A DNA stretch of 64,000 nt, taken from positions 62,001-126,000 of the forward strand of contig CALSNJ010000003.1 of NCBI GenBank assembly GCA_943787745.1, given 5' to 3'. Shown piece by piece: positions 1-64,000 of the stretch. The notes under the pieces are model-generated. The model was given only the letters and a program-made list of their open reading frames with translations, was not told the origin of the DNA and did no database searches. The stretch is from an uncultured Alphaproteobacteria bacterium (GTDB lineage: Bacteria; Pseudomonadota; Alphaproteobacteria; UBA6615). Both the position numbers and the translations under genes were made by a program. Numbering within the stretch: position 1 is the stretch's first letter; each line of letters begins with the position of its first letter.

Positions 1-1037
1 AGTTCGGCGGTCGCCTGTTCCATGCGCCGTGTGGCGGAGACTGTAGCGTCGAGGCGGGCAACCGAATGCTCGATCAGCAGGACGGCACGCTGGGCGCGTT
101 CGTTCTCGGCCGGGATGGCATGTTTGAGGGGCTCGATGGATTGGGAGATGACCGCCAGCGGCGCCTTGAGCGCATGGGCATTTTCTTCTGCGGCCTGACG
201 GATGGAATCCGCGGATTCGTTCAGCACGCGGACCAGTCGGTCGAACTCTTCGGCCACCCAGTCGAGTTCGGGGATGTGGTTGCGTTCGCGAAAGGACGGG
301 TTGTCGGCGCGTCGAACCCGGATGGCACGGGCGACGGCACCGAAGCGGCGGACGTTGCGCCAGATATCGCCAAACAGACTCACGACGAGCACGACGAGCA
401 GGAGGTACATGGCGAGTGCCAGCTGGGCCTCGGCAGTTTTCCAGTAAGGCTGGCCGATGGAGGACCCCAGAAAGCTCTCGGTCGCGTTGGAGGTGACGAC
501 GATCCAGCACCCGCCGGGCAGGTTGATCGGGGTGATCGAGGTCAGAACCTCTTCTGCGCCGGCCGGGTTGGTGTAGCGCCGGGCCAGCGGCTCACCCCCG
601 GCGCAGGTATCGGGGAGGGCCCTGAAAATTCCGGTCGCCATCAGTTCGCTGCGATCGCGCTCGATATACTCAGCTGTAACCTGCGGGTTGGCGGCGATGT
701 AGAAGAATCCCTCCGCGCCCTGGACCTCGGTCGGGCGGAACAGCAGTTTGACGTTGATGTCGGGCCCCCCTATTTCCGCCAGTTGCACGCCGATTTTGGC
801 AGCAGCACCGTCACCGAAATTGGCAAGAATAGGGGTTAGCGTGGCTGCGATCAGGCGGCCTTCTTCCTGCACACTGCGTTGAAGCAGGGCCGTACGTTCG
901 ATATCGGCACTGCGGAACTGACCATAGAGCACGGCGGGAACGGTGATCAGGATCGCGATCAGCAATGCGAGCTTCGTGGCGAAAGAGCGCCAGACCATGC
1001 TCGCACGGCGCAGTGTGTTGGGGAATCGACTAGCCAT
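1..1037 (-). CDS. Sensor histidine kinase, N-terminal part (continues beyond the window)
   Basis: Membrane sensor kinase expected to phosphorylate the response regulator encoded immediately upstream. Reading from the ATG at 1037 there are 345 codons before the window edge. TM1 is about residues 21-38, followed by a periplasmic loop of about 165 residues, TM2 at about 206-224, a HAMP-like linker, and a phosphoacceptor box AHALKAPL with His288. The ATP-binding domain lies outside the window. The start overlaps the regulator's stop codon by 8 bp, so translation is probably coupled. The two-TM architecture and its OmpR-type partner resemble ChvG/ExoS kinases of alphaproteobacteria, but I cannot assign orthology and the periplasmic sensor domain is unrecognised. 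Confidence 0.88.
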   Translation of the reverse strand, partial: MASRFPNTLRRASMVWRSFATKLALLIAILITVPAVLYGQFRSADIERTALLQRSVQEEGRLIAATLTPILANFGDGAAAKIGVQLAEIGGPDINVKLLFRPTEVQGAEGFFYIAANPQVTAEYIERDRSELMATGIFRALPDTCAGGEPLARRYTNPAGAEEVLTSITPINLPGGCWIVVTSNATESFLGSSIGQPYWKTAEAQLALAMYLLLVVLVVSLFGDIWRNVRRFGAVARAIRVRRADNPSFRERNHIPELDWVAEEFDRLVRVLNESADSIRQAAEENAHALKAPLAVISQSIEPLKHAIPAENERAQRAVLLIEHSVARLDATVSATRRMEQATAE

Positions 1038-1800
1038 CCGTCTTGTCTGTCGCGACCCAGCGATAGCCGAAGCCGGTATAGGTCGCGATGGCATCAAAGT
1101 CGGAATCTACATCGCGGAATTTCTGTCGGATGCGTTTTATGAAGGTCCGCACATTGCTGCGGTAACCATCGTCCCCGGCCCCGGCCACAAAGCCCTCGCC
1201 ATGGACCAGGTCATAGATTTCGCGATAGCGAATATCCGTACCCGACCGTGTCGCGAGATGATGCACGATCTTGAATTCTGTGAGAGTCAGATCAACCCGG
1301 TTGCTCTGCCACAATGCGCGGCTTGAATCCGGATCGAGCTGCAGTGCTCCGATTTCGATCTCGCCGCTGGTTTCGTTGCTGTTCCGGTCGGGAATCTGGC
1401 GGTCGAGGATCAGTTCGATCCGCCGGCGCAGGATGGCAAAGCTGCGGGACTTTTCCACGAAATCCACCGCGCCCCCGAGAAGCGCGGCCTCTTCGTAAAT
1501 CTGATCCGACAACACGGTGAGGAACACCACCGGGACATCGATCTTGCGGGCGCGCAGATGTTTGAGGACCTCGATGCCGTTCATCTCGGGCATCTTCCAG
1601 TCCAGCAACATCAGGTCACCCCTTGCCTCGCCGCTGAAATGGTCGAGCGCGTCCTGTCCGTTTGAAAACCCACTGACGGTAAAACCAGAATCAATCAGGT
1701 TCTGCTCGAGCGATTCCCGCAACAACGCGTCATCGTCGACGATGAGAACATGGATCGGACTGTCGGGTGTTTCTGAGATGGTCTCAACCTGTGCTGTCAT
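1030..1800 (-). CDS. OmpR-family response regulator (ChvI-like)
   Basis: 256-residue DNA-binding response regulator. The receiver domain (residues about 17-130) has the acidic cluster DDD at 22-24, phosphoacceptor Asp67 in LLDWKMP, Thr95 in VVFLT and Lys117 in DFVEKSRS. A winged-helix trans_reg_C domain (about 150-250) ends in the typical YTGFGYRW. The DFVEKSRS form of the Lys motif occurs in ChvI-like regulators, but orthology is unproven. The gene sits between a lipoprotein gene, whose last 17 bp overlap its start, and its kinase, which overlaps its end by 8 bp. A plausible target is the set of 11-bp repeats in the divergent promoter region at 2487-2514. Confidence 0.92.
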   Translation of the reverse strand: MTAQVETISETPDSPIHVLIVDDDALLRESLEQNLIDSGFTVSGFSNGQDALDHFSGEARGDLMLLDWKMPEMNGIEVLKHLRARKIDVPVVFLTVLSDQIYEEAALLGGAVDFVEKSRSFAILRRRIELILDRQIPDRNSNETSGEIEIGALQLDPDSSRALWQSNRVDLTLTEFKIVHHLATRSGTDIRYREIYDLVHGEGFVAGAGDDGYRSNVRTFIKRIRQKFRDVDSDFDAIATYTGFGYRWVATDKTDG

Positions 1801-2377
1801 TGCGCTCCGCCTGGATCGAGGTCGCGCATGCTTTCAACCCGCGATCTTCCGTCTTCGTATCATTCTCAGAAACGGCTGAGCTGTTTGGCGCGGCGGATCC
1901 CACATCATAGGCAAGGATTCGTCGTGCGCGGGTTTCCAAATCCTCAAAGAAGAAAAGGTCAAGGGTGCAGGTCGCGCTGACATAGTGCCAGCGCGTGGCG
2001 GGCTGTTGACGGATGACGAAGTGCGGGGCTCCGAACAACCGCTCGGCATCGACTTCGTTCAGGCCCACAATCTTGTCAGGGTCCAGATCTGCGGCCGGCG
2101 CTTTGGCGGTCTCCGGCGTGGGCGTGGCGGTGGGCGGCCGCGGCTTGGCGCGCGGGCTGGCATCTTTGGTTTGGCCGGGTGATTTCGGCGCCCCGGCTTC
2201 CGGGTCGAAGGTTGCGGCGGTTTCATCCCGCGCTTCGCTCTCATCAACGTCGCCGAAGAGGTCCAGTGTCGAGCAACCACTCAGGACAAGCATCGCGAGT
2301 GCCGCTGCGATATATCCCGTGTGGCGCAACAGGTCGTGCCCGTTGGATGTTCCTGCTGGTCGAACCTGCGTCACCAT
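1784..2377 (-). CDS. Small lipoprotein at the head of a two-component operon
   Basis: 197-residue predicted lipoprotein. The ATG at 2377 is preferred over upstream in-frame codons because TTGGAG lies about 5 nt before it and the signal peptide then fits. The hydrophobic stretch at residues 22-33 leads to the lipobox LSGC with Cys35. Residues about 45-100 are a Pro/Ala/Thr-rich linker. The C-terminal domain carries LFGAPHFVIRQQ, a WHYVSATCTLDLFFFED block and a late Cys. The same pattern (GAP, VRR/VIR, Tyr, Ser, Cys, hydrophobic-Phe, late Cys) recurs in the lipoprotein at 23060-23461, so the two look paralogous. It overlaps the regulator by 17 bp and may modulate the kinase from the envelope. 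Function unknown. Confidence 0.85.
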   Translation of the reverse strand: MVTQVRPAGTSNGHDLLRHTGYIAAALAMLVLSGCSTLDLFGDVDESEARDETAATFDPEAGAPKSPGQTKDASPRAKPRPPTATPTPETAKAPAADLDPDKIVGLNEVDAERLFGAPHFVIRQQPATRWHYVSATCTLDLFFFEDLETRARRILAYDVGSAAPNSSAVSENDTKTEDRGLKACATSIQAERNDSTG

Positions 2378-2486
2378 TGTGCTCCAACATTTTCCGGTGT
2401 TGCCCGGGCGGCCCCCGTTTCCGCCGGAATACGATAGAACGTTTTCACCACATATTACCTCCCCAGTGGTAGCCGGGTTGGGCAAA

Positions 2487-2514
2487 TGACACAACGATGT
2501 CACAGCGTTGATAC
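2487..2514 (+). promoter_or_regulatory. Triple 11-bp direct repeat, PhoB/OmpR-type operator
   Basis: Three elements TGACAC, TGTCAC and TGATAC follow each other at 5-nt gaps (11-bp period) on the plus strand. The first two also form the inverted pair TGACA-N6-TGTCA. This is the same architecture as the pstS Pho box at 34194-34221. It lies between the divergent genes at 2377 (minus) and 2579 (plus), 64 nt before the latter's start. The binding protein could be PhoB or the adjacent ChvI-like regulator. The repeat is visible in the sequence; its function is inferred. Confidence 0.5.
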
Positions 2515-2578
2515 AACCTGGCGGACGGACTCTCGCGTACAAAGCTTGTCAAATTGTTCTGAATTTGGACGGTGTTGT

Positions 2579-3019
2579 ATGGGTCATTTTGGAGATATTG
2601 GTCGTCTCGACGGCTTTGCTGACCGGCTCTCCCGAGCGCTTCGCAGGCTTTCGATGTGTGGGTTGCGGGTGTCGGTTTTTGCCGTCTCGGTCCCGGGAGC
2701 AGAGGGACGCGATCTTTATCACATCCTGAAATCCGCCCTGTCGGACGCCTATGAAGTCGGTCGAATTGATTCTGACAATGTCGGCATCCTCTACTATGGC
2801 CCACAGCCGGGGGCGTCAGATTCGGGAACCCGGGACATGCTGCTGCGTGACCTCGTTGCGCTTTTGCCCAACAATCCACTGACGTCGCGCGCCGACCCCC
2901 ATATCCGTGCGCTCCATGTCTCCACTGCACAGGTCGTGGACACCCCTGAATTGATTGCCGCGCTTCTCGGTGCGCCGAGCCGCCGGGTTTACGCGGACCT
3001 GAAACGGCACGCTGCCTAG
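2579..3019 (+). CDS. Hypothetical protein, GGDEF-like fold without catalytic motif
   Basis: 146-residue soluble protein of no family I can name. I start it at the ATG at 2579 because the sequence becomes protein-like there; the in-frame stretch from 2486 looks like untranslated leader and holds an operator-like repeat. The pattern DGFADRLSRALRR, then VSVFAVSV, then GRIDSDNVGILYYGP resembles a shortened nucleotide-cyclase/GGDEF fold in which the GGDEF signature is replaced. An Arg/Pro/His-rich ORF on the opposite strand is probably a shadow. It is convergent with the adenosine deaminase gene. No strong ribosome binding site is visible, only GGAC about 10 nt upstream. Confidence 0.6.
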   Translation: MGHFGDIGRLDGFADRLSRALRRLSMCGLRVSVFAVSVPGAEGRDLYHILKSALSDAYEVGRIDSDNVGILYYGPQPGASDSGTRDMLLRDLVALLPNNPLTSRADPHIRALHVSTAQVVDTPELIAALLGAPSRRVYADLKRHAA

Positions 3020-3043
3020 AGGCGTTTGTCCTTCCAATCCTCT

Positions 3044-4714
3044 TCAAAACGGGTGAAATCCCGTTCCAGTTTCCATTGCAAACCGGCCTTCTCGCTGCCG
3101 GCGAGAAATTCTGTGCATGCTGGTGATGGCGACTGGGCCCCCGGCATGTCGCTTTCGACAGGCCTCGATCAGCATGCCGGTCGCAGCGTTGTCCCAGAGA
3201 CTGTCGCCCGACAGGAAGGCATAGCTCAGGCTGTTCCGCGCGAATTGTTTCAGAACCGGGTAGCCAAGGTCATAGGTCCGGGTGGCACGGGTATATTCAT
3301 GGGTCAGATCAATCCGCGACACGCCTTCGTCATCGGTGGAGAGCGTCAGGGGCACCCCTGCAGCAAGATAGGTTTCAAAGGGGTGATCCGGGCCTTCGAC
3401 CCCGAGGATGACCGCATTCGATGTCAGATTGATTTCCACCAGGATGTCGCGCGCGACCATGTCTTCCAATAGAGCATAGGGCGCATCCTCATAGAGCAGA
3501 TCAACACCATGGCCGATCCGGTTTGCGCCAGCGACATCTATGGCATCACGGATATGGAACCGCAGGTCTTTCGGGGGCACCAAACCAATGGTGAGCTCCC
3601 CGGCATGCAGAGACACGGAAACATCGGGCAGCTCGGTTCGGGCGAAGGCGATGCTGGCCATCTGTTTTCCGTAATCCGCCAGGGTGACGGGGTTGTCCTC
3701 CGGGGCCACAAAATTGATCCCGGCAACACGCGGGTCGGCCTGCACCAGTTGAAATCCGAAGATGGTCTGGGCGAAGACCTGTGGCGCAGGAAAAACACGA
3801 ATGACCTGCGCCTGGTACCGCACAGCCACATCGCACGCGGGGGGACGAGCGCCCGCACAATCAAGGATGCGCCGGGCCTCGGCCTCCATGGTGTCGATCT
3901 CGGCCCGGGTCTCGGTCACGATGGCGTCGAGGCTTGTGTCGGAAAGCTGGGCCCGCAATGTGGCAAGGTCGTCGTTCCAGATGAGGGCCGAAGCGAGCGC
4001 ACGTGCGCCGGACATCCCGGGCGACATCATGAGTTCGAGATAGCTGATATTCTGTTCGGCCGCACGGTGCATGACTTCAGCCAGCATCGCACCGGACTTT
4101 CCGTCCCCGGCGGCGTCGAAGGCGCCAAAGGTCGCGAAGAACTGGTCGTGCCCAGATCGGTCATAGATTTCGTAGTTGCGAACCGACAAGGCATCGATCA
4201 ACCGGTCACGTGTGAGGTCAGGCCCGGTCTTGCCGGTCAGCACGTCTTCCAGCGGCACAGTGCCGAACAGGGGCCGACAGGGTGGAGGCCTGAGTGCGAG
4301 CGCGGCCTGATCGACGCAAAGACTTCCGGCGCGTGCCCAGTCCAGATAGTTCTCGGCGTAGATGGCCCCGCTCAGATGGTTGTGCAGATCGCCGCCCTTC
4401 GGCATGGCGCGCAGGAACGCGGTCAGCTCTGCCGGGCGCTGTTTGAGGGTTTCAAAACGCGCCACCATCTTCGGGTCGGTGCGGAACCCTGCATCGCTGC
4501 CGAACAGTCGTGCGGAAAGATTATCCAGAACCGCCCGGGCATAAAGCTGACGCTCGGATGACGGCCCGATCGAAGTGCTGGTGTAGATTGTCGCGACCCC
4601 GATCAGCGCGATCGCGACGGCCAGAACCGTACTGATCCAGTGCCGCCTGCTGAGTATTCCGACAATGAGCAATACCGCAATTATGAGTAGAGCGGTGCCG
4701 AAGACGATATGCAT
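3044..4714 (-). CDS. Membrane-anchored adenosine deaminase-family protein
   Basis: 556-residue metal-dependent deaminase. All core motifs of the adenosine/AMP deaminase family are present: MPKGGDLHNHL (residues 104-114, metal ligands His111/His113), SLHAGE (His370, catalytic Glu373), RIGHGV (His402), LTSN (431-433) and STDDEG (Asp461/Asp462, usually STDDP). Two N-terminal hydrophobic helices (about 2-20 and 28-46) and a Cys-containing insertion suggest the catalytic domain is outside the cytoplasmic membrane. The ATG at 4714 has GGAGGAAC about 9 nt upstream. It lies 23 bp after the amidohydrolase gene and is probably co-transcribed. The likely role is purine nucleoside salvage or degradation in the periplasm; substrate is unproven. 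Confidence 0.85.
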   Translation of the reverse strand: MHIVFGTALLIIAVLLIVGILSRRHWISTVLAVAIALIGVATIYTSTSIGPSSERQLYARAVLDNLSARLFGSDAGFRTDPKMVARFETLKQRPAELTAFLRAMPKGGDLHNHLSGAIYAENYLDWARAGSLCVDQAALALRPPPCRPLFGTVPLEDVLTGKTGPDLTRDRLIDALSVRNYEIYDRSGHDQFFATFGAFDAAGDGKSGAMLAEVMHRAAEQNISYLELMMSPGMSGARALASALIWNDDLATLRAQLSDTSLDAIVTETRAEIDTMEAEARRILDCAGARPPACDVAVRYQAQVIRVFPAPQVFAQTIFGFQLVQADPRVAGINFVAPEDNPVTLADYGKQMASIAFARTELPDVSVSLHAGELTIGLVPPKDLRFHIRDAIDVAGANRIGHGVDLLYEDAPYALLEDMVARDILVEINLTSNAVILGVEGPDHPFETYLAAGVPLTLSTDDEGVSRIDLTHEYTRATRTYDLGYPVLKQFARNSLSYAFLSGDSLWDNAATGMLIEACRKRHAGGPVAITSMHRISRRQREGRFAMETGTGFHPF

Positions 4715-4737
4715 GACGGTGTTCCTCCGGACTGGAT

Positions 4738-5607
4738 TTAGAGGGCCGGGAACCCGAACAGTTCCGCGGGGTTGTCGGTCAGGATTTTCTTGCGCAAGGC
4801 TTCGTCCGGTGCCCAGTCGAGCATCAGGTCGAGCAGGTCGCCGTCATTGGGCATGGCTTCAAAGTGATCCGGGTGGGGCCAGTCTGAACCCCAGAGCAGG
4901 CGATCGGGGTTGCGCTCGATCAGAGCTTTCGCAAACGGCAGGGTGTCGGAATAGGGCAGGCCGGGTTCGGCGGTAAACCGGTTCGGCCCCGACAGCTTGA
5001 CCCAGCAGCGGCCGGTATCGAGGCATTCGAGGACGATCTTGAAGCCGGGGGAATCGATGCCCAGCTCGGCGGGCTGCCAGCCCATATGGTCGATCACGAA
5101 ATTGCCCGGGACGGACAGCATCTGGTCGCGCCAGGCGGCCGCCTCGTCGGGGCCGCGGAACCAGAATTGTGGGTGCCAGCCGAACTCATGGGTCCGGTGG
5201 ATGATGTCCATATTGATCTCGGGGCTGGCCCGGTAGGCAAAGCGTGATCCGACGACACCGGCAGTGGTCAGGATTTCCAGCTCCTTGTCGGTGATATCGG
5301 GGGCGGGCAGCGCAATCCCGCGCAGGCGGTCGGGCTCACGTGAGAGCGCATGGATCATGTACTCGTAACAATTGCCCTGAACCACGGATTGGACGATGAC
5401 GCCGCGCTCGATCCCCAGCGTGTTGTGGAGGTGCAGCATGTCGTCGAGGGTCGAATCCTCGACATCCAGCGGAGAATTGGGATTGAACGGGAAGCGCAGT
5501 TGCGGGCCGTAGAGATGAAAATGTGTGTCGGTCGCACCCGGTGGTGCTTTCAGTTTCGGCGTTTTTGGATTGCGATCGGGCGGTGGTGATTTGAGCTTCT
5601 CGGCCAT
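4738..5607 (-). CDS. Amidohydrolase-family metal hydrolase (PDC lactonase-like)
   Basis: 289-residue TIM-barrel hydrolase of the amidohydrolase_2 type. The metal-binding motif DTHFHL is at residues 27-32, FVIDHMG is central, and LLWGSDWPHPDHF near the C-terminus supplies the conserved Asp and His. The family includes 2-pyrone-4,6-dicarboxylate lactonase (LigI) and other ring-fission lactonases, so the substrate may be a lactone from aromatic breakdown; this is inference. I chose the ATG at 5607, preceded by GGGGGAAAGAAA, over a longer reading that would run into the divergent promoter. It heads a two-gene unit with the deaminase at 3044-4714 and diverges from a VOC-fold oxygenase. Confidence 0.85.
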   Translation of the reverse strand: MAEKLKSPPPDRNPKTPKLKAPPGATDTHFHLYGPQLRFPFNPNSPLDVEDSTLDDMLHLHNTLGIERGVIVQSVVQGNCYEYMIHALSREPDRLRGIALPAPDITDKELEILTTAGVVGSRFAYRASPEINMDIIHRTHEFGWHPQFWFRGPDEAAAWRDQMLSVPGNFVIDHMGWQPAELGIDSPGFKIVLECLDTGRCWVKLSGPNRFTAEPGLPYSDTLPFAKALIERNPDRLLWGSDWPHPDHFEAMPNDGDLLDLMLDWAPDEALRKKILTDNPAELFGFPAL

Positions 5608-5714
5608 TTTCTTTCCCCCTGTTGGTTCATACACGATTGAATCTTTTCTCCATTGGGGCAACACTCTTGGCCAAGTGCGTACACAAAGAATGACGCCATA
5701 CAGGGGAGAGACAG

Positions 5715-6320
5715 ATGAACGCTGTTGCGAAAATGCCGGAAACGGCCAAGGCGCGTGGCAAAATAGCACCCGCAAAACTGGCCCATGTGGTCCTGCGAAC
5801 ACAGGAGGGCCGCGTTGGAACCATTCTCGATTGGTACAAGAAGGTGCTCGAGGGTGAAGCCATGTATGAGAATCCGGCCATTGGTTTTGTGACCTATGAC
5901 ACCGAACATCACCGAATTGCAGTGCTCGCGCTGCCCGGCGTACAGGAACATGTCGATATGACCTGTGGCATGCACCACATTGCGTTCACCTATGAAAACC
6001 TTGGTGACCTGCTCAGCACGTATAACCGGATCAAGGACGAGCACGGCATCACGCCGGAATTCTGCATCAACCATGGTCCGACCACGTCGATGTACTATTT
6101 CGACCCGGACAAGAATCAGATCGAGCTTCAGGTCGACAACATTCCCGAAGAGAAGTTCGGTGAATATTTCGAGAGCGGTGAGTTCACTGACAACCCGATT
6201 GGAATCAAGTTTGACCCGGATGAATTGTCTGCGCGTCTCGCCGCCGGCGAACCCGAAGAGGTTCTGCTCAAGCGCCCGGATGGAACCCCGCCGGATTTGA
6301 GCGAGTTCCCGGTGAACTAG
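5715..6320 (+). CDS. VOC-fold protein, extradiol dioxygenase/glyoxalase-like
   Basis: 201-residue vicinal-oxygen-chelate protein. Candidate metal ligands form a two-His-one-carboxylate set: His in KLAHVVLRT (about residue 24), His in MHHIAFT (about 86-87) and Glu in NQIELQVDN (about 137). The DWYKKVLEG and MYYFDPDKN segments are typical of ring-cleavage dioxygenase-like proteins. A strong GGGGAGAG lies about 6 nt before the ATG. It is divergent from the amidohydrolase gene across about 107 bp and ends in a good terminator. Dioxygenase plus lactonase-like hydrolase suggests a small aromatic-degradation unit. The exact substrate cannot be read from sequence. Confidence 0.85.
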   Translation: MNAVAKMPETAKARGKIAPAKLAHVVLRTQEGRVGTILDWYKKVLEGEAMYENPAIGFVTYDTEHHRIAVLALPGVQEHVDMTCGMHHIAFTYENLGDLLSTYNRIKDEHGITPEFCINHGPTTSMYYFDPDKNQIELQVDNIPEEKFGEYFESGEFTDNPIGIKFDPDELSARLAAGEPEEVLLKRPDGTPPDLSEFPVN

Positions 6321-6328
6321 AAATTAGC

Positions 6329-6348
6329 AAGGGGCCCTCGGGCCCCTT
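6329..6348 (+). terminator. Rho-independent terminator after the VOC gene
   Basis: A GC-rich 9-bp inverted repeat (AAGGGGCCC and GGGCCCCTT, with the dinucleotide TC between the arms) begins 9 nt after the stop codon and is followed by CAGCTTTT. The stem is strong; the U tract is short. Confidence 0.8.
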
Positions 6349-6413
6349 CAGCTTTTCAGGAACACCGCGAATTCGCCACTTCCGGTACTTCATCACTGAC
6401 CGAGTTGAGATAC

Positions 6414-6436
6414 GCGGATCAAGTCCGCGCATGACG
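6414..6436 (-). repeat. REP-like palindrome, copy 1
   Basis: Stem GCGGA/TCCGC around TCAAG, followed by GCATGAC. Read on the minus strand it matches the core of the copy at 6521-6547 (GTCATG, CGGACTTGATCCG). The two copies face each other about 85 bp apart, as in bipartite REP elements. Palindromes of this GACTTGATC type are common between genes in alphaproteobacteria. Confidence 0.6.
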
Positions 6437-6520
6437 GGAGAGGTGATGGCATATGCGCTGAACGCTTCTATCTGCGCCGGGCGACACGGTGGTCATTGGG
6501 CAAATGCTTCATTCAATATC

Positions 6521-6547
6521 GTCATGCCCGGACTTGATCCGGGCATC
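6521..6547 (+). repeat. REP-like palindrome, copy 2
   Basis: Perfect 9-bp arms ATGCCCGGA (6524-6532) and TCCGGGCAT (6538-6546) around CTTGA. It lies 11 bp after the end of gshB on the minus strand and could also act as that gene's 3' hairpin. It is the reverse-orientation partner of the copy at 6414-6436. Confidence 0.65.
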
Positions 6548-6557
6548 CATGTTGAGG

Positions 6558-7511
6558 TCAGTCCGCCACGCTGGCCCGGCGTTTCTCGATGGCGTCCCAG
6601 ACCAGTGCAGACAAGTTCGCGTCGTCGTAGCGGTCGATTTCCTGGATGCCGGTGGGCGAGGTGACGTTGATCTCGGTCATGTAGTCGCCGATTACGTCGA
6701 TGCCCACGAAGATCAGTCCCTGTTCGCGCAATGAAGGTCCGATGGCTTTGCAGATTTCCTGCTCGCGTGCCGTCAGGTCGCTGCGCTCGGCGCGTCCACC
6801 CACATGCATGTTGGACCGGGCTTCGCCTTCGGCGGGCACCCGGTTGATGGCGCCGACGGGTTCGCCGTCCACGAGGATGATGCGTTTGTCGCCTTGTCGA
6901 ACTTCGGGCAGGTAGCGCTGGGCGATCACCGGTTCGCGGAACATCTCGGTGAACATCTCCAGCAGCGAGTTCAGGTTTTCATCACCCGGCTTGATGTGGA
7001 ACACACCCGCCCCGCCATTGCCGTAAAGCGGCTTGACGATGATGTCCTTGTACTTTTCGCGGAAGGCCATGATCTCTTCGCGCGATGAGCTGATCAGGGT
7101 TTCTGGCATCACCCCTTCAAAATGGGTGACGAACAACTTCTCGGGCGCGTTGCGGACCGAGACGGGATCGTTCACGACCAGCGTGTCGGGGTGCACATGC
7201 TCAAGTATGTGGGTGGCGGTGATGTAGGCCATGTCGAAAGGCGGGTCCTGGCGCATCAGCACGACATCCACCCCGGCAAGATCGAGGGTTTCGGCTTCGC
7301 CCAGCGTGAAGTGATTGCCCTCTTCGCGGCGCACGCTCAGGGCGCGGGCTTTGGCGATCACGCGGCCTTCGCGGAGCGAGAGATCCTGCGGCAGATAGTG
7401 GTACAGACCATGACCGCGTGTCTGCGCTTCGAGCGCGAGGGCAAAGGTCGAATCCCCGTTGATATCGATCGCATCAATCGGGTCCATCTGGATCGCGACA
7501 GCAAGGCTCAT
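6558..7511 (-). CDS. gshB: Glutathione synthase
   Basis: 317-residue ATP-grasp ligase that joins gamma-glutamylcysteine and glycine, the second step of glutathione synthesis in the cytoplasm. Length matches the family (about 315). Diagnostic stretches are [29 protein letters not shown], the ATP-grasp loop [25 protein letters not shown] and the C-terminal [15 protein letters not shown]. It follows the SirB1-family gene on the same strand across 87 bp and is probably the end of the rsmI-yraN-dolP-sirB1 direction of transcription, or has its own promoter in that gap. No gshA is in the window. Confidence 0.97.
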
Positions 7512-7598
7512 GAAATTTGACTCCGGAAGGGTGTGAACTGCCGGTCAATCTAAGGCTTTTATGCGCGTTGGCAAACGGTCTGCCGCGTTGATGGCGTT

Positions 7599-8456
7599 TC
7601 AGTTCAGGCGCCCGCGAATATCGGCAATCAGGCTGCCGATCCGGGCCCGATCACCCGGGTCAGGGGTCAGGTCGTGGCAATGATCAAATGCAATCAGTGC
7701 CGCCCGCAGGTTTTCCAGATGGGTGTTGAGGACGCCCGCTTCGTGCCAAAGCGCGGCTTCGCCGGGCGCAAACAGCAGCATGTCTTCGACCGTGGTCAGC
7801 CCATCGGCGATCTGGTTGGACTTGAGCAACCTGATTTTGCGGTTGTTGTGCAGCCGGATCAGGATGTCGCGATTGCCAGCGATGGCGTAATGCGCAGGCG
7901 TCAGTTCGGCATCTTCGCCAAGGGTCGATTTTAGGAGGTCACGCAGTTCGGCGACCGAAACGCCCACGCCATTGTTGAACGGATCGAAGATCGTTCGTGT
8001 AGCTCCGTCATCAAGACGCACCAGAAAGTGGCCCGGAAAATTGAGGCCGCAGATATCCCACCCGAGTGCGCGCCCGCAATGAATATGCAGAATTCCCAGC
8101 GCGATCGGCAGACCTTTGCGCCGGTCGATCACCTGCATCAGATTGGTGTTTTGCAAATCGTCATAGGATTGGCGGTCGCCGGTGTAGTCGAACTCATCGT
8201 GAATAACCGACGCCAGTGCGTCCCGTTTTCGAGACACGCTTTCGGGAAGGGAATCATACGCCTGAGAGACCGCGGTCACGAGTTCGGCGAGGTGATTTCG
8301 GTAGCGCGACAAAGAGACGCCGGGACGCGTGCGTGACCCCAGCAGAAGCGCTGCTTCTGCGAGGTTAACCTGATCATCCGGCATGCCGGCAAAGCGGCGT
8401 AAAGCATCCCGGGTTTCAGACTCCGGCATGAGATCTCTGTGTTCGGGGGTTTTCAC
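7599..8456 (-). CDS. SirB1-family transglutaminase-like/TPR protein
   Basis: 285-residue member of the SirB1 (transglut_core2 plus TPR) family, of unknown biochemical role. The signature block RKGLPIALGILHIHCGRALGW, with GLNFPGHFLVR and FDPFNNG after it, is clear. The TPR-like part is about residues 200-280. The start is a GTG at 8456 that overlaps the preceding lipoprotein's TAG by one base (TAGTG), so translation is probably coupled. Placed after a DolP-like lipoprotein and before gshB. Confidence 0.85.
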   Translation of the reverse strand: MKTPEHRDLMPESETRDALRRFAGMPDDQVNLAEAALLLGSRTRPGVSLSRYRNHLAELVTAVSQAYDSLPESVSRKRDALASVIHDEFDYTGDRQSYDDLQNTNLMQVIDRRKGLPIALGILHIHCGRALGWDICGLNFPGHFLVRLDDGATRTIFDPFNNGVGVSVAELRDLLKSTLGEDAELTPAHYAIAGNRDILIRLHNNRKIRLLKSNQIADGLTTVEDMLLFAPGEAALWHEAGVLNTHLENLRAALIAFDHCHDLTPDPGDRARIGSLIADIRGRLN

Positions 8457-9118
8457 TATTTGGCTGGTGGGGTGCCAGCTTGTTTTTTGGCGGGCAAAGC
8501 AACACGGCGTGGGTCATCCTTCATGATGACATGGCTGATGACACGTTTCACGTTCGGGATATTGCGGGTCACCCGGAACACACGATCAAGTTCTGCGCGA
8601 TCCTGCGCCACGCCCAGCAGATAAACCGACCCCGCGACAGAGCGGGTGGAGTAATTGATCGAATCGATTTCACCGTCGAACAACAGTGCGGAATCCAGCC
8701 GTGCATTGATTAATGCGTCATTGGCAAAATCATCCAGTGCACCCGCATTGGAAATCTCTATCTCATTGATCACTTCCCGAACGTCGTCGGCCTGCCAGGC
8801 AAGCTGGACCGCCTTGTCGGCGCGCGCCTGATCGGGCACCCGGCCCGAGAGCAGGACCCGGCCCTCGTATATTTGCAGGTTAAGCCGATTGAAGGTGTCA
8901 AAGTCCTCGTTGAGCCAGGCCTCATTGATTTCGACACGGATCAGGGTATCCGAGCCAGCGCCCCGGATTCCGCGCTCTTCGGAGGCCGCCACGCCCGCTG
9001 AAGCGCCGGCGCCGATCGCCAGACCTGCTGGCGTGCAGGCCGCCAACAGGATTGCGCCTGCCGCGAGAGCCCCGGCCACACGGCCGAATTTGGTGAGTTC
9101 TTGCACTGTAATTGCCAT
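8456..9118 (-). CDS. dolP: BON-domain outer-membrane lipoprotein, DolP (YraP)-like
   Basis: 220-residue lipoprotein. The ATG at 9118 gives a signal peptide with lipobox LLAAC and lipidated Cys28. Two BON domains follow: about 50-115 (GRVLLSGRVPDQARADKAV) and about 120-195 (VYLLGVAQDRAELDRV). E. coli DolP is 191 residues with the same lipoprotein plus tandem BON plan and maintains outer-membrane integrity and regulates amidase activation. Neighbours yraN and rsmI, with divergent lpoA, reproduce the enterobacterial neighbourhood of dolP, which supports orthology. The protein ends in a Lys/Pro-rich tail. It overlaps the SirB1-family start by one base. Confidence 0.85.
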   Translation of the reverse strand: MAITVQELTKFGRVAGALAAGAILLAACTPAGLAIGAGASAGVAASEERGIRGAGSDTLIRVEINEAWLNEDFDTFNRLNLQIYEGRVLLSGRVPDQARADKAVQLAWQADDVREVINEIEISNAGALDDFANDALINARLDSALLFDGEIDSINYSTRSVAGSVYLLGVAQDRAELDRVFRVTRNIPNVKRVISHVIMKDDPRRVALPAKKQAGTPPAK

Positions 9119-9146
9119 GGTCCTGATCTCGAGTTCGGGTTTGAAG

Positions 9147-9536
9147 CTAGCTGATTCGCCAGGCATCGGGGATATGCCGTGGCAGTCGCCCCGGTGCCGC
9201 GAGGACGGCGTCAAAACGGATTTGGTGTCTTGCATACTTCGGATTTGCGGCGAGAAAATGTTCTGTTGCGCGCGCGACCCTTTGTTGTTGTCGCGGGGAT
9301 ATCGAAAAGGCTGCCGCATCGCGGTCTTGCCGCGCTTTGACTTCGACGGCCACCAACACCCGGCCGCGGTTGGCCAGCAGGTCTATCTCACCCACGGGCG
9401 CTCGGTATCTGCGTGCCAGTATACGAAACCCCTTGAGGCGCAGAAGCATTGCGGCCTGTCGTTCCGCCTTCGCGCCGCGTTGATAGGCGGCCTGACGCGA
9501 CGTTTTGGGGTGCTTGTCCGGCTGTTTGTTTTTCAA
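9147..9536 (-). CDS. yraN: YraN-family (UPF0102) endonuclease-like protein
   Basis: 129-residue protein of the UPF0102/YraN family, which has a restriction-endonuclease-like (Holliday-junction resolvase-like) fold. The core motif is present: RGAKAERQAAMLL, then YRAPVGEIDLLANRGRVLVAVEVKARQ, giving the E-x-D-x9-EVK constellation. Its biological role is not settled. It overlaps the end of rsmI by 4 bp (9533-9536) and is followed by the DolP-like gene after 28 bp, so it sits inside an operon. Confidence 0.93.
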   Translation of the reverse strand: MKNKQPDKHPKTSRQAAYQRGAKAERQAAMLLRLKGFRILARRYRAPVGEIDLLANRGRVLVAVEVKARQDRDAAAFSISPRQQQRVARATEHFLAANPKYARHQIRFDAVLAAPGRLPRHIPDAWRIS

Positions 9537-10483
9537 GACGCTGAGCCCTCGCGCGAGATTTCGAGAGCCATCGCGTACACCTCACGGCGAGGGCGCCCGA
9601 ATTGCATGGAAACCGCGGCGGACGCATCACGTACACTCATTTTTTCGAGGGCCACAGAAAGGGCAATCTGTACGTCTTCATCACTTGCGATCTGCTCACC
9701 CGGAGGCGCCACCACGATGACGATCTCGCCCCGGGGTGCCCCCTGTTTTGCATAGTTATCTGCGAGATAGACGAGCGAGCCGCGCATTACTTCCTCGTGA
9801 AGCTTGGTTATTTCTCGTGCCACGACGGCCAGACGGTCGCCCAGAATGTCGCGCATATCGGCCAGGGAGGCCGCTAGACGCCCGGGGGATTCATAAAAAA
9901 CAAGACTGCCGGGCACGCCGGCCAGTTCTGCCAGTCTCCCGCGTCGCCCGCCTTGCTTGGGAGGCAGGAAGCCGGCAAAGAAAAAGCTGTCGGTGGGAAG
10001 TCCGGATGCGACAAGACCGGCCAGCGCGGCATTCGCGCCGGGGATGGGAAAGACCGGAATCTCGGCTGCGGTCGCCGCTTCGACAAGCTTGAATCCCGGA
10101 TCCGAAATCAGCGGCGTCCCGGCATCGCTGACCAATGCCAGAGATTCGCCATCATTGAGGCGTCTCATAAGTCCCGGCAGGACGCGTTGGGCGTTGTGGT
10201 CGTTATAGGAAATGGATTTTGTTGTGATGCCGTATCGGGTCAGCAGCTTGCGTGTGACGCGCGTGTCCTCGCAGATGATGAGGTCCGCTGCGGTCAGAAT
10301 ATCGAGGGCACGCAGGGTGATATCACGCAGATTCCCGATCGGCGTGGCCACGGGGTACAACCCCGGTGCGATGGGTCGTGCTTGTGCTTGTTCGTCCCGC
10401 GCCGCGCGGCTAGGGTCTCGCGCGGTGGAGGTGTCCGCCTGTTGTTTGGTGGATGGTTTTTGAGAAGGTGGTTTTTGTGTCAC
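9533..10483 (-). CDS. rsmI: 16S rRNA (cytidine1402-2'-O)-methyltransferase
   Basis: Tetrapyrrole-methylase-fold enzyme that 2'-O-methylates C1402 of 16S rRNA. Motifs: GLYPVATPIGNLRDITLRA, ICEDTRVTRKLL, ALVSDAGTPLISDPG, FFFAGFLPPK, SLVFYESPGR and the C-terminal SVRDASAAVSMQ. I use the GTG at 10483 (316 residues, with GGGAAAA upstream) because the alternative ATG at 10654 would add 57 low-complexity residues and cover the start of lpoA. Even so there is a charged N-terminal extension of about 38 residues before the catalytic domain. It is head to head with lpoA and the starts overlap. Confidence 0.93.
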   Translation of the reverse strand: MTQKPPSQKPSTKQQADTSTARDPSRAARDEQAQARPIAPGLYPVATPIGNLRDITLRALDILTAADLIICEDTRVTRKLLTRYGITTKSISYNDHNAQRVLPGLMRRLNDGESLALVSDAGTPLISDPGFKLVEAATAAEIPVFPIPGANAALAGLVASGLPTDSFFFAGFLPPKQGGRRGRLAELAGVPGSLVFYESPGRLAASLADMRDILGDRLAVVAREITKLHEEVMRGSLVYLADNYAKQGAPRGEIVIVVAPPGEQIASDEDVQIALSVALEKMSVRDASAAVSMQFGRPRREVYAMALEISREGSAS

Positions 10484-11817
10484 GACCGGTTTTCCCGTTT
10501 GCACCGCGCGCGCTGTTGGCCGCGTCGTTTCTGGCTCTCGCCGCGTGTGCACAGTCCAACCTAGCGGCGCCTCCTGCTGATCCGCAACCCGCGCCTGTCG
10601 TTCAGGCTGCGCCGACGCCCGATCCCGCGCCGGTCGAGTCTCAAGCCGTTGCATCCGATATCGTTCGTGTCGGCATTATGGTGCCGTTGTCAGGATCGGC
10701 GGCCGGGGTTGGTCGCGACCTGCTCGATGCGGCCCAGTTGGCGCTGTTTGATTTCACGCCGCCGCTGTTTGAGCTGCGGGTTTACGATTCGGGCAGCAGT
10801 CCCGTGATTGCGGCATCGGCGGCAGCGCGTGCGCGTGCGGACGGTGTGCGGATTTTGCTGGGCCCCTTGTTCTCCGAAGCCGTGACCGCAGCGGCGGATG
10901 TGCTGCGTCCTCACGGAATTCCGGTCTACGCCTTTTCCAGCGATCGTCTGGTCAGTGGAAATCTGGTCAGTGGAAATGGTGTCTATGTCGCCGGGTTTTT
11001 TCCAGAGGCGCAAATTGCGCGGACGGTTGAGTTCGCCGTCCAGCGCGGCATGTTCCGTTTTGCTTCTCTCGTGCCGGATGATTCCTATGGCGGGCGTATG
11101 AGCGCCGTTTATTCTGGGGTCGTGCAAACAGCGGGCGGAGAAGTCGTGGCCAGCCGGTTCTATCCGTTTGACACTGAAGGCATGACAGCCACGGTGCGGT
11201 CGCTCGCACAATACGATGATCGTGCCGCCGAGCTGGAAAAGGAGAAGCAGCGCCTCGCCGAAAATGACGACCCGATTTCCAAGCGCGCACTTGAACGCTT
11301 GGAAACCCTCGATACGCTCGGTGATGTCGGATTTGAAGCATTGATGCTGCCGGAGGGTGGTCAGGAGATTCTTCAGCTGTCACCGCTTTTGGCGTTTTTC
11401 GACATTGATCCTGTTCAGGTGAAATTGTTGGGGACCTGGATCTGGGATGATCCTGCGCTGGGCAAGGAACCCTCTATGCTTGGTGCATGGTTTGCAGCCC
11501 CGCCGCGCGAGGCCCGATTGCGGTTCGTGGACCGGTTTCGAGAAATTTATGGTCGCGCGCCTGACCGGCTGGCAACGCTGGCATATGACGGCGTCGCATT
11601 GGCCGCGGTCCTGGCGCGCACGATTGGTCCTGCGGGCACGCCCTACGCCATAGAGAACCTGGAGAACCCGGACGGCTTTGCCGGCATTGACGGAATCTTC
11701 CGTTTGCTGCCGAGTGGAGAGGTGGAGCGTGGTCTGTCGATTCTGGAGATTGGCCGCGATGGCCCGCTTGAGATTGATCCCGCCCCGACAAGCTTTGAGC
11801 CGCCGCTCACGAATTGA
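10477..11817 (+). CDS. lpoA: LpoA-like penicillin-binding protein activator lipoprotein
   Basis: 446-residue lipoprotein with a periplasmic-binding-protein-like fold (VGIMVPLSGSAAGVGRDLLDAAQLALFD and ILLGPLFSEAV are typical of the LpoA C-terminal domain). In enterobacteria LpoA activates PBP1A; here the family is recognised but the partner is inferred. The GTG at 10477 gives a compact signal peptide with lipobox ALAAC (Cys24) and has AAGG 8 nt upstream; an ATG at 10453 would add eight residues. The gene lacks the TPR-like N-terminal domain of enterobacterial LpoA. It contains a 15-bp tandem duplication at 10948-10977. Convergent with hemW, overlapping it by 11 bp. Confidence 0.85.
   Translation: MSRPVFPFAPRALLAASFLALAACAQSNLAAPPADPQPAPVVQAAPTPDPAPVESQAVASDIVRVGIMVPLSGSAAGVGRDLLDAAQLALFDFTPPLFELRVYDSGSSPVIAASAAARARADGVRILLGPLFSEAVTAAADVLRPHGIPVYAFSSDRLVSGNLVSGNGVYVAGFFPEAQIARTVEFAVQRGMFRFASLVPDDSYGGRMSAVYSGVVQTAGGEVVASRFYPFDTEGMTATVRSLAQYDDRAAELEKEKQRLAENDDPISKRALERLETLDTLGDVGFEALMLPEGGQEILQLSPLLAFFDIDPVQVKLLGTWIWDDPALGKEPSMLGAWFAAPPREARLRFVDRFREIYGRAPDRLATLAYDGVALAAVLARTIGPAGTPYAIENLENPDGFAGIDGIFRLLPSGEVERGLSILEIGRDGPLEIDPAPTSFEPPLTN
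10948..10977 (+). repeat. In-frame 15-bp tandem duplication in lpoA
   Basis: CTGGTCAGTGGAAAT occurs twice without a gap (10948-10962 and 10963-10977), giving LVSGN-LVSGN in the protein. The two copies are identical, which suggests a recent slippage event. Confidence 0.9.
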
Positions 11818-12970
11818 GAAGCTGGCCGATCACGGCGTTCAGCCTTTGGCGCCCGGCCGCTGTGGCCACCAGATGATCGGGCCTTGTTTCAAGAAACCCT
11901 GCTTCTGTGAGTTGCGCGATGGTGTTGGGGTCGAATGCCTGACCAAGTGACAGCCCGGTCCTGTTTTTAAACGCCTGACCATCAATGCCTGCGATAAGGC
12001 GCAGCCCCATCATGGTGACTTCTTCCACAAGCAGGTCACCGGTGAGGGGCGTGCTGCGTTGGGTGGCATGTCCGTGCGACAGGCAGCGGTCCAGCCAGAT
12101 TTCCGGCGCGCGATGCTGGCGTGTTTCATGGACCGTGCCATCAAGCTGGAGGCGCCCATGCGCGCCGGGCCCGATGCCCAGATAGTCGTCATGACGCCAA
12201 TAGGTCAGGTTGTGACGAGACTCCCCGCCGGGCGCGGCGTGATTGGAAATTTCGTAGGCTGGCAGGCCCGCGTCTTCAAGCACCTGCTGGGTGATTTCGA
12301 ACATTTGCGCGCCATTTTCTTCATCAGGAAGCTCAAGCGCCCCACGGGCCTGCGCCAGAAAGAACGGCGTCCCGGGTTCAATGGTCAGCTGGTAAGCGGA
12401 GAGGTGACCCCGCGACATGGCGACGGCGTCGGTCAGTTCGGCCTTCCACGCTTCTGGGGTTTGGCCGGGTCGCGCATAAATCAGGTCGAAGGAAAACCGC
12501 TCAAATAGTGCATGGGCAGCGGTGATACACGCTTGCGCTTCGGCTTTGCTGTGGGTGCGACCCAGCGCTGAAAGAGCGGCGTCATCGAGAGCCTGAATGC
12601 CCAAACTCAGACGATTGATCCCGGCTTTGGCAAACGCCTCGAGCACCAGTGTTTCGGCCGAGGTCGGATTCGCTTCGAGGGTGATTTCGATATCAGGATC
12701 GGCGGCAAACAGGCTTTTTGCATGCTTGATGATCGCTGCAGCCGTCTCGGGTGGCATCAGTGATGGTGTGCCGCCGCCAAAGAATATGCTTGTCAGCCGC
12801 CGGTTCGGGATTTGCGCGGCGTAGTGCGCGAGTTCGCGCAATAGAGCCTCACGCCAGGCACCCTGATCGATGGTATCGCGGACATGACTGTTGAAGTCGC
12901 AATAGGGGCAGAGCGAGAGGCAGAATGGCCAATGCACATAAAGCGCAATGTCCTGCTGGCTGTCAGCCAT
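11807..12970 (-). CDS. hemW: Radical SAM heme chaperone HemW
   Basis: 387-residue radical SAM protein. The cluster motif is CLSLCPYC (Cys17, Cys21, Cys24), preceded by [45 protein letters not shown] and the HemN C-terminal domain ([19 protein letters not shown]) follow. The CxxxCxxC spacing with Phe after the third Cys (CDF) and the length fit HemW, which handles heme, and not coproporphyrinogen oxidase HemN. The start overlaps the rdgB stop by 8 bp, and rph-rdgB-hemW form a minus-strand unit as in many alphaproteobacteria. Confidence 0.93.
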
Positions 12971-13580
12971 CGGTGTCGTTGAAACACGCCGCGATCATGT
13001 CCCGAAAGGCGATCGCCCGGTGGGACATTTCATGTTTGGCATCGGGCACCATTTCTCCGAAGGTCTCATCATATCCCTCTGGCACGAACATGGGGTCATA
13101 TCCAAAACCATGTCCGCCGCGCGGCGGCCAGACGAGTTTTCCGGCCACACGCCCTTCGAAGATTTCGGCGTGCCCATCAGGCCAGGCGAGCGCGAGTGCG
13201 CAGGTAAACCAGGCGAGGTCGTCCCCCGCATCTCGGCTGGCTTCGTGAAGTTGTTCCATCGCCCAGTCATAGTCACGCACACCTTTCGTGCGCTCGGCAA
13301 ACCGGGCGGCATGGATGCCGGGGGCGCCGTTCAGGGCCGCCACCGAAAAACCGGAATCATCGGCCAGCGCCGGGAGGCCGCTCCCGGCCACGGAAGCATG
13401 GGCCTTGAGAGCGGCGTTCTCGGCAAAAGTTGAACCGGTCTCCTCCGGTTCGGGCAGGCCGAGCGCGCCCGCGCTTGTGACGGCGATGGCGTAGGGTTTG
13501 AGAAGATCACCGATCTCCCGGACCTTGCCCGCATTGTGACTGGCGATAACCAACTCGCTGCCTTCGAACTTGCGCGCCAT
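12963..13580 (-). CDS. rdgB: XTP/dITP pyrophosphatase (RdgB/HAM1)
   Basis: 205-residue nucleotide-pool sanitising enzyme that hydrolyses non-canonical purine triphosphates (XTP, dITP) to monophosphates. The family signature [15 protein letters not shown] opens the protein; [32 protein letters not shown] and the C-terminal SHRAIAF follow. The ATG at 13580 places the HNAGK motif at the usual position; the 91 extra upstream codons run back into rph. It lies 25 bp after rph and overlaps hemW. Confidence 0.96.
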
Positions 13581-13605
13581 GTGCCGTTCCGTCCGTTCCC
13601 GATTG

Positions 13606-14340
13606 CTATTTGATGCCGAGCGCCTTGCGCTGGGCCTTGACCAGATCCTGGGTGCCGTCGCGGGCCAGATCAAGCAGCTTGTTGAATTGCGCGCGGGAGA
13701 AGGGCTTTTCCTCTGCGGTGCCCTGAATTTCGACAATCCCGCCACGTTCGGTGAGTACGAAGTTGGCATCGGCCTGTGCGTTGGAATCTTCCGGGTAATC
13801 AAGATCAAGGACAGGTTCGCCCTGATAGATGCCGCACGAAATTGCCGCGACAAGCTCGGTCACCGGGTTGGTTTCGATCGCGCCTGATTTGATCAGGCCC
13901 TGACACGCGAGATGCAAGGCAACACAGGCACCCGTGATTGATGCCGTTCGGGTGCCGCCATCGGCCTGCAGAACGTCGCAGTCGAGACGGATTTGCCGTT
14001 CACCGAGCGCTTCCATATCGGTGACAGCGCGCAGGGAGCGTCCGATCAGGCGCTGAATTTCCTGGGTGCGTCCAGATTGCTTGCCGCGTGCCGCTTCGCG
14101 GTTGGTGCGGGTGTGGGTCGAACGCGGCAGCATGCCGTATTCAGCCGTGACCCAGCCGGTTCCCGTTCCGCGCATCCATGGCGGGACCCGCTCTTCGATG
14201 CTGGCCGCGCAGAGCACATGGGTGTTGCCGAAAATGGCAAGGCATGAGCCTTCGGCGTATTTTGCAGCACCGGTTTGGAGCTTGACCTTACGCATTTGAT
14301 TGGCGGCGCGGCGTGACGGGCGGATGGAGTTCTTGGCCAT
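13606..14340 (-). CDS. rph: Ribonuclease PH
   Basis: 244-residue phosphorolytic 3'-5' exoribonuclease that trims tRNA 3' ends. Full length for the family (about 238). Motifs: [74 protein letters not shown] and the [16 protein letters not shown] block carrying catalytic Asp residues. First gene of the rph-rdgB-hemW unit and divergent from hrcA, an arrangement that is widespread in alphaproteobacteria. Confidence 0.98.
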
Positions 14341-14532
14341 GATAATCAGGTTCCAATTCGGTGTGTCCGGGACTTTGCGCGCAACCTAGTCGCTTCGATG
14401 CGCGTGCGTCCACTTCGGAGATGGTCGGCCCTGTTCGTGCGCGCCGCCTTGATCGCGGGGCAGGCCGTGCCTAAGTTGACCGGGCGTCCCGGTGTGTCGA
14501 CCCGGATGCTAACCACATGGACGGATTGGCGC

Positions 14533-15576
14533 ATGAGCCGCACGATTCCACAGTTGAACGCTCGAAGCACCGATATCCTTCGGCAGATCATTGACGGCTA
14601 TCTGATGACAGGTGAGCCGGTGGGTTCGCGCACCTTGTCGCGCAATCTCGATATAGACCTGTCGCCGGCCACGATCCGCAACGTTATGGCAGACCTGCAG
14701 GATGCCGGACTTCTGTTTTCACCTCACACCTCGGCGGGCCGCATTCCGACGGATGCAGGGTTGCGGCTGTTCGTGGATGGCCTGCTGGAAGTTGGCAACC
14801 TGACGGAAGACGAACGGGTGTCTATTGAGGCGCAGTGCGCCACACATGGGCGCAGTCTGCAGCAAACCCTGTCGGAAGCTTCGCGCGTCCTGTCGGGATT
14901 GAGCAATTGCGCCGGGTTGGTTGTGGCTCCGACGAGCGATTCCCCCTTGCGCCATATCGAGTTTGTATCTCTGGCGCCCGGGCGGGCACTGGTCGTGTTG
15001 GTGACCGAGGACGGCAGCGTTGAGAACCGGATTGTCGAGGTGCCGCGCGGCATGCCGGCTTCCGCGATGATCGAGGCATCCAATTTTCTTTCCACCCGCA
15101 TGGTCGGCAAGACGATCGAGCAGGCTCAGCGTCAGATTGCAGCGGAACTCGAAACCCACCGCCGGGATCTCGATAGTTTGACCCAGAAGCTGGTCAAGGC
15201 GGGTCTGGCCACAGCCACGGGCAAGGGTCCCGAAGCCGCCTTGATTGTGAGTGGCACCGAACGCCTGCTGGATGATGTGCAGGCTGTCGAAGACCTTGAC
15301 CGTGTCCGGACGCTTTTCGATGCGCTGGACATGAAAGAGTCCTGGGTCAAATTGCTGGATGCCGCGCGCGGCGGTGAAGGTGTGCAGATATTTATCGGTG
15401 CCGAGAATGAATTGTTCTCGGTCGCCGGGTGTTCGGTGGTGGTGGCCCCCTATCGAAACGCCGAACAGGAAATTGTTGGTGCGGTCGGCGTGATCGGTCC
15501 AACGCGAATCAACTATGCGCGGATTATCCCTGTCGTCGACTACACGGCGCAGGTGGTAAGCCGCCTGATGAGTTAG
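14533..15576 (+). CDS. hrcA: Heat-inducible transcription repressor HrcA
   Basis: 347-residue HrcA, the winged-helix repressor that binds CIRCE elements (usually before groESL) and is tuned by GroEL. N-terminal HTH: LRQIIDGYLMTGEPVGSRTL and SPATIRNVMADLQDAGLL. The central GAF-like part and C-terminal GVIGPTRINYARIIPVVDYTA are typical. I chose the ATG at 14533 because it gives the family length; an in-frame codon at 14398 would add 45 unrelated residues. No CIRCE (TTAGCACTC-N9-GAGTGCTAA) is visible here, so targets are elsewhere. Followed by grpE after 45 bp that hold a small hairpin (15591-15603). Confidence 0.96.
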   Translation: MSRTIPQLNARSTDILRQIIDGYLMTGEPVGSRTLSRNLDIDLSPATIRNVMADLQDAGLLFSPHTSAGRIPTDAGLRLFVDGLLEVGNLTEDERVSIEAQCATHGRSLQQTLSEASRVLSGLSNCAGLVVAPTSDSPLRHIEFVSLAPGRALVVLVTEDGSVENRIVEVPRGMPASAMIEASNFLSTRMVGKTIEQAQRQIAAELETHRRDLDSLTQKLVKAGLATATGKGPEAALIVSGTERLLDDVQAVEDLDRVRTLFDALDMKESWVKLLDAARGGEGVQIFIGAENELFSVAGCSVVVAPYRNAEQEIVGAVGVIGPTRINYARIIPVVDYTAQVVSRLMS

Positions 15577-15621
15577 CAACAGTTAGGGCTCTCGCGCTGC
15601 GAGGGTATCAGGAAGCAGAGA

Positions 15622-16299
15622 ATGAGCGACAACGACAACAATCCCACCGACGAAGATATTGCCGCCGAACAGGCCGCGATAGATGCCGAGAATGACGCGG
15701 CTGCCGAAGATGCCGCAGCTGCGGATGCCGCACGTCTTGACGCTTTGTCAGCGGCTCTTTCCGAGGAGTCGATCGAAGAAAGCCCCGTCAATGATGCACG
15801 GGTTGAAGATCTGGAGGCCCAGGTCGCGGAGTTGCGGGACAATCTTTTGCGTGCGATGGCCGAAACGGAAAACATCCGCAAACGCGCTGAACGCCAGCTT
15901 GAAGATGCGCACAAGTTCGCCGTAACCGGGTTTGCGCGCGATATTCTTTCGGTTGCAGACAATCTTGAACGTGCGGTGGCCGCTGTTCCCGAGGAGCGTC
16001 GCGGTGAGCACGAACTTCTCGGCATTTTGCTCGAAGGCGTGAAGGCGGTTCAGGCGAGCTTTGTTCAGGCCATGGTCTCGAACAAGATTGAACGTATTGA
16101 GCCTGTCGGCGAGCCGTTCGATCCGAACCTGCACGAGGCCATGTTTGAAGTGCCTGGTACCGACCTCCCCAATGGAACCGTGGCGCAAGTGATTGAGCCG
16201 GGCTATCGGCTCCACGAGCGTTTGTTGCGTCCCGCGCGTGTGGGTGTCGCCAAATCCGCTGCGGCACCAAAAGATCCCAAGGTCGACACGATCGTCTGA
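15622..16299 (+). CDS. grpE: GrpE nucleotide-exchange factor
   Basis: 225-residue cochaperone that releases ADP from DnaK. An acidic, alanine-rich disordered N-terminus (residues 1-57) leads into a long coiled-coil (about 58-110, AQVAELRDNLLRAMAETENIRKR) and the C-terminal beta domain (EPFDPNLHEAMFEVP, VIEPGYRLHERLLRPARVGVA). In one transcript direction with hrcA; dnaK follows about 1.4 kb downstream beyond an oppositely oriented FkbM gene. Confidence 0.98.
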   Translation: MSDNDNNPTDEDIAAEQAAIDAENDAAAEDAAAADAARLDALSAALSEESIEESPVNDARVEDLEAQVAELRDNLLRAMAETENIRKRAERQLEDAHKFAVTGFARDILSVADNLERAVAAVPEERRGEHELLGILLEGVKAVQASFVQAMVSNKIERIEPVGEPFDPNLHEAMFEVPGTDLPNGTVAQVIEPGYRLHERLLRPARVGVAKSAAAPKDPKVDTIV

Positions 16300-16319
16300 T
16301 CGCGCCTGCGCGATGCCGG

Positions 16320-17219
16320 TTATTTTCGAGCGGTGATTGCTGGGTCGGCAACCATCAGAGCGCGGATATAGGCTGTCGCAAGCCCCTGCTTCTGCGTTGC
16401 GCCGTAATGCTGGAGGGCCAGTGCTGCGAAGTCGAAGGCGCCATAGAGTTCATGTGCCAGCACGGCTATTTTCAGCAGGGCCTCGGGCTGGCTTTTCGCC
16501 AGTTCGGGAAACTGTGCGGGGTCTCTGAAATAGACGGCGTTGCTCCAGATCACTTGCGTAAAGCCCCGGTTGGGGTTGGCATCCTTGATCAAGGGTCGGT
16601 AGGGACGGGAGCCAACGCCGACCATGGTGTGGAAAGACAGCCCATGGCCGCGCAGATTGATATCCACGTCCGCATACAATGCCTGCCCCCGATAGATTGG
16701 CAGAAAATTGACTTCGGTCTGGATCGCCAGCACGTCGCTCATGGTATCGCGGGCCCCTTCGAGAACGAGCAATTCGGCACCCTGGACATCAAGCTTGATG
16801 AAGTCTGCCGGGCGAACGTCGGGGACGTCGTCGAGACGCATCGTCTCAAGTGCTTCGGTGCGAACCGGCTCGCAAAGTTCCCACAGGCTGTGAAATCTCT
16901 GCATGACCTCGGGGTCCGGCGGGAACAGGGATGACGTCATCGGCTCCTTGCCGATGTGCAGGGTGTGGGGATGGCCGTCACCCAGGGCGACGGGGAGAAA
17001 TTTGCTGTTGGCGGGCGCGGTCTGGTTGAGCTTCTCGCATTCGACGGGGTTGGGTTCAAATCCGATCAGAGATGCAGTGCCGCCTGAGACCAGTTGAGAC
17101 CACGGCTCGCTTTCGCCAACATCCATCGCACCCACATCGACAAACTTCATCTGCGGGATCGAAACGTCTTCTCCGGTCAAAAAAGCCAGAATATCAATGG
17201 GGCGCGGGGGCATCGTCAT
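16320..17219 (-). CDS. FkbM-family SAM-dependent methyltransferase
   Basis: 299-residue protein with the FkbM core: FVDVGAMDVGE (SAM-binding glycine loop), IGFEPNPVECEKLNQ, FLPVALGDG, MRLDDVPDVRPADFIKLDVQGAELLVLEGA. Such enzymes usually O-methylate sugars, lipids or secondary metabolites; the target here is unknown. I start at the ATG at 17219 (GGAG about 11 nt upstream); a longer start at 17258 adds 13 charged residues. It sits antisense between grpE and dnaK, interrupting the usual chaperone order, and has no sugar-biosynthesis neighbours. Confidence 0.85.
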   Translation of the reverse strand: MTMPPRPIDILAFLTGEDVSIPQMKFVDVGAMDVGESEPWSQLVSGGTASLIGFEPNPVECEKLNQTAPANSKFLPVALGDGHPHTLHIGKEPMTSSLFPPDPEVMQRFHSLWELCEPVRTEALETMRLDDVPDVRPADFIKLDVQGAELLVLEGARDTMSDVLAIQTEVNFLPIYRGQALYADVDINLRGHGLSFHTMVGVGSRPYRPLIKDANPNRGFTQVIWSNAVYFRDPAQFPELAKSQPEALLKIAVLAHELYGAFDFAALALQHYGATQKQGLATAYIRALMVADPAITARK

Positions 17220-17721
17220 GGGTTCGGGGTCTCCGGTCCGGGGCCGTTTGGTTCGCATGGGGGTTGTTTGCGGAACGGCTTAGTCCCAAACGGCATAGCA
17301 GCAAACGGGCCGCGTGCGCCAGATCACTGGGACGGGGCAGACTGCACGATGCTGAAAGGCAAAAATCACAGTGATTTATGTCTTTTCGAGAAACCTCGGA
17401 CTTTGTCGGCCTCGTGCGCCCTGCGCTTGGCGGAGAGCTGCCATGCAGATGGCGCAGGCCCTGATTCCAGAAAACGCGGGAATATCAGTCGTGTAGCGCC
17501 AAAATGTGACTGTCGGGATATGAGGATCGAGCGCCGACGGGCCGAAATGATGAAAATAGCGTGAAAGATGTGGAATTTCTGACGGTTGCGTAGGGCATGA
17601 CCGGTCCCTATATGTCCGTCGAACACGACTGGTTCTCAGAGCAGAGCCACCAACCGCAATAACAGGGATTTGCCGCGGTGCCATCTGGGCCGGGCAATTC
17701 TGCTGACGAAGCGAGGGTATT
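17220..17721. other. Intergenic region before dnaK
   Basis: 502 bp with no convincing gene. It holds the leader of the FkbM gene on the minus strand and the dnaK promoter region. A sigma32-like site is at 17585-17613. Short ORFs here look random in composition. No CIRCE or tRNA is visible. Confidence 0.6.
17585..17613 (+). promoter_or_regulatory. Heat-shock (RpoH-type) promoter candidate for dnaK
   Basis: GTTG (17585-17588) and CCTATAT (17607-17613) are separated by 18 nt. The alphaproteobacterial RpoH consensus is CTTG, 17-18 nt, CYTATNT, so only the first base deviates. The site lies 108 nt before the dnaK start. Confidence 0.55.
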
Positions 17722-19674
17722 ATGGCGAAAGTAATTGGTATCGATCTTGGTACGACCAACTCCTGTGTGGCCGTCATGGACGGTGATGCAGGCAAGGTGA
17801 TCGAAAACTCGGAAGGCGCACGTACGACGCCGTCCATGGTGGCGTTCTCTGAGAATGATGAACGCCTTGTGGGACAGGCCGCCAAGCGGCAGGCCGTCAC
17901 CAATCCGGAGAACACGATCTTCGCGGTCAAGCGACTGATCGGGCGCCGGTTTGACGACCCGCTGACCCAGAAGGACAGGGATCTCGTCCCGTTCGAGATT
18001 GTCGAAGGCGACAATGGCGACGCGTGGGTCGGCGCCAATGACAAGAAATACAGCCCGTCGGAAATCAGCGCCTTCATCCTGCAGAAGATGAAAGAGACCG
18101 CCGAAGCATTTCTGGGCGAAACCGTTGAACAGGCTGTGATCACGGTCCCGGCCTATTTCAACGATTCACAGCGTCAGGCGACCAAGGACGCGGGCAAGAT
18201 TGCCGGCCTTGAAGTGCTGCGCATCATCAACGAGCCAACCGCTGCCGCGCTGGCTTATGGCCTCGACAAGAAAGAAACCGGCACCATTGTGGTCTATGAC
18301 CTTGGCGGCGGTACCTTCGATGTGTCGATCCTGGAAATCGGCGATGGTGTCTTCGAAGTGAAGTCCACCAATGGTGACACCTTCCTGGGTGGTGAGGATT
18401 TCGACGCCCGGATCATTGAGTATCTGGCCGATGAGTTCAAAAAGGATCAGGGCATAAACCTGCGTGAAGACAAGCTGGCACTCCAGCGTCTCAAAGAAGC
18501 AGCCGAGAAAGCGAAGGTTGAACTTTCGTCCTCGACCCAGACCGAAGTGAACCTCCCCTTCATCACGGCTGACGCCTCGGGACCCAAGCATCTCAATGTG
18601 AAACTGACTCGGGCAAAACTTGAAGCGCTGGTCGAAGACCTCGTTGCGCGGACGGTTGATCCCTGCAAGGCAGCGCTCAAGGATGCCGGTCTCAAGCCAA
18701 ACGAGATTGATGAAGTCATTCTGGTCGGCGGCATGACCCGCATGCCAAAGATTCAGGAGACCGTGAAAAACTTTTTCGGGCGCGAACCGCATCGTGGCGT
18801 GAACCCGGACGAGGTTGTGGCCATTGGTGCTGCGATTCAGGCCGGCGTGCTGGCTGGCGACGTAAAGGATGTGCTGTTGCTCGACGTGACTCCGCTGTCG
18901 CTGGGTATCGAGACGCTGGGCGGTGTGTTTACCCGTCTGATTGATCGCAACACGACGATCCCGACCAAGAAAAGCCAGGTCTTCTCGACCGCCGAGGACA
19001 ATCAGGGTGCGGTGACGATCCGGGTCTTCCAGGGCGAGCGTGAAATGGCTGCGGACAACAAGCTGCTTGGTCAGTTTGACCTTGTCGGCATTCCGTCCGC
19101 ACCGCGTGGTATTCCGCAGATTGAAGTCACTTTCGACATTGATGCCAACGGCATCGTCAATGTGTCGGCAAAGGACAAGGGCACAGGCAAGGAGCAACAG
19201 ATACGCATCCAGGCCTCGGGTGGTTTGTCTGACGATGACATTGATCAGATGGTCAAGGACGCGGAAGCGCATGCCGAGGATGACAAGAAGCGGCGTGAGA
19301 CGGTTGAGATCCGGAACCAAGCCGAAACGCTTGTGCATCAGACGGAACGCAGCCTGAGCGAACATGGCGACAAGGTTGGGGATGAAGACAAGTCCGCAAT
19401 CGAAAGTGACATGGAAGCACTGAAGACAGCCCTCGAAGGCGAGAATCAGGAAGACATCCAGGCGAAGCTCGAAGCGCTTGCCATGTCTTCGATGAAACTC
19501 GGAGAAGCCATCTACAAGTCTGAGCAGGCTGAGATGGGCGACGGCGAAGCCGGTCCGGCAGATGCCGAAATGGACGGTGACGCCGAGGCCGCCAGCGATG
19601 AGACCATCGTTGACGCTGACTTCGAAGAGGTCGATGACGACGACGAGCCCAAGGATCGCTCGTCAACCTCCTAA
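17722..19674 (+). CDS. dnaK: Chaperone DnaK (Hsp70)
   Basis: 650-residue ATP-dependent chaperone. The N-terminal ATPase has [47 protein letters not shown] and [14 protein letters not shown]. The substrate-binding domain begins after [17 protein letters not shown], and an acidic C-terminal tail ([11 protein letters not shown]) ends the protein. Length is typical for alphaproteobacteria (about 635-645). It is followed by dnaJ after 89 bp that contain a strong hairpin, and grpE is nearby, so the KJE system is clustered. Confidence 0.99.
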
Positions 19675-19694
19675 CTGGACACAAACGGATAATT

Positions 19695-19727
19695 GCGGCG
19701 CGGGTGAGGATGACTTCTCCGCGCCGC
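19695..19727 (+). other. Intercistronic hairpin between dnaK and dnaJ
   Basis: Perfect 9-bp arms GCGGCGCGG (19695-19703) and CCGCGCCGC (19719-19727) around a 15-nt loop. No U tract follows, so a stability or partial-attenuation element that lowers dnaJ relative to dnaK is more likely than a terminator. Confidence 0.6.
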
Positions 19728-19763
19728 ACTTCCTAATCGTCCAAATCGGGGTAAGGGTCATCG

Positions 19764-20903
19764 ATGGCGGATAAGGATTACTACGAAGTTCTGGGTGTGG
19801 ACCGTGGCGCGGAAGCGTCGGCGATCAAGAGCGCGTATCGAAAACTTGCCAAGGAACTGCACCCGGATAAGAATCCCGGTGATGACAAGGCCGAACAGCG
19901 CTTCAAGGAAATCAATCAGGCTTATGACATCCTCAAGGATGAACAGAAGCGTGCCGCTTATGACCGGTATGGCCATGAAGCCTTCCAGAATGGCGGCGGC
20001 GCTCATGCGGGCGGTGGTTTCGAAAATGGTGGCGGGTTTGCCGACATCTTTGATGAGATGTTTGGCGAGTTCATGGGTGGTCGTGGCGGTGGTCGTCGAC
20101 GCACGAGCACGCGTGGGTCGGACCTGCGCTACAATCTTGACGTCAGCCTCGAGGATGCCTTTGCGGGCAAACAGGCGCGCGTCAAGGTCAACGCATCAGC
20201 AGGCTGTGATGAGTGTCATGGTTCCGGCGCAGCTGGCGGCTCGGAACCGGTCAGTTGTCCGTCTTGTCAGGGGGCCGGCAAAGTCCGCGCTCAGCAGGGA
20301 TTTTTCACCGTCGAACGAACCTGTCCGACCTGTCAGGGTGCGGGTCGGGTGATCGACAATCCTTGTGGGTCGTGCGGGGGTGCCGGACGCGTCAACAAGG
20401 AAAAGACACTTTCGGTCAACATCCCGTCCGGGATCGAGGATGGCACGCGCATCCGTGTCGCCGGTGAAGGTGAGGCTGGCTTGCGCGGTGGTCCGGCGGG
20501 CGATCTCTATATTTTTGTTACGATCCAGCCGCATCGGTTTTTCCGCCGTGACGGCGCGGACATCCAGTGTCGTGTTCCGATTCCGATGACAACGGCGTCG
20601 CTCGGCGGATCGATCGAGGTTCCGACCATTGATGGCGGGCGCGCGCGGGTAAATATCCCTGCGGGCACCCAGACCGGACAGCAGTTCCGGTTGCGGGCCA
20701 AGGGCATGTCAGTGCTGCGTTCGAATGTGCGTGGCGACATGTATGTCCAGGCGCAGATCGAAACCCCTGTCAATTTGACCAAGGACCAGCGCGACCTGCT
20801 CAAGAAATTTGAGGACTCCGGTGGCGGATCCCCAAAACACAGTCCGGAATCCGAAGGCTTTTTCACCAAGGTGAAAGAGTTCTGGGACGACTTGAAAGAC
20901 TAG
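19764..20903 (+). CDS. dnaJ: Chaperone DnaJ (Hsp40)
   Basis: 379-residue class I J-protein that delivers clients to DnaK and stimulates its ATPase. J-domain at residues 1-70 with HPD in [10 protein letters not shown]; Gly/Phe-rich linker about 75-115; four zinc-finger repeats [24 protein letters not shown] and CGSCGGAG (about residues 150-215); C-terminal substrate-binding domain. All cysteines of the zinc repeats are present. Likely co-transcribed with dnaK. Confidence 0.99.
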
Positions 20904-20981
20904 TCAAACGGACGTTGGGTTCTGCGTGTGAAGTGGTATCTTTCCCACAGGTTCGACAGATGAGCCGGGGTGGGAAAGAAT

Positions 20982-21794
20982 ATGACTGATCAATTGAAAA
21001 TTGGAATCGTGGGTGCGGGTGGCCGGATGGGCCGCATGCTTGTGCAGGTTGTGGCCGAGAGCGAAAGTTGCGTGCTTGGCGGCGCAAGTGAAGTTCCGGG
21101 CTCAACGCTTGTTGGCAGTGATGCCGGAACCCTCTCTGGTGTCGGTGAGAATGGCGTGATCATCACAGATGATACGGCTGCCATGTTCGGCAAGGTTGAT
21201 GCGGTCATTGATTTCACGGTTCCGGCCGCGACCGCGACACACGCTGCGCTTGCCGCAGAAAACGGTTGCGCGCTTATCGCAGGGACCACCGGGCTGGAGA
21301 ATTCTCATCGGGCTGCCCTCGAGAATGCGGCGAAGACGGTTCCTGTCGTCTGGGCCTCGAACATGTCGAGCGGCGTCAATCTGATGTTTGCCATCACAGA
21401 GCGTGTGGCGCGCGCCCTTGATCCGGATTTCGATATTGAGATCGTCGAAATGCATCACAAGCACAAAGTGGATGCGCCCTCAGGTACGGCGCTGAGTCTC
21501 GGCGAAGCCGCGGCGCGTGGTCGTGGTGTCGACTTTGACAGTGAGAAGGTGCTGTCTCGCGAAGGAATCACCGGCGCACGTGAGCGGGGCACGATTGGTT
21601 TTGCGACCTTGCGCGGCGGGGATGTTGTGGGCGAACACAGTGTCATTTTTGCCAGTGCGGGTGAGCGCATTGAACTGACCCACCGGGCGACCGACCGGGG
21701 AATTTTTGCGCGTGGCGCCGTGCGTGCGGCCCGCTGGACCGCCGGGCGTGCGCCGGGATTTTATGCGATGGCCGACGTTCTGGGTCTCGATTAA
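20982..21794 (+). CDS. dapB: 4-hydroxy-tetrahydrodipicolinate reductase
   Basis: 270-residue NAD(P)H-dependent reductase of the lysine/diaminopimelate pathway, which also supplies peptidoglycan. N-terminal Rossmann motif IGIVGAGGRMGRMLV; AGTTGL; the family signature EIVEMHHKHKVDAPSGTAL; and HSVIFASAGERIELTHRATDR. I use the ATG at 20982 with GGGAAAG upstream; a GTG at 20970 would add four residues. It follows dnaJ by 78 bp, a linkage seen in alphaproteobacteria, and overlaps the convergent DUF2244 gene by 4 bp. Confidence 0.97.
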   Translation: MTDQLKIGIVGAGGRMGRMLVQVVAESESCVLGGASEVPGSTLVGSDAGTLSGVGENGVIITDDTAAMFGKVDAVIDFTVPAATATHAALAAENGCALIAGTTGLENSHRAALENAAKTVPVVWASNMSSGVNLMFAITERVARALDPDFDIEIVEMHHKHKVDAPSGTALSLGEAAARGRGVDFDSEKVLSREGITGARERGTIGFATLRGGDVVGEHSVIFASAGERIELTHRATDRGIFARGAVRAARWTAGRAPGFYAMADVLGLD

Positions 21795-22285
21795 CGCACT
21801 GCGTTTGGTGCGGCGTTCATGTCTCGCAAGGCATCGCGCAAGGCGATGGCCAGCTCGTTCCGTTCTTCAGGGGTGAGGAACACTCCGACCTTTAGTGATT
21901 TACCATGACTTGCGAGGCGCAATTCGTTGTCGCCGCCCGGACGAGATGTCAGGTCGACACTCAGCCAGTGTGGGGGCGCAATGCGGTGATGTTGCTCGCG
22001 ACCTGAAGGTCGGACGCGTGCGATCGTCAGTTCCTCCCGGGTCAGACGCACGCGCTCAAAGGCGCGGCCATCACGGACATTGGTGCGGAAGGCCCACCAG
22101 ATCAGCAGGATTTCGCATCCGAAGAACGGCAGGACGGGCCAGGCACCGAGCGCGGTGAAGTAGAGCGCCACGAGCGCGAGTGCGCCGGCTATCCCCAGAA
22201 TGACATTGCGAACACCACGCGGGCTCAAGCTCCGATGCGGGTAAAGGACGGCATCAAAAAGCGGCTCTGTCTCAGTATGGCTCAT
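21791..22285 (-). CDS. DUF2244 membrane protein
   Basis: 164-residue protein of the DUF2244 family, function unknown. Two adjacent TM helices (about 25-45 and 47-66) lie between a short N-terminus with PHRSLSPRG and a cytoplasmic C-terminal part with RVRLTREELTIAR and GVFLTPEERNELAIALRDAL. The family is commonly next to nth in alphaproteobacteria, and here the two are divergent across 111 bp. The stop overlaps the dapB stop region. Confidence 0.9.
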   Translation of the reverse strand: MSHTETEPLFDAVLYPHRSLSPRGVRNVILGIAGALALVALYFTALGAWPVLPFFGCEILLIWWAFRTNVRDGRAFERVRLTREELTIARVRPSGREQHHRIAPPHWLSVDLTSRPGGDNELRLASHGKSLKVGVFLTPEERNELAIALRDALRDMNAAPNAVR

Positions 22286-22396
22286 GGTGAAAGTCTAAGC
22301 TGCCGATAGGGTCTGGAAAAGTAACGCTTTGTCGCAGTGCCGCAGTTGTGAATGGTGGCTGATCGGCACGATGAAACGCGCTAGTCTGCTTGTGTT

Positions 22397-23041
22397 ATGC
22401 CCATGATGAAAAAAGACGCGATCGAGGAATTTTTCCGACGCCTGTCCGGCGCGGACCCGACCCCGACAACCGAACTCGAATATCGCAACACCTATACCCT
22501 TCTGGTTGCCGTCGTGCTGTCCGCACAAGCGACTGATGTGGGTGTGAACAAGGCGACAAAAGAGCTTTTCAAGACGGTTGATACACCACAGAAAATGCTC
22601 GCCCTGGGTGAAGATGAGCTGATCAAGCATGTTCGCACCATTGGTCTTTTCCGCACCAAGGCCAAGAACGTCATCGCGTTGAGCGAGATGCTCGTCAAGG
22701 AGCATGGCGGGGAGGTGCCGCACGACCGTGCCGCGCTCGAAGCCTTGCCGGGTGTTGGCCGCAAGACGGCGAATGTCGTTCTGAACACCGCCTTCGGCGA
22801 GCCCACCATGGCAGTGGACACCCATATCTTCCGCCTCTCCAACCGAACGGGGCTGGCGCCGGGCAAAAATGTACGCGCGGTCGAGGACAAACTGCTCAAA
22901 CGTGTGCCGACTCACTACCTGCAGCATGCCCATCATTGGCTGATCCTGCACGGTCGCTATGTGTGTAAGGCGCGCAAACCTGATTGTGCGGTCTGCATCG
23001 TTGCGGATGTATGCACTTACAAGGCGAAAACCATCGCCTGA
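22397..23041 (+). CDS. nth: Endonuclease III (DNA glycosylase/AP lyase)
   Basis: 214-residue base-excision-repair enzyme that removes oxidised pyrimidines. The helix-hairpin-helix LEALPGVGRKTANVVLN carries the catalytic Lys, and MAVDTHIFR the catalytic Asp. The 4Fe-4S ligands CKARKPDCAVCIVADVC (Cys-x6-Cys-x2-Cys-x5-Cys) are intact at the C-terminus. Length is normal. Confidence 0.98.
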   Translation: MPMMKKDAIEEFFRRLSGADPTPTTELEYRNTYTLLVAVVLSAQATDVGVNKATKELFKTVDTPQKMLALGEDELIKHVRTIGLFRTKAKNVIALSEMLVKEHGGEVPHDRAALEALPGVGRKTANVVLNTAFGEPTMAVDTHIFRLSNRTGLAPGKNVRAVEDKLLKRVPTHYLQHAHHWLILHGRYVCKARKPDCAVCIVADVCTYKAKTIA

Positions 23042-23059
23042 TCCGAGAAGGTTGGGGGC

Positions 23060-23461
23060 CTAGGAGAAGCTGGCGATGCACCGCTCGGTCGCGCTTGGGT
23101 CAAGTTGCGCTGTGTCGTTGCGCGCCTCGACATGCGTCGCCCCAATGGTCCCGTTCCGGGGATAGAGAAAAATATGCAGCACGCAGTTGTTGCTGCGGTA
23201 AAGCCGGAGTTCGCCCGCGCCTTCGCGCCGAACAATCTCGGGTGCACCAAGATAACTGTCGATCCGGGCCGGGTCAGCGCCCAGTAAGTCGGCCATGGTG
23301 GCACGGGGTGCCGGGCGGCGTGTCGGGGTTGCAGGCTGAAGACGCGCAGTCGCGGTTGGTGATTCGGTGCGGGCAGGGGCCTGAGACCGTTCATTTTGCA
23401 CCAGAGAACAGCCGGTAAGCAGCACAATTGCGAGAATCAGGGGACCAGAACGCCAAAACAT
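23060..23461 (-). CDS. Small lipoprotein, related to the one at 1784-2377
   Basis: 133-residue predicted lipoprotein: TM-like signal at residues 6-15 and lipobox LLTGC with Cys18, then a Pro/Thr/Arg-rich linker to about residue 52. The folded part has LLGADPARIDSYLGAPEIVRRE, a YRSNNCVLHIFLYP block and a final Cys, matching the GAP / VRR / Tyr-Ser-Cys / late-Cys pattern of the lipoprotein in the two-component operon at the start of the window. It is the last gene of the apparent bactofilin operon, starting 4 nt after the stop of a 31-residue ORF. No clear ribosome binding site, which suggests translational coupling. Function unknown. Confidence 0.8.
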   Translation of the reverse strand: MFWRSGPLILAIVLLTGCSLVQNERSQAPARTESPTATARLQPATPTRRPAPRATMADLLGADPARIDSYLGAPEIVRREGAGELRLYRSNNCVLHIFLYPRNGTIGATHVEARNDTAQLDPSATERCIASFS

Positions 23462-23465
23462 GGAA

Positions 23466-23561
23466 TCAGGCGGACAGTACGAAGGCGCTCATCAGCATCG
23501 TCACAACGGCCGCGCCGAGAATAGCGACCCGTGAGGGCCGGTCGCGTCGTGAACTAGGCAT
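23466..23561 (-). CDS. 31-residue putative membrane peptide between bactofilin and lipoprotein genes
   Basis: A short ORF starting at the ATG at 23561, 5 bp before the bactofilin stop codon, and ending with TGA at 23466, 4 nt before the lipoprotein ATG. The peptide has a basic N-terminus (SSRRDRPSR) followed by about 19 hydrophobic residues (VAILGAAVVTMLMSAFVLS), a classic single-pass membrane peptide. The tight overlaps on both sides argue for translational coupling. The only Shine-Dalgarno-like GGGAG is about 14 nt upstream, so expression is uncertain. Confidence 0.5.
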   Translation of the reverse strand: MPSSRRDRPSRVAILGAAVVTMLMSAFVLSA

Positions 23562-24021
23562 GGATTTTGATGTCTCCCAGGACTTCGCCGCCCTGTTCGA
23601 TCTCCAGGCGACCATAGATCACATTGCCTGTGATCTTGCCTGTCGCCGTGACGCGAAGCCCGCGTGCGACTTTGAGGTCACCATCAAACCGGCCGCTGAT
23701 GATTGCGGTATCCACTGAGGCCGATCCGACAAAGCGGCCGCCGCGTGAAACTTCCAGCGCGCGGGCGCTGTTCAGGGTCGCATCAATGCGGCCCTCGACC
23801 ACCAGTGTGTCGCATTCGGTGATATCGCCCTTGAGGGTAATGTCGCGCGCGACTGTGAGCGTCTTGGCATCCTGCTGGTTGCCACGATGTGGCTCGCGCT
23901 CTTCTTTGCGTTCGCCCCGTTCATTCAGATTGGGTATTTCCGCGGCGCGGACCGGCTGTCGATCCAGAAAGCTCAGATCGAGGTCTCGTCGTTCATTCTC
24001 GTCACTGACGTCTGCGCTCAT
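23554..24021 (-). CDS. Bactofilin-family cytoskeletal protein
   Basis: 155-residue bactofilin (DUF583): a charged N-terminal tail (residues 1-55) and a beta-helical core, TLTVARDITLKGDITECDTLVVEGRIDATLNSAR onwards, with the repeating G-x-I/V-x-G pattern and GKITGNVIYGRLEIEQGGEVLGDI. Bactofilins self-assemble into membrane-associated filaments that localise cell-wall or motility factors. The ATG at 24021 (MSADVSDEN) is preferred; 12 upstream codons are in frame. First gene of a three-ORF unit with a small membrane peptide and a lipoprotein. An inverted repeat CGTGA-N4-TCACG is 40 bp upstream (24061-24074). Confidence 0.9.
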   Translation of the reverse strand: MSADVSDENERRDLDLSFLDRQPVRAAEIPNLNERGERKEEREPHRGNQQDAKTLTVARDITLKGDITECDTLVVEGRIDATLNSARALEVSRGGRFVGSASVDTAIISGRFDGDLKVARGLRVTATGKITGNVIYGRLEIEQGGEVLGDIKIHA

Positions 24022-24142
24022 GATCGCGCCCCCAATATAGTCCCCGCGCGAAAACATGGACGTGACTGCTCACGTGATATGCAAGATTCTCGCGACTCTC
24101 AGAGCCTTGGATAGCCTATTTACATCAAAATGTCGATAAAAT

Positions 24143-24160
24143 ATATCAAGCCATTGATAT
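24143..24160. other. AT-rich inverted repeat at the end of the EI24 gene
   Basis: Arms ATATCAA (24143-24149) and TTGATAT (24154-24160) around GCCA. On the minus strand it overlaps the EI24 stop codon and is followed by ATTTTA, so it may be a weak terminator; it also lies about 120 bp before bactofilin and could be an operator. Confidence 0.35.
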
Positions 24161-24853
24161 TGTTAAATTAATGTCATTTTCCTTGGGCCTCTGCCGCTCG
24201 AAAACGTGCAACATCATCGATGTTCCGAACAAGGGCAGCAGAAGGTTTACAATGGGCACTGTTGCGATGAGCGCAAAGACGAGGCCGGCGAAGTAGACCG
24301 TACCGCGGTGCTTTAGTCGAAAATCACGAAGTTCCTTGGGCGACATACGCCGGAATCCAACCATTTCCAGATATTCCCGGCCCAGCAGATAGCCGTTGAG
24401 CCCCCAGCCGGCGACGAAATAGATCGGCGGGAAAAACAGCAGCGGTAGCAGCAAAAGATTGAGAGCAATCAGCAGAACACCGAACTTCAGGCCCACCCAG
24501 ATGGCTTCCGAGATGCCCTGGTCGCGTGGCGGTGCAATCTCGGGATAGTGGCGCGCTTCAACGGCCCGGCAGATCGTTTCGATATACAAACTGGCGTAGA
24601 TGCCCAGGGCCGCGGGCAACAAAAGGATCATCAACAGGAAGGCCGCAACGGACCCGAAGATGTCGATGAAGGTCTCAAGGGCGCCCCCAATCCAGGGCAG
24701 CACGCCGACCAACTCGGTGCTGAAAATCAGCCAGCTGAGGCCGCCCCACAGGACGATGGCCGTGGCGAGACTGAGAAAAAAGCACGTCCAGAGAACGGAT
24801 CGAAAACGAGGGCTGCCCAGGTCACCCAGGGCCTTGAAAAATGCGGAGATCAT
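24146..24853 (-). CDS. EI24/CysZ-like integral membrane protein
   Basis: 235-residue protein of the EI24 (DUF540/CysZ-like) family with about five hydrophobic segments (roughly 20-45, 60-85, 123-150, 195-215 plus a re-entrant part). The family motif WGLNGYLLGREYLEMVGFRR followed by ELRDFRLKHRG is clear. E. coli CysZ imports sulfate, but alphaproteobacterial members are uncharacterised, so I do not assign a substrate. The start is the ATG at 24853; longer frames lack family similarity. Divergent from a PfkB kinase. Confidence 0.88.
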   Translation of the reverse strand: MISAFFKALGDLGSPRFRSVLWTCFFLSLATAIVLWGGLSWLIFSTELVGVLPWIGGALETFIDIFGSVAAFLLMILLLPAALGIYASLYIETICRAVEARHYPEIAPPRDQGISEAIWVGLKFGVLLIALNLLLLPLLFFPPIYFVAGWGLNGYLLGREYLEMVGFRRMSPKELRDFRLKHRGTVYFAGLVFALIATVPIVNLLLPLFGTSMMLHVFERQRPKENDINLTISMA

Positions 24854-24998
24854 ACCGCGCAGTTTAGCCAAGGATGCCGCATGAAGACCATGATAATTCT
24901 GATCACCCGTTCGTTCCGCTAACCCATTGTGTGACGTACAGCCCTCGCTATACTCGCGCAGCCATTCATACCCGTTTCCCGAATTTACTGGAGTTTCC

Positions 24999-26003
24999 AT
25001 GACCGACACTGCGGCCCAGGCTGGAGAGCTCGACGTTCTGTGCGTCGGCAACTCAATTGTTGATGTGCTGACCCAGACCGATGATGCAATGCTGGAGAAA
25101 TTCGGCATGGTCAAAGGGACCATGGCGCTCATCGATGCTGATCAGGCAGAAGCCCTCTACGCGCAAATGTCCCCTGCGGTTGAAACCTCGGGCGGTTCTG
25201 CAGGCAACACGGCGGCCGGACTGGCCTCACTGGATGCCAAATGCGCGTTTATCGGGCGGGTGCGTGATGATCAGCTCGGGGATATTTTCACCCATGATAT
25301 ACGCTCGATCGGTGTTGAATATGCGACCCCGGCGGCGACCGATGGTCCGCCAACAGCGCGCTGTCTGATTTTGATTACGCCGGACGCGCAGCGCACGATG
25401 AACACCTTTTTGGGCGCCAGCGTTAATCTGGGTCCTGAGGATATTGATAAAGACCTCGTGGCGCGCGCGAAGGTGACATATCTTGAGGGTTATCTCTGGG
25501 ACCGTGATGAGGCCAAGGCGGCATTTCTGCGGGCCGCCGGTTTGGCAGCGGCGAAAAACCGGATGGTGTCTCTGAGCCTTTCCGATCCTTTCTGTGTGGA
25601 CCGTCATCGGGACTCGTTCCGCGAATTTGTCGCCGGACATGTGGATGTGCTGTTTGCCAATGAAGACGAGATCATGTCGCTTTATCAGGTCGAGAATTTC
25701 GATGAGGCTCTGCAGCATGTCAGGCAGGACTGCCGCATAGCGGCACTGACCCGGTCCGAAAAAGGGTCGGTCGTGGTTTCTGGTGAGGAGGTTCACGTCG
25801 TTGATGCCGAGCCGGTCGGTGCCGTGGTTGATACGACCGGGGCTGGCGATCAGTTTGCTGCCGGATTCCTGCATGGGTTGACCCGCGGTGAAGACCTGGC
25901 GACCTGCGCGCGGATTGGCGGGATTGCGGCAGCCGAAGTCATCGCGCATGTCGGGCCGCGCCCGCAGGTGAAGCTGGCAGACCTGGTGGTACAAAAGCTT
26001 TAG
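24999..26003 (+). CDS. PfkB-family carbohydrate/adenosine kinase
   Basis: 334-residue ribokinase-fold kinase. Motifs: VLCVGNSIVDVL, the substrate-binding GGSAGNTAAGLASLDAK, an FANEDEIMSLY region and the anion-hole/catalytic DTTGAGDQFAAGFLHG with the base Asp. This close sequence type (GNSIVDVL, GGSAGNTAAG) is usually annotated adenosine kinase in alphaproteobacteria, consistent with a purine-salvage role and with the deaminase at 3044-4714, but the substrate is not proven. The ATG at 24999 is chosen for the normal N-terminus. It ends 4 bp inside the convergent binding-protein gene. Confidence 0.9.
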   Translation: MTDTAAQAGELDVLCVGNSIVDVLTQTDDAMLEKFGMVKGTMALIDADQAEALYAQMSPAVETSGGSAGNTAAGLASLDAKCAFIGRVRDDQLGDIFTHDIRSIGVEYATPAATDGPPTARCLILITPDAQRTMNTFLGASVNLGPEDIDKDLVARAKVTYLEGYLWDRDEAKAAFLRAAGLAAAKNRMVSLSLSDPFCVDRHRDSFREFVAGHVDVLFANEDEIMSLYQVENFDEALQHVRQDCRIAALTRSEKGSVVVSGEEVHVVDAEPVGAVVDTTGAGDQFAAGFLHGLTRGEDLATCARIGGIAAAEVIAHVGPRPQVKLADLVVQKL

Positions 26004-27820
26004 TTGGCGGTGGCGTCCCAGAGGGTCTCGAGACGCAACCCGTAAACGGGGACCGTCTCAGGCCAGGCGATCCGTGACCAGCTGGCAAGACGTTGGCCGG
26101 GGTCGTGGTAAAGCGGCATCAGATATCGGTTCCACATCAAAATGCGGTCCAATGCGCGTGCGGCCGCGACGAGTTCGTCTCGGTTTTGCGCCGCCCCCAA
26201 GGCGTCAATCATCGCATCGACGGCCGGGTCAGCAACACCTGCCCAGTTGCGGCCGCCGGGTTGGTTGGAGGTTTGTGTGCCCCAATAGTTCTGTTGTTCG
26301 TTCCCCGGTGACAGGGTGACACCCCAGAACCCGAAAACCATGTCGAAATCATAAGTGTCAATCATGCCCTGGAACTGGGCTGATTCAACAAGGCCAACGG
26401 CGGCCTTAATCCCAAGACGCTGCAGGTTGCGGCTGTAGGCCAATGCGATCTTCTCGTTCGAAGGACGCCGAATGGCGATTTCAAGTCGGAACGGATTGCC
26501 CGCGTCATCGACGCGGACGCCGTCCCTGATTGTCCAGCCGGCGGCATCAAGAAGAGCTGCTGCGCGTTTCAGGTTCGCGCGCGGGCGTCCCGATCCATCG
26601 GTTGCCGGGGGGGCGTAGGGCTCTCCGAATACCGCGTCGGGAATTTTACCGCGCCATGGTTCGAGAAGTGCGAGTTCGGCCGCCGTCGGCGCACCAATGG
26701 GCGCCATATCGGAGCCAGTGAACATGCTGGTTGTCCGGACATAGCCATTGTGAAGCAGCGCTTTGTTGATCCACTCGAAGTCAAAGGCATGGGACAGGGC
26801 TTCACGGACGCGCAGGTCCTGAAATACCGGTTTACGCAGATTGAAGGTCAGGGCGCTCAGTCCTGATGGCGTCCCGGTTTGCAGGACTGCCTTCTCGACC
26901 CGCCCATCCTGGGCGGCCGGGAAATTGTACTGGGTCGCCCAACGGGATGCGTTCCCTTCGAACCGGAGGTCGTAGTTGCCCGCCTTGAAGGCTTGCAGGG
27001 CGACAGAGGCATCGCGGAAGTAGTCGTATCGAATCTGGTCAAAGTTGTGCTGGCCGCGATTGACGGCCAGATCCTTGCCCCAGTAGTCGGGATTGCGGCG
27101 ATAGGTGATGGCGCGACCGGGGTCTACGGCCTCGATCACGTAAGGACCGCTGGCGAGCGGCGGCTCAAGGGTGGTTGTGTTGAACTCCCGGGTTTCCCAC
27201 CAGCTCTTCGACAGGATCGGCATGAACCCGGCGACCAGCAGTGGCAATTCGCGATCTTCATTGTTTTCAAAGGTAAACCGCACCTTGCGTGGTCCGGTCC
27301 GGGTGACCGATTTGGCGCGAGACCACGTGGCCCGCGCGTTTGGCCGGCCTTTGGTTTTGAGCGCTTCCCAGCTGAAGATGACGTCATCGACTGTGACCGG
27401 GCTGCCATCGGAAAAGGTGGCTTCGGGGCGCAGGGTGAATTCGACCCAGGCGCGATCTTCAGGTGTCTCTATGCTTTCGGCGAGCAATCCGTAAAGCGTG
27501 AACGGCTCGTCCCGGCTGCGCTTGGCCAGAGTTTCGAAAAAGAGCCCCGCACCATGATGGACACCCGCTGCAGGTTTGCCGCGCACAATGTAGGGATTGA
27601 GCGTGTCGAAGGACCCGAGTGCGTGGAGTCGCAGGACTCCGCCCTTGGGAGCCGTGGGGTTCACATAGTCGAATTGTGAAAAGTCGGGACTGTATTTCGC
27701 AGATCCGAGCATGGCGATGGCGTGCTCTGGAGTGGCGAGTGCCGGGGTTACGGCAACGGGACCGAACAGCAATGTGGTTGCGATATAGCAATGCTTTAAC
27801 AACGAGGGATACTTACGCAT
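26000..27820 (-). CDS. Extracellular solute-binding protein family 5 (YejA-like)
   Basis: 606-residue periplasmic binding protein for an ABC importer of peptides or similar. Sec signal peptide residues 1-29 with cleavage after PALA. The mature start HAIAMLGSAKYSPDFSQF and YVNPTAPKGGVLRL are the hallmark of the YejA/microcin-C-importer subgroup; DYWGKDLAVNRGQHNFD and YWGTQTSNQPGGRNWAG follow. No permease or ATPase gene is adjacent, so it is an orphan in this window. It lies 112 bp after phoB on the same strand, but I see no Pho box in that gap. Confidence 0.92.
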   Translation of the reverse strand: MRKYPSLLKHCYIATTLLFGPVAVTPALATPEHAIAMLGSAKYSPDFSQFDYVNPTAPKGGVLRLHALGSFDTLNPYIVRGKPAAGVHHGAGLFFETLAKRSRDEPFTLYGLLAESIETPEDRAWVEFTLRPEATFSDGSPVTVDDVIFSWEALKTKGRPNARATWSRAKSVTRTGPRKVRFTFENNEDRELPLLVAGFMPILSKSWWETREFNTTTLEPPLASGPYVIEAVDPGRAITYRRNPDYWGKDLAVNRGQHNFDQIRYDYFRDASVALQAFKAGNYDLRFEGNASRWATQYNFPAAQDGRVEKAVLQTGTPSGLSALTFNLRKPVFQDLRVREALSHAFDFEWINKALLHNGYVRTTSMFTGSDMAPIGAPTAAELALLEPWRGKIPDAVFGEPYAPPATDGSGRPRANLKRAAALLDAAGWTIRDGVRVDDAGNPFRLEIAIRRPSNEKIALAYSRNLQRLGIKAAVGLVESAQFQGMIDTYDFDMVFGFWGVTLSPGNEQQNYWGTQTSNQPGGRNWAGVADPAVDAMIDALGAAQNRDELVAAARALDRILMWNRYLMPLYHDPGQRLASWSRIAWPETVPVYGLRLETLWDATAN

Positions 27821-27932
27821 GGCTCTGGCGATCTTTGCTGCGGATGAGTGCGGCCGACCTCAATTATAGTGCCCGGATTGAGTCGATAATCGGGCGTCCC
27901 GGCACAAGCCTCGCGACCCGCCGAGGTTGGTG

Positions 27933-28640
27933 TCAGGCGACCTGTTCTTTCAGGTCTAGCGCATAGCCGGCGGATCGGACAGTCCGGATCAGGTCGGTGG
28001 TGCCGGGCAGGTTCATGGCTTTGCGGAGGCGGCGGATATGAACATCGACCGTGCGCGGCTCGATATAGGTGTCATGTCCCCAGACCGAATCGAGCAACTG
28101 CTCACGGGAAAAGACCCGGCCGGGGTGCTCCATCATGAAACGCAGCAGGCGGAATTCGGTGGGCCCCAGATCGACCGGCTCGTCATTGCGGCTGACCCGA
28201 TGGGTCGTGAGGTCCATTGTGATATCGCCATAGGTCAGGCTGTCCTTGTCGAAAGCAGGTCGCGTGCGCCGCAATACGGCGCGTACCCGGGCGACCAGTT
28301 CGCTGGGTGAGAACGGTTTGACGACATAATCATCGGCGCCCGCCTCGAGCCCGCGGATGCGGTCATCTTCTTCCCCACGGGCGGTGAGAATGATGATCGG
28401 TACGTTCCGGGTTTCGGGATTGCGCCGGATGCGGCGGCAAATCTCAATGCCGGAGACATAAGGCAGCATCCAGTCCAACAAAATGAGATCGGGTTTGCGT
28501 TCTTCCACAGCCAACAGGGCTTCTTCACCATCCCGGGCGATATGGATCTGGAAGCCGGCTTTCTCGAGGTTGTAGGAGAGCAGCTCCACCAGGGGGGGCT
28601 CGTCTTCGACAATCAGGACATTGGGTTGCAAATTGCTCAC
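27933..28640 (-). CDS. phoB: Phosphate regulon response regulator PhoB
   Basis: 235-residue OmpR-family activator. Receiver domain with EDE at about residues 12-14, phosphoacceptor Asp in LILLDWMLP (about 56), Thr in IIILTAR and Lys in VVKPFSPSEL. The C-terminal winged helix ends TVDVHIRRLRKAMN and RTVRSAGYAL. It binds Pho boxes when phosphorylated by PhoR; a site is visible before pstS. Last gene of the pst-pho unit, 36 bp after phoU. Confidence 0.98.
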   Translation of the reverse strand: MSNLQPNVLIVEDEPPLVELLSYNLEKAGFQIHIARDGEEALLAVEERKPDLILLDWMLPYVSGIEICRRIRRNPETRNVPIIILTARGEEDDRIRGLEAGADDYVVKPFSPSELVARVRAVLRRTRPAFDKDSLTYGDITMDLTTHRVSRNDEPVDLGPTEFRLLRFMMEHPGRVFSREQLLDSVWGHDTYIEPRTVDVHIRRLRKAMNLPGTTDLIRTVRSAGYALDLKEQVA

Positions 28641-28676
28641 GGTGTTGGACCTCGCGAGATCGGGTTCAGTTTCTGT

Positions 28677-29396
28677 TTAGTTCGAATCAACAACGGTAAC
28701 GCTGGCTTCATCGGTTTTGGGGCGATCTTCGGTCAGGGTCTCGCCCTCAACCTGATAATGCACAAGCTCTGCGATATTGGTTGCGATGTCGCCGATCCGC
28801 TCGATATTGCGCGCCACAAACAGCAGATGCGTGCAGGATGTGATGCTGCGCGGATCTTCCATCATGTAGGTCAGCAATTCACGAAACAGACTGTCATACA
28901 TGTCGTCGAGTTCGGCATCGCGTTCCCAGACCGCGCGGGCCTTGGCGAGATCATTGCTGGAGAAGGCGTCGAGGACATCCTTCACCATGCTGCGCGCCAT
29001 ACGGCCCATCCGGGGGATGGTGAACATCGGCTTGATTGGCGGATTCTGGTTTAGTGCAATTGTCCGGCGCGCGATGTTCTTGGCGTAGTCGCCGATCCGC
29101 TCGATATGCGGGGCGATCTTGAGCCCTGCCACGGTGGCGCGCAGATCGGTGGCGAGCGGTTGCCGGCGGGCAATCATCTGGATTGCGAGTTCTTCGATTT
29201 CAATCTGTAGCGCATCGATCCGCGCATCATCCTCGATGATCTGCGTGGCTTCCTCGGTGTTGCGCCGCTGGAGTGACTCGATGGACCGTTCGATCTGTAC
29301 TTCGGCCAGTCCGCCCATACGGCTGATTTGATCGCTCAATCGGCTGAGCTCTTCGTCGAAGGATTTGACGATGTGGTCGGTAGTCATTGGGTTCAC
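28677..29396 (-). CDS. phoU: Phosphate signalling protein PhoU
   Basis: 239-residue all-helical regulator that links Pst transporter state to PhoR and keeps the Pho response off under high phosphate. Two PhoU repeats are visible, each with the metal-binding helix pattern: residues about 20-110 (EATQIIEDDARIDALQIEIEE; RIGDYAKNIARR) and 115-215 (RAVWERDAELDDMYDSL; RNIERIGDIATNIAE). It sits in the conserved order pstB-phoU-phoB, 27 bp after pstB. Confidence 0.98.
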   Translation of the reverse strand: MNPMTTDHIVKSFDEELSRLSDQISRMGGLAEVQIERSIESLQRRNTEEATQIIEDDARIDALQIEIEELAIQMIARRQPLATDLRATVAGLKIAPHIERIGDYAKNIARRTIALNQNPPIKPMFTIPRMGRMARSMVKDVLDAFSSNDLAKARAVWERDAELDDMYDSLFRELLTYMMEDPRSITSCTHLLFVARNIERIGDIATNIAELVHYQVEGETLTEDRPKTDEASVTVVDSN

Positions 29397-29423
29397 CTTT
29401 TCGCTGCTTGCGTTCGCGGGTGA

Positions 29424-30281
29424 TCAGCCGAAACGGCCGGTGATGTAATCCTGGGTCCGCTTGTCGACCGGATTTGTGAAGATAAGTTCTGTGTTGCCCT
29501 GTTCAACCAATTCACCGAGATGGAAAAAGGCAGTTTTCTGACTGACGCGCGCGGCCTGTTGCATGGAATGTGTGACGATCACAATCGTGAAGTTCTGACG
29601 CAGTTCGTCGATCAGTTCTTCGATGCGGGCTGTGGCAATCGGGTCGAGGGCCGAGCAGGGTTCATCCATCAGAATGACCTGCGGGCTGACCGCAATTGCG
29701 CGTGCGATACACAAACGCTGCTGCTGGCCGCCCGAAAGGCTGGTGCCCGGCTGGGCAAGGCGATCCTTGACCTCTTCCCACAAACCGGCACGTTTCAGGC
29801 TGGCTTCGACCAACTCATCAGTGTCGGTTTTCCCCGCGACCATGCCGTGAATCCGGGGGCCATAGGCGATGTTGTCATAGATTGATTTGGGGAAAGGGTT
29901 TGGTTTCTGGAAGACCATCCCGACCTTCGCACGGAGCTGAACAACATCGATGCTCCGGTCGTAGATATCGGCAGAGTCGATCTCGATTTTGCCTTCGACC
30001 CGGCAGATGTCGATGGTGTCGTTCATGCGGTTGATGCAGCGCAGGAAGCTCGACTTGCCGCAACCTGACGGTCCGATGAAGGACGTCACGCGATTCTCGG
30101 GAATCTCGATGGTGATGTCTTTCAGGGCATGATTGTCGGCGTAGTAAACATTGACGTCACGTGCATTGACCTTGGTCGGAGGCGCTTTGGGGGCCTGGGT
30201 CGCGCCGGGTGCTTCGTTGGATTCCACGGTGACTTCCATTTCTTCTGGTGTGTTCTCTTCGGGCATAGCTGCGTCCGTCAT
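29424..30281 (-). CDS. pstB: Phosphate ABC transporter ATP-binding protein PstB
   Basis: 285-residue ATPase of the high-affinity phosphate importer. Walker [10 protein letters not shown], signature [16 protein letters not shown], Walker [16 protein letters not shown] and the H-loop VTHSMQQA are all intact. An acidic N-terminal extension of about 35 residues precedes the usual start [12 protein letters not shown]. It begins one base after pstA ends, so translation is probably coupled. Confidence 0.99.
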
Positions 30282-30282
30282 C

Positions 30283-31587
30283 CTACCATCGCCTTTCGAA
30301 CTTCTTGCGCAGCAGGACCGCGAAGAGGTTCATCATAATCAAGAATGTCAGCAACACCATGATCGCCGCGGAGGTCCGCTCGACAAAGGCGCGCTCGGGG
30401 GCATCCGCCCAAAGGAAGACCTGAACCGGCAGCACAGTGGCTGGGTCGGTGAAGCTCTGGGGAATGTCGACGATGAACGCGACCATTCCGATCATCAGCA
30501 GCGGCGCTGTCTCGCCAAGCGCCTGCGCCATGCCGATGATTGTACCCGTGAGGATGCCCGGCATCGCCAGCGGCAAAACGTGGTGTGTGACTGTTTGCAG
30601 GCGCGAGGCGCCCATCCCCAGTGCGGCCTCGCGAATCGAAGGCGGGACCGCCTTCAGAGCCGCACGGCTGGCGATAATGATCGTGGGCAGGGTCATCAGC
30701 GCGAGGACCATGCCGCCGACAACCGGCGCAGACCGTGGCAGGGCGAAGAAGTTCAGGAAGACAGCCAGGCCGAGAAGCCCAAACACGATGGAGGGTACGG
30801 CGGCAAGATTGTTGATGTTGACCTCAATCACGTCGGTCCAGCGGTTCTTGGGAGCAAACTCCTCAAGATAGACCGCGGACATCACCCCCACCGGGAAGGA
30901 GAGGAGCAGCGTGATCAGCAGGGTTAATGCGGACCCCACAACAGCACCCAGGATGCCGGCTTGCTCGGGCTCGCGACTGTCAGCTGTTGTAAAGAAGGTC
31001 GTGTTGAATGTGGTCTTGACCCGGTCTTCGCGTTCAAGCTTTTCGAACCACCCCAGTTGGCGATTGTTCACGCGGCGATCGGATTCTGGCAGCGCACGAT
31101 CAATTGAACCTTTGGCAAGTTGGTCGATATCGGCCGATGATTTGACCCAGACACGTTGGGTGGTACCGATGATCGACGGGTCGGCCAGAACCATATCGCG
31201 CATCACAAAGGTGACTTCATTGCTGATCATGTTGATCGCATCGCGGCGCCCCTTGCGGGTTTCCGCGCCGGGGAATTCGGCGCGCAAAGACTTCAGAAGT
31301 GCTCCGCGGTAATTTCCACTGGCCAGCTTTGCCGGGTCGGTCGATCCGTCCGGATCGATATCCCCGGCATCGAAGGTCAGGTTTAACGCGACCTGAGTGG
31401 TGGTGAAGGCGGGCAGGCCCGACGAGACAATGCTGAAGAGCAGGACGGTCAACATGCCCAATGCTGCCATGATGGCGGCCAGGCCATACATGCGGAACCG
31501 CCGCTCGGCACGATAGCGTTTCCGCACAAGGGCGGCGCTCCGATCCTCGGCGCGTGCAGCGACGTCGTTTGCGGGGGTATCAGTCAT
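30283..31587 (-). CDS. pstA: Phosphate ABC transporter permease PstA
   Basis: 434-residue inner-membrane permease. An N-terminal TM (about 35-58) and a large periplasmic insertion (about 60-215) precede the core permease helices, making it longer than E. coli PstA (296). This long form is the usual one in alphaproteobacteria. The core has [29 protein letters not shown] and the EAA loop [26 protein letters not shown]. The first 8 bp overlap pstC. Confidence 0.97.
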
Positions 31588-32962
31588 ATTTCTCTCGGTA
31601 TTTGCGCACGACGGTCAGGGCGACGACATTCAGGCAGAGCGTGATCACAAAGAGGACCAACCCGAGCGCAAAGGCGGCCAGAGTTTTGGAACTGTCGAAT
31701 TCCTGATCGCCGACCAGCAATGTCACGATCTGGACGGTTACTGTTGTGACGGCTTCGAATGGGTTGGCTGTCAGATTGGCGGCCAGACCGGCGGCCATCA
31801 CCACGATCATGGTTTCGCCAATGGCGCGACTGGTCGCCAGCAGCACGCTGCCGACAATGCCGGGCAGGGCGGCAGGAATGATGACCTGTTTGATAGTTTC
31901 GGAATGGGTGGCGCCCATGGCAAAGGATCCATCGCGCAGGGACTGGGGCACGGCGTTAATCACGTCATCGGAAAGCGAGGATACGAACGGGATGATCATG
32001 AGACCCATCACGACGCCAGCGGCGAGCGCGCTTTCTGACGCAACGTCCAGCCCGACGGATTCGCCGAACCCACGGAAGAGCGGCGCAATGGTCAGTGCGG
32101 CGAAGAATCCGTAGACCACCGTCGGAATGCCCGCGAGGATTTCGAGGATCGGTTTGACAATGGCCCGGAATCTTGGCGAGGCGTACTCGGCCATGTAAAT
32201 CGCCGAGAACAGCCCAATCGGCACTGCGACCAGCATGGCGATGATGGTGATCAGGAAGGTGCCCGCGAAAATCGGAATCGCCCCGAAGGCACCTGTCGCG
32301 CCGACCTGATCGGCACGCAATGCTGTCTGGGGGCTCCAGTTCAGGCCGAACAGAAACTCGGCAGGCGGCACGCGATTGAAGAAGCGAATGGATTCGAACA
32401 GCAGTGACAACACGATCCCGATGGTTGTCAGGACGGCGATTGCAGACGCGAGGATCAGCACCCAGTGCACGATCTTCTCAACACGCGGACGGGCACGGAA
32501 GCTGGGGTTGATCGCGCGCCAGCCGATAGTGAGGCCGCCGATACCAAGAGCGAGACCCACGACCACCATTGCGGCGAAACCGGTGCTGCGCAGATCGTTG
32601 TAGCGCTCCGCGGCGGCCTGAACCATCGGGTCGGGGGTTTTGCTGGTGATATCACCAGCAGCCAGATTACGGATGTCGCTGAGCAGCAGGTTGAGCTGAC
32701 CTTCCGAAAGCGCCTGCACGCTGGCCGGGAGGCCGGAAATAAGAAGGCTATCGACAATGCCGGATTGAAGGGCGAGCCAGAACGCGATCACCAGTAGGGC
32801 GGGTAGGGCACACCAGAGGGCGACATAGGAACCGTAATAGCTGGGGAGGGAGTGCAGACCCTTGATCTGTCCGCCGGTTCCGGCCAGCGCCCGCTTGCGG
32901 CCCATCTGGTAGCCGATTGCAGAGAGAACCAACAGAACGGCAATGAGGATGAGAGAGTTCAT
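31580..32962 (-). CDS. pstC: Phosphate ABC transporter permease PstC
   Basis: 460-residue permease, longer than the E. coli protein (319) because of an extra N-terminal TM pair and periplasmic segment (residues about 1-170). The core begins near residue 170 with WVLILASAIAVLTTIGIVLSLL; MLVAVPIGLFSAIYMAEYA and the EAA-like loop DGSFAMGATHSETIKQVIIPAALPGI follow. It is separated from pstS by 103 bp that contain a strong hairpin, which can reduce permease expression relative to the binding protein. Confidence 0.97.
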   Translation of the reverse strand: MNSLILIAVLLVLSAIGYQMGRKRALAGTGGQIKGLHSLPSYYGSYVALWCALPALLVIAFWLALQSGIVDSLLISGLPASVQALSEGQLNLLLSDIRNLAAGDITSKTPDPMVQAAAERYNDLRSTGFAAMVVVGLALGIGGLTIGWRAINPSFRARPRVEKIVHWVLILASAIAVLTTIGIVLSLLFESIRFFNRVPPAEFLFGLNWSPQTALRADQVGATGAFGAIPIFAGTFLITIIAMLVAVPIGLFSAIYMAEYASPRFRAIVKPILEILAGIPTVVYGFFAALTIAPLFRGFGESVGLDVASESALAAGVVMGLMIIPFVSSLSDDVINAVPQSLRDGSFAMGATHSETIKQVIIPAALPGIVGSVLLATSRAIGETMIVVMAAGLAANLTANPFEAVTTVTVQIVTLLVGDQEFDSSKTLAAFALGLVLFVITLCLNVVALTVVRKYREKYD

Positions 32963-33016
32963 GTTGGGGGTCTTACGGTCGAATTATTTTTGAGGGAATG
33001 CGCAGAAGGAAAAGGT

Positions 33017-33059
33017 GCGCGCCGGTCATGTTTTGCGAATATGCATCGGACCGGCGCGC
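33017..33059 (-). other. pstS-pstC intercistronic hairpin
   Basis: Perfect 11-bp GC-rich arms GCGCGCCGGTC (33017-33027) and GACCGGCGCGC (33049-33059) around a 21-nt loop, beginning 7 nt after the pstS stop. No long U tract. Likely an mRNA-stabilising or attenuating element that keeps pstS more abundant than pstCAB. Confidence 0.7.
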
Positions 33060-33065
33060 GCCGTA

Positions 33066-34076
33066 TTACATGGACAGCGACTGAAGGCCCTGCGCCTGCT
33101 GGCTCATGGCCGCCCGATCAGCATCTGGCAACGGGATCAGACCCTTATCGACAAGGTAGCCGTCCGGACCCCAGGCGGAGTCGCTGGTGAAGGCCGTGAC
33201 AAATTCCTTGATGCCCGGGATCACGCCGACATGCTGCTGCTTCACATAGAAGTAGAGCGAACGTGAAACCGGATAGTCGCCCGCGGCGATGGCCTCAAAC
33301 TCGGGTGCAGTGCCGGCGATTGACGCGCCTTTCACCTTGTCCGAGTTCTGGTCGAGGAAGCTGAACCCGAAGATGCCGAAGGCGTCCGGGTTGGCTTCAA
33401 GCTTCTGGACGATCAGATTGTCGTTCTCACCAGCTTCAACAAAAACACCGTCTTCGCGGATGGCGTGGCAGGCTTTTTTCGCCAGACCAAGTTCCTTGGC
33501 GCCAGCCAGTGTTTTGCAACCGCCTTCCATGGCGATCTCGACGAAGGCGTCGCGCGTGCCGCTCGTTGGCGGCGGGCCGAGAACTTCGATTTTCAGGTTC
33601 GGCAGCGACGGGTCGATCTCTGACCAGTTCGTGTAAGGGTTGGCCACCAGCTTGCCGCCCTGGGGAACTTCCTTGGCCAGCGCCAGGAAAAGCTGTTCCA
33701 GAGTCAGGTCGAGGTCTGCACCGCTTTTGGCATTTGCGAGCACGATACCGTCAAAGCCAACTTTGACCTCCGTGATGTCGATGCCGTTTTTCGTGCAGTT
33801 GTCGAACTCGGACTTCTTCATACGACGCGATGCGTTGGTGACGTCCGGGTGATCTTCGCCAATGCCCGAGCAGAACAGCTTCATGCCGCCGCCGGTGCCG
33901 GTGCTTTCCACGACCGGGGTCGAGAAGTTGGAAGCTTTGCCGAACTGTTCCGCAACAGCGGTCGAGAACGGGAAGACTGTGGATGATCCGACGATACGGA
34001 TCTGGTCGCGGGCTTCAGCGCTGCCGACCAAGGCTACGCTTATGGCTGCGGCGATCGTCAATGTTTTGATTTTCAC
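33066..34076 (-). CDS. pstS: Phosphate-binding periplasmic protein PstS
   Basis: 336-residue periplasmic phosphate receptor. The GTG at 34076 is the start: it has a perfect AGGAGGGG 5 nt upstream and opens a clean signal peptide (KIKTLTIAAAISVALVGSAEA); the ATG at 34127 would add 17 hydrophilic residues in front. The mature protein starts with the phosphate-loop IRIVGSSTVFPFS, followed by STGTGGGMKLFC and PPPTSGTRDAFVE. A Pho box lies 118 nt upstream. First gene of pstSCAB-phoU-phoB. Confidence 0.97.
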   Translation of the reverse strand: MKIKTLTIAAAISVALVGSAEARDQIRIVGSSTVFPFSTAVAEQFGKASNFSTPVVESTGTGGGMKLFCSGIGEDHPDVTNASRRMKKSEFDNCTKNGIDITEVKVGFDGIVLANAKSGADLDLTLEQLFLALAKEVPQGGKLVANPYTNWSEIDPSLPNLKIEVLGPPPTSGTRDAFVEIAMEGGCKTLAGAKELGLAKKACHAIREDGVFVEAGENDNLIVQKLEANPDAFGIFGFSFLDQNSDKVKGASIAGTAPEFEAIAAGDYPVSRSLYFYVKQQHVGVIPGIKEFVTAFTSDSAWGPDGYLVDKGLIPLPDADRAAMSQQAQGLQSLSM

Positions 34077-34169
34077 GGATGCCCCTCCTGAGGGTGTGTC
34101 GTGGTTGGTGTGTTTGCGAGTCCGCAACCGGTCTTGTTTATTGGGCCGCTTGCGTTCGCGTGCCCGAAC

Positions 34170-35672
34170 CTAGGGCCCCACGGCGTTACTCGTATGACAC
34201 TTATGTTTCAGTTCCGTGACACCGGTTGGGAAAGTTACAGGCGGTGGACCACCTGCCGACCTTTTCCAGTGGCGCAGCCCTAAATTTTTGGTGCGCGTGT
34301 CAGGCCCAGCGTGATCTGTAAAGGTACTGCCAATTCCCGGCTCACTGTGGATTGTGAGCTCCCCCCGGTGACGGTTGGCAATATGTTTGACGATGGCCAG
34401 ACCCAGTCCGGTACCCCCCAATTCGCGGGAGCGCGCGGTGTCGACGCGGTAAAACCTTTCGGTCAGGCGCGGAATGTGTTCGCGTGCGATGCCATCACCT
34501 TCATCGATCACCGAAATGCTGGCGATGTTCTCCACCACCTTGGCGCTCACGCGAACCGTGCTGCCGGTCCCGCCATATTTGATCGCGTTCTCAATCAGGT
34601 TTTGAAACAGCTGCGTCAATTCGTCCGGGTGTCCGAGAACCGGGTTCTCGAGTTCATCAAGGTCGAGTTCGATTGTGACATCACGGTCTTTAGCCTGGGG
34701 CGCAAGGAGGTCGGCGACGGTCGCGATGATCTGCTTGAGTGAGACCTCATCATTCGGGATGGTGTGTTCGTTCATTTCGATACGGGAGAGTGAGAGCAGA
34801 TCATTCACGATCCGTGTCATCCGGTTGGACTGGCCTTCCATGAGGTTCAGAAACCGATCCTGAGCCTCGATGTCTCCCCGTGCCGGTCCACGCAAGGTCT
34901 CGATGAAGCCGACCAAAGATGTCAGCGGCGTGCGCAATTCGTGACTGACATTGGCGACGAAATCGGCCCGCATTTGCTCGCCGCGCCGCAGGGCGGTTAC
35001 ATCGCGCATCAGAATGAGAGCGCGCGCATCATTTTCGCCAGACGCGTCGGACCGGATCGGCTCAACACGCGCTTCGAATGTCTGGTCCACGTGTTCTGTG
35101 GACGTGAACTCGATGGTCTTCATGGATTTTCCAGACAAAACGTCCTCAACAGCCTCCAAAATCGAGGGTTGGCGGATCACGGCAGAAAGGTCGCGTCCGG
35201 TCAGGTCACCAACCCCATGGCGCCCGGTGAGAAGCTCCCGCGCTGCAGCATTGGCATAGACGAGGCGCGCCTGTGCATCGAGTGTTACGAGGGGATCGGG
35301 CAGGGCATCGAAGAGAACCTGAGCGGCTTGTAAACCATCGCGCAATTGCTTGCGGTCGCGCCCCCAGGTCCGTTCCAGTCTGGAGACTCCTGCCGCGATA
35401 TTGCTGATCGGGCCTGGTTGGTCTGTTGATGGAGTGTTTGGGGCGTCTTCGGGAGGTTGATTGCTAAGTGCCTCGAGTTGTCGCTCAACGTTTTGCAGGC
35501 GCCCGAGTGGGCGATAGACAATCGCCATGACGCCGATGGGAATCACAAAGACGGAGAGCGTGGCAAACCACGGGTTCAAATGCCCGGCAGCTGACAATGC
35601 AATGGCAACGACGACCCCGGGACTGGCGAGCAGGGACGTAATGGCAAAAAGATACTTTGGTCTGGGTGACAT
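34170..35672 (-). CDS. phoR: Phosphate regulon sensor kinase PhoR (C-terminus apparently frameshifted)
   Basis: 500-residue kinase as read. Two TM helices (about 8-29 and 34-54), a PAS domain (about 115-215, FDALPDPLVTLDAQARLVYANAAA), HisKA with NVSHELRTPL (about 242-251) and HATPase with NLIENAIKYGG, VIDEGDGIA and GGTGLGLAIVKHI. It phosphorylates PhoB when phosphate is low. After GSTFT (about residue 452) the reading frame turns into a 48-residue tail unlike any kinase. Skipping one base at about 34316 restores GSTFTITLGLTRAPKI and a stop at 34280, the normal family ending, and frees the pstS promoter region. So the tail reflects an indel, real or from assembly. Confidence 0.93.
   Translation of the reverse strand: MSPRPKYLFAITSLLASPGVVVAIALSAAGHLNPWFATLSVFVIPIGVMAIVYRPLGRLQNVERQLEALSNQPPEDAPNTPSTDQPGPISNIAAGVSRLERTWGRDRKQLRDGLQAAQVLFDALPDPLVTLDAQARLVYANAAARELLTGRHGVGDLTGRDLSAVIRQPSILEAVEDVLSGKSMKTIEFTSTEHVDQTFEARVEPIRSDASGENDARALILMRDVTALRRGEQMRADFVANVSHELRTPLTSLVGFIETLRGPARGDIEAQDRFLNLMEGQSNRMTRIVNDLLSLSRIEMNEHTIPNDEVSLKQIIATVADLLAPQAKDRDVTIELDLDELENPVLGHPDELTQLFQNLIENAIKYGGTGSTVRVSAKVVENIASISVIDEGDGIAREHIPRLTERFYRVDTARSRELGGTGLGLAIVKHIANRHRGELTIHSEPGIGSTFTDHAGPDTRTKNLGLRHWKRSAGGPPPVTFPTGVTELKHKCHTSNAVGP
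34194..34221 (-). promoter_or_regulatory. Pho box upstream of pstS
   Basis: On the minus strand three elements TGTCAC, TGAAAC and TGTCAT follow at 5-nt gaps, an 11-bp period typical of PhoB sites. A possible -10 element (TAGGTT) lies about 20 nt further on (34168-34173). Expected target: pstS and the genes after it. The box lies inside the 3' end of the phoR reading frame only if the apparent frameshift at about 34316 is taken at face value. Confidence 0.75.
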
Positions 35673-35728
35673 CGGAAAACCGTGCGGCGTTCAGAAATAT
35701 TCTGTGCGGGACAGTCTAGCACGCCAGT

Positions 35729-35756
35729 ATGTCAGCCCATGGTCATGGGCTGACAT
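35729..35756. other. 13-bp perfect inverted repeat between maeB and phoR
   Basis: Arms ATGTCAGCCCATG (35729-35741) and CATGGGCTGACAT (35744-35756) with GT between them. It begins 9 nt after the maeB stop on the minus strand and ends about 56 nt before the phoR start. It is a strong 3' hairpin for maeB without a U tract, or an operator before phoR. Confidence 0.6.
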
Positions 35757-35765
35757 TTCATGTTT

Positions 35766-38105
35766 TTACTTGGCGGCTTTTGCCTTGCGGGCGCGTTTTG
35801 GTTTGGCTGTGTTCTCCCGGCGCATTGATTCGTGTGCGGCGAAGGCTGAGGCGTTTACCAGCTCCGTCACCGTCGAATTCATGTGCACGATTTCCACGGG
35901 TTTCTCGAGGCCCATAAGGATTGGCCCGAGAACCGTTCCGACGTTGAGGGATTCGAGCATGCGGGACGCGATATGTGCGGAATGCAGACCCGGCATGATC
36001 AGAACATTGGCGGGCCCGGTCAGGCGCGAGAACGGGTAATGGCGTTCACGTAGCACCGCATCGAGGGCGATATCCGGGGTCATTTCGCCTTCATACTCAA
36101 AATCGGCGCCGCCGCGTTCATCGAGCAGACGTACCGCTTCACGTGAACGTTCGGTCAGATCAACCGGCGGATTGCCGAAGTTGGAATAACTCAGGAACGC
36201 CACCCGTGGCTCAATTCCCATTTGTTGGGCCTTGGCGGCCGCTTGTGTGGCGATGTCGACCATGATTTCGGGACTTGGGCGTTCGTGAACAGAGACATCG
36301 GCAATGAACAAGGTCCTGTTGGGCATCGCGTGGACCGAAAGGCCAAAGGTCTGTTCGCCCGGAGTGGGGTCGAAGACGCGTTGCACGTCTTTCAGGCAGG
36401 TGTAGAAGCGCCGGGTCAGTCCAGTGACCATCGCATCGGCATCGCCCATGGCGACCATGCAGGCGGCAAAGACATTGCGGTTCTGGTTCACGGCCCGCGC
36501 GCAATCGCGATACATCATCCCGCGTCGTTGCGTGCGCTCATACAAAAAATCGATATACCGCTCGCGGTCGTCTGCAAGGGCGGCGTTGTGAATGTGTAAC
36601 GCATCCCCGTTGGACAGGCCGAGATCCTCGATCTTCCGTTTCACAACATCCTCACGCCCGATCAGGATGGGTTCTCCCAGACCCTGATTGCGATAGGAAA
36701 TTGCAGCACGGATGACGCGCTCGGATTCACCCTCGGCAAAAACAACGCGTCGCGGGCTGGACCGAACGGCTTCAAATGTTGCTTCGATGACGGACGCGGT
36801 TGGATCGAGACGCTGGGCCAGTTCGCGGCGATACTCGTCCATATCCTCGATGGGCTGGCGGGCAACGCCCGTGTCCATCGCGGCCTGTGCAATTCGTGGC
36901 GGGATCCGCTCAATCAGTCGTGGATCGAAGGGCACGGGGATAATGTATTCCGGCCCATAGGTGAGCTGCTCGCCGGCATAGGCGGCTGCCACCTCGTCGG
37001 GAACATCCTCGCGGGCGAGTTCAGCCAGCGCTTCGGCGCAGGCGATTTTCATCTCGTCGTTGATGGTCGTCGCCCGCACATCGAGCGCCCCGCGGAAGAT
37101 GTAAGGGAACCCCAGAACATTGTTGACCTGGTTGGGGTAGTCCGAACGGCCTGTTGCCACGATTGCATCGTCGCGAACGGCGCGGACATCTTCGGGTGTG
37201 ATCTCGGGGTCCGGGTTGGCCATGGCAAAGATAATCGGCTTGGGAGCCATCGACTTGACCATTTTTTTGGTGACCGATCCGGCAACGGACAGGCCGAAAA
37301 AGACATCCGCCCCGACCATGGCTTCTTCCAGGGAGCGCGCTTTTGTTTTCACCGCATGGGCAGACTTCCACTGGTTCATGCCGTCTGTGCGGCCCTGATA
37401 GATGACGCCGCGGCTGTCGCACAGGATGGCCTGATTGTGGGGCAGGCCCATGGCTTTCATCAGCTCGATACACGCAATCGAGGCGGCACCAGCACCGTTG
37501 ACGACAATCTTCAGATCCTTGATGTCGCGCCCGGTCAGATGCATGGCATTGATCATGCCGGCGAGTGAGACGATGGCGGTGCCGTGCTGGTCATCGTGGA
37601 ACACGGGAATATCCATCACTTCGCGCAGACGTTGCTCGATGATGAAACATTCGGGTGCCTTGATGTCCTCGAGGTTGATGCCGCCGAAGGTTGGTCCCAG
37701 GAAGCGCACACAATTGACGACTTCATCGACGTCTTCGCTATCAACTTCGAGATCCATGGCATCGATATCGGCAAAGCGTTTGAACAAGACCGACTTGCCT
37801 TCCATCACGGGCTTGGAAGCGAGCGCGCCAATATTTCCAAGACCGAGCACGGCGGTGCCGTTCGAAACAACGGCCACAAGATTGCCGCGCGCGGTATAGT
37901 CGTATGCCTTGTTGGGGTCTTCGTGTATCTCAATGCAGGGCGCGGCAACACCGGGGGAATAGGCAAGTGAAAGATCACGCTGGGTGGTTAGTGGCTTGGT
38001 TGCGTTGATCTCGATTTTGCCCGGCTTACCGGTGCGGTGCATTTCCAGTGAATCGATGTCCAGTTGCGACATTTTTTTCTCACTGGTTTTGGTGCTGTCT
38101 GCCAT
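35766..38105 (-). CDS. maeB: NADP-dependent malic enzyme (MaeB type)
   Basis: 779-residue two-domain enzyme: malic enzyme (residues about 1-430; [67 protein letters not shown]) followed by a phosphotransacetylase-like domain (about 445-770; [28 protein letters not shown]). It decarboxylates malate to pyruvate with NADPH formation; the C-terminal domain is regulatory in studied members. A Lys/Arg/Ala-rich tail ends the protein. Divergent from mutS across 178 bp. Confidence 0.97.
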
Positions 38106-38283
38106 GAAGTACGCCTGTTTTTTTCGGCCAAAGGGTTTCCTTGGGGTGAGCGTGGCCCTTCTGGCACGCGTGCGTCAACCCGGGCTCGGATGGTTGTATT
38201 CGGAATGTTGCGGTTCATCCCCAGCGTAAATGTGAGAAGGGTTCCGAAGGGGTTGCTGCGAGCGTATATGATGGAGGTTCGCC

Positions 38284-41016
38284 ATGTCTGTTAAGAGCTC
38301 CGCATCGCCCGCCAAGGGAACAGCAACACCAGCCGCCTCGCCGATGCTGGCCCAATGGCATGCGGCAAAGGCGGAGTATCCTGATTGCCTCCTGTTTTTC
38401 CGGATGGGAGATTTCTACGAACTGTTTTTTGATGATGCCGTTGCAGCCGCGGCATCTCTCGATATCGCCCTGACCAAGCGTGGTCAGTATGAAGGTGAGC
38501 CTGTTCCAATGGCCGGCGTTCCTGTTCATGCCGCCGAGCAGTACTTGCCGCGCCTGATCCGGGCCGGGCATCGCGTGGCCGTCTGCGAGCAGATGGAAAA
38601 TCCGGCCGAGGCTAAAAAGCGCGGTTCGAAGTCGATCGTTCGCCGCGCGGTCGTGCGTGTCATCACCCCCGGGACGCTGAGTGAGGACACGCTGCTTGAT
38701 TCCCGACGCCACAATTATCTGGCGTCCTGTGCCGAGGTGCGTGGCGAGCTTGGTCTGGCATGGCTCGACATGTCGACGGGCGAAGTCTGGATGCAGCCCT
38801 TGCCGAAATCCGGTGGGACCGGTTCGCTCGCCGCTGCACTGGCGCGGATTGCACCGGGAGAACTTCTTCTGCCCGATACATTTTTGGCCCGCGAGGACTT
38901 GGCGGGCCTCATGGGTGATCTGCACGACGTGCTTACTCCTTTGCCGGGCAGCCGGTTTGATTCTTTGAATGCAGAGGCACGCCTCACCGAAACCTATGGC
39001 GTCAGTACGCTCGAAGCATTTGGTGCGCCGGGCCGGGCTGAAATCGCGGCGGCCGGCGCGCTGCTCGATTATCTCGTCCTCACGCAGATTGATCGCATGC
39101 CACGATTGGCACGGCCAACGCGATTGCCGCCGCCAGGTGCGGCGGGCGCGGTTATGGAAATTGATGCGGCCACACGGCGCAGTCTCGAGCTCTCCCAGAC
39201 GCTTTCAGGTGAGCGCAAGGGATCAGTTCTTTCTGTGATCGATCAGACAATTACGGGCGCGGGAGCACGTTTGCTCGCTGAGCGACTGGCCGCACCCCTG
39301 ACCGATGTTGTTGCGATCAACGCCCGCCTTGATGGGGTTGGGTTTTTGTTTGAAGACACTGCGCGGCGCGAAGATATTCGCGCGGCGTTGCGCGCCGTGC
39401 CGGATATGGAGCGGGCGCTGTCCCGGCTGGCGCTCGGCCGTGGAGGCCCACGTGATCTGGCGGCCATTCGCGCGGGATTGGACGCGGCGCGGGACCTGCG
39501 CGATCTTCTTGAGACTCTTGCGGTGCTTCCTGATTCACTCACCCTGGCCTGCAAGGGCTTGGGGGATCATCAGAATCTGATCGGAGTTCTGGGCGAGGCG
39601 CTGACCCAGGACTTGCCAATGGCCGCGCGCGATGGCGGTTTTATTGCACCGGGTTATTCAGCTGATCTGGATGAGCAGAAAAGTCTGCGTGACGAAAGCC
39701 GCCAGCTGATTGCCGGCCTGCAAGCCAAATATGTCGAGGTGACCGGCATCCCGGCTTTGAAGGTGAAGCACAACAACGTGCTGGGATATTTCGTCGAAGT
39801 GAGCGCGGCACATGCTGACCGGATCATGGATCGTGGCAAGGAAGCCGCGACCGAGGAATATGGACTGATCCACCGGCAGACCATGGCGAATGCGGTTCGT
39901 TTTACGACGGTCGAACTGTCCGATCTGGATGACAAAATTTCCCGCGCCGGAGAACGCGCGCTGGCCATTGAGCTGGAGTTGTTTGAGACTCTGGTTGCGC
40001 AGGTCCTCGGGCAAGATGACACGGTGGCGATGACCGCGCGCGCGCTGGCTGAACTGGATGTGGGCGCGGCGCTGGCTGAACTCGCGGTGCGGGCACGTTA
40101 TGCCCGACCGGCGTTGACCGACACACAGGAGTTTCGCATTGCCGGTGGCCGGCACCCGGTTGTTGAATCGGTGCTCGATGAGGGCCCGGGCGCTTTTGTT
40201 TCCAATGATTGTGACCTGTCGGGAGAGGCTGCTGGTGCCGGGCGTCTCTGGCTCGTCACAGGGCCAAACATGGCTGGCAAGTCGACTTTTCTGCGCCAGA
40301 ACGCCCTGATCGTTATTTTGGCTCAGATCGGTTCCTTTGTTCCGGCCAGTGCTGCCACCATCGGTGTCGTTGACCGCTTGTTCAGTCGGGTCGGTGCGGC
40401 CGATGATCTGGCGCGGGGCCGCTCGACCTTCATGGTTGAGATGGTGGAGGCTGCTGCGATCCTCAATCAGGCCGGGCCCCGGGCGCTGGTTATTCTCGAC
40501 GAGATCGGCCGTGGTACGGCAACTTTTGACGGACTTTCGATTGCATGGGCGACCGTCGAGCATTTGCATGAGGTCAATGGTTGCCGGACCTTGTTTGCGA
40601 CCCATTTTCATGAACTCACCCGGTTGGCGTCCCGGCTGGATCAACTCTCCTGCCACACCATGCGTGTGAAGGAATGGCAAGACGATATCGTCTTCCTGCA
40701 TGAGGTTGGGTCGGGAACCGCCGATCGATCCTACGGCATTCATGTTGGCAAGCTTGCCGGATTGCCGTCGCAGGTTGTCGGGCGTGCTGAAGAGGTTTTG
40801 CGTCTGCTCGAGGCCGGAGATCAGGCAGGCGCGCTCGCACGTCTGGCTGATGATTTGCCGCTATTTCAGGCCGCTGCCCTGAACGAACCAGAAGCTGTTG
40901 AAGTCAAACCTGGCGACCCCTTGCGTGAACTGCTTGCCGACACCGAGCCTGATACGCTGACACCGCGTGAGGCGCTTGATCTGCTGTATCGATTAAAAGC
41001 GGCCCTCGATGCGTAG
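38284..41016 (+). CDS. mutS: DNA mismatch repair protein MutS
   Basis: 910-residue mismatch-recognition ATPase. Mismatch-binding domain I has the Phe-x-Glu motif in [15 protein letters not shown] (residues about 39-53). Connector, lever and clamp domains follow, then the ATPase with Walker [23 protein letters not shown], Walker [18 protein letters not shown] and [16 protein letters not shown] lies 6 nt before the ATG. Length is slightly above E. coli (853). Its last 8 bp overlap the following MFS gene. Confidence 0.99.
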
Positions 41017-42331
41017 GGTCTTCGGGCACCTGCTCGATCTGGCAGGGTTTGGCGCTGTTGGGGACATTATGCGCCACCGGAGTTTCCGGATTTATCTGAT
41101 CGGCCATATTCCCAATGTCGTGGGAATCTGGGTGGTGCGAATTGCGATCGGCTGGCTGGCCTGGGAGCTCACGGCGTCGGCCTTCTGGGTCGGGGCGCTG
41201 GTGGCGGCGGATGCCTTGCCTGTTCTGTTGTTCGGACCTTTCGGCGGTGTGATGGCGGACCGGCTCGACCGCAAGACCATCAGCCTTGTGACCCAGTCCA
41301 TTTTATGTGTCCTGACCATCGGGTTGACCGCACTGACCTATGCCGGGCTGATCACGATCTGGTTGCTGCTGGCCTTTGCTTTGGCGCGCGGGATCACGTT
41401 CTCCTTCTGGCAACCGGTCCGTCTGGCGCTGATGCCAAATCTGGTTCCGCGCGCGGAAATTCCGACTGCGATTGCCCTGAACTCTTCGTCGTTTAACGCG
41501 GCGCAGTTCATCGGCCCCGCGGTGGCGGGCGGATTGTTGAAGCTTGGTGGTGCCGAGCTGGCTTTTGCCTTCAACGTGGTCGCCTCCACGGTCATGATCT
41601 GGGCGCTCGCCAATATCGAATCCCCCCCGCCACCTGACCGGAAGGGGGTGCGCGGATCGTTTCTTGACGATGCTCTTGCGGGGATCCGATATGGCGCCGC
41701 GCATCCGGGCATCGGCCCGATGCTTCTTCTTCTGCTGATCGTGGGCTTGATGATTCGTCCTTTGACCGAGCTGATGCCCGCCCTCGCTGGTGCCGTGTTC
41801 CTCAAGGAAGTGACCGGGTATTCGATGATGGCCTCCTCGGTCGGGATCGGTGCCATGGTTGGCGCGATCTGGATGCTCCGTCGGGGCAACAGTGAGAACA
41901 TCACCGACATTGCACTTTTGGCCGGCCTTTCGGGGGGGATCGCCGCCTTGCTGGTGGTCGCGGTTGGATGGTTCCCGTTCGCTCTTGTCTGTCTGGCTGT
42001 TCTCGGGTTCTCGATGACAGCAGGTGGGATCGCGACCCAGCAGGTTGTGCAGTTTGCCGTGCCCGATGAAATGCGTGGTCGGGTGCTGGGCCTGTTCGGC
42101 ATGATCTTTCGGGCTGGGCCGGCGCTTGGCGCGCTGGTGATTGGACGTATCGGTGACGCTGTTGGTTTGACATGGCCGGTGCTGATCGGCGCCATGGTGG
42201 GATTTTTGACCTACGTTTATGCTTGGTCACGGCGCCGTAAGTTGCGTGCGGAACTCGAAGCGCGCCGGGCCAGTGATACAAAAGCACCGGACGCCGAACC
42301 CGCGCTGCATCCCGGGGCCTCTTCTCAATAG
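41009..42331 (+). CDS. MFS transporter, EntS-like (MFS_3)
   Basis: 440-residue major-facilitator protein with about 11-12 hydrophobic segments. The loop [17 protein letters not shown] is the family motif A region, and [42 protein letters not shown] is typical of the EntS/MFS_3 export subgroup. Substrate unknown. The start overlaps the mutS stop by 8 bp; it precedes glnD by about 50 bp. Charged C-terminal tail (about 405-440) is cytoplasmic. Confidence 0.85.
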
Positions 42332-42380
42332 TCGCGTTCTCGTATTCTTTCCGGCGGGAAGGTTGTAAGACAGGTTTATT

Positions 42381-45137
42381 ATGGCAAGACCTAGACGTAA
42401 TCGTGATTTGATCGACCGGGCTCAGCTCGAGGCCGATATCGAAACGGCCAGCGCAACCGCAGAAAATGCGACGGCGCGTCGCGCCATTGTGCTCGAGCAT
42501 CTCAAGGGTGCTATCGAGGCCGGTCAGGGACTGGTCCAGAAGCGATTTGAAGCGAATGAAATCGACGGCAATCGTGCCAAGAGTGATTTGTCGTTTTTGT
42601 TCGATCAGATCATTCGGGTTGTTCATGATTCTGCCGCGCGCGCTTATCCGGTCTCGAACCCGACGGCCGCAGATCGTCTCGCTGTCGTGGCGGTTGGTGG
42701 TTACGGGCGCGGCGAACTCGCGCCCTATTCGGATATTGATCTCCTTTTTTTGTTCCCCTGGAAGCAGACGGCACATGGAGAACAGATTGTTGAGTACATG
42801 CTCTACATGCTCTGGGACCTGGGGCTGAAGGTTGGCCATTCGACCCGTTCGATTGATGACTGCATGCGTCTGGCCAAGCGTGATCTCACGATCCGGACGG
42901 CATTACTGGAAGCACGGTTTCTGTGGGGTGAGCAAAGCCTGTTCCTCGAAATGCGGAAGGCTTTCAGCGACCAGGTGATATCCGGTGCGACGATGGAATT
43001 CGTGACAGGAAAGCTCGCCGAGCGCGATGCGCGTCATGAAAAGATGGGTGACAGTCGCTACTACGTCGAACCCAATATCAAAGACGGCAAGGGCGGCTTA
43101 CGCGACCTGCAAACCCTCTACTGGATTGCGAAATTTGCCTATGAGGTGGACAGCGTTGCAGACCTTGTGAGCCGTGACGTTCTGACCAAGGCTGAGGCGC
43201 GCAATTTTTCCAAAGATCAGAATTTTCTTTGGAGCGTTCGGTTTCACCTTCACTACATTTCGGGCCGCGCCGAAGAACGCCTGACCTTCGATGTGCAAAC
43301 CCAGATTGCCAGCCGCATGGGATACGCCGAACGCGCCGGCGCGTCGGGCGTTGAGCGCTTCATGAAGCACTATTATATCGTCGCCAAAGATGTGGGTGAT
43401 CTGACGCGCATCTTCTGTGCCGCGATTGAAGCCGAGAATATGAGCAAGCCGATCATCCGGCTTCCGCGTCTACGCCGGTCGCGCGACCTCATGGGTTTCC
43501 AGGTGGATCGCGATCGGCTGACGGTCGCCGATGAGAACCAGTTTGCCGATGACCCGGTGGCGCTGATCCGGCTGTTCTATGTGGCCCATAATGAAGGGCT
43601 GGATATCCATCCTCATGCTCTGCGTCTGGTGACCCAGAACCTCAAGCGGATCGACAAGACGTTGCGCGCGGACCCGGAGGCGAACCGGATGTTCGTTGAG
43701 ATGGCGACGTCGATCGACGTGCCCGAGGTTGTGCTCACGCGTATGAACGAAGCCGGCGTTTTCGGTAAGTTTCTGCGCGATTTTGGTCGCGTGGTCGGTC
43801 AGACCCAGCACGATATGTATCACGTCTACACGGTCGACGAGCACACGATCCAGGCGATTGGTTTGCTGGCCAAGATTGAACGCGGTGAACTCAAGAAAGA
43901 ACACCCGGTGTCCAGCGAGGTGATCCACAAGATCACATCGCGACGCGCGCTTTATCTCAGTGTGTTGTTCCACGATATTGCAAAAGGCCGTGGCGGCGAT
44001 CATTCGGTTCTCGGCGCGCGCGTGGCCAAGCGGGTTTGCCCGCGGCTTGGTCTTGATCCGGAAGAATCCGAGACCGTGGAATGGCTGGTGCAAGAGCATC
44101 TTCTGATGAGTGATGTCGCCCAGAAGCGTGATCTCAACGATCCCAAGACGATTCACGATTTTGTGGAAACCGTTCAGTCGCCCGAACGTCTGCGCTTGCT
44201 CTTATGTTTGACCGTGGTCGATATGCGGGCGACCGGGCCAAATGTCTGGAACAACTGGAAGGCGCAGTTGTTGCGCGAGCTCTATCACGGTGCCGGGGAT
44301 GTGATGTCGGGCGGACAGCTCACCGATGCGCGTGCCGACCGGGTTGCGGCGGCCAAGGTCAAGCTCGAAGAGGCTTTGGCCGATTGGTCTGCCGATGACA
44401 TCGCCACACATATGGATCGCGGCTACGCCGGCTACTGGCTGACATTCGATACCGATACCTTGGCGCACCACGCCCGCATGATGCGCGAAGCTGAGCAGGA
44501 GAAACTGCCACTGTCGATCCGCACACGGGTGCGCATGGATATCGATGTCACCGAGCTCACAATTTACACGCAGGACCATCCCGGCCTGTTCTCGCGCGTT
44601 GCGGGCGCGATTGCGGCGGTCGATGCCAACATCGTGGATGCCAAGGCCTTCACCTCGCCCCAAGGCATGGCGCTGGAAACCTTCTGGTTGCAGAACAATG
44701 AGGCCGCCGCGCTTTCGGCCACGGGCACACTTGCGAAACTGACAGTGCAGATTGAGCGGGCCCTTGCGGGGCAGATGAAGCGTTCGGAGCCGCAGGCGCA
44801 ACGGACCTTTGTCCCGGACCGGATCAAGGTTTTCAAAGTGCCCCCGCGGGTGATCATCGACAATCAGGCGAGTGCGGCGCACACCGTGATTGAGATCAAC
44901 GGGCGTGATCGACCGGGCTTTCTTTATCTTGTGACCGGCGCATTGTTCAGCCTGTCATTGCAAATTTCCTCGGCGAAAATTTCCACCTTCGGGGAGCGCG
45001 CCGTCGATGTGTTTTACGTCAAGGACGGCTTCGGGATGAAGATTACCCATGAGGCCCGTCTGGCAACGATCCGCAAGACACTTCTCGACGCTATCCGTGA
45101 AGAAGACACGGCACTCGTTCAGACGGCCGCCGAGTGA
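42381..45137 (+). CDS. glnD: [Protein-PII] uridylyltransferase / uridylyl-removing enzyme GlnD
   Basis: 918-residue nitrogen sensor that uridylylates PII proteins under low glutamine and removes UMP under high glutamine. Nucleotidyltransferase motif GGYGRGELAPYSDIDLLFL (residues about 112-130), GKGGLRDLQTLYWI, an HD domain with LFHDIAKGRGGDHS (about 530-545), and two C-terminal ACT domains (about 720-800 and 830-910; DHPGLFSRVAGAIAAV and DRPGFLYLVTGALF). All catalytic modules are present. The mutS-glnD-murJ linkage is common in alphaproteobacteria. Confidence 0.98.
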   Translation: MARPRRNRDLIDRAQLEADIETASATAENATARRAIVLEHLKGAIEAGQGLVQKRFEANEIDGNRAKSDLSFLFDQIIRVVHDSAARAYPVSNPTAADRLAVVAVGGYGRGELAPYSDIDLLFLFPWKQTAHGEQIVEYMLYMLWDLGLKVGHSTRSIDDCMRLAKRDLTIRTALLEARFLWGEQSLFLEMRKAFSDQVISGATMEFVTGKLAERDARHEKMGDSRYYVEPNIKDGKGGLRDLQTLYWIAKFAYEVDSVADLVSRDVLTKAEARNFSKDQNFLWSVRFHLHYISGRAEERLTFDVQTQIASRMGYAERAGASGVERFMKHYYIVAKDVGDLTRIFCAAIEAENMSKPIIRLPRLRRSRDLMGFQVDRDRLTVADENQFADDPVALIRLFYVAHNEGLDIHPHALRLVTQNLKRIDKTLRADPEANRMFVEMATSIDVPEVVLTRMNEAGVFGKFLRDFGRVVGQTQHDMYHVYTVDEHTIQAIGLLAKIERGELKKEHPVSSEVIHKITSRRALYLSVLFHDIAKGRGGDHSVLGARVAKRVCPRLGLDPEESETVEWLVQEHLLMSDVAQKRDLNDPKTIHDFVETVQSPERLRLLLCLTVVDMRATGPNVWNNWKAQLLRELYHGAGDVMSGGQLTDARADRVAAAKVKLEEALADWSADDIATHMDRGYAGYWLTFDTDTLAHHARMMREAEQEKLPLSIRTRVRMDIDVTELTIYTQDHPGLFSRVAGAIAAVDANIVDAKAFTSPQGMALETFWLQNNEAAALSATGTLAKLTVQIERALAGQMKRSEPQAQRTFVPDRIKVFKVPPRVIIDNQASAAHTVIEINGRDRPGFLYLVTGALFSLSLQISSAKISTFGERAVDVFYVKDGFGMKITHEARLATIRKTLLDAIREEDTALVQTAAE

Positions 45138-45172
45138 CCTTTTATTCCAGCTCCAGTCTGTTGAGATAACCG

Positions 45173-46417
45173 ATGCTATCGGCATTGCCGGCCCTGGCTG
45201 CACTGCTCCTTGGTGTCGTTTTCCTGATGCTTGGAAACGGCTTGCTGGGCACGTTGCTCGGCGTGCGCGGGGCGATCGAGTCTTTTTCTGCTTTTGAAAT
45301 AGGGCTCGCTATGAGTGGCTATTTTGGCGGCTTTGCGCTGGCCTGTCTCTTTGGGGCCTCGATTATCGAGCGTGTGGGCCATATTCGCGCGTTTGCCGCC
45401 TTCGCTTCTCTGGCAGCGGCCGCAGCGGTGATCCATTCGGTGCTGGTGGATCCCTACAGTTGGATTGTTTTGCGCGGTCTGACGGGGGCCTGTTTCGCCG
45501 GGCTTTATATGGTGATCGAAAGTTGGCTAAACGACAGAATCCCCAACAATCAACGGGGCTCCCTTATGGCGATTTACATGATCTTGAATCTGGGGTCGAT
45601 CGCGGCAGCACAGCAATTTCTGAACATTGCCGATCCGGGCGGATTTGAGCTCTTCATTCTTGCCTCGGTGCTCGTGTCACTTGCGGTGTTGCCGGTGGTA
45701 TTGACCAAAAGCGAAGCGCCTGTGCCCATTCCCACGGATCGGATGTGGTTCTCCGAGCTGTACCGAATCTCGCCTCTTGGAACACTGGGAACTTTCACAA
45801 CCGGGCTTGCCAATGGTGCTTTGTGGGGTCTGATACCGCTCGCTGCGATCAGGTTTGGCCTGTCGACAGCTTCGGTGGCGACGTTGATGTCGCTGATCAT
45901 ACTTGGCGGTGTTGTCTTCCAGTGGCCGATCGGATGGGTCTCCGACAGGGTCGATCGCCGCAAGGTGATCGTTGTGGCGAGCGTGATCCTGGTGGCGAGT
46001 AGTCTCGCATTGTATTTCGTGGCATCTCGCGGCGTAGAGTTCCTGTTTGTGCTGGGTTTTGTGTTCGGCGGGATGAGCCTGGTTCTTTATCCGCTTTGTG
46101 CTGCGCATACGAACGACCGGGTCTCCGGGTCGGAACGCGTGCCCGTGATCGCAGGGTTGCTGTTGGTCTTTGGGATAGGGGCGGTCATTGGTCCGCTATT
46201 GGGTGCGCTGGTCATGGAGATTCTCGGGGATCTGAGCGTCTTTCTGTACATCGCCGGCGTACAGGCGCTGTTGTTAATCTTTGCGCTGTTGCGCATCCGC
46301 GATGGTGAGCCTGTGCTGCCCGAAGATCGCTCTGTCTTTGAGCCTGTGGTGTCGGAGCCGACCACGGCAATTTTTGATGCCCAGGTTCTGCCGGAGGAAG
46401 AAGGCGGGCAAACATGA
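45173..46417 (+). CDS. MFS transporter, YcaD-like
   Basis: 414-residue major-facilitator protein with about 12 hydrophobic segments. GNGLLGTLLGVRGAIESFSAFEIGLAMSGYFGGFALA and LRGLTGACFAGLYMVIESWLNDR match the YcaD-like group; GWVSDRVDRRKVIV is the central MFS motif. Substrate unknown. It ends in an acidic tail of about 40 residues (DRSVFEPVVSEPTT). Lies 35 bp after glnD and 47 bp before murJ, so all are probably one operon. Confidence 0.87.
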   Translation: MLSALPALAALLLGVVFLMLGNGLLGTLLGVRGAIESFSAFEIGLAMSGYFGGFALACLFGASIIERVGHIRAFAAFASLAAAAAVIHSVLVDPYSWIVLRGLTGACFAGLYMVIESWLNDRIPNNQRGSLMAIYMILNLGSIAAAQQFLNIADPGGFELFILASVLVSLAVLPVVLTKSEAPVPIPTDRMWFSELYRISPLGTLGTFTTGLANGALWGLIPLAAIRFGLSTASVATLMSLIILGGVVFQWPIGWVSDRVDRRKVIVVASVILVASSLALYFVASRGVEFLFVLGFVFGGMSLVLYPLCAAHTNDRVSGSERVPVIAGLLLVFGIGAVIGPLLGALVMEILGDLSVFLYIAGVQALLLIFALLRIRDGEPVLPEDRSVFEPVVSEPTTAIFDAQVLPEEEGGQT

Positions 46418-46464
46418 TCTGTCTATGCCTTTCCTTCGCCCTGATTTCTCGTTAAGAGCGCGGT

Positions 46465-48030
46465 ATGTCGCTCGTTCGCGCAATCGCTACGGTCGGCGGC
46501 TGGACCATGGGCAGCCGCGTGTTGGGCTTTGTGCGCGACATGTTCCTCGCCGGATTTCTCGGCGCGGGTCAGGTCAGTGATGCTTTTTTCGTTGCCCTGC
46601 AGTTTCCGAATATTTTTCGTCGTCTGTTTGCAGAAGGCGCGTTCAACGCGGCCTTCGTACCGTTGTTTGCCGGGGAACTGACCGAACATGGCCGCGCGGC
46701 GGCGCGAGAATTTGCAGAGCGTGTATTCGGGGTCATGCTGGTGATCCTGATTGTCCTGACCTTCGTTGTGGAAATTTTCATGGCCGAAGTGATGTCGGTT
46801 GTGGCCGGCGGATTCGTGGATGATCCGGAGAAGTTTCAACTGGCGGTGGACTTTGCGCGACTGACGTTTCCCTATCTGCTGTTCGTTTCTCTGGCGGCCA
46901 TGCTGGCAGGTATCTTGAACACTCTGGAACGATTTGTGGCCGCTGCTGCGGCACCTATCCTTTTAAACATTGTTCTGATTTCTGCACTTGTGGCCGTCGC
47001 ACTCGGCTGGTTGCCCGATCCGGGGCTCGCCTTGAGTTGGGGGGTGCTGATCGCGGGGATCGGGCAGTTTGTCTGGCTGGCGATCGCGTGTCGGCGTGCC
47101 GGGTTGTTGCCCAGGGTTCCGCGCTTTGTCATGGGTCCCCGGGTGCGGCGCCTTTTCATATTGATGGGGCCGGGCATTCTTGGCGCGGGGGTTTATCAGA
47201 TCAATGTTCTGGTTGGCGTGCGTCTGGCCTCCGAACTTCCCGAAGGGTCTGTCTCGTTTTTGTACTTCGCGGATCGGGTCAACCAATTGCCGCTTGGCGT
47301 GGTGGGCGCAGCGGTTGGGGTGGCGTTGCTTCCGTTGCTGGCGCGTCAACTCAAAGCTGGCGAGACCGCTTTGGCACGAGACAGTCAGAACCGGGCGATC
47401 GAGTTTGCGATGCTGCTCACCATTCCGGCGGCGGCAGCGCTGCTGGTGATTGCCGACCCGGTTATCACGGTGTTGTTCCAGCGTGGTGCCTTTGATGCTG
47501 CGGATGCGGCAGCAACGTCGCGGGCGCTGGCGGCGTTTGCGCTGGGCTTGCCGGCCTATGTTCTGATCAAGGCGCTCGCCCCGGGCTTCTTTGCGCGGGA
47601 GGATACCGCCACACCGGTGAAAATTGCCGCTGTTGCGCTCATCATCAATGTTGCTGTGGCTCTGGCTTTGATGCCGGTGCTGGCCCATGTGGGCATTGCG
47701 CTGGCGACGGCAGTTTCCTCATGGTTCAACGCTGTCATGCTTGCTGCGCTTTTGTATCGGCGCGACCTTCTCGATCCCGATAAACGGTTGCTGCAGCGCC
47801 TGGTCCGGATCGTCTGCGCGGCGGCGCTGATGGCGCTGGGTCTCTGGCTGGGGGCCTGGTTGTTGGGTGACTGGCTGGTGCGCAGTGATCTGCTTGGTGT
47901 GGGCGCGCTCGCCGTGCTGGTGCTGGCTGGCGTCATTGTATATGGCGGCAGCGCGCAGCTTCTGCGCGCGACCTCCCTGTCTGAAATGCGCGGCATGCTT
48001 CGTCGTACAGCCCCGCCTGGCGATGCTTGA
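46465..48030 (+). CDS. murJ: Lipid II flippase MurJ
   Basis: 521-residue multi-pass membrane protein of the MOP superfamily that flips lipid II for peptidoglycan synthesis. N-terminal signature [57 protein letters not shown] contains the conserved Arg and Asp residues. About 14 TM helices. Length matches the family (about 511). Immediately upstream of trpS. Confidence 0.98.
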
Positions 48031-48122
48031 CCTCACGCGCGCGCAACGCCATAACCCGCGCCATCTCTGAACCATCAGAACCGACACCCGTGGGCGTCCA
48101 CACCCCAAGGAGCAAACACATC

Positions 48123-49154
48123 ATGAGCCGTATTTTCTCGGGCGTTCAGCCCACCGGTGACCTCCATCTCGGCAATTATCTCGGCGCCATCCGAAACTTT
48201 GTCGGCCTGCAGGATGACCATGAGTGCATCTACTGCGTGGTTGATCTGCATGCGATCACCGTGTGGCAGGACCCGACACGACTGGGTCCGCACACGCGCG
48301 AAGTGGCCTCGGCGTTTCTGGCTTCAGGTATCGATCCGAAGACCTCAATCATCTTCAATCAAAGCCGGGTTTCAGCCCATGCCGAGCTGGCCTGGATCTT
48401 CAATTGTGTGGCGCGCGTTGGATGGCTCTCCCGCATGACCCAGTTCAAGGAGAAGGCGGGCAAGCATCGTGAGAATGCGAGTGTGGGCCTTTACGTCTAT
48501 CCGAACCTGATGGCTGCGGATATCCTGGCCTATAAGGCGACCCATGTGCCGGTTGGCGAAGACCAGAAGCAGCATCTCGAGCTGACGCGCGACATCGCAA
48601 TCAAGTTCAACAACGATTTCGGCACCGAGTGTTTCCCTGTCGTGGAGCCGCTGATCTTTGGCGAAGCGACCCGGGTCATGAGCTTGCGCGACGGCACCAA
48701 GAAGATGTCGAAATCCGATCCCTCGGAATATTCACGCATCAACCTGACCGATGGTCCCGATGACATTGCCAACAAGGTGCGCAAGGCCAAGACGGATCCG
48801 GGTGAATTGCCGGGCCTCGAAGCGCTTGATGAGGAGGGTACCCGCTTGCGCAAGGAGGCGGTGAGTGAGCGCCCGGAGGCGTTCAATTTGCTTTCGATCT
48901 ACGCCGCGCTGTCCGGTCAGACGATGCCGGCAACCCTTGAGCAATTTGCCGGCAAGCAGTTCAGTGCCTTCAAGGGCGAGTTGGTCGATATGTCCGTCGA
49001 GAAACTGGGGCCGATCGGTGCCGAGATGCAGCGCCTGATGGCCGATCCTGGTCACGTGGATTCAATCCTGGCCGATGGTGCTGAGCGCGCGGCCGCGCTG
49101 GCCGAACCGGTGATGCGGGAAGTGCACGAGATTGTTGGGTTTCTTGGTTCCTAG
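48123..49154 (+). CDS. trpS: Tryptophanyl-tRNA synthetase
   Basis: 343-residue class I aminoacyl-tRNA synthetase. The HIGH-like motif is in [20 protein letters not shown] at the N-terminus; the KMSKS loop is intact in [16 protein letters not shown]. Length matches bacterial TrpRS (about 334). The ATG at 48123 is chosen; 32 upstream in-frame codons lack homology. About 92 bp separate it from murJ. It ends in a hairpin shared with the convergent cyclase gene. Confidence 0.98.
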
Positions 49155-49167
49155 CCCAACGGGCTAG
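49151..49167. terminator. Bidirectional hairpin overlapping both stop codons (trpS and cyclase)
   Basis: Perfect 7-bp arms CTAGCCC (49151-49157) and GGGCTAG (49161-49167) around AAC. The left arm contains the trpS TAG and the right arm the cyclase TAG on the minus strand. There is no U tract, so termination is a weak inference. Confidence 0.45.
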
Positions 49168-50387
49168 TGCGGGACGGCGAAAATTTCTTGCGGTTCACGC
49201 ACGCCGCGGAGCACTTGAAAACCGAGTGATTCTAGTTTTTCGCTGGTCGCTTGGGCAACCGAACTGGAGACCAGAAGGTTGCGCGCCAGGGTTTTGCAAA
49301 GCGCCTCGATTCGTGATGTCTGATTGACTGCAGGTCCGATCACGGTGAAATCGAGGCGGTCCGATGCGCCGATGTTTCCGTACACAACTTCGCCCATATG
49401 CAGGGCGATCCCATATCCGATTTCTGCAAGGCCTTTCTCCACCCGTGCGCGATTGCCCGCGGCAATTTTTACGCGGGCTGCACGTGCAGCCGCGAGGGCG
49501 GAATCCGCTGCGTGTTGCGGGCTGTCGAAGGAAGCGATCGGAAAAATGGCCAGCAGCGAATCTCCCATAAATTTCAGAATTTCGCCGCCGTGATCATTCA
49601 GGGCCGCGCCCACGCGTTCGAAGTGATCGTTCAAAATGCCGAGGACCACCGGCGGTGCGAACGCATCTGACAGGCGGGTGAACCCACGCAGATCTGAAAT
49701 CCAGATGACCGCGTCGATGGTCTCATTTACGCCGCGATAAATTTCACCATCAAGGACGCGTTCTCCTGCGCTGTGGCCGAGATAGGTGTCCATCAGATTG
49801 CGCGCAACGGTGCGCATGGCGAGTATCTCGAGAACCAGAGAAAAGGTCGGCATCAACTGCGCGATCCGCGCGATTTGTTCTTCGGTGAACCCGTTGGGAT
49901 CCCGGGTGGCCCAGGAGCAGGAATAAGAACGACCGTCGGAAAACGGGACCGGCAGCATGATGTAGTCCGTGATGCCGTCTTCTTCGAGTTCTTCGAGGAT
50001 GGGAAAGTCGCGTGGGCACTCCGGATCGAGAAGGCGGCGGCGGATACCCGGAGAACCCTCGAATATCTCTTTGACCGGACTGCGCTGATAGGATTCGCGT
50101 GACTGCGACTGGTGGTCCGCCGTGAATTCGTCCGTTGTCCCGCTGTCGCTATTCCAGGTGTATCCGAAGACTGCGATCTGTGGATGCAGGGTTCTTACGA
50201 TCACGCTGAGACGGGCCAGCGGCAGGCCGCAGGCCTGAAACCGGACGCCAACTTCGCGCACCAGACGGGAAATCGAGCCTGTGGAACGGCCGAAATTCTC
50301 GGTCCAGTCATAGACCGGACAGTCGTAGTGGGGGGTTGGGAGCTCTTTGGACCCCTCAGTTGGTTTGCAACTTTCGGAGACAGACAT
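49164..50387 (-). CDS. Class III adenylate cyclase
   Basis: 407-residue soluble protein. The N-terminal part (about 1-200) is a GAF-like region of no clear family. The C-terminal cyclase domain (about 215-400) has both metal-binding Asp (WISDLRGFTRL and FMGDSLLAIFP), the adenine-specifying Lys (EILKFMGD) and Asp (DFTVIGPAVNQTSRIE), and the transition-state Asn and Arg in the same block. All catalytic residues are present, so it should make cAMP. The ATG at 50387 has GGAAAA about 7 nt upstream; a GTG at 50399 is also in frame. Sits convergent to trpS. Confidence 0.9.
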   Translation of the reverse strand: MSVSESCKPTEGSKELPTPHYDCPVYDWTENFGRSTGSISRLVREVGVRFQACGLPLARLSVIVRTLHPQIAVFGYTWNSDSGTTDEFTADHQSQSRESYQRSPVKEIFEGSPGIRRRLLDPECPRDFPILEELEEDGITDYIMLPVPFSDGRSYSCSWATRDPNGFTEEQIARIAQLMPTFSLVLEILAMRTVARNLMDTYLGHSAGERVLDGEIYRGVNETIDAVIWISDLRGFTRLSDAFAPPVVLGILNDHFERVGAALNDHGGEILKFMGDSLLAIFPIASFDSPQHAADSALAAARAARVKIAAGNRARVEKGLAEIGYGIALHMGEVVYGNIGASDRLDFTVIGPAVNQTSRIEALCKTLARNLLVSSSVAQATSEKLESLGFQVLRGVREPQEIFAVPH

Positions 50388-50700
50388 TTTGTTTTCCACA
50401 AGGCTTCCTGAGCAGGCGTTCGGCGCGGATCACCGCGTTTGAGCGGGAAACATAGGATTATCGATCAAGCTTGGCCACTTTTGCCGTTGCACGTTAACCA
50501 CATTGGGGATCCTGTTAACCATAACAGATCAAATTTGAGCTTGATTTCTCCGGGATTTGGCCCAAATTCCCGTTTAACAACACCCCGGTCACGCGATTCG
50601 TTGACGGATCGACGGGCCAAAAGTTAACAGGGGTTCATGTGGCTTGTGGCTGTGTGCCGTTCGCCATCATTCAGGCATCGAAAACAAAGCGAGGTTCGGG
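50388..50700. other. Divergent regulatory region between cyclase and NifU-type genes
   Basis: 313 bp with no gene. It contains two TTAACCA-type direct repeats (50493-50521), further TTAAC elements at about 50574 and 50623, and a GANTC site (GATTC near 50596). It serves as the promoter region for both flanking genes. Confidence 0.6.
50493..50521 (+). promoter_or_regulatory. Tandem GTTAACCA elements, CtrA half-site-like
   Basis: GTTAACCA at 50493-50500 and again at 50514-50521, 21 bp apart (two helical turns). The second continues as TTAACCAT, reported as a CtrA half-site motif in Caulobacter. It lies 106 nt from the cyclase start and about 180 nt from the NifU-type start. Confidence 0.4.
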
Positions 50701-51255
50701 ATGTTTATTCAGACCGAAGAAACACCAAATCCGGTGACGTTGAAATTCCTGCCCGGTCGCGACGTGATGGAGGCGGGCACTGCCGACTTCCCGAGCCGCG
50801 ACACTGCGGGGGATTCCCCGCTCGCGCAGCGCCTGTTTGGTGTGCCCGAAGTCACGGCTGTTTTTCTGGGCGGAGACTTTGTCACCGTGACAAAGGCCCC
50901 GGATGCAGACTGGCAAGTTCTCAAGCCGGCCATTCTTGGTGCGATCATGGAACATTTCACATCAGGTGATCCGGTGATGCGGACCGCTGCCGGCCCCGCA
51001 CATGCGGCCGGTGACGGCCAGAATGATGAGGTTGTGTCCCAGATCGTAGAGCTCCTGGACACACGTGTACGTCCGGCTGTGGCCATGGATGGTGGCGATA
51101 TCGTGTTCCACGGATTTGAGGAGGGCGTTGTGTTCCTCACCATGCAGGGCGCTTGTGCCGGCTGCCCGAGTTCGACGGCGACGTTGAAAATGGGAATCGA
51201 GAATCTTTTGCGGCACTACATTCCGGAAGTTGAGGAAGTTCAGGCCGTCGCCTGA
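50701..51255 (+). CDS. NifU-family iron-sulfur scaffold protein
   Basis: 184-residue Fe-S carrier with the two-domain plan of alphaproteobacterial NfuA-like proteins: N-terminal Nfu_N (residues 1-88, FIQTEETPNPVTLKFLPGR) and C-terminal NifU-like domain (about 105-180) with the cluster-binding CAGC in QGACAGCPSSTATLKMG. It transfers Fe-S clusters to client enzymes such as radical SAM proteins (MiaB and HemW are in this window). The ATG at 50701 starts the conserved FIQTEETPNP; the longer frame from 50644 does not match. Confidence 0.94.
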   Translation: MFIQTEETPNPVTLKFLPGRDVMEAGTADFPSRDTAGDSPLAQRLFGVPEVTAVFLGGDFVTVTKAPDADWQVLKPAILGAIMEHFTSGDPVMRTAAGPAHAAGDGQNDEVVSQIVELLDTRVRPAVAMDGGDIVFHGFEEGVVFLTMQGACAGCPSSTATLKMGIENLLRHYIPEVEEVQAVA

Positions 51256-51321
51256 TCGCCGGTTCCACATAGATTGAGGTTGAGACAGCGGGCCGCTCGA
51301 AAAGGGCGTCTTGCCGAACAC

Positions 51322-51344
51322 TTAAAACATTCTTAAGAATTAAC
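51322..51344 (+). promoter_or_regulatory. CtrA-like box upstream of the Bax-like gene
   Basis: TTAA (51322-51325), exactly 7 nt, TTAA (51333-51336) fits the CtrA consensus TTAA-N7-TTAA, and a further TTAAC follows at 51340-51344. It lies 41-63 nt before the start of the next gene, a promoter-proximal position. Confidence 0.5.
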
Positions 51345-51384
51345 GCGCCCCTGGCCCGCGGCACTAACGGGGGAGTGTGTCGAA

Positions 51385-52395
51385 ATGCAGGGTAGAGCCA
51401 TTTTTTTCCGAGACTATAAACGCGCAGCGCTCGCGCTCATGGGACTTAGCGTTGTCGCCTTGTATGGGGCTGCGATTGCGTATCCGGGTGACCGGCCTGA
51501 GCGAACGGATATTGACTGGGCGGCGCTGCCCCAGGTTGCGCCCGAGGCCGATCTCGTGCGGACCGAGGTTCTCGATGATTCGATGGTCGAGGTCACCTCT
51601 GTCGCGAGTTTGCGCGAGACCCTCAATGCGGCCAATTTTGAGTTGAAGCCGATACGGCGCGGAAATGCGCGCGTGCCACGCCTTTTTGTCGAAGATCTGC
51701 CCGATGATTTTGATTCGCGGATGGTGGTTGAACAGCGCAAGAAGGCGTTTGTCCGCACCGTGCTTCCGCTGATTCTCAAGGCCAATGAGGAAGTGCGCAA
51801 TGAGCGCCGCAAACTGATTGCGATCGAAGAACAGATCTCGTCGGGTCGTGAAATTTCGGAATCTTCGCAACTCTGGCTGGATAATCTCGCAGAAAAATAC
51901 CGCACGTCACCGAACGATTTCGTCAGTCTGCTGCGGCGTGTGGATATGGTTTCACCGACAGTCGCGCTGGCCCAGTCGATCGAAGAAAGTGGCTGGGGAC
52001 GGTCCCGGTTCGCACGGCATGGCAACGCTCTTTATGGGCAGCGCGTCTGGAGCAAGGGCGCCGGTTTTGTTCCTGATGAACGGCCGGAAGGCGAGAAGTT
52101 CGAAGTCCGGGCATTCGACAGTCTGCTCGACAGTGTTCGCAGTTACGTTGTGAATCTGAACCGGCACCATGCCTATGAGGAATATCGTGCCGTGCGTTCG
52201 CGGATGCGGGCCCTGGAAACCTCTCTGCATTGGGAGGACCTGACCGCGACTCTGATCAATTATTCCGAGCGTCGTGAAGCCTATGTCGAAACCCTGTCGG
52301 GGCTTATCAGAAGCAATCGTCTCGATCAGTTTGAGGCTGCACAGTTGTCGAGCACGCCGGTCGAACTCGAAGACACCCAGCTCGCGTCGCGCTAG
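51385..52395 (+). CDS. Bax-family protein with glucosaminidase domain
   Basis: 336-residue single-pass membrane protein: TM at about residues 15-33, a linker to about 110, then a Bax/glucosaminidase domain (VRTVLPLILKANEEVRNER, PTVALAQSIEESGWGRSRFARHGNALYGQRVW) with the candidate catalytic Glu in EESGWG. Members cleave peptidoglycan glycan strands; the exact bond is unproven here. A CtrA-like site precedes it. Convergent with a polysaccharide deacetylase, 13 bp apart. Confidence 0.88.
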   Translation: MQGRAIFFRDYKRAALALMGLSVVALYGAAIAYPGDRPERTDIDWAALPQVAPEADLVRTEVLDDSMVEVTSVASLRETLNAANFELKPIRRGNARVPRLFVEDLPDDFDSRMVVEQRKKAFVRTVLPLILKANEEVRNERRKLIAIEEQISSGREISESSQLWLDNLAEKYRTSPNDFVSLLRRVDMVSPTVALAQSIEESGWGRSRFARHGNALYGQRVWSKGAGFVPDERPEGEKFEVRAFDSLLDSVRSYVVNLNRHHAYEEYRAVRSRMRALETSLHWEDLTATLINYSERREAYVETLSGLIRSNRLDQFEAAQLSSTPVELEDTQLASR

Positions 52396-52408
52396 CGCGC
52401 TCTATCCT

Positions 52409-53461
52409 CTAGCTCCTTGGGACGTAGTAGAGCGTGCCCAACCAGCGCCACCGGTTGTCCGGTCCAAGTGCCGTGCAGTTGATGCGCGCACGACCGGCCG
52501 AGAAGGGTGCATTCATGCGCACTTCAACGCGTGGCCCCAGCTGTTCGACTTTCACCTTCCCCTGATCAGCCGCATAGCAGGCGAGCCCATTCAGGGTTTC
52601 TGACATGTTGGTTCGGGTGAAACCGAACAATGGCGGGTTTACAGAAAGGGTCGGGTCTTTCGGTGTAACATCGGTGTGCGGAATGGGGAGGGCGTTTGCG
52701 ACCAGGCGGAACCGGTCCATGTTTCCAAACGATTCATTGAGCGAGAACCGGGGCAGATAGAACGGGTCCGATGATCGATCAAGCGGCCCCGAATGTTGTC
52801 CGAAAGCGGCGATATGGCCTATGTCTTGGACCAGTTTCTGGGTCTCCAGACTGGCTTCCCCGTAAGGGTAAGCAAAGAGCGGGGGAACAGAGCCCAGTTC
52901 CTCTTCAAGGCGCGCGATGGAACGCGCCATGTCTTCCTGATTGCGGGCGAGCGAGTTGGCGGGCATGTGAAGATGGGTTGCGGTATGCGCACCGATGGTC
53001 ACACCGTTATCGCGAATTTCGCGAATCTGGTCCCAGGTCATGAAGCCTGAAAAACCGCGATCAATCGGGTCCGTTGAAACGAACACCGTGAAGGGAATCT
53101 CCGCTTCCTTGAATCTTGGATAGGCTTCGCGATAGATCGAGAGATAGCCATCATCCACGGTGATCCCGATTGTCCGGTCCGGGAGTTCTCGGCCTGCGCG
53201 AAGCGCCGCGACGATCTCGGGAACCGGTAATACCGTGTATGGCCCGCTGGTCAATTCCTTGATGTGGTTTTCGAGTTGCTCAAGGCGGATATTGGTCGAA
53301 GGAAACCTATTCTCTCCGAAGCGGTGATACATCAGAATGATCGCGGAATCCGCGGCTTGCACCACGCCAGGCATGCCCAGCCAGGTGGCCGCGGCAAGCA
53401 TGCTGAGGGCTGCGCCGCGCGCGATTTTCTTCAAGGAATGGGCCATACCGGACTGTACCAT
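52409..53461 (-). CDS. Secreted polysaccharide deacetylase (NodB-like)
   Basis: 350-residue secreted protein: signal peptide residues about 1-37 (ending PGVVQA), then a carbohydrate esterase family 4 domain. Motifs: IILMYHRFGE, the DD in GITVDDGYLSIYREAYP, the metal-binding H-x3-H in GAHTATHLHMP, and FAYPYGEASLET. The likely reaction is N-deacetylation of a glycan such as peptidoglycan or a capsule. A C-terminal segment of about 100 residues is unassigned. The ATG at 53461 has AGGAAACGAG upstream and is preferred over an earlier in-frame start. Confidence 0.9.
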   Translation of the reverse strand: MVQSGMAHSLKKIARGAALSMLAAATWLGMPGVVQAADSAIILMYHRFGENRFPSTNIRLEQLENHIKELTSGPYTVLPVPEIVAALRAGRELPDRTIGITVDDGYLSIYREAYPRFKEAEIPFTVFVSTDPIDRGFSGFMTWDQIREIRDNGVTIGAHTATHLHMPANSLARNQEDMARSIARLEEELGSVPPLFAYPYGEASLETQKLVQDIGHIAAFGQHSGPLDRSSDPFYLPRFSLNESFGNMDRFRLVANALPIPHTDVTPKDPTLSVNPPLFGFTRTNMSETLNGLACYAADQGKVKVEQLGPRVEVRMNAPFSAGRARINCTALGPDNRWRWLGTLYYVPRS

Positions 53462-53576
53462 CTCGTTTCCTGCCAAACCAGAGCCTGTAACAGATTGTGG
53501 CACCTGATTGGTCTGTTTGTTGCGGCAAAGATACCTTTGGCGGGATTTGCACCGCAAGTCCGACCAAATGGCAGTG

Positions 53577-54131
53577 TCAGGTCATCATCGGCTTTGCCAG
53601 CTCTTGGTCAGAGACAAGTGGGTATGACCGGGGGTCGAACAACTGGTAGTGCCACCATTCCTTCGAATAGAAGTCCCAGCCTGCCGTCGACATAATGCCG
53701 AGTAGCAAGAGGCGATTGGCCTGGGCTGCAATCGAAATGTCCCCGTCGCCATGGAACGAGCGGGGGGTGAAGGCGTCGAAAGCGGTGCCCATGTCGAGCG
53801 CAATGCCGTCTTTGTCCAGAAGTGTGAGGTCCACCGCGACGCCGCGGCTGTGCGGGGACCCCTTCCTTGGATCGGCGAGAAAATCGGGATCGGGTGTATG
53901 GTTCCAGAGTGCCCATTGGGCCTCGCTCGGACGAAGCGCGTCGAAAATCAGAAAATGAAAGCCATGTCGCGCGGCCAGTTCGGCGGCGCGCTCAAGTTTT
54001 TCGGCCGCAGCCTGGTGCAGGAAACAATGTGAATTCTTGTAAACAGGCTGCCCGGTAAAGTTTTCGGGCGTCCCATAAGCGAGGGCGATCTCGACGTCGT
54101 AGGTGCCGGTCTCGATCTCGACATAGGTCAT
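53577..54131 (-). CDS. ddpX: D-alanyl-D-alanine dipeptidase (VanX/DdpX family)
   Basis: 184-residue zinc dipeptidase. Metal-ligand motif SPHSRGVAVDLTLLD (Ser-x-His-x6-Asp) and the C-terminal EWWHYQLFDP (catalytic Glu and third His ligand) are intact, with the Arg of FDALRPSEAQ. It hydrolyses D-Ala-D-Ala released from cell-wall turnover. No signal peptide, so cytoplasmic; length close to DdpX of E. coli (193). It is adjacent to the deacetylase on the same strand and divergent from tsaB. Confidence 0.93.
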   Translation of the reverse strand: MTYVEIETGTYDVEIALAYGTPENFTGQPVYKNSHCFLHQAAAEKLERAAELAARHGFHFLIFDALRPSEAQWALWNHTPDPDFLADPRKGSPHSRGVAVDLTLLDKDGIALDMGTAFDAFTPRSFHGDGDISIAAQANRLLLLGIMSTAGWDFYSKEWWHYQLFDPRSYPLVSDQELAKPMMT

Positions 54132-54212
54132 CCCAATTCCCTCTCGGCGCAGCTTTGCGATTTGAATTGTGCGATGCTAGAGCCTCGCGGTGATTCGCTG
54201 AAACGGGCAGAC

Positions 54213-54914
54213 ATGATATCATCTACCGATCCAACAGTACTGGCACTCGACGCAGCAGGTGGGGCGTGCTCGGCAGCGCTCTGGCGGGCAGGTGGGGTTG
54301 TCGCGCGTCGATGGAGTGCAATGGATCGCGGCCATGCCGAAGCCCTGATGCCGATGGTCGAGGATGTCGTGGCCGACCATGGTTACGGGGCGGTCGATCT
54401 GATTTGTGTCGGTGTTGGGCCGGGCGGTTATACCGGGCTGCGGATCGCGCTTTCGGCGGCACGCGGACTGGGTCTGGCGACCGGATTGCCGATGCTGGGA
54501 ATTCGCAATACTGATGTCCATGAAACAATGGCGCGCGTAATTATGCCGGCGGGGAATCTGGCGGTGCTGCTGGAAACCCGGCGTGCGGAGTTTTACGTCC
54601 AGCTTTATGGAGATGAAGCTCTGGCGGAGAATGGGCCGGCCATACTTTCGTTGGCGGAAACAGTCGAAACGCTGAGAAAATTCGCAGGAGAACTCGTGAT
54701 TGCCGGAGATGCGGTTGCGCGCTTCCGTGCCGCCGTTTCGGACGCACCCGTCAGCTGGACCTTCCTGGAGGATCAGCACGCAGATGCCGGAATTTTTGCA
54801 GAACTGGGCGCACAGCGGGCCTCTGCGGCTTCCAGGGTTCCGCCGCAGCCTCTTTATCTGCGCCCGCCAGATGCTTCGCCTCCGTCGGCTGACCGGCAGC
54901 GTTTGCGGGGATGA
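54213..54914 (+). CDS. tsaB: tRNA threonylcarbamoyladenosine biosynthesis protein TsaB
   Basis: 233-residue partner of TsaD in t6A37 synthesis. ASKHA-fold motifs: VLALDAAGGACSAAL, the DRGHAEALMPMVEDVV region and VGVGPGGYTGLRIALSAARGL. The ATG at 54213 matches the family N-terminus; a GAC-rich leader precedes it with no strong ribosome site. The stop overlaps the rimI start by 4 bp (ATGA). Confidence 0.95.
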   Translation: MISSTDPTVLALDAAGGACSAALWRAGGVVARRWSAMDRGHAEALMPMVEDVVADHGYGAVDLICVGVGPGGYTGLRIALSAARGLGLATGLPMLGIRNTDVHETMARVIMPAGNLAVLLETRRAEFYVQLYGDEALAENGPAILSLAETVETLRKFAGELVIAGDAVARFRAAVSDAPVSWTFLEDQHADAGIFAELGAQRASAASRVPPQPLYLRPPDASPPSADRQRLRG

Positions 54915-55381
54915 CACAAGCCCGGATCTTGACGGCAGGGTTGGAAATGGCAGAGGTGTTGTCAGAATTGCACACCATTTGTTTCGACCCGCTGCCCGAA
55001 ACACCGTGGCCTGCAACGGCTATGCGGACCATCTTGCGTATGCCTGGCATACACAGCTACGCATTGTGGGATTGCGAGCCGGCCCCTGTTGGTTTGCTGA
55101 TTGGTCGGGAAACGCGTGATGAAGCTGAGGTTCTGACGGTCTGTGTCTCACCGACCGCGCGGCGCAAGGGCTTTGCCCGCGACTTATTTACAGCCTTTAT
55201 TGGCGATATTGCTTGTGGGACCCGGCTTGTGCTTGAGGTTGCAGTCGACAACAAGAACGCCATAGAATTGTATAAAAGTTTAAAATTTCAAGAGGTTGGA
55301 CGTCGCCCGAATTATTATCGAGTGGGCAAATCACGGATCGATGCATTGATTATGGCCCGTCAGACAGCCTCTGTAGTTTAA
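54911..55381 (+). CDS. rimI: Ribosomal protein S18-alanine N-acetyltransferase-like GNAT
   Basis: 156-residue GNAT acetyltransferase. Acetyl-CoA-binding loop V-SPTARRKGFARDLF (R-R-x-G-x-A), then LEVAVDNKNAIELYKSLKFQEVGRRPNYY, the classic RimI block. Genetic context (overlapping tsaB, before mucR and fur) supports RimI and not a generic GNAT. The C-terminus is typical. Confidence 0.93.
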   Translation: MTQARILTAGLEMAEVLSELHTICFDPLPETPWPATAMRTILRMPGIHSYALWDCEPAPVGLLIGRETRDEAEVLTVCVSPTARRKGFARDLFTAFIGDIACGTRLVLEVAVDNKNAIELYKSLKFQEVGRRPNYYRVGKSRIDALIMARQTASVV

Positions 55382-55476
55382 TAAAAAACATCCGGGAATG
55401 TTCTGGACAACGAATGGAATATGACTAAATAAGCAAGGAGTTCTTGTTAATATTTTCTTCCGGAAGAGGAATCCCC

Positions 55477-55881
55477 ATGAGTGAACAGGTGAGTTCATCA
55501 GATTTGTTGAAACTAACCGCCGATATCGTTGCGGCGCATGTGTCCAACAACAAGCTGCCAGCCGCCGATTTGCCGCAACTTATTGCGCAGGTTCACGCCA
55601 GCCTGAGTGATACGGGCGGGGAGCCCAGTGGGCAGCCGCGCCCGTCACCGGCCGTGCCGATCAAGAAGTCCGTGACTGCGGATTACATTGTCTGTCTTGA
55701 AGACGGCAAGAAACTGAAAATGCTCAAACGGCATCTCAAAACCTCTTACGACCTGACACCGGAGCAATATCGCGAGCGGTGGGGGTTGCCAGCGGATTAC
55801 CCCATGGTTGCCCCTAACTATGCCAAGAAGCGCAGCCAACTCGCAAAGAAGATAGGGCTCGGAAAACGCGGCAAGAACTAG
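55477..55881 (+). CDS. mucR: MucR/Ros-family transcriptional regulator
   Basis: 134-residue zinc-finger regulator. N-terminal oligomerisation part (residues 1-45, LLKLTADIVAAHVSNNKLPAADLP), then the Ros/MucR finger DYIVCLEDGKKLKMLKRHLKTSY in which the second Cys of the classical finger is Asp (Cys-x2-Asp, His, His), and the conserved LTPEQYRERWGLPADYPMVAPNYAKKRS. Such proteins bind AT-rich promoters and repress widely. The 95-bp upstream region is itself AT-rich, so autoregulation is plausible. The ATG at 55477 begins the family sequence. Confidence 0.93.
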   Translation: MSEQVSSSDLLKLTADIVAAHVSNNKLPAADLPQLIAQVHASLSDTGGEPSGQPRPSPAVPIKKSVTADYIVCLEDGKKLKMLKRHLKTSYDLTPEQYRERWGLPADYPMVAPNYAKKRSQLAKKIGLGKRGKN

Positions 55882-55989
55882 ATCTGTTTTTTGCTGTTTG
55901 GGGTAATGTCGCCCCGATTCGGATTTTGTCGTATATTGTCATTCGCAATTTGAACCGGTGGGCCGGAATGGTCCCAAAGGGAAGCGGGC

Positions 55990-56433
55990 TTGAGCACGGA
56001 CATGCCTTCGCGCATCGAACAGTTATGCATTGATCAGGGTCTTAAGCTGACCGGTCAGAGACGAACGATTGCGCGTGTCCTGTCGGACGCGGAGGACCAT
56101 CCCGATGTGGATCAGGTCTATCGTCGGGCGACTCAGCTCGACCCCCGGATTTCGATTGCGACAGTGTACCGAACGGTTCGTCTTTTCGAGGAGGCCAATA
56201 TTCTTGAAAAGCATGATTTCGGGGACGGACGGGCGCGTTATGAAGAGGTCCAGGATGATCACCATGATCATCTGATTGATGTGAAGACAGGCAAAGTCAT
56301 CGAATTCTTCAATGAAGAAATCGAGGCATTGAAAGAACGTATTGCCCGTGATCTTGGCTATGAGCTGATCGATCATCGGCTCGAGCTGTTTGCCAAACCA
56401 CTTGGATCGTCTGATGACGATGGCAGTGACTGA
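55990..56433 (+). CDS. fur: Fur-family metalloregulator (Fur/Mur type)
   Basis: 147-residue dimeric repressor. N-terminal winged helix (GLKLTGQRRTIARVLSDAEDHPDVDQVYRRA, ISIATVYRTVRLFEE) and C-terminal metal-binding domain with HHDHLIDVKTGKVIEF; the CxxC pairs of enterobacterial Fur are absent, as in alphaproteobacterial Fur/Mur. It may sense manganese or iron. I start at the TTG at 55990, 6 nt after GGGAAG; an ATG at 56002 is in frame but has a poor ribosome site. Sits between mucR and olsBA. Confidence 0.94.
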   Translation: MSTDMPSRIEQLCIDQGLKLTGQRRTIARVLSDAEDHPDVDQVYRRATQLDPRISIATVYRTVRLFEEANILEKHDFGDGRARYEEVQDDHHDHLIDVKTGKVIEFFNEEIEALKERIARDLGYELIDHRLELFAKPLGSSDDDGSD

Positions 56434-56465
56434 ATGTTTCGCGATCATGCACGACCACAGGTCGG

Positions 56466-57365
56466 GTGAAAGCATTGTCTACGCAGCATAACCCTGTCCG
56501 GAAAGCCGAAGACCTGGATGCCGCACTGGCAGCGCTGGGTTCGGGAACTCTGGGCGCTCGCCTGGCGCGCGACGCGGCTGATGTGGATGCCGCGCAGGCG
56601 CTCCGTTATCGGGTTTTCTATGATGAAATGAGGGCTGTGCCCGATGCCGAGATGGCCAAGGCACGACGGGATATCGACCCGTTTGATGCGGCCTGCGAGC
56701 ATCTTCTTGTTTTTGATACGGACCGCGGGAGTGGCCCGGACTCGATTGTCGCAACCTATCGTTTGCTCCGCGGCAGCTCTGCCAGGGAACATGGGCGATT
56801 CTACACATCGGGTGAGTATGATATCTCGCCGCTCACCGGTTATGAGGGCGAGGTTCTTGAGCTCGGCCGCAGTTGCGTGGATGCTCAGTATCGCGGTCGT
56901 CCGACCATGCAGTTGCTCTGGGGCGCAATTGCACAGTTCGTGTTTTATCATGACATTTCGCTGATGTTCGGTTGCGCCAGCTTGCATGGGGTTGATCCTG
57001 AAGCGCTGGCTGTGCCGTTGAGCTACCTGCACCATTTCCATCTGGCGCCTGAGGAGTTGCGGCCTCGTGCATTGCCCGACCTTTATGTCGGAATGGATTT
57101 CGTGCCGGCGAGCGAGATCAATCAGAAGCGGGCTCTGGCCGCGTTGCCCCCTCTTGTGAAGGGTTATCTGCGGCTCGGTGGGTTTGTGGGTGAGGGCGCT
57201 GTTGTCGATCATCAGTTCAACACAACTGACGTGTGTGTGGTGGTGAAGACCGATCAGGTGAATGACAAATACTATCGTCATTATGGGCGGGATACGCCGG
57301 AAGACTGGGCGCGCAAAAACGATGCGGTGGGCCATGTTTCCGAGCGGGGAGCCGAGAGCAAATGA
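56466..57365 (+). CDS. olsB: L-ornithine N-alpha-acyltransferase OlsB
   Basis: 299-residue acyltransferase that acylates ornithine from acyl-ACP to give lyso-ornithine lipid. GNAT-like family (hemolysin-type) motifs: ALRYRVFYDEMRA, FDAACEHLLVFD, VLELGRSCVDAQYRGR and GCASLHGVDP. Start is a GTG at 56466 with AGGTCGG upstream. Its end overlaps olsA by 4 bp (ATGA), so the two acyl transfers are encoded together. Ornithine lipids replace phospholipids under phosphate limitation in many alphaproteobacteria, but I see no Pho box here. Confidence 0.9.
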   Translation: MKALSTQHNPVRKAEDLDAALAALGSGTLGARLARDAADVDAAQALRYRVFYDEMRAVPDAEMAKARRDIDPFDAACEHLLVFDTDRGSGPDSIVATYRLLRGSSAREHGRFYTSGEYDISPLTGYEGEVLELGRSCVDAQYRGRPTMQLLWGAIAQFVFYHDISLMFGCASLHGVDPEALAVPLSYLHHFHLAPEELRPRALPDLYVGMDFVPASEINQKRALAALPPLVKGYLRLGGFVGEGAVVDHQFNTTDVCVVVKTDQVNDKYYRHYGRDTPEDWARKNDAVGHVSERGAESK

Positions 57366-58318
57366 CGGAACCGACCGTCTATCATTCCCGGCTGACAGCG
57401 ATCTGTCGGGCATCGGTCTATGCCGCTTTCACGCTGGCCGTGATTCCCGTTCAGGCTGTAGCGCTTCTGCTGCGATTGCCTCTCTCAAGACGTGTGCCGC
57501 TCTGGTATCACCGAATTTGTTGCCGGCTTCTGGGTATTCGCCTCGAGGTCTTTGGCCGCCGCTCGAAGGCGCGGCCGACACTGTTTGTCGCCAATCATTC
57601 GTCCTATCTCGATATCGCGATCTACGGTGCACTGATCCCTGGCTCGTTTGTGGCCAAATCCGAAGTCGGGGAATGGCCGTTCTTCGGGTTGCTGGCAAAA
57701 CTGCAGCGTTCAGTCTTTGTTGACCGTCGCATGCGGACCTCTCATTTGCAGGCCACGGCATTGGGCAAACGCCTTGAGGCAGGGGACAGCATGATCCTGT
57801 TTCCGGAGGGGACGAGCAATGATGGGAACCACGTTGAGCGGTTCAAAAGCGCGCTGCTTTCGGTTGCTGAATTCAGGGTCAACGATGAGGCTTTGGTGGT
57901 TCAACCGGTGTCGCTGACCTATTCGCGGGTCGACGGCATACCGATCGGGCGCCATCTCCGCCCCTTCTATGCCTGGTATGGCGATATGGAACTGGTCGGG
58001 CACGCCGCCGAGCTTGTCGGTCTGGGGCGATTGACTGTGACGGTCTCGTTTCATGAGCCGGTCACGATTGAGCAATTCGCATCGCGCAAGGAGCTTACCG
58101 AGTATTGCCAGGACCAGATCCAGGCCGGTCATTCTGACGCGCTGGCTGGCCGCATTCAGCCCAAGGCGGGCGCCGCAGGACGTTGGGACTGGATCCGCTG
58201 GCGTCTGCGCCCACATTTCCGCGATATGAAGGGTCTGCGTCGCGCGAAGAAGGGCTTTGCAAGTCCCCGCGAAAAGCGCGCAGCCGGTCGGGTTGACTCC
58301 CGGGCAGCGAAAGCTTAG
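57362..58318 (+). CDS. olsA: Lyso-ornithine lipid O-acyltransferase OlsA
   Basis: 318-residue PlsC-family acyltransferase that completes ornithine lipid synthesis; it may also act on lysophosphatidate. Catalytic NHSSYLD (His-x4-Asp) at about 79-85 and the acceptor-binding FPEGTSN at about 142-148 are intact. An N-terminal TM (about 18-38) anchors it. The protein ends with a basic tail (KKGFASPREKRAAGR). Translationally coupled to olsB. Confidence 0.92.
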   Translation: MTEPTVYHSRLTAICRASVYAAFTLAVIPVQAVALLLRLPLSRRVPLWYHRICCRLLGIRLEVFGRRSKARPTLFVANHSSYLDIAIYGALIPGSFVAKSEVGEWPFFGLLAKLQRSVFVDRRMRTSHLQATALGKRLEAGDSMILFPEGTSNDGNHVERFKSALLSVAEFRVNDEALVVQPVSLTYSRVDGIPIGRHLRPFYAWYGDMELVGHAAELVGLGRLTVTVSFHEPVTIEQFASRKELTEYCQDQIQAGHSDALAGRIQPKAGAAGRWDWIRWRLRPHFRDMKGLRRAKKGFASPREKRAAGRVDSRAAKA

Positions 58319-58326
58319 TTGTGCAA

Positions 58327-58385
58327 TTATTCATGAATAACAATGTCTTGTCGGTCAAATTGTCGAAAATAATTCGATCTGACCG
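58327..58385. promoter_or_regulatory. Palindrome and hairpin between olsA and miaB
   Basis: A perfect 14-bp palindrome TTATTCATGAATAA (58327-58340) is followed by a hairpin with outer arms CGGTCA/TGACCG (58352-58357, 58380-58385) and inner arms TCGAA/TTCGA (58363-58367, 58373-58377). The AT-rich palindrome may be an operator for miaB or the upstream gene; the hairpin may end ols transcription. Confidence 0.4.
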
Positions 58386-58415
58386 GGTACAGACGTCGCG
58401 GATGGTTTAGGGCCC

Positions 58416-59816
58416 TTGGCCAAGAAACTTTTCATAAAAACCTACGGCTGCCAGATGAATGTCTACGACTCCGCGCGTATGGCGGAAGTTCTGGCGCCGC
58501 TCGGCTATGCGCCCGGTGACGGCCCCGAGGATGCCGATATGGTGATCCTCAACACCTGCCATATCCGGGAAAAGGCCAGCGACAAGGTGTACTCCGAACT
58601 CGGTCGGCTGCGAGATATCAAGGATCAACGCGCCGCAGAAGGTCAGCAGACGGTGATCGCCGTGGCTGGATGTGTGGCGCAGGCCGAAGGTGAAGAGATG
58701 CTTCGCCGCGCGCCCTATGTGGATATTGTTCTGGGCCCACAAACCTATCATCGCCTTCCCGAAATGGTGGCGCGCGCCCATCGCGCGAGCCAGTCCGGCA
58801 TGCGCCATAGCGGTGTTCTCGAGACGGACTTCCCGCTGGAGAGCAAGTTTGATCATCTCCCGCTACAACGGCAGGAGAACGGGGTTTCTGCATTTCTTTC
58901 GATCCAAGAGGGCTGTGACAAGTTCTGCACCTTCTGTGTCGTGCCCTATACACGCGGGGCGGAGTTCTCTCGCCCTGTGGCGCAGGTTGTTCAGGAGGCC
59001 GAGGCGCTGGTGGCGGGCGGTGTTCGCGAGCTCACATTGCTGGGCCAGAATGTGAATGCCTATCACGGCACCGACACTGCGGGTCGTGAGACCGGTCTGG
59101 GCAGTCTTGCGCGGCGACTGTCGGAAATCGACGGCCTGATGCGTATTCGTTATACGACCAGTCACCCTCGTGATGTGGATGAAGATCTGATCGCCGCGCA
59201 TGGTGAGGTGCCTGCATTGATGCCGTATCTGCATCTCCCTGTGCAATCGGGCAGCGACCGGATTCTGGAAGCCATGAATCGCGGCCATGATGCAGAGAGT
59301 TACCTGCGCACAATCGAGAGGTTGCGGTCCGCGCGGCCCGATCTTGCGTTCAGTTGCGATTTTATCGTCGGGTTCCCCGGCGAGAGCGACTCTGATTTTG
59401 AGGCGACACTCGATTTGATTCGCACTGTGGAATACGCGCAGGCCTATTCATTCAAGTACAGCTCGCGCCCCGGAACCCCGGCCGCTGGGATGCCGCGTCA
59501 GGTGCCCGAAGAGGTCAAAGACGAACGCCTCGCACGCCTGCAGGCCCTGCTCATGGAGCAGATGACAACATTCAATGAGGCTTCGCGCGGAACGACCTGC
59601 GAGGTTCTCTTTGAGCGGACGGGCCGTCATGAAGGACAGTTGGTTGGCCGGAGCCCTTATAATCAGGCCGTTCATGTAGAAGCGCCGGCGCATGCTGTGG
59701 GCGATATGGCAACGGTCTTCATCGAGACATGTAAACCGCATAGCCTGGCAGGCTGCTTGCGGGAAGAGGGGCAACCAAAAGGTGACCCTCGCGAAGAGGA
59801 GAGGCTGAGCGCTTGA
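58416..59816 (+). CDS. miaB: tRNA-2-methylthio-N6-dimethylallyladenosine synthase MiaB
   Basis: 466-residue radical SAM methylthiotransferase acting on i6A37 of tRNA. UPF0004 domain with GCQMNVYDS and [13 protein letters not shown]; radical SAM cluster [16 protein letters not shown]-terminal TRAM domain ([28 protein letters not shown]). Start is a TTG at 58416, since the nearest ATG upstream is followed by a stop codon. First gene of miaB-phoH-ybeY-corC-lnt. Confidence 0.97.
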
Positions 59817-60823
59817 CATCGACCGATGTAAAACCGGGCAACCCGGTGCAAGTACATTTCGACGACAATGCGCTGCTCACCGCGCTATTCGGGCATCATG
59901 ACGAACACCTCTTGCAGATCGAACGCCTGCTGGATGTGACCTTGCGCTATCGCGGCAACCAGCTCGAAATTCAGGGCCCGGAAACGTCCCGTGAGATTGC
60001 CAATCGTGCGATCAAGGATCTCTACAAGTCACTCAAAAAGGGTGAGGAAGTTGGGCCCGGCGAAGTACAGGCTGCGGTGCGTATGGCCTCAAGCACCGAT
60101 CTTGACGGTGCCCGAATTTCAATTCGGACCCGGAAGCGGACGATCACCCCGCGGTCCCCGGTGCAGGCGAAATACCTTGAAGCTCTGGCTCGAGCGGACC
60201 TGACTTTCGGACTGGGGCCTGCGGGTACCGGCAAGACCTATCTGGCTGTTGCAATGGCAGTCTCTGATCTGATTCAGGGCAAGGTGGATCGTTTGATTCT
60301 CTCGCGCCCGGCGGTCGAAGCCGGCGAGCGTCTCGGGTTTCTCCCGGGTGATCTGCAGGACAAAATCGACCCCTATCTGCGCCCGCTTTACGATGCGTTG
60401 TATGACATGCTGCCCGGTGAGCAGGTCACCAGTCGTCTCGAAAGTGGTGAGATTGAAGTCGCACCCCTCGCGTTTATGCGCGGTCGCACGCTGTCGCGGG
60501 CCTTTATCATTCTTGATGAAGCCCAGAATACCTCCGCGATGCAGATGAAGATGTTTCTCACCCGTCTGGGAGAAGGGTCGCGGATGGCGATCACGGGCGA
60601 TATGACCCAGATCGACCTTCCCAGCGGAACCCGCTCAGGTCTGGGAGACGCTCTCGATGTACTCAATCGCGTGCAGGGTGTGGAGGTCGTGCGGTTCGGA
60701 GAAGACGATGTTGTGCGCCACGCCATGGTGGCCCGGATTGTGGGGGCCTACAACGCGCGCGATAAACAGCGCAGCGCGGTCAGTGGTGAGGATATGAGCG
60801 GCTCGGCACGGGAAGCGGATTGA
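59813..60823 (+). CDS. PhoH-like ATPase
   Basis: 336-residue cytoplasmic P-loop ATPase of the PhoH/YbeZ type. Walker [55 protein letters not shown], Walker [12 protein letters not shown] and GDMTQIDLP. An N-terminal KH-like RNA-binding segment (about 25-95) is present. The TTG start at 59813 overlaps the miaB TGA, with GAGAGG upstream. It partners with YbeY in ribosome and RNA metabolism. The operon is conserved in proteobacteria. Confidence 0.96.
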
Positions 60824-61332
60824 TGCGCGCAGCCGGGACTGAAGTGTTGGTCGAGTTTGCGGATGCGCGCTGGCAGGCATCTGATGTTTCCGATGCGAGC
60901 GCCATGATCACCCGCGCTGTCTGCGCCGTGATCGACCGTGAGGCACCCGGCCATCCGGTTGAAATCGGAATTCGCCTGACGAATGATTCTGAGATTCAGT
61001 CTCTGAACCGCGACTGGCGCGGACAGGACAAGCCAACCAATGTGCTTGCCTTCGCCCTGGGTGAAGACGAACAGCTCGTACCTGCAGATCCGGCCCAAAC
61101 TGTTCCGTTGGGAGATGTTGTGGTCGCGTTTGAAACTTGCGCCCGCGAAGCTCGTGAGGAGAGCAAATCAATAGCCAATCATCTTTGTCATCTGGTTGTT
61201 CATGGAACTTTGCATTTGCTGGGTTATGATCATGACGTGGCCGATGATGCGGAGATTATGGAAGCAGCTGAACGTGAAATACTATCAGGTCTTGGAATTC
61301 CCGACCCCTATGCCGATAGCGTGGCCGCGTAA
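60823..61332 (+). CDS. ybeY: Endoribonuclease YbeY
   Basis: 169-residue zinc metalloprotein of rRNA maturation and ribosome quality control. The zinc-binding motif is intact in [16 protein letters not shown] (His-x3-His-x5-His). [16 protein letters not shown] and [12 protein letters not shown] are conserved. The ATG at 60823 overlaps the phoH TGA by one base (TGATG). Confidence 0.96.
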
Positions 61333-61338
61333 CCGACG

Positions 61339-62233
61339 ATGACGGACCTTCCTCAAAGCGACGCGACAACACCGGGATCTGACACCGGCATTTGGCGACT
61401 GTCTGCGCGGCCTTTTTGGGTCCCGGAACAATGAAGGCACGGTGCGGGAAGCGATCGGTGTTCTGATCGAGGAGCCCGGGACCGAAGACGCCGCGATCGG
61501 TCCAGATGAAAGTCTACTGATCACCAACATTCTGAAATTGCACGATCTGACAGCCGAAGATGTGAGTATCCCGCGGGCTGATATTGTCGCGATTGATGAG
61601 AGTGCCGAATTGCACACGGTTGCTGATTTGATTGCGAAGGAGGCGCATTCCCGCCTGCCCGTATATCGCGGGCAGCTCGATGACGTCGTGGGTTTCGTTC
61701 ATATCAAGGATGTGCTGTCCGCAATGCGGACGGCACCGCATCAGGCGGTTCGTGAACTCAAGCGTGAAATCCTGTTTGCCGCGCCCTCGATCCGCGTTCT
61801 GGATTTGCTGCTCGAGATGCGGGCACAGCGTACGCATATGGCGATTGTGGTTGACGAGTTCGGGGGCGTTGACGGGTTGGTCACGATTGAAGACCTCGTT
61901 GAAGAGATCGTTGGGGAAATTGAAGACGAGCATGATGAAGAGGTCTCGTCGATCACACCCAACCCCGATGGCTCGGTTTTGGTTGATGCGCGCGTGGAGA
62001 TCGAAGATCTGGAGGCGCTCTTGGGTCGCTTTGTGACTGAAGAGGAGCGTGAAACCTGCGATACGCTGGGTGGTGTGGTTTTTGCGCTGATTGATCGCGT
62101 TCCACGCCGCAGCGAGGTCGTGACTCATCCATCGGGAGTGGAATTCGAAGTCGTGGATGCCGATCCACGTCGCATCAAGCGGCTGCGGGTGCGGGATTTA
62201 CGTGCCGCCGAACCACCTGCCGATCCTGGTTGA
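61339..62233 (+). CDS. corC: CorC/HlyC-family CBS-domain protein (N-terminal frameshift)
   Basis: Two CBS domains (about IPRADIVAIDESAELHTV and VRELKREILFAAPSIRVL) and a C-terminal CorC_HlyC domain (LVDARVEIEDLEALLG). The ATG at 61339, 7 nt after ybeY, opens a typical N-terminus (MTDLPQSD, DTGIWRLS) but that frame stops at 61435. The CBS frame is shifted by one base: it reads CLRGLFGSRNNEGTVREAIG from about 61397, and has no start codon after an in-frame TGA at 61340. Joining the two near 61396-61404 gives a normal protein. The alternative is translation from the GTG at 61442 (263 residues). Confidence 0.85.
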
Positions 62234-62251
62234 ACCGCAGGACGGACAGTG

Positions 62252-63829
62252 ATGCTCGCGCCGTTAGCTGATTATGTTCGGGCCTTGCGAGGCTGGCGTC
62301 GTGTGTTGCTCACAATTGCCCTGGGTGCGGTCGCGGCCTTGGCCTTGCCGCCTTTTCACATCATTCCCGTTTTGCTGGTCGCCTTTTCCGGATTGATCTG
62401 GATTCTGGAAGGTCACGATGTGGAGCCGCGTCCGTTGCGCGGGGCGCTGCTGACCGGGTTCTGGTTCGGGTTTGGCCATTTCTTTCTGGGTCTGCACTGG
62501 ATTGTCGAGCCGATGCTCGTCGACCCTGCACGTACGGCCTGGATGATTCCCTTTTCCTGGCCCGGGCTGGCCGCGGGGCTGGCGATTTTTCCGGCGCTCG
62601 CATGCGGTGTGCAGGCCATCGGACGGTTCGGAAACAATACGGCGGCGCGGGTACTGGTATTCGCGGGCCTTTGGACAGTTTCGGAGTTGTTGCGCGGATT
62701 TGTGCTGACCGGTTTTCCCTGGAACCTTATCGGGTATGTCTGGGCCGGCAATGGACCGGGCTTGCCGATGCTGCAGGCCAGCGCAGTTGTCGGAGTTCTC
62801 GGTCTCGGGACGATCACCATACTGGCCTCGGCCATGCCGGCTGTTCTAGGTGCCGCGGGTCCGGGTTCGTCCTGGCGTTCAACTTTGGTTCTCGTGATTA
62901 CACTGCTGATTCCCGCTCTGCTGTGGTCGGGCGGTCTCTACAGGTTGCAAAATACGGAAGATTCTTATGTGCCCGACGTGCGCCTGCGCATCGTTCAGGC
63001 CAATATTGCGCAGAAGGACAAATGGAATCCGGAGCTGCGGACTCAGCACCTGGAGAAATATATTCGACTGACCAATACGGAGAGCCCGGAAAAACCGACG
63101 CATGTTATCTGGCCCGAAACCGCTGTGCCCTTTCTATTGGCCAATGATGCCCTGATCCGGGGACAGGTGGCGCGTGCCATTCCGCCCGAAGGGGCCCTCA
63201 TCACGGGGAGTGTGCGGTCCGCTTTTCACGATGGTGGTCGACAACTCTTCAACTCGCTGCTGGTGATTGATTGGGCCGCCAATATCACGCAGGTCTACGA
63301 CAAATCACATCTGGTGCCGTTTGGTGAATATGTCCCGTTGCGCGGTGTTCTCCCGGTGGAGAAGATCGTGCCGGGCCAGGGAGATTTTACGGCCGGCCCG
63401 GCCCGGCGTCTGATCGACGTGACGGGCTTGCCGGCTTTTTCACCGCTGATTTGTTATGAGGCAATTTTTCCGGGCCAGGTGACCCCCGATGATGTGCGGC
63501 CTGCCTGGTTGCTTAACCTCACCAATGACGCCTGGTTCGGGAATTTCGCCGGACCGTGGCAGCACCTCGCGATTGCAACTTCGCGCACCGTCGAAGAAGG
63601 CCTGCCGATGGTGCGCGCGGCGAACACCGGTATTTCGGCTGTCGTTGATGCCCATGGTCGGGTACAGGGCTGGATGGGTGTGGGGGTCGAGGGTGTTCTC
63701 GACACGGCGCTTCCCAGGCCGATCCCGGCCACGCCGTTCGCGCGATGGGGCAATCTCATTCCCCTGATATTGGCATTGGGTCTGGTTGTTCTCGGATTGG
63801 TTTTGCTGCGTCGCCGGGATACGGCTTGA
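62252..63829 (+). CDS. lnt: Apolipoprotein N-acyltransferase Lnt
   Basis: 525-residue inner-membrane enzyme that adds the third acyl chain to outer-membrane lipoproteins, including those predicted in this window. About six N-terminal TM helices (residues 15-210) precede the nitrilase domain with the catalytic triad Glu in HVIWPETAVPFLL, Lys in VYDKSHLVPFGEYVP and Cys in LICYEAIFP. A C-terminal TM follows at about 498-518. ATG at 62252. Confidence 0.97.
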   Translation: MLAPLADYVRALRGWRRVLLTIALGAVAALALPPFHIIPVLLVAFSGLIWILEGHDVEPRPLRGALLTGFWFGFGHFFLGLHWIVEPMLVDPARTAWMIPFSWPGLAAGLAIFPALACGVQAIGRFGNNTAARVLVFAGLWTVSELLRGFVLTGFPWNLIGYVWAGNGPGLPMLQASAVVGVLGLGTITILASAMPAVLGAAGPGSSWRSTLVLVITLLIPALLWSGGLYRLQNTEDSYVPDVRLRIVQANIAQKDKWNPELRTQHLEKYIRLTNTESPEKPTHVIWPETAVPFLLANDALIRGQVARAIPPEGALITGSVRSAFHDGGRQLFNSLLVIDWAANITQVYDKSHLVPFGEYVPLRGVLPVEKIVPGQGDFTAGPARRLIDVTGLPAFSPLICYEAIFPGQVTPDDVRPAWLLNLTNDAWFGNFAGPWQHLAIATSRTVEEGLPMVRAANTGISAVVDAHGRVQGWMGVGVEGVLDTALPRPIPATPFARWGNLIPLILALGLVVLGLVLLRRRDTA

Positions 63830-63965
63830 CGCAACGGGGGTCATTCCTGCAAAACCGGGCAGTCCGCGCTATGGCGTTTGCCGGGCATCATTGATCGATT
63901 TGATCTCAGCCAAATGCGGTGGTTGTTCCGCGATATTTGTAACGATTGCAGGGGGGCTGTGTCCC
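63830..63965. promoter_or_regulatory. lnt-metK intergenic leader
   Basis: 136 bp without a gene; the small HTH gene often found here in related genomes is absent. It holds a hairpin: CAAAT/ATTTG and GCGG/CCGC (63911-63919 and 63928-63939, with GAT bulged). A metK leader could carry a SAM-responsive switch, but I do not recognise a known class in it. Confidence 0.35.
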
Positions 63966-64000
63966 GTGTCCAAAGGTAACTATCTTTTCACCAGTGAGTC
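63966..64000 (+). CDS. metK: S-adenosylmethionine synthetase, first codons only
   Basis: Eleven codons of a gene that runs off the window. The GTG at 63966 is followed by SKGNYLFTSES, the conserved MetK N-terminus, and AGGGGGG lies about 10 nt upstream. Position after lnt matches alphaproteobacterial synteny. MetK makes SAM from methionine and ATP. Confidence 0.75.
   Translation, partial: MSKGNYLFTSE

Follow-up and report, generated by a model that had tools for sequence, protein, structure and literature searches.

The window, by which we mean the whole 64,000-nucleotide stretch of DNA analysed here, encodes two small lipoproteins in separate gene neighbourhoods. P2 lies beside a bactofilin gene and represents the EI24/bactofilin branch of a lipoprotein family, and P1 precedes a response regulator and a histidine kinase and represents the two-component branch. 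The genes and features of both neighbourhoods are:

22397 to 23041, plus strand: gene that we take to encode an endonuclease III homologue (nth), the family being recognised from knowledge of its sequence; convergent with and downstream of P2
23060 to 23461, minus strand: P2 lipoprotein, 133 amino acids
23554 to 24057, minus strand: bactofilin (PF04519, E = 6.7e-20), 92 bp upstream of P2
24146 to 25132, minus strand: integral membrane protein with an EI24/CysZ domain (PF07264, 3.1e-25), the true start of which probably lies inside this open reading frame
1 to 1097, minus strand: N-terminal part of a histidine kinase that leaves the window (whole open reading frame at L081:9515-11098)
1030 to 1800, minus strand: OmpR-type response regulator (Response_reg and Trans_reg_C), which shares 17 bases with the end of P1
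1784 to 2377, minus strand: P1 lipoprotein, 197 amino acids, start ATG at 2377
2487 to 2515, minus strand: three 11-base tandem repeats (TGTATCA/TGTGACA/TGTGTCA) before the P1 operon

P1 and P2 share a layout in which a signal peptide with a lipobox is followed by a Pro/Ala/Thr-rich linker of about 40–60 residues and a small folded part. The P2 lipobox is LTGC (Cys18) and its folded core spans residues 56–131, with motifs that read LGAPEIVRREGAGELRLYRSNNCVLHIFLY...C and with Cys93 and Cys128 at the two positions that are invariant across the family. The P1 lipobox is LSGC (Cys35), its core motifs read FGAPHFVIRQQPATRWHYVSATCTLDLFFF...C and the family-invariant cysteines are Cys137 and Cys184. 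The initial annotation of this DNA had proposed that the products of 1784–2377 and 23060–23461 have lipobox, linker and core motifs in common, and both open reading frames are indeed present and carry them.

P1 and P2 are homologous. A BLASTP comparison gives E = 3e-4, a value owed in part to the Pro/Ala/Thr linker, and the linker was therefore removed and the cores compared alone. The profile of P2 orthologues aligns with that of P1 orthologues (A2 versus A3) at 98.6% probability over the full length and, in hhalign of the cores only, at 97.3% probability with a score of 61.2, against a best score of 29.0 among 100 column shuffles and 9.6 for a reversed profile. As the core score stands far above the shuffled controls, the similarity reflects homology and not composition, and the kinship suggested at the outset is significant by profile alignment. 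A resemblance by chance between two low-complexity lipoproteins could be argued from their long linkers, which raise pairwise scores, but comparison of the cores against shuffles rules out a linker-borne likeness, and the existence of a class-wide family with invariant residues also makes this explanation exceedingly improbable.

Structure prediction by AlphaFold2 places 79 residues of the P2 core at a pLDDT of at least 90, in the predicted order short helix, helix, four strands and C-terminal helix (alpha-alpha-beta4-alpha). The P1 model, likewise of a monomer, has an identical order of elements, so the two topologies are alike, although the runs drew on largely common helper sequences, such that their agreement is not fully independent. 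One invariant cysteine is predicted beside the start of strand 3 and the other in the last helix, and a disulfide between these two invariant residues is plausible. The nearest relevant solved structures found by Foldseek are identical for P1 and P2, namely 4ygt (DUF4309) and 4ifa and 4h0a (both CAP-associated N-terminal domains), with probabilities of 0.98–1.00 and E-values of only 0.008–0.2. These closest folds derive from Gram-positive extracellular proteins and have no sequence-level match to P1 or P2. A match to the 'CAP repeat' of PDB 8vd6 (E 1e-5) was discarded because it adds up five short matches to the repeat, each too weak to stand by itself.

Neither P1 nor P2 matches any Pfam or NCBIfam family above its cut-off. 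Within the window's GTDB family P2 has a match in all 24 genomes and P1 in 15, some of these matches being the paralogue picked up across branches. Across Alphaproteobacteria, an 18-member profile finds the lipoprotein in 192 of 386 sampled genomes, and a 48-member profile of the core without linker and signal peptide finds it in 191 of 366 genomes of the class, or 133 of 259 genera. A phylum-wide sample of 299 genomes contains 28 matches, all within Alphaproteobacteria and none outside it. The second Gly of an LLG-x-P motif and the two Cys are invariant in all 48 cores, and near-invariance extends to a further Gly, the Pro and a Tyr; P1 and P2 each carry the full set of family features, that is the lipobox, the linker and a core with LLG-x-P, Tyr and two Cys. 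Matches to LppK and similar NCBIfam entries cover only the linker or signal peptide and were set aside.

The family occupies two fixed genomic settings. We surveyed 92 regions (32 from the window's family and 60 class-wide) with neighbours assigned by HMM on six-frame open reading frames, giving 90 members, of which 88 fall into two settings: 70 directly behind EI24 and/or bactofilin on the same strand and 18 before regulator and kinase, in a sample that leans to P2-like members because the query was P2-like. The 18 are directly upstream of an OmpR-type regulator, which they usually overlap, and the histidine kinase comes next. Gene orientation is constant in both settings, and many genomes hold one member of each branch. 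The remaining two members stand one with nth only and one with the kinase divergent. When the cores are placed on a tree, those linked to a kinase fall into a single group (SH-aLRT 90) and the setting label changes once, which indicates that the branch split is ancient; the few alignment columns leave the inner branching poorly resolved. The family suspected by the initial annotation, with one member next to a kinase gene and the other next to a cytoskeletal one, proves real and previously unrecognised across the class as a whole, in the form of two anciently diverged branches. By Pfam, NCBIfam and literature search, this two-branch family with its fixed partner sets is new; kinase accessory lipoproteins in general are an already known kind.

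In the two-component branch the lipoprotein is an obligate neighbour of the kinase. The kinase periplasmic sensor domain has an invariant Cys pair of its own, and a search with this sensor region alone (A7, 14 sequences) against 352 class genomes returned 61 places in 59 genomes, with best E-values per genome from 1e-109 to 1e-43; the 61 comprise the kinases above the threshold, with the two-piece kinase of G036 counted once. At all 61 the regulator is preceded by a lipoprotein core (30/30, plus 12 by coordinates, plus 19). Among genomes of the window's family, those with the kinase are precisely the six that have a P1-type core (G000, G003, G004, G009, G011 and G013). Azospirillum plasmids carry the same triad, annotated as 'hypothetical protein - response regulator - HAMP histidine kinase', and in A. 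thermophilum it shows the 17-base overlap seen in the window. The three genes are DM194_RS15530/35/40 in A. ramasamyi and DEW08_RS24740/35/30 in A. thermophilum.

In keeping with this co-occurrence in the window's family, G007 (L078:8400-9300) retains an N-terminal remnant of P1 with the folded core gone and G006 (L079) only the N-terminal part, both in genomes that lack the kinase, and these remnants look like the outcome of a deletion beginning inside P1. In G009 (L073, L074) both the kinase-branch lipoprotein and the kinase are present twice, and in the second set the two genes are divergently oriented.

The lipoprotein also co-diverges with its kinase. Over 50 triads, lipoprotein distances correlate with those of the sensor domain at r 0.82 and with those of the regulator at 0.70, with partial correlations of 0.60 and 0.13, respectively. 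A stricter test in 28 genomes with both paralogues gave the kinase-linked lipoprotein a partial correlation of 0.31 with the sensor domain, higher (permutation p 0.001) than those with the kinase core (0.08) and the regulator (0.09), and the EI24-branch paralogue one of 0.14 with the sensor domain; such values may in part mirror similar evolutionary rates and shared ancestry. This co-divergence lends moderate support to a contact between P1 and the kinase in the periplasm. Overlapping genes may also stay together through co-translation alone. Envelope sensing, which had been proposed for both lipoproteins, finds good support in the kinase-linked branch, from the 61/61 linkage, the co-loss within the family and the moderately specific co-divergence.

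Our results favour a model, to which we give a probability of about two in three, of two ancient adaptor branches in which P1 is a third component acting on the kinase and P2 a partner of EI24. The family looks like one of envelope adaptors, of which one branch probably tunes a sensor kinase. Both proteins would face the periplasm, with a design that combines a lipid anchor, a long flexible linker and a domain of about 80 residues that is probably closed by a disulfide. P1 would reach from a membrane to the periplasmic sensor domain of the kinase, bind there and set kinase activity, as activator or inhibitor, by the state of the envelope.

From linkage, co-loss and co-divergence, P1 probably works like QseG or FeuN. 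QseG is anchored in the outer membrane as a lipoprotein, binds the loop that QseE exposes to the periplasm and is required for QseE activity (PMC6075780), and the structure of the QseG-QseE complex has been solved (PMC12691602). In QseE-QseG-QseF, as in the P1 triad (61/61 loci), a lipoprotein is encoded with a kinase and a regulator. The order here is lipoprotein-regulator-kinase and the regulator is of OmpR type, whereas QseF acts at sigma54 promoters; the partner of P1 consists of Response_reg and Trans_reg_C and is not a sigma54-type regulator. QseG itself gave no match in the NCBIfam and PDB profile searches, whose libraries may not include it. In the FeuN-FeuP-FeuQ system of Sinorhizobium a small periplasmic modulator, FeuN, is likewise encoded with the pair and keeps FeuQ in check by binding to it (PMC12486126). 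The published description is of a periplasmic protein and not of a member of the P1/P2 lipoprotein family, and FeuN is compared here by role only. The general layout of P1 and P2 is also reminiscent of RcsF, which has a lipid anchor, a Pro-rich flexible linker and a small Cys-bearing sensor domain. The Rcs phosphorelay is absent here, and RcsF profile matches span the signal peptide and linker only, without the core by which membership would be judged. To our knowledge only a few lipoproteins, such as QseG and RcsF, switch a sensor kinase by acting on it directly. If P1 had such a role, it would be a class-wide case that differs in fold and regulator type and shows perfect linkage in the sample. 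Much less is known of envelope sensing in Alphaproteobacteria than in enterobacteria, and a protein annotated only as hypothetical would become a testable third component, also in culturable Azospirillum.

The triple repeat before the P1 operon is conserved across the genus in five genomes, the two with P1 remnants among them, and is expected zero times by chance in the window. Its sole exact copy in the genome is at the P1 operon, and looser matches occur near the control count. Tandem sites of this kind suit OmpR-type regulators, which makes self-control by the regulator a fair guess; the repeats are a candidate binding site, through which the regulator probably controls its own P1 operon. 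An open reading frame of 177 amino acids at 2486-3019 on the plus strand, conserved in the genus, diverges from the P1 operon and starts within or beside the repeats.

Operon position and a candidate upstream operator would fit any co-regulated gene, so P1 might instead be a regulon target or a chaperone-type lipoprotein, kept in the operon for the sake of expression and making no contact with the kinase. We consider this unlikely, given a 61/61 linkage over many families and a lipoprotein whose divergence follows that of the sensor domain more closely than that of the regulator. On the side of the favoured model, genes for a DegP-like protease and a ManC-like enzyme are found behind triads in other families and, with a glucosaminidase, would fit an envelope-related regulon. 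The glucosaminidase gene (PF01832) lies just behind the triad in three families (L162:8749-9810, L176:2068-3111 and L208:2481-3476). At L196 and L207 (G290 and G210) the triad stands beside HflK/HflC-like genes and a DegP-like protease, and at both loci the reading frame of either kinase or lipoprotein seems interrupted or curtailed.

A further alternative is that P1 and P2 are divergent BamE/SmpA proteins that aid outer-membrane protein assembly and whose gene neighbours are incidental. BamE/SmpA-OmlA is a small outer-membrane lipoprotein domain, whose succession of a helix, G-x-P and a W-x-Y strand recurs here. BamE (PF04355) is also the family most often weakly matched (9 of 48 members, best E 0.0057, all below significance and short of the curated cut-off), and the BamE/OmlA-type structure 2pxg aligns weakly from G-x-P to W-x-Y (E 1.3). 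P1 and P2 themselves, however, have no Pfam BamE match at E<=10, BamE is absent from the top 50 in both Foldseek searches, and a 61/61 linkage to one kinase is hardly incidental. P1 and P2 further differ in an extra C-terminal helix, in their gene partners and in an invariant Cys pair, of which we know no counterpart in BamE. BamE membership was accordingly rejected, and we regard this reading as very unlikely.

P2 would be its sister, co-produced with an inner-membrane protein of EI24 type and in most cases a bactofilin, and its likeliest role is to bind or regulate the EI24 protein in the periplasm; this partnership is a weaker inference than that of P1 with the kinase. Upstream on the same strand, EI24 is found at 64 of 70 P2-branch loci and bactofilin at 48. 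At the 22 that lack bactofilin the lipoprotein comes straight after EI24, often with overlapping start and stop. In another sample of 77 EI24-bearing genomes the lipoprotein family is present in 64 and absent in 13, and it is nearby in 22 of 30 EI24 loci. The 22 loci without bactofilin and the 64 EI24 genomes with the lipoprotein show that EI24, and not bactofilin, is the more constant partner of P2, though not an absolute one. The nth gene, convergent downstream at 52 of the 70 loci, serves as a positional marker only. Loss of bactofilin from the genome where the locus has none was considered and discarded, as all 20 of those 22 genomes that were searched have a bactofilin elsewhere. A plasmid search with the EI24-branch query gave no match.

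The cytoskeletal link drawn by the initial annotation from the bactofilin next to P2 is weaker than it seems, in that bactofilin is absent at 22/70 loci. P2 could yet be a true bactofilin partner that uses EI24 to couple the cytoplasmic bactofilin scaffold to the outer membrane or cell wall and contributes to cell shape, in the manner of LmdC elsewhere. A same-strand bactofilin directly upstream at 48/70 loci would suit such a role, and bactofilins act with neighbouring envelope proteins (PMC10945521). With the lipoprotein straight after EI24 at the 22 other loci and bactofilins elsewhere, this role is possible but doubtful. In bactofilin-LmdC operons a bactofilin is likewise encoded with an envelope protein (PMC10945521). 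An M23 peptidase bearing a transmembrane helix, LmdC differs from the partners here, which are EI24 and a lipoprotein, and no M23 peptidase was seen adjoining P2. In either case an unstudied EI24-bactofilin-lipoprotein operon is brought to notice.

The notion that both operons belong to a single module finds no support, as the branches have long been separate, the EI24/bactofilin branch is the only one left in many genomes and no regulatory site common to the operons was found, the exact triple repeat occurring only at P1. It is a distinctly unlikely variant that the ancestral domain served as an exchangeable adaptor and that the paralogues compete or cooperate. In this case one copy would have become the indispensable periplasmic arm of the kinase, its sister would monitor or regulate an EI24-bactofilin assembly, and in species that have both, the pair would link the state of cell wall and cytoskeleton to gene expression.

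Around P2 the order dnaK-dnaJ-dapB-DUF2244-nth-lipoprotein-bactofilin-EI24-sugar/adenosine-kinase-like (17722-26003 of the window) is very stable across the family. At some loci an amidase-like gene is inserted between the adenosine-kinase-like gene and EI24. In G018 (L058 8993-9428) a 435-base gap without a recognised bactofilin separates EI24 from the lipoprotein and possibly holds a degenerate or broken bactofilin.
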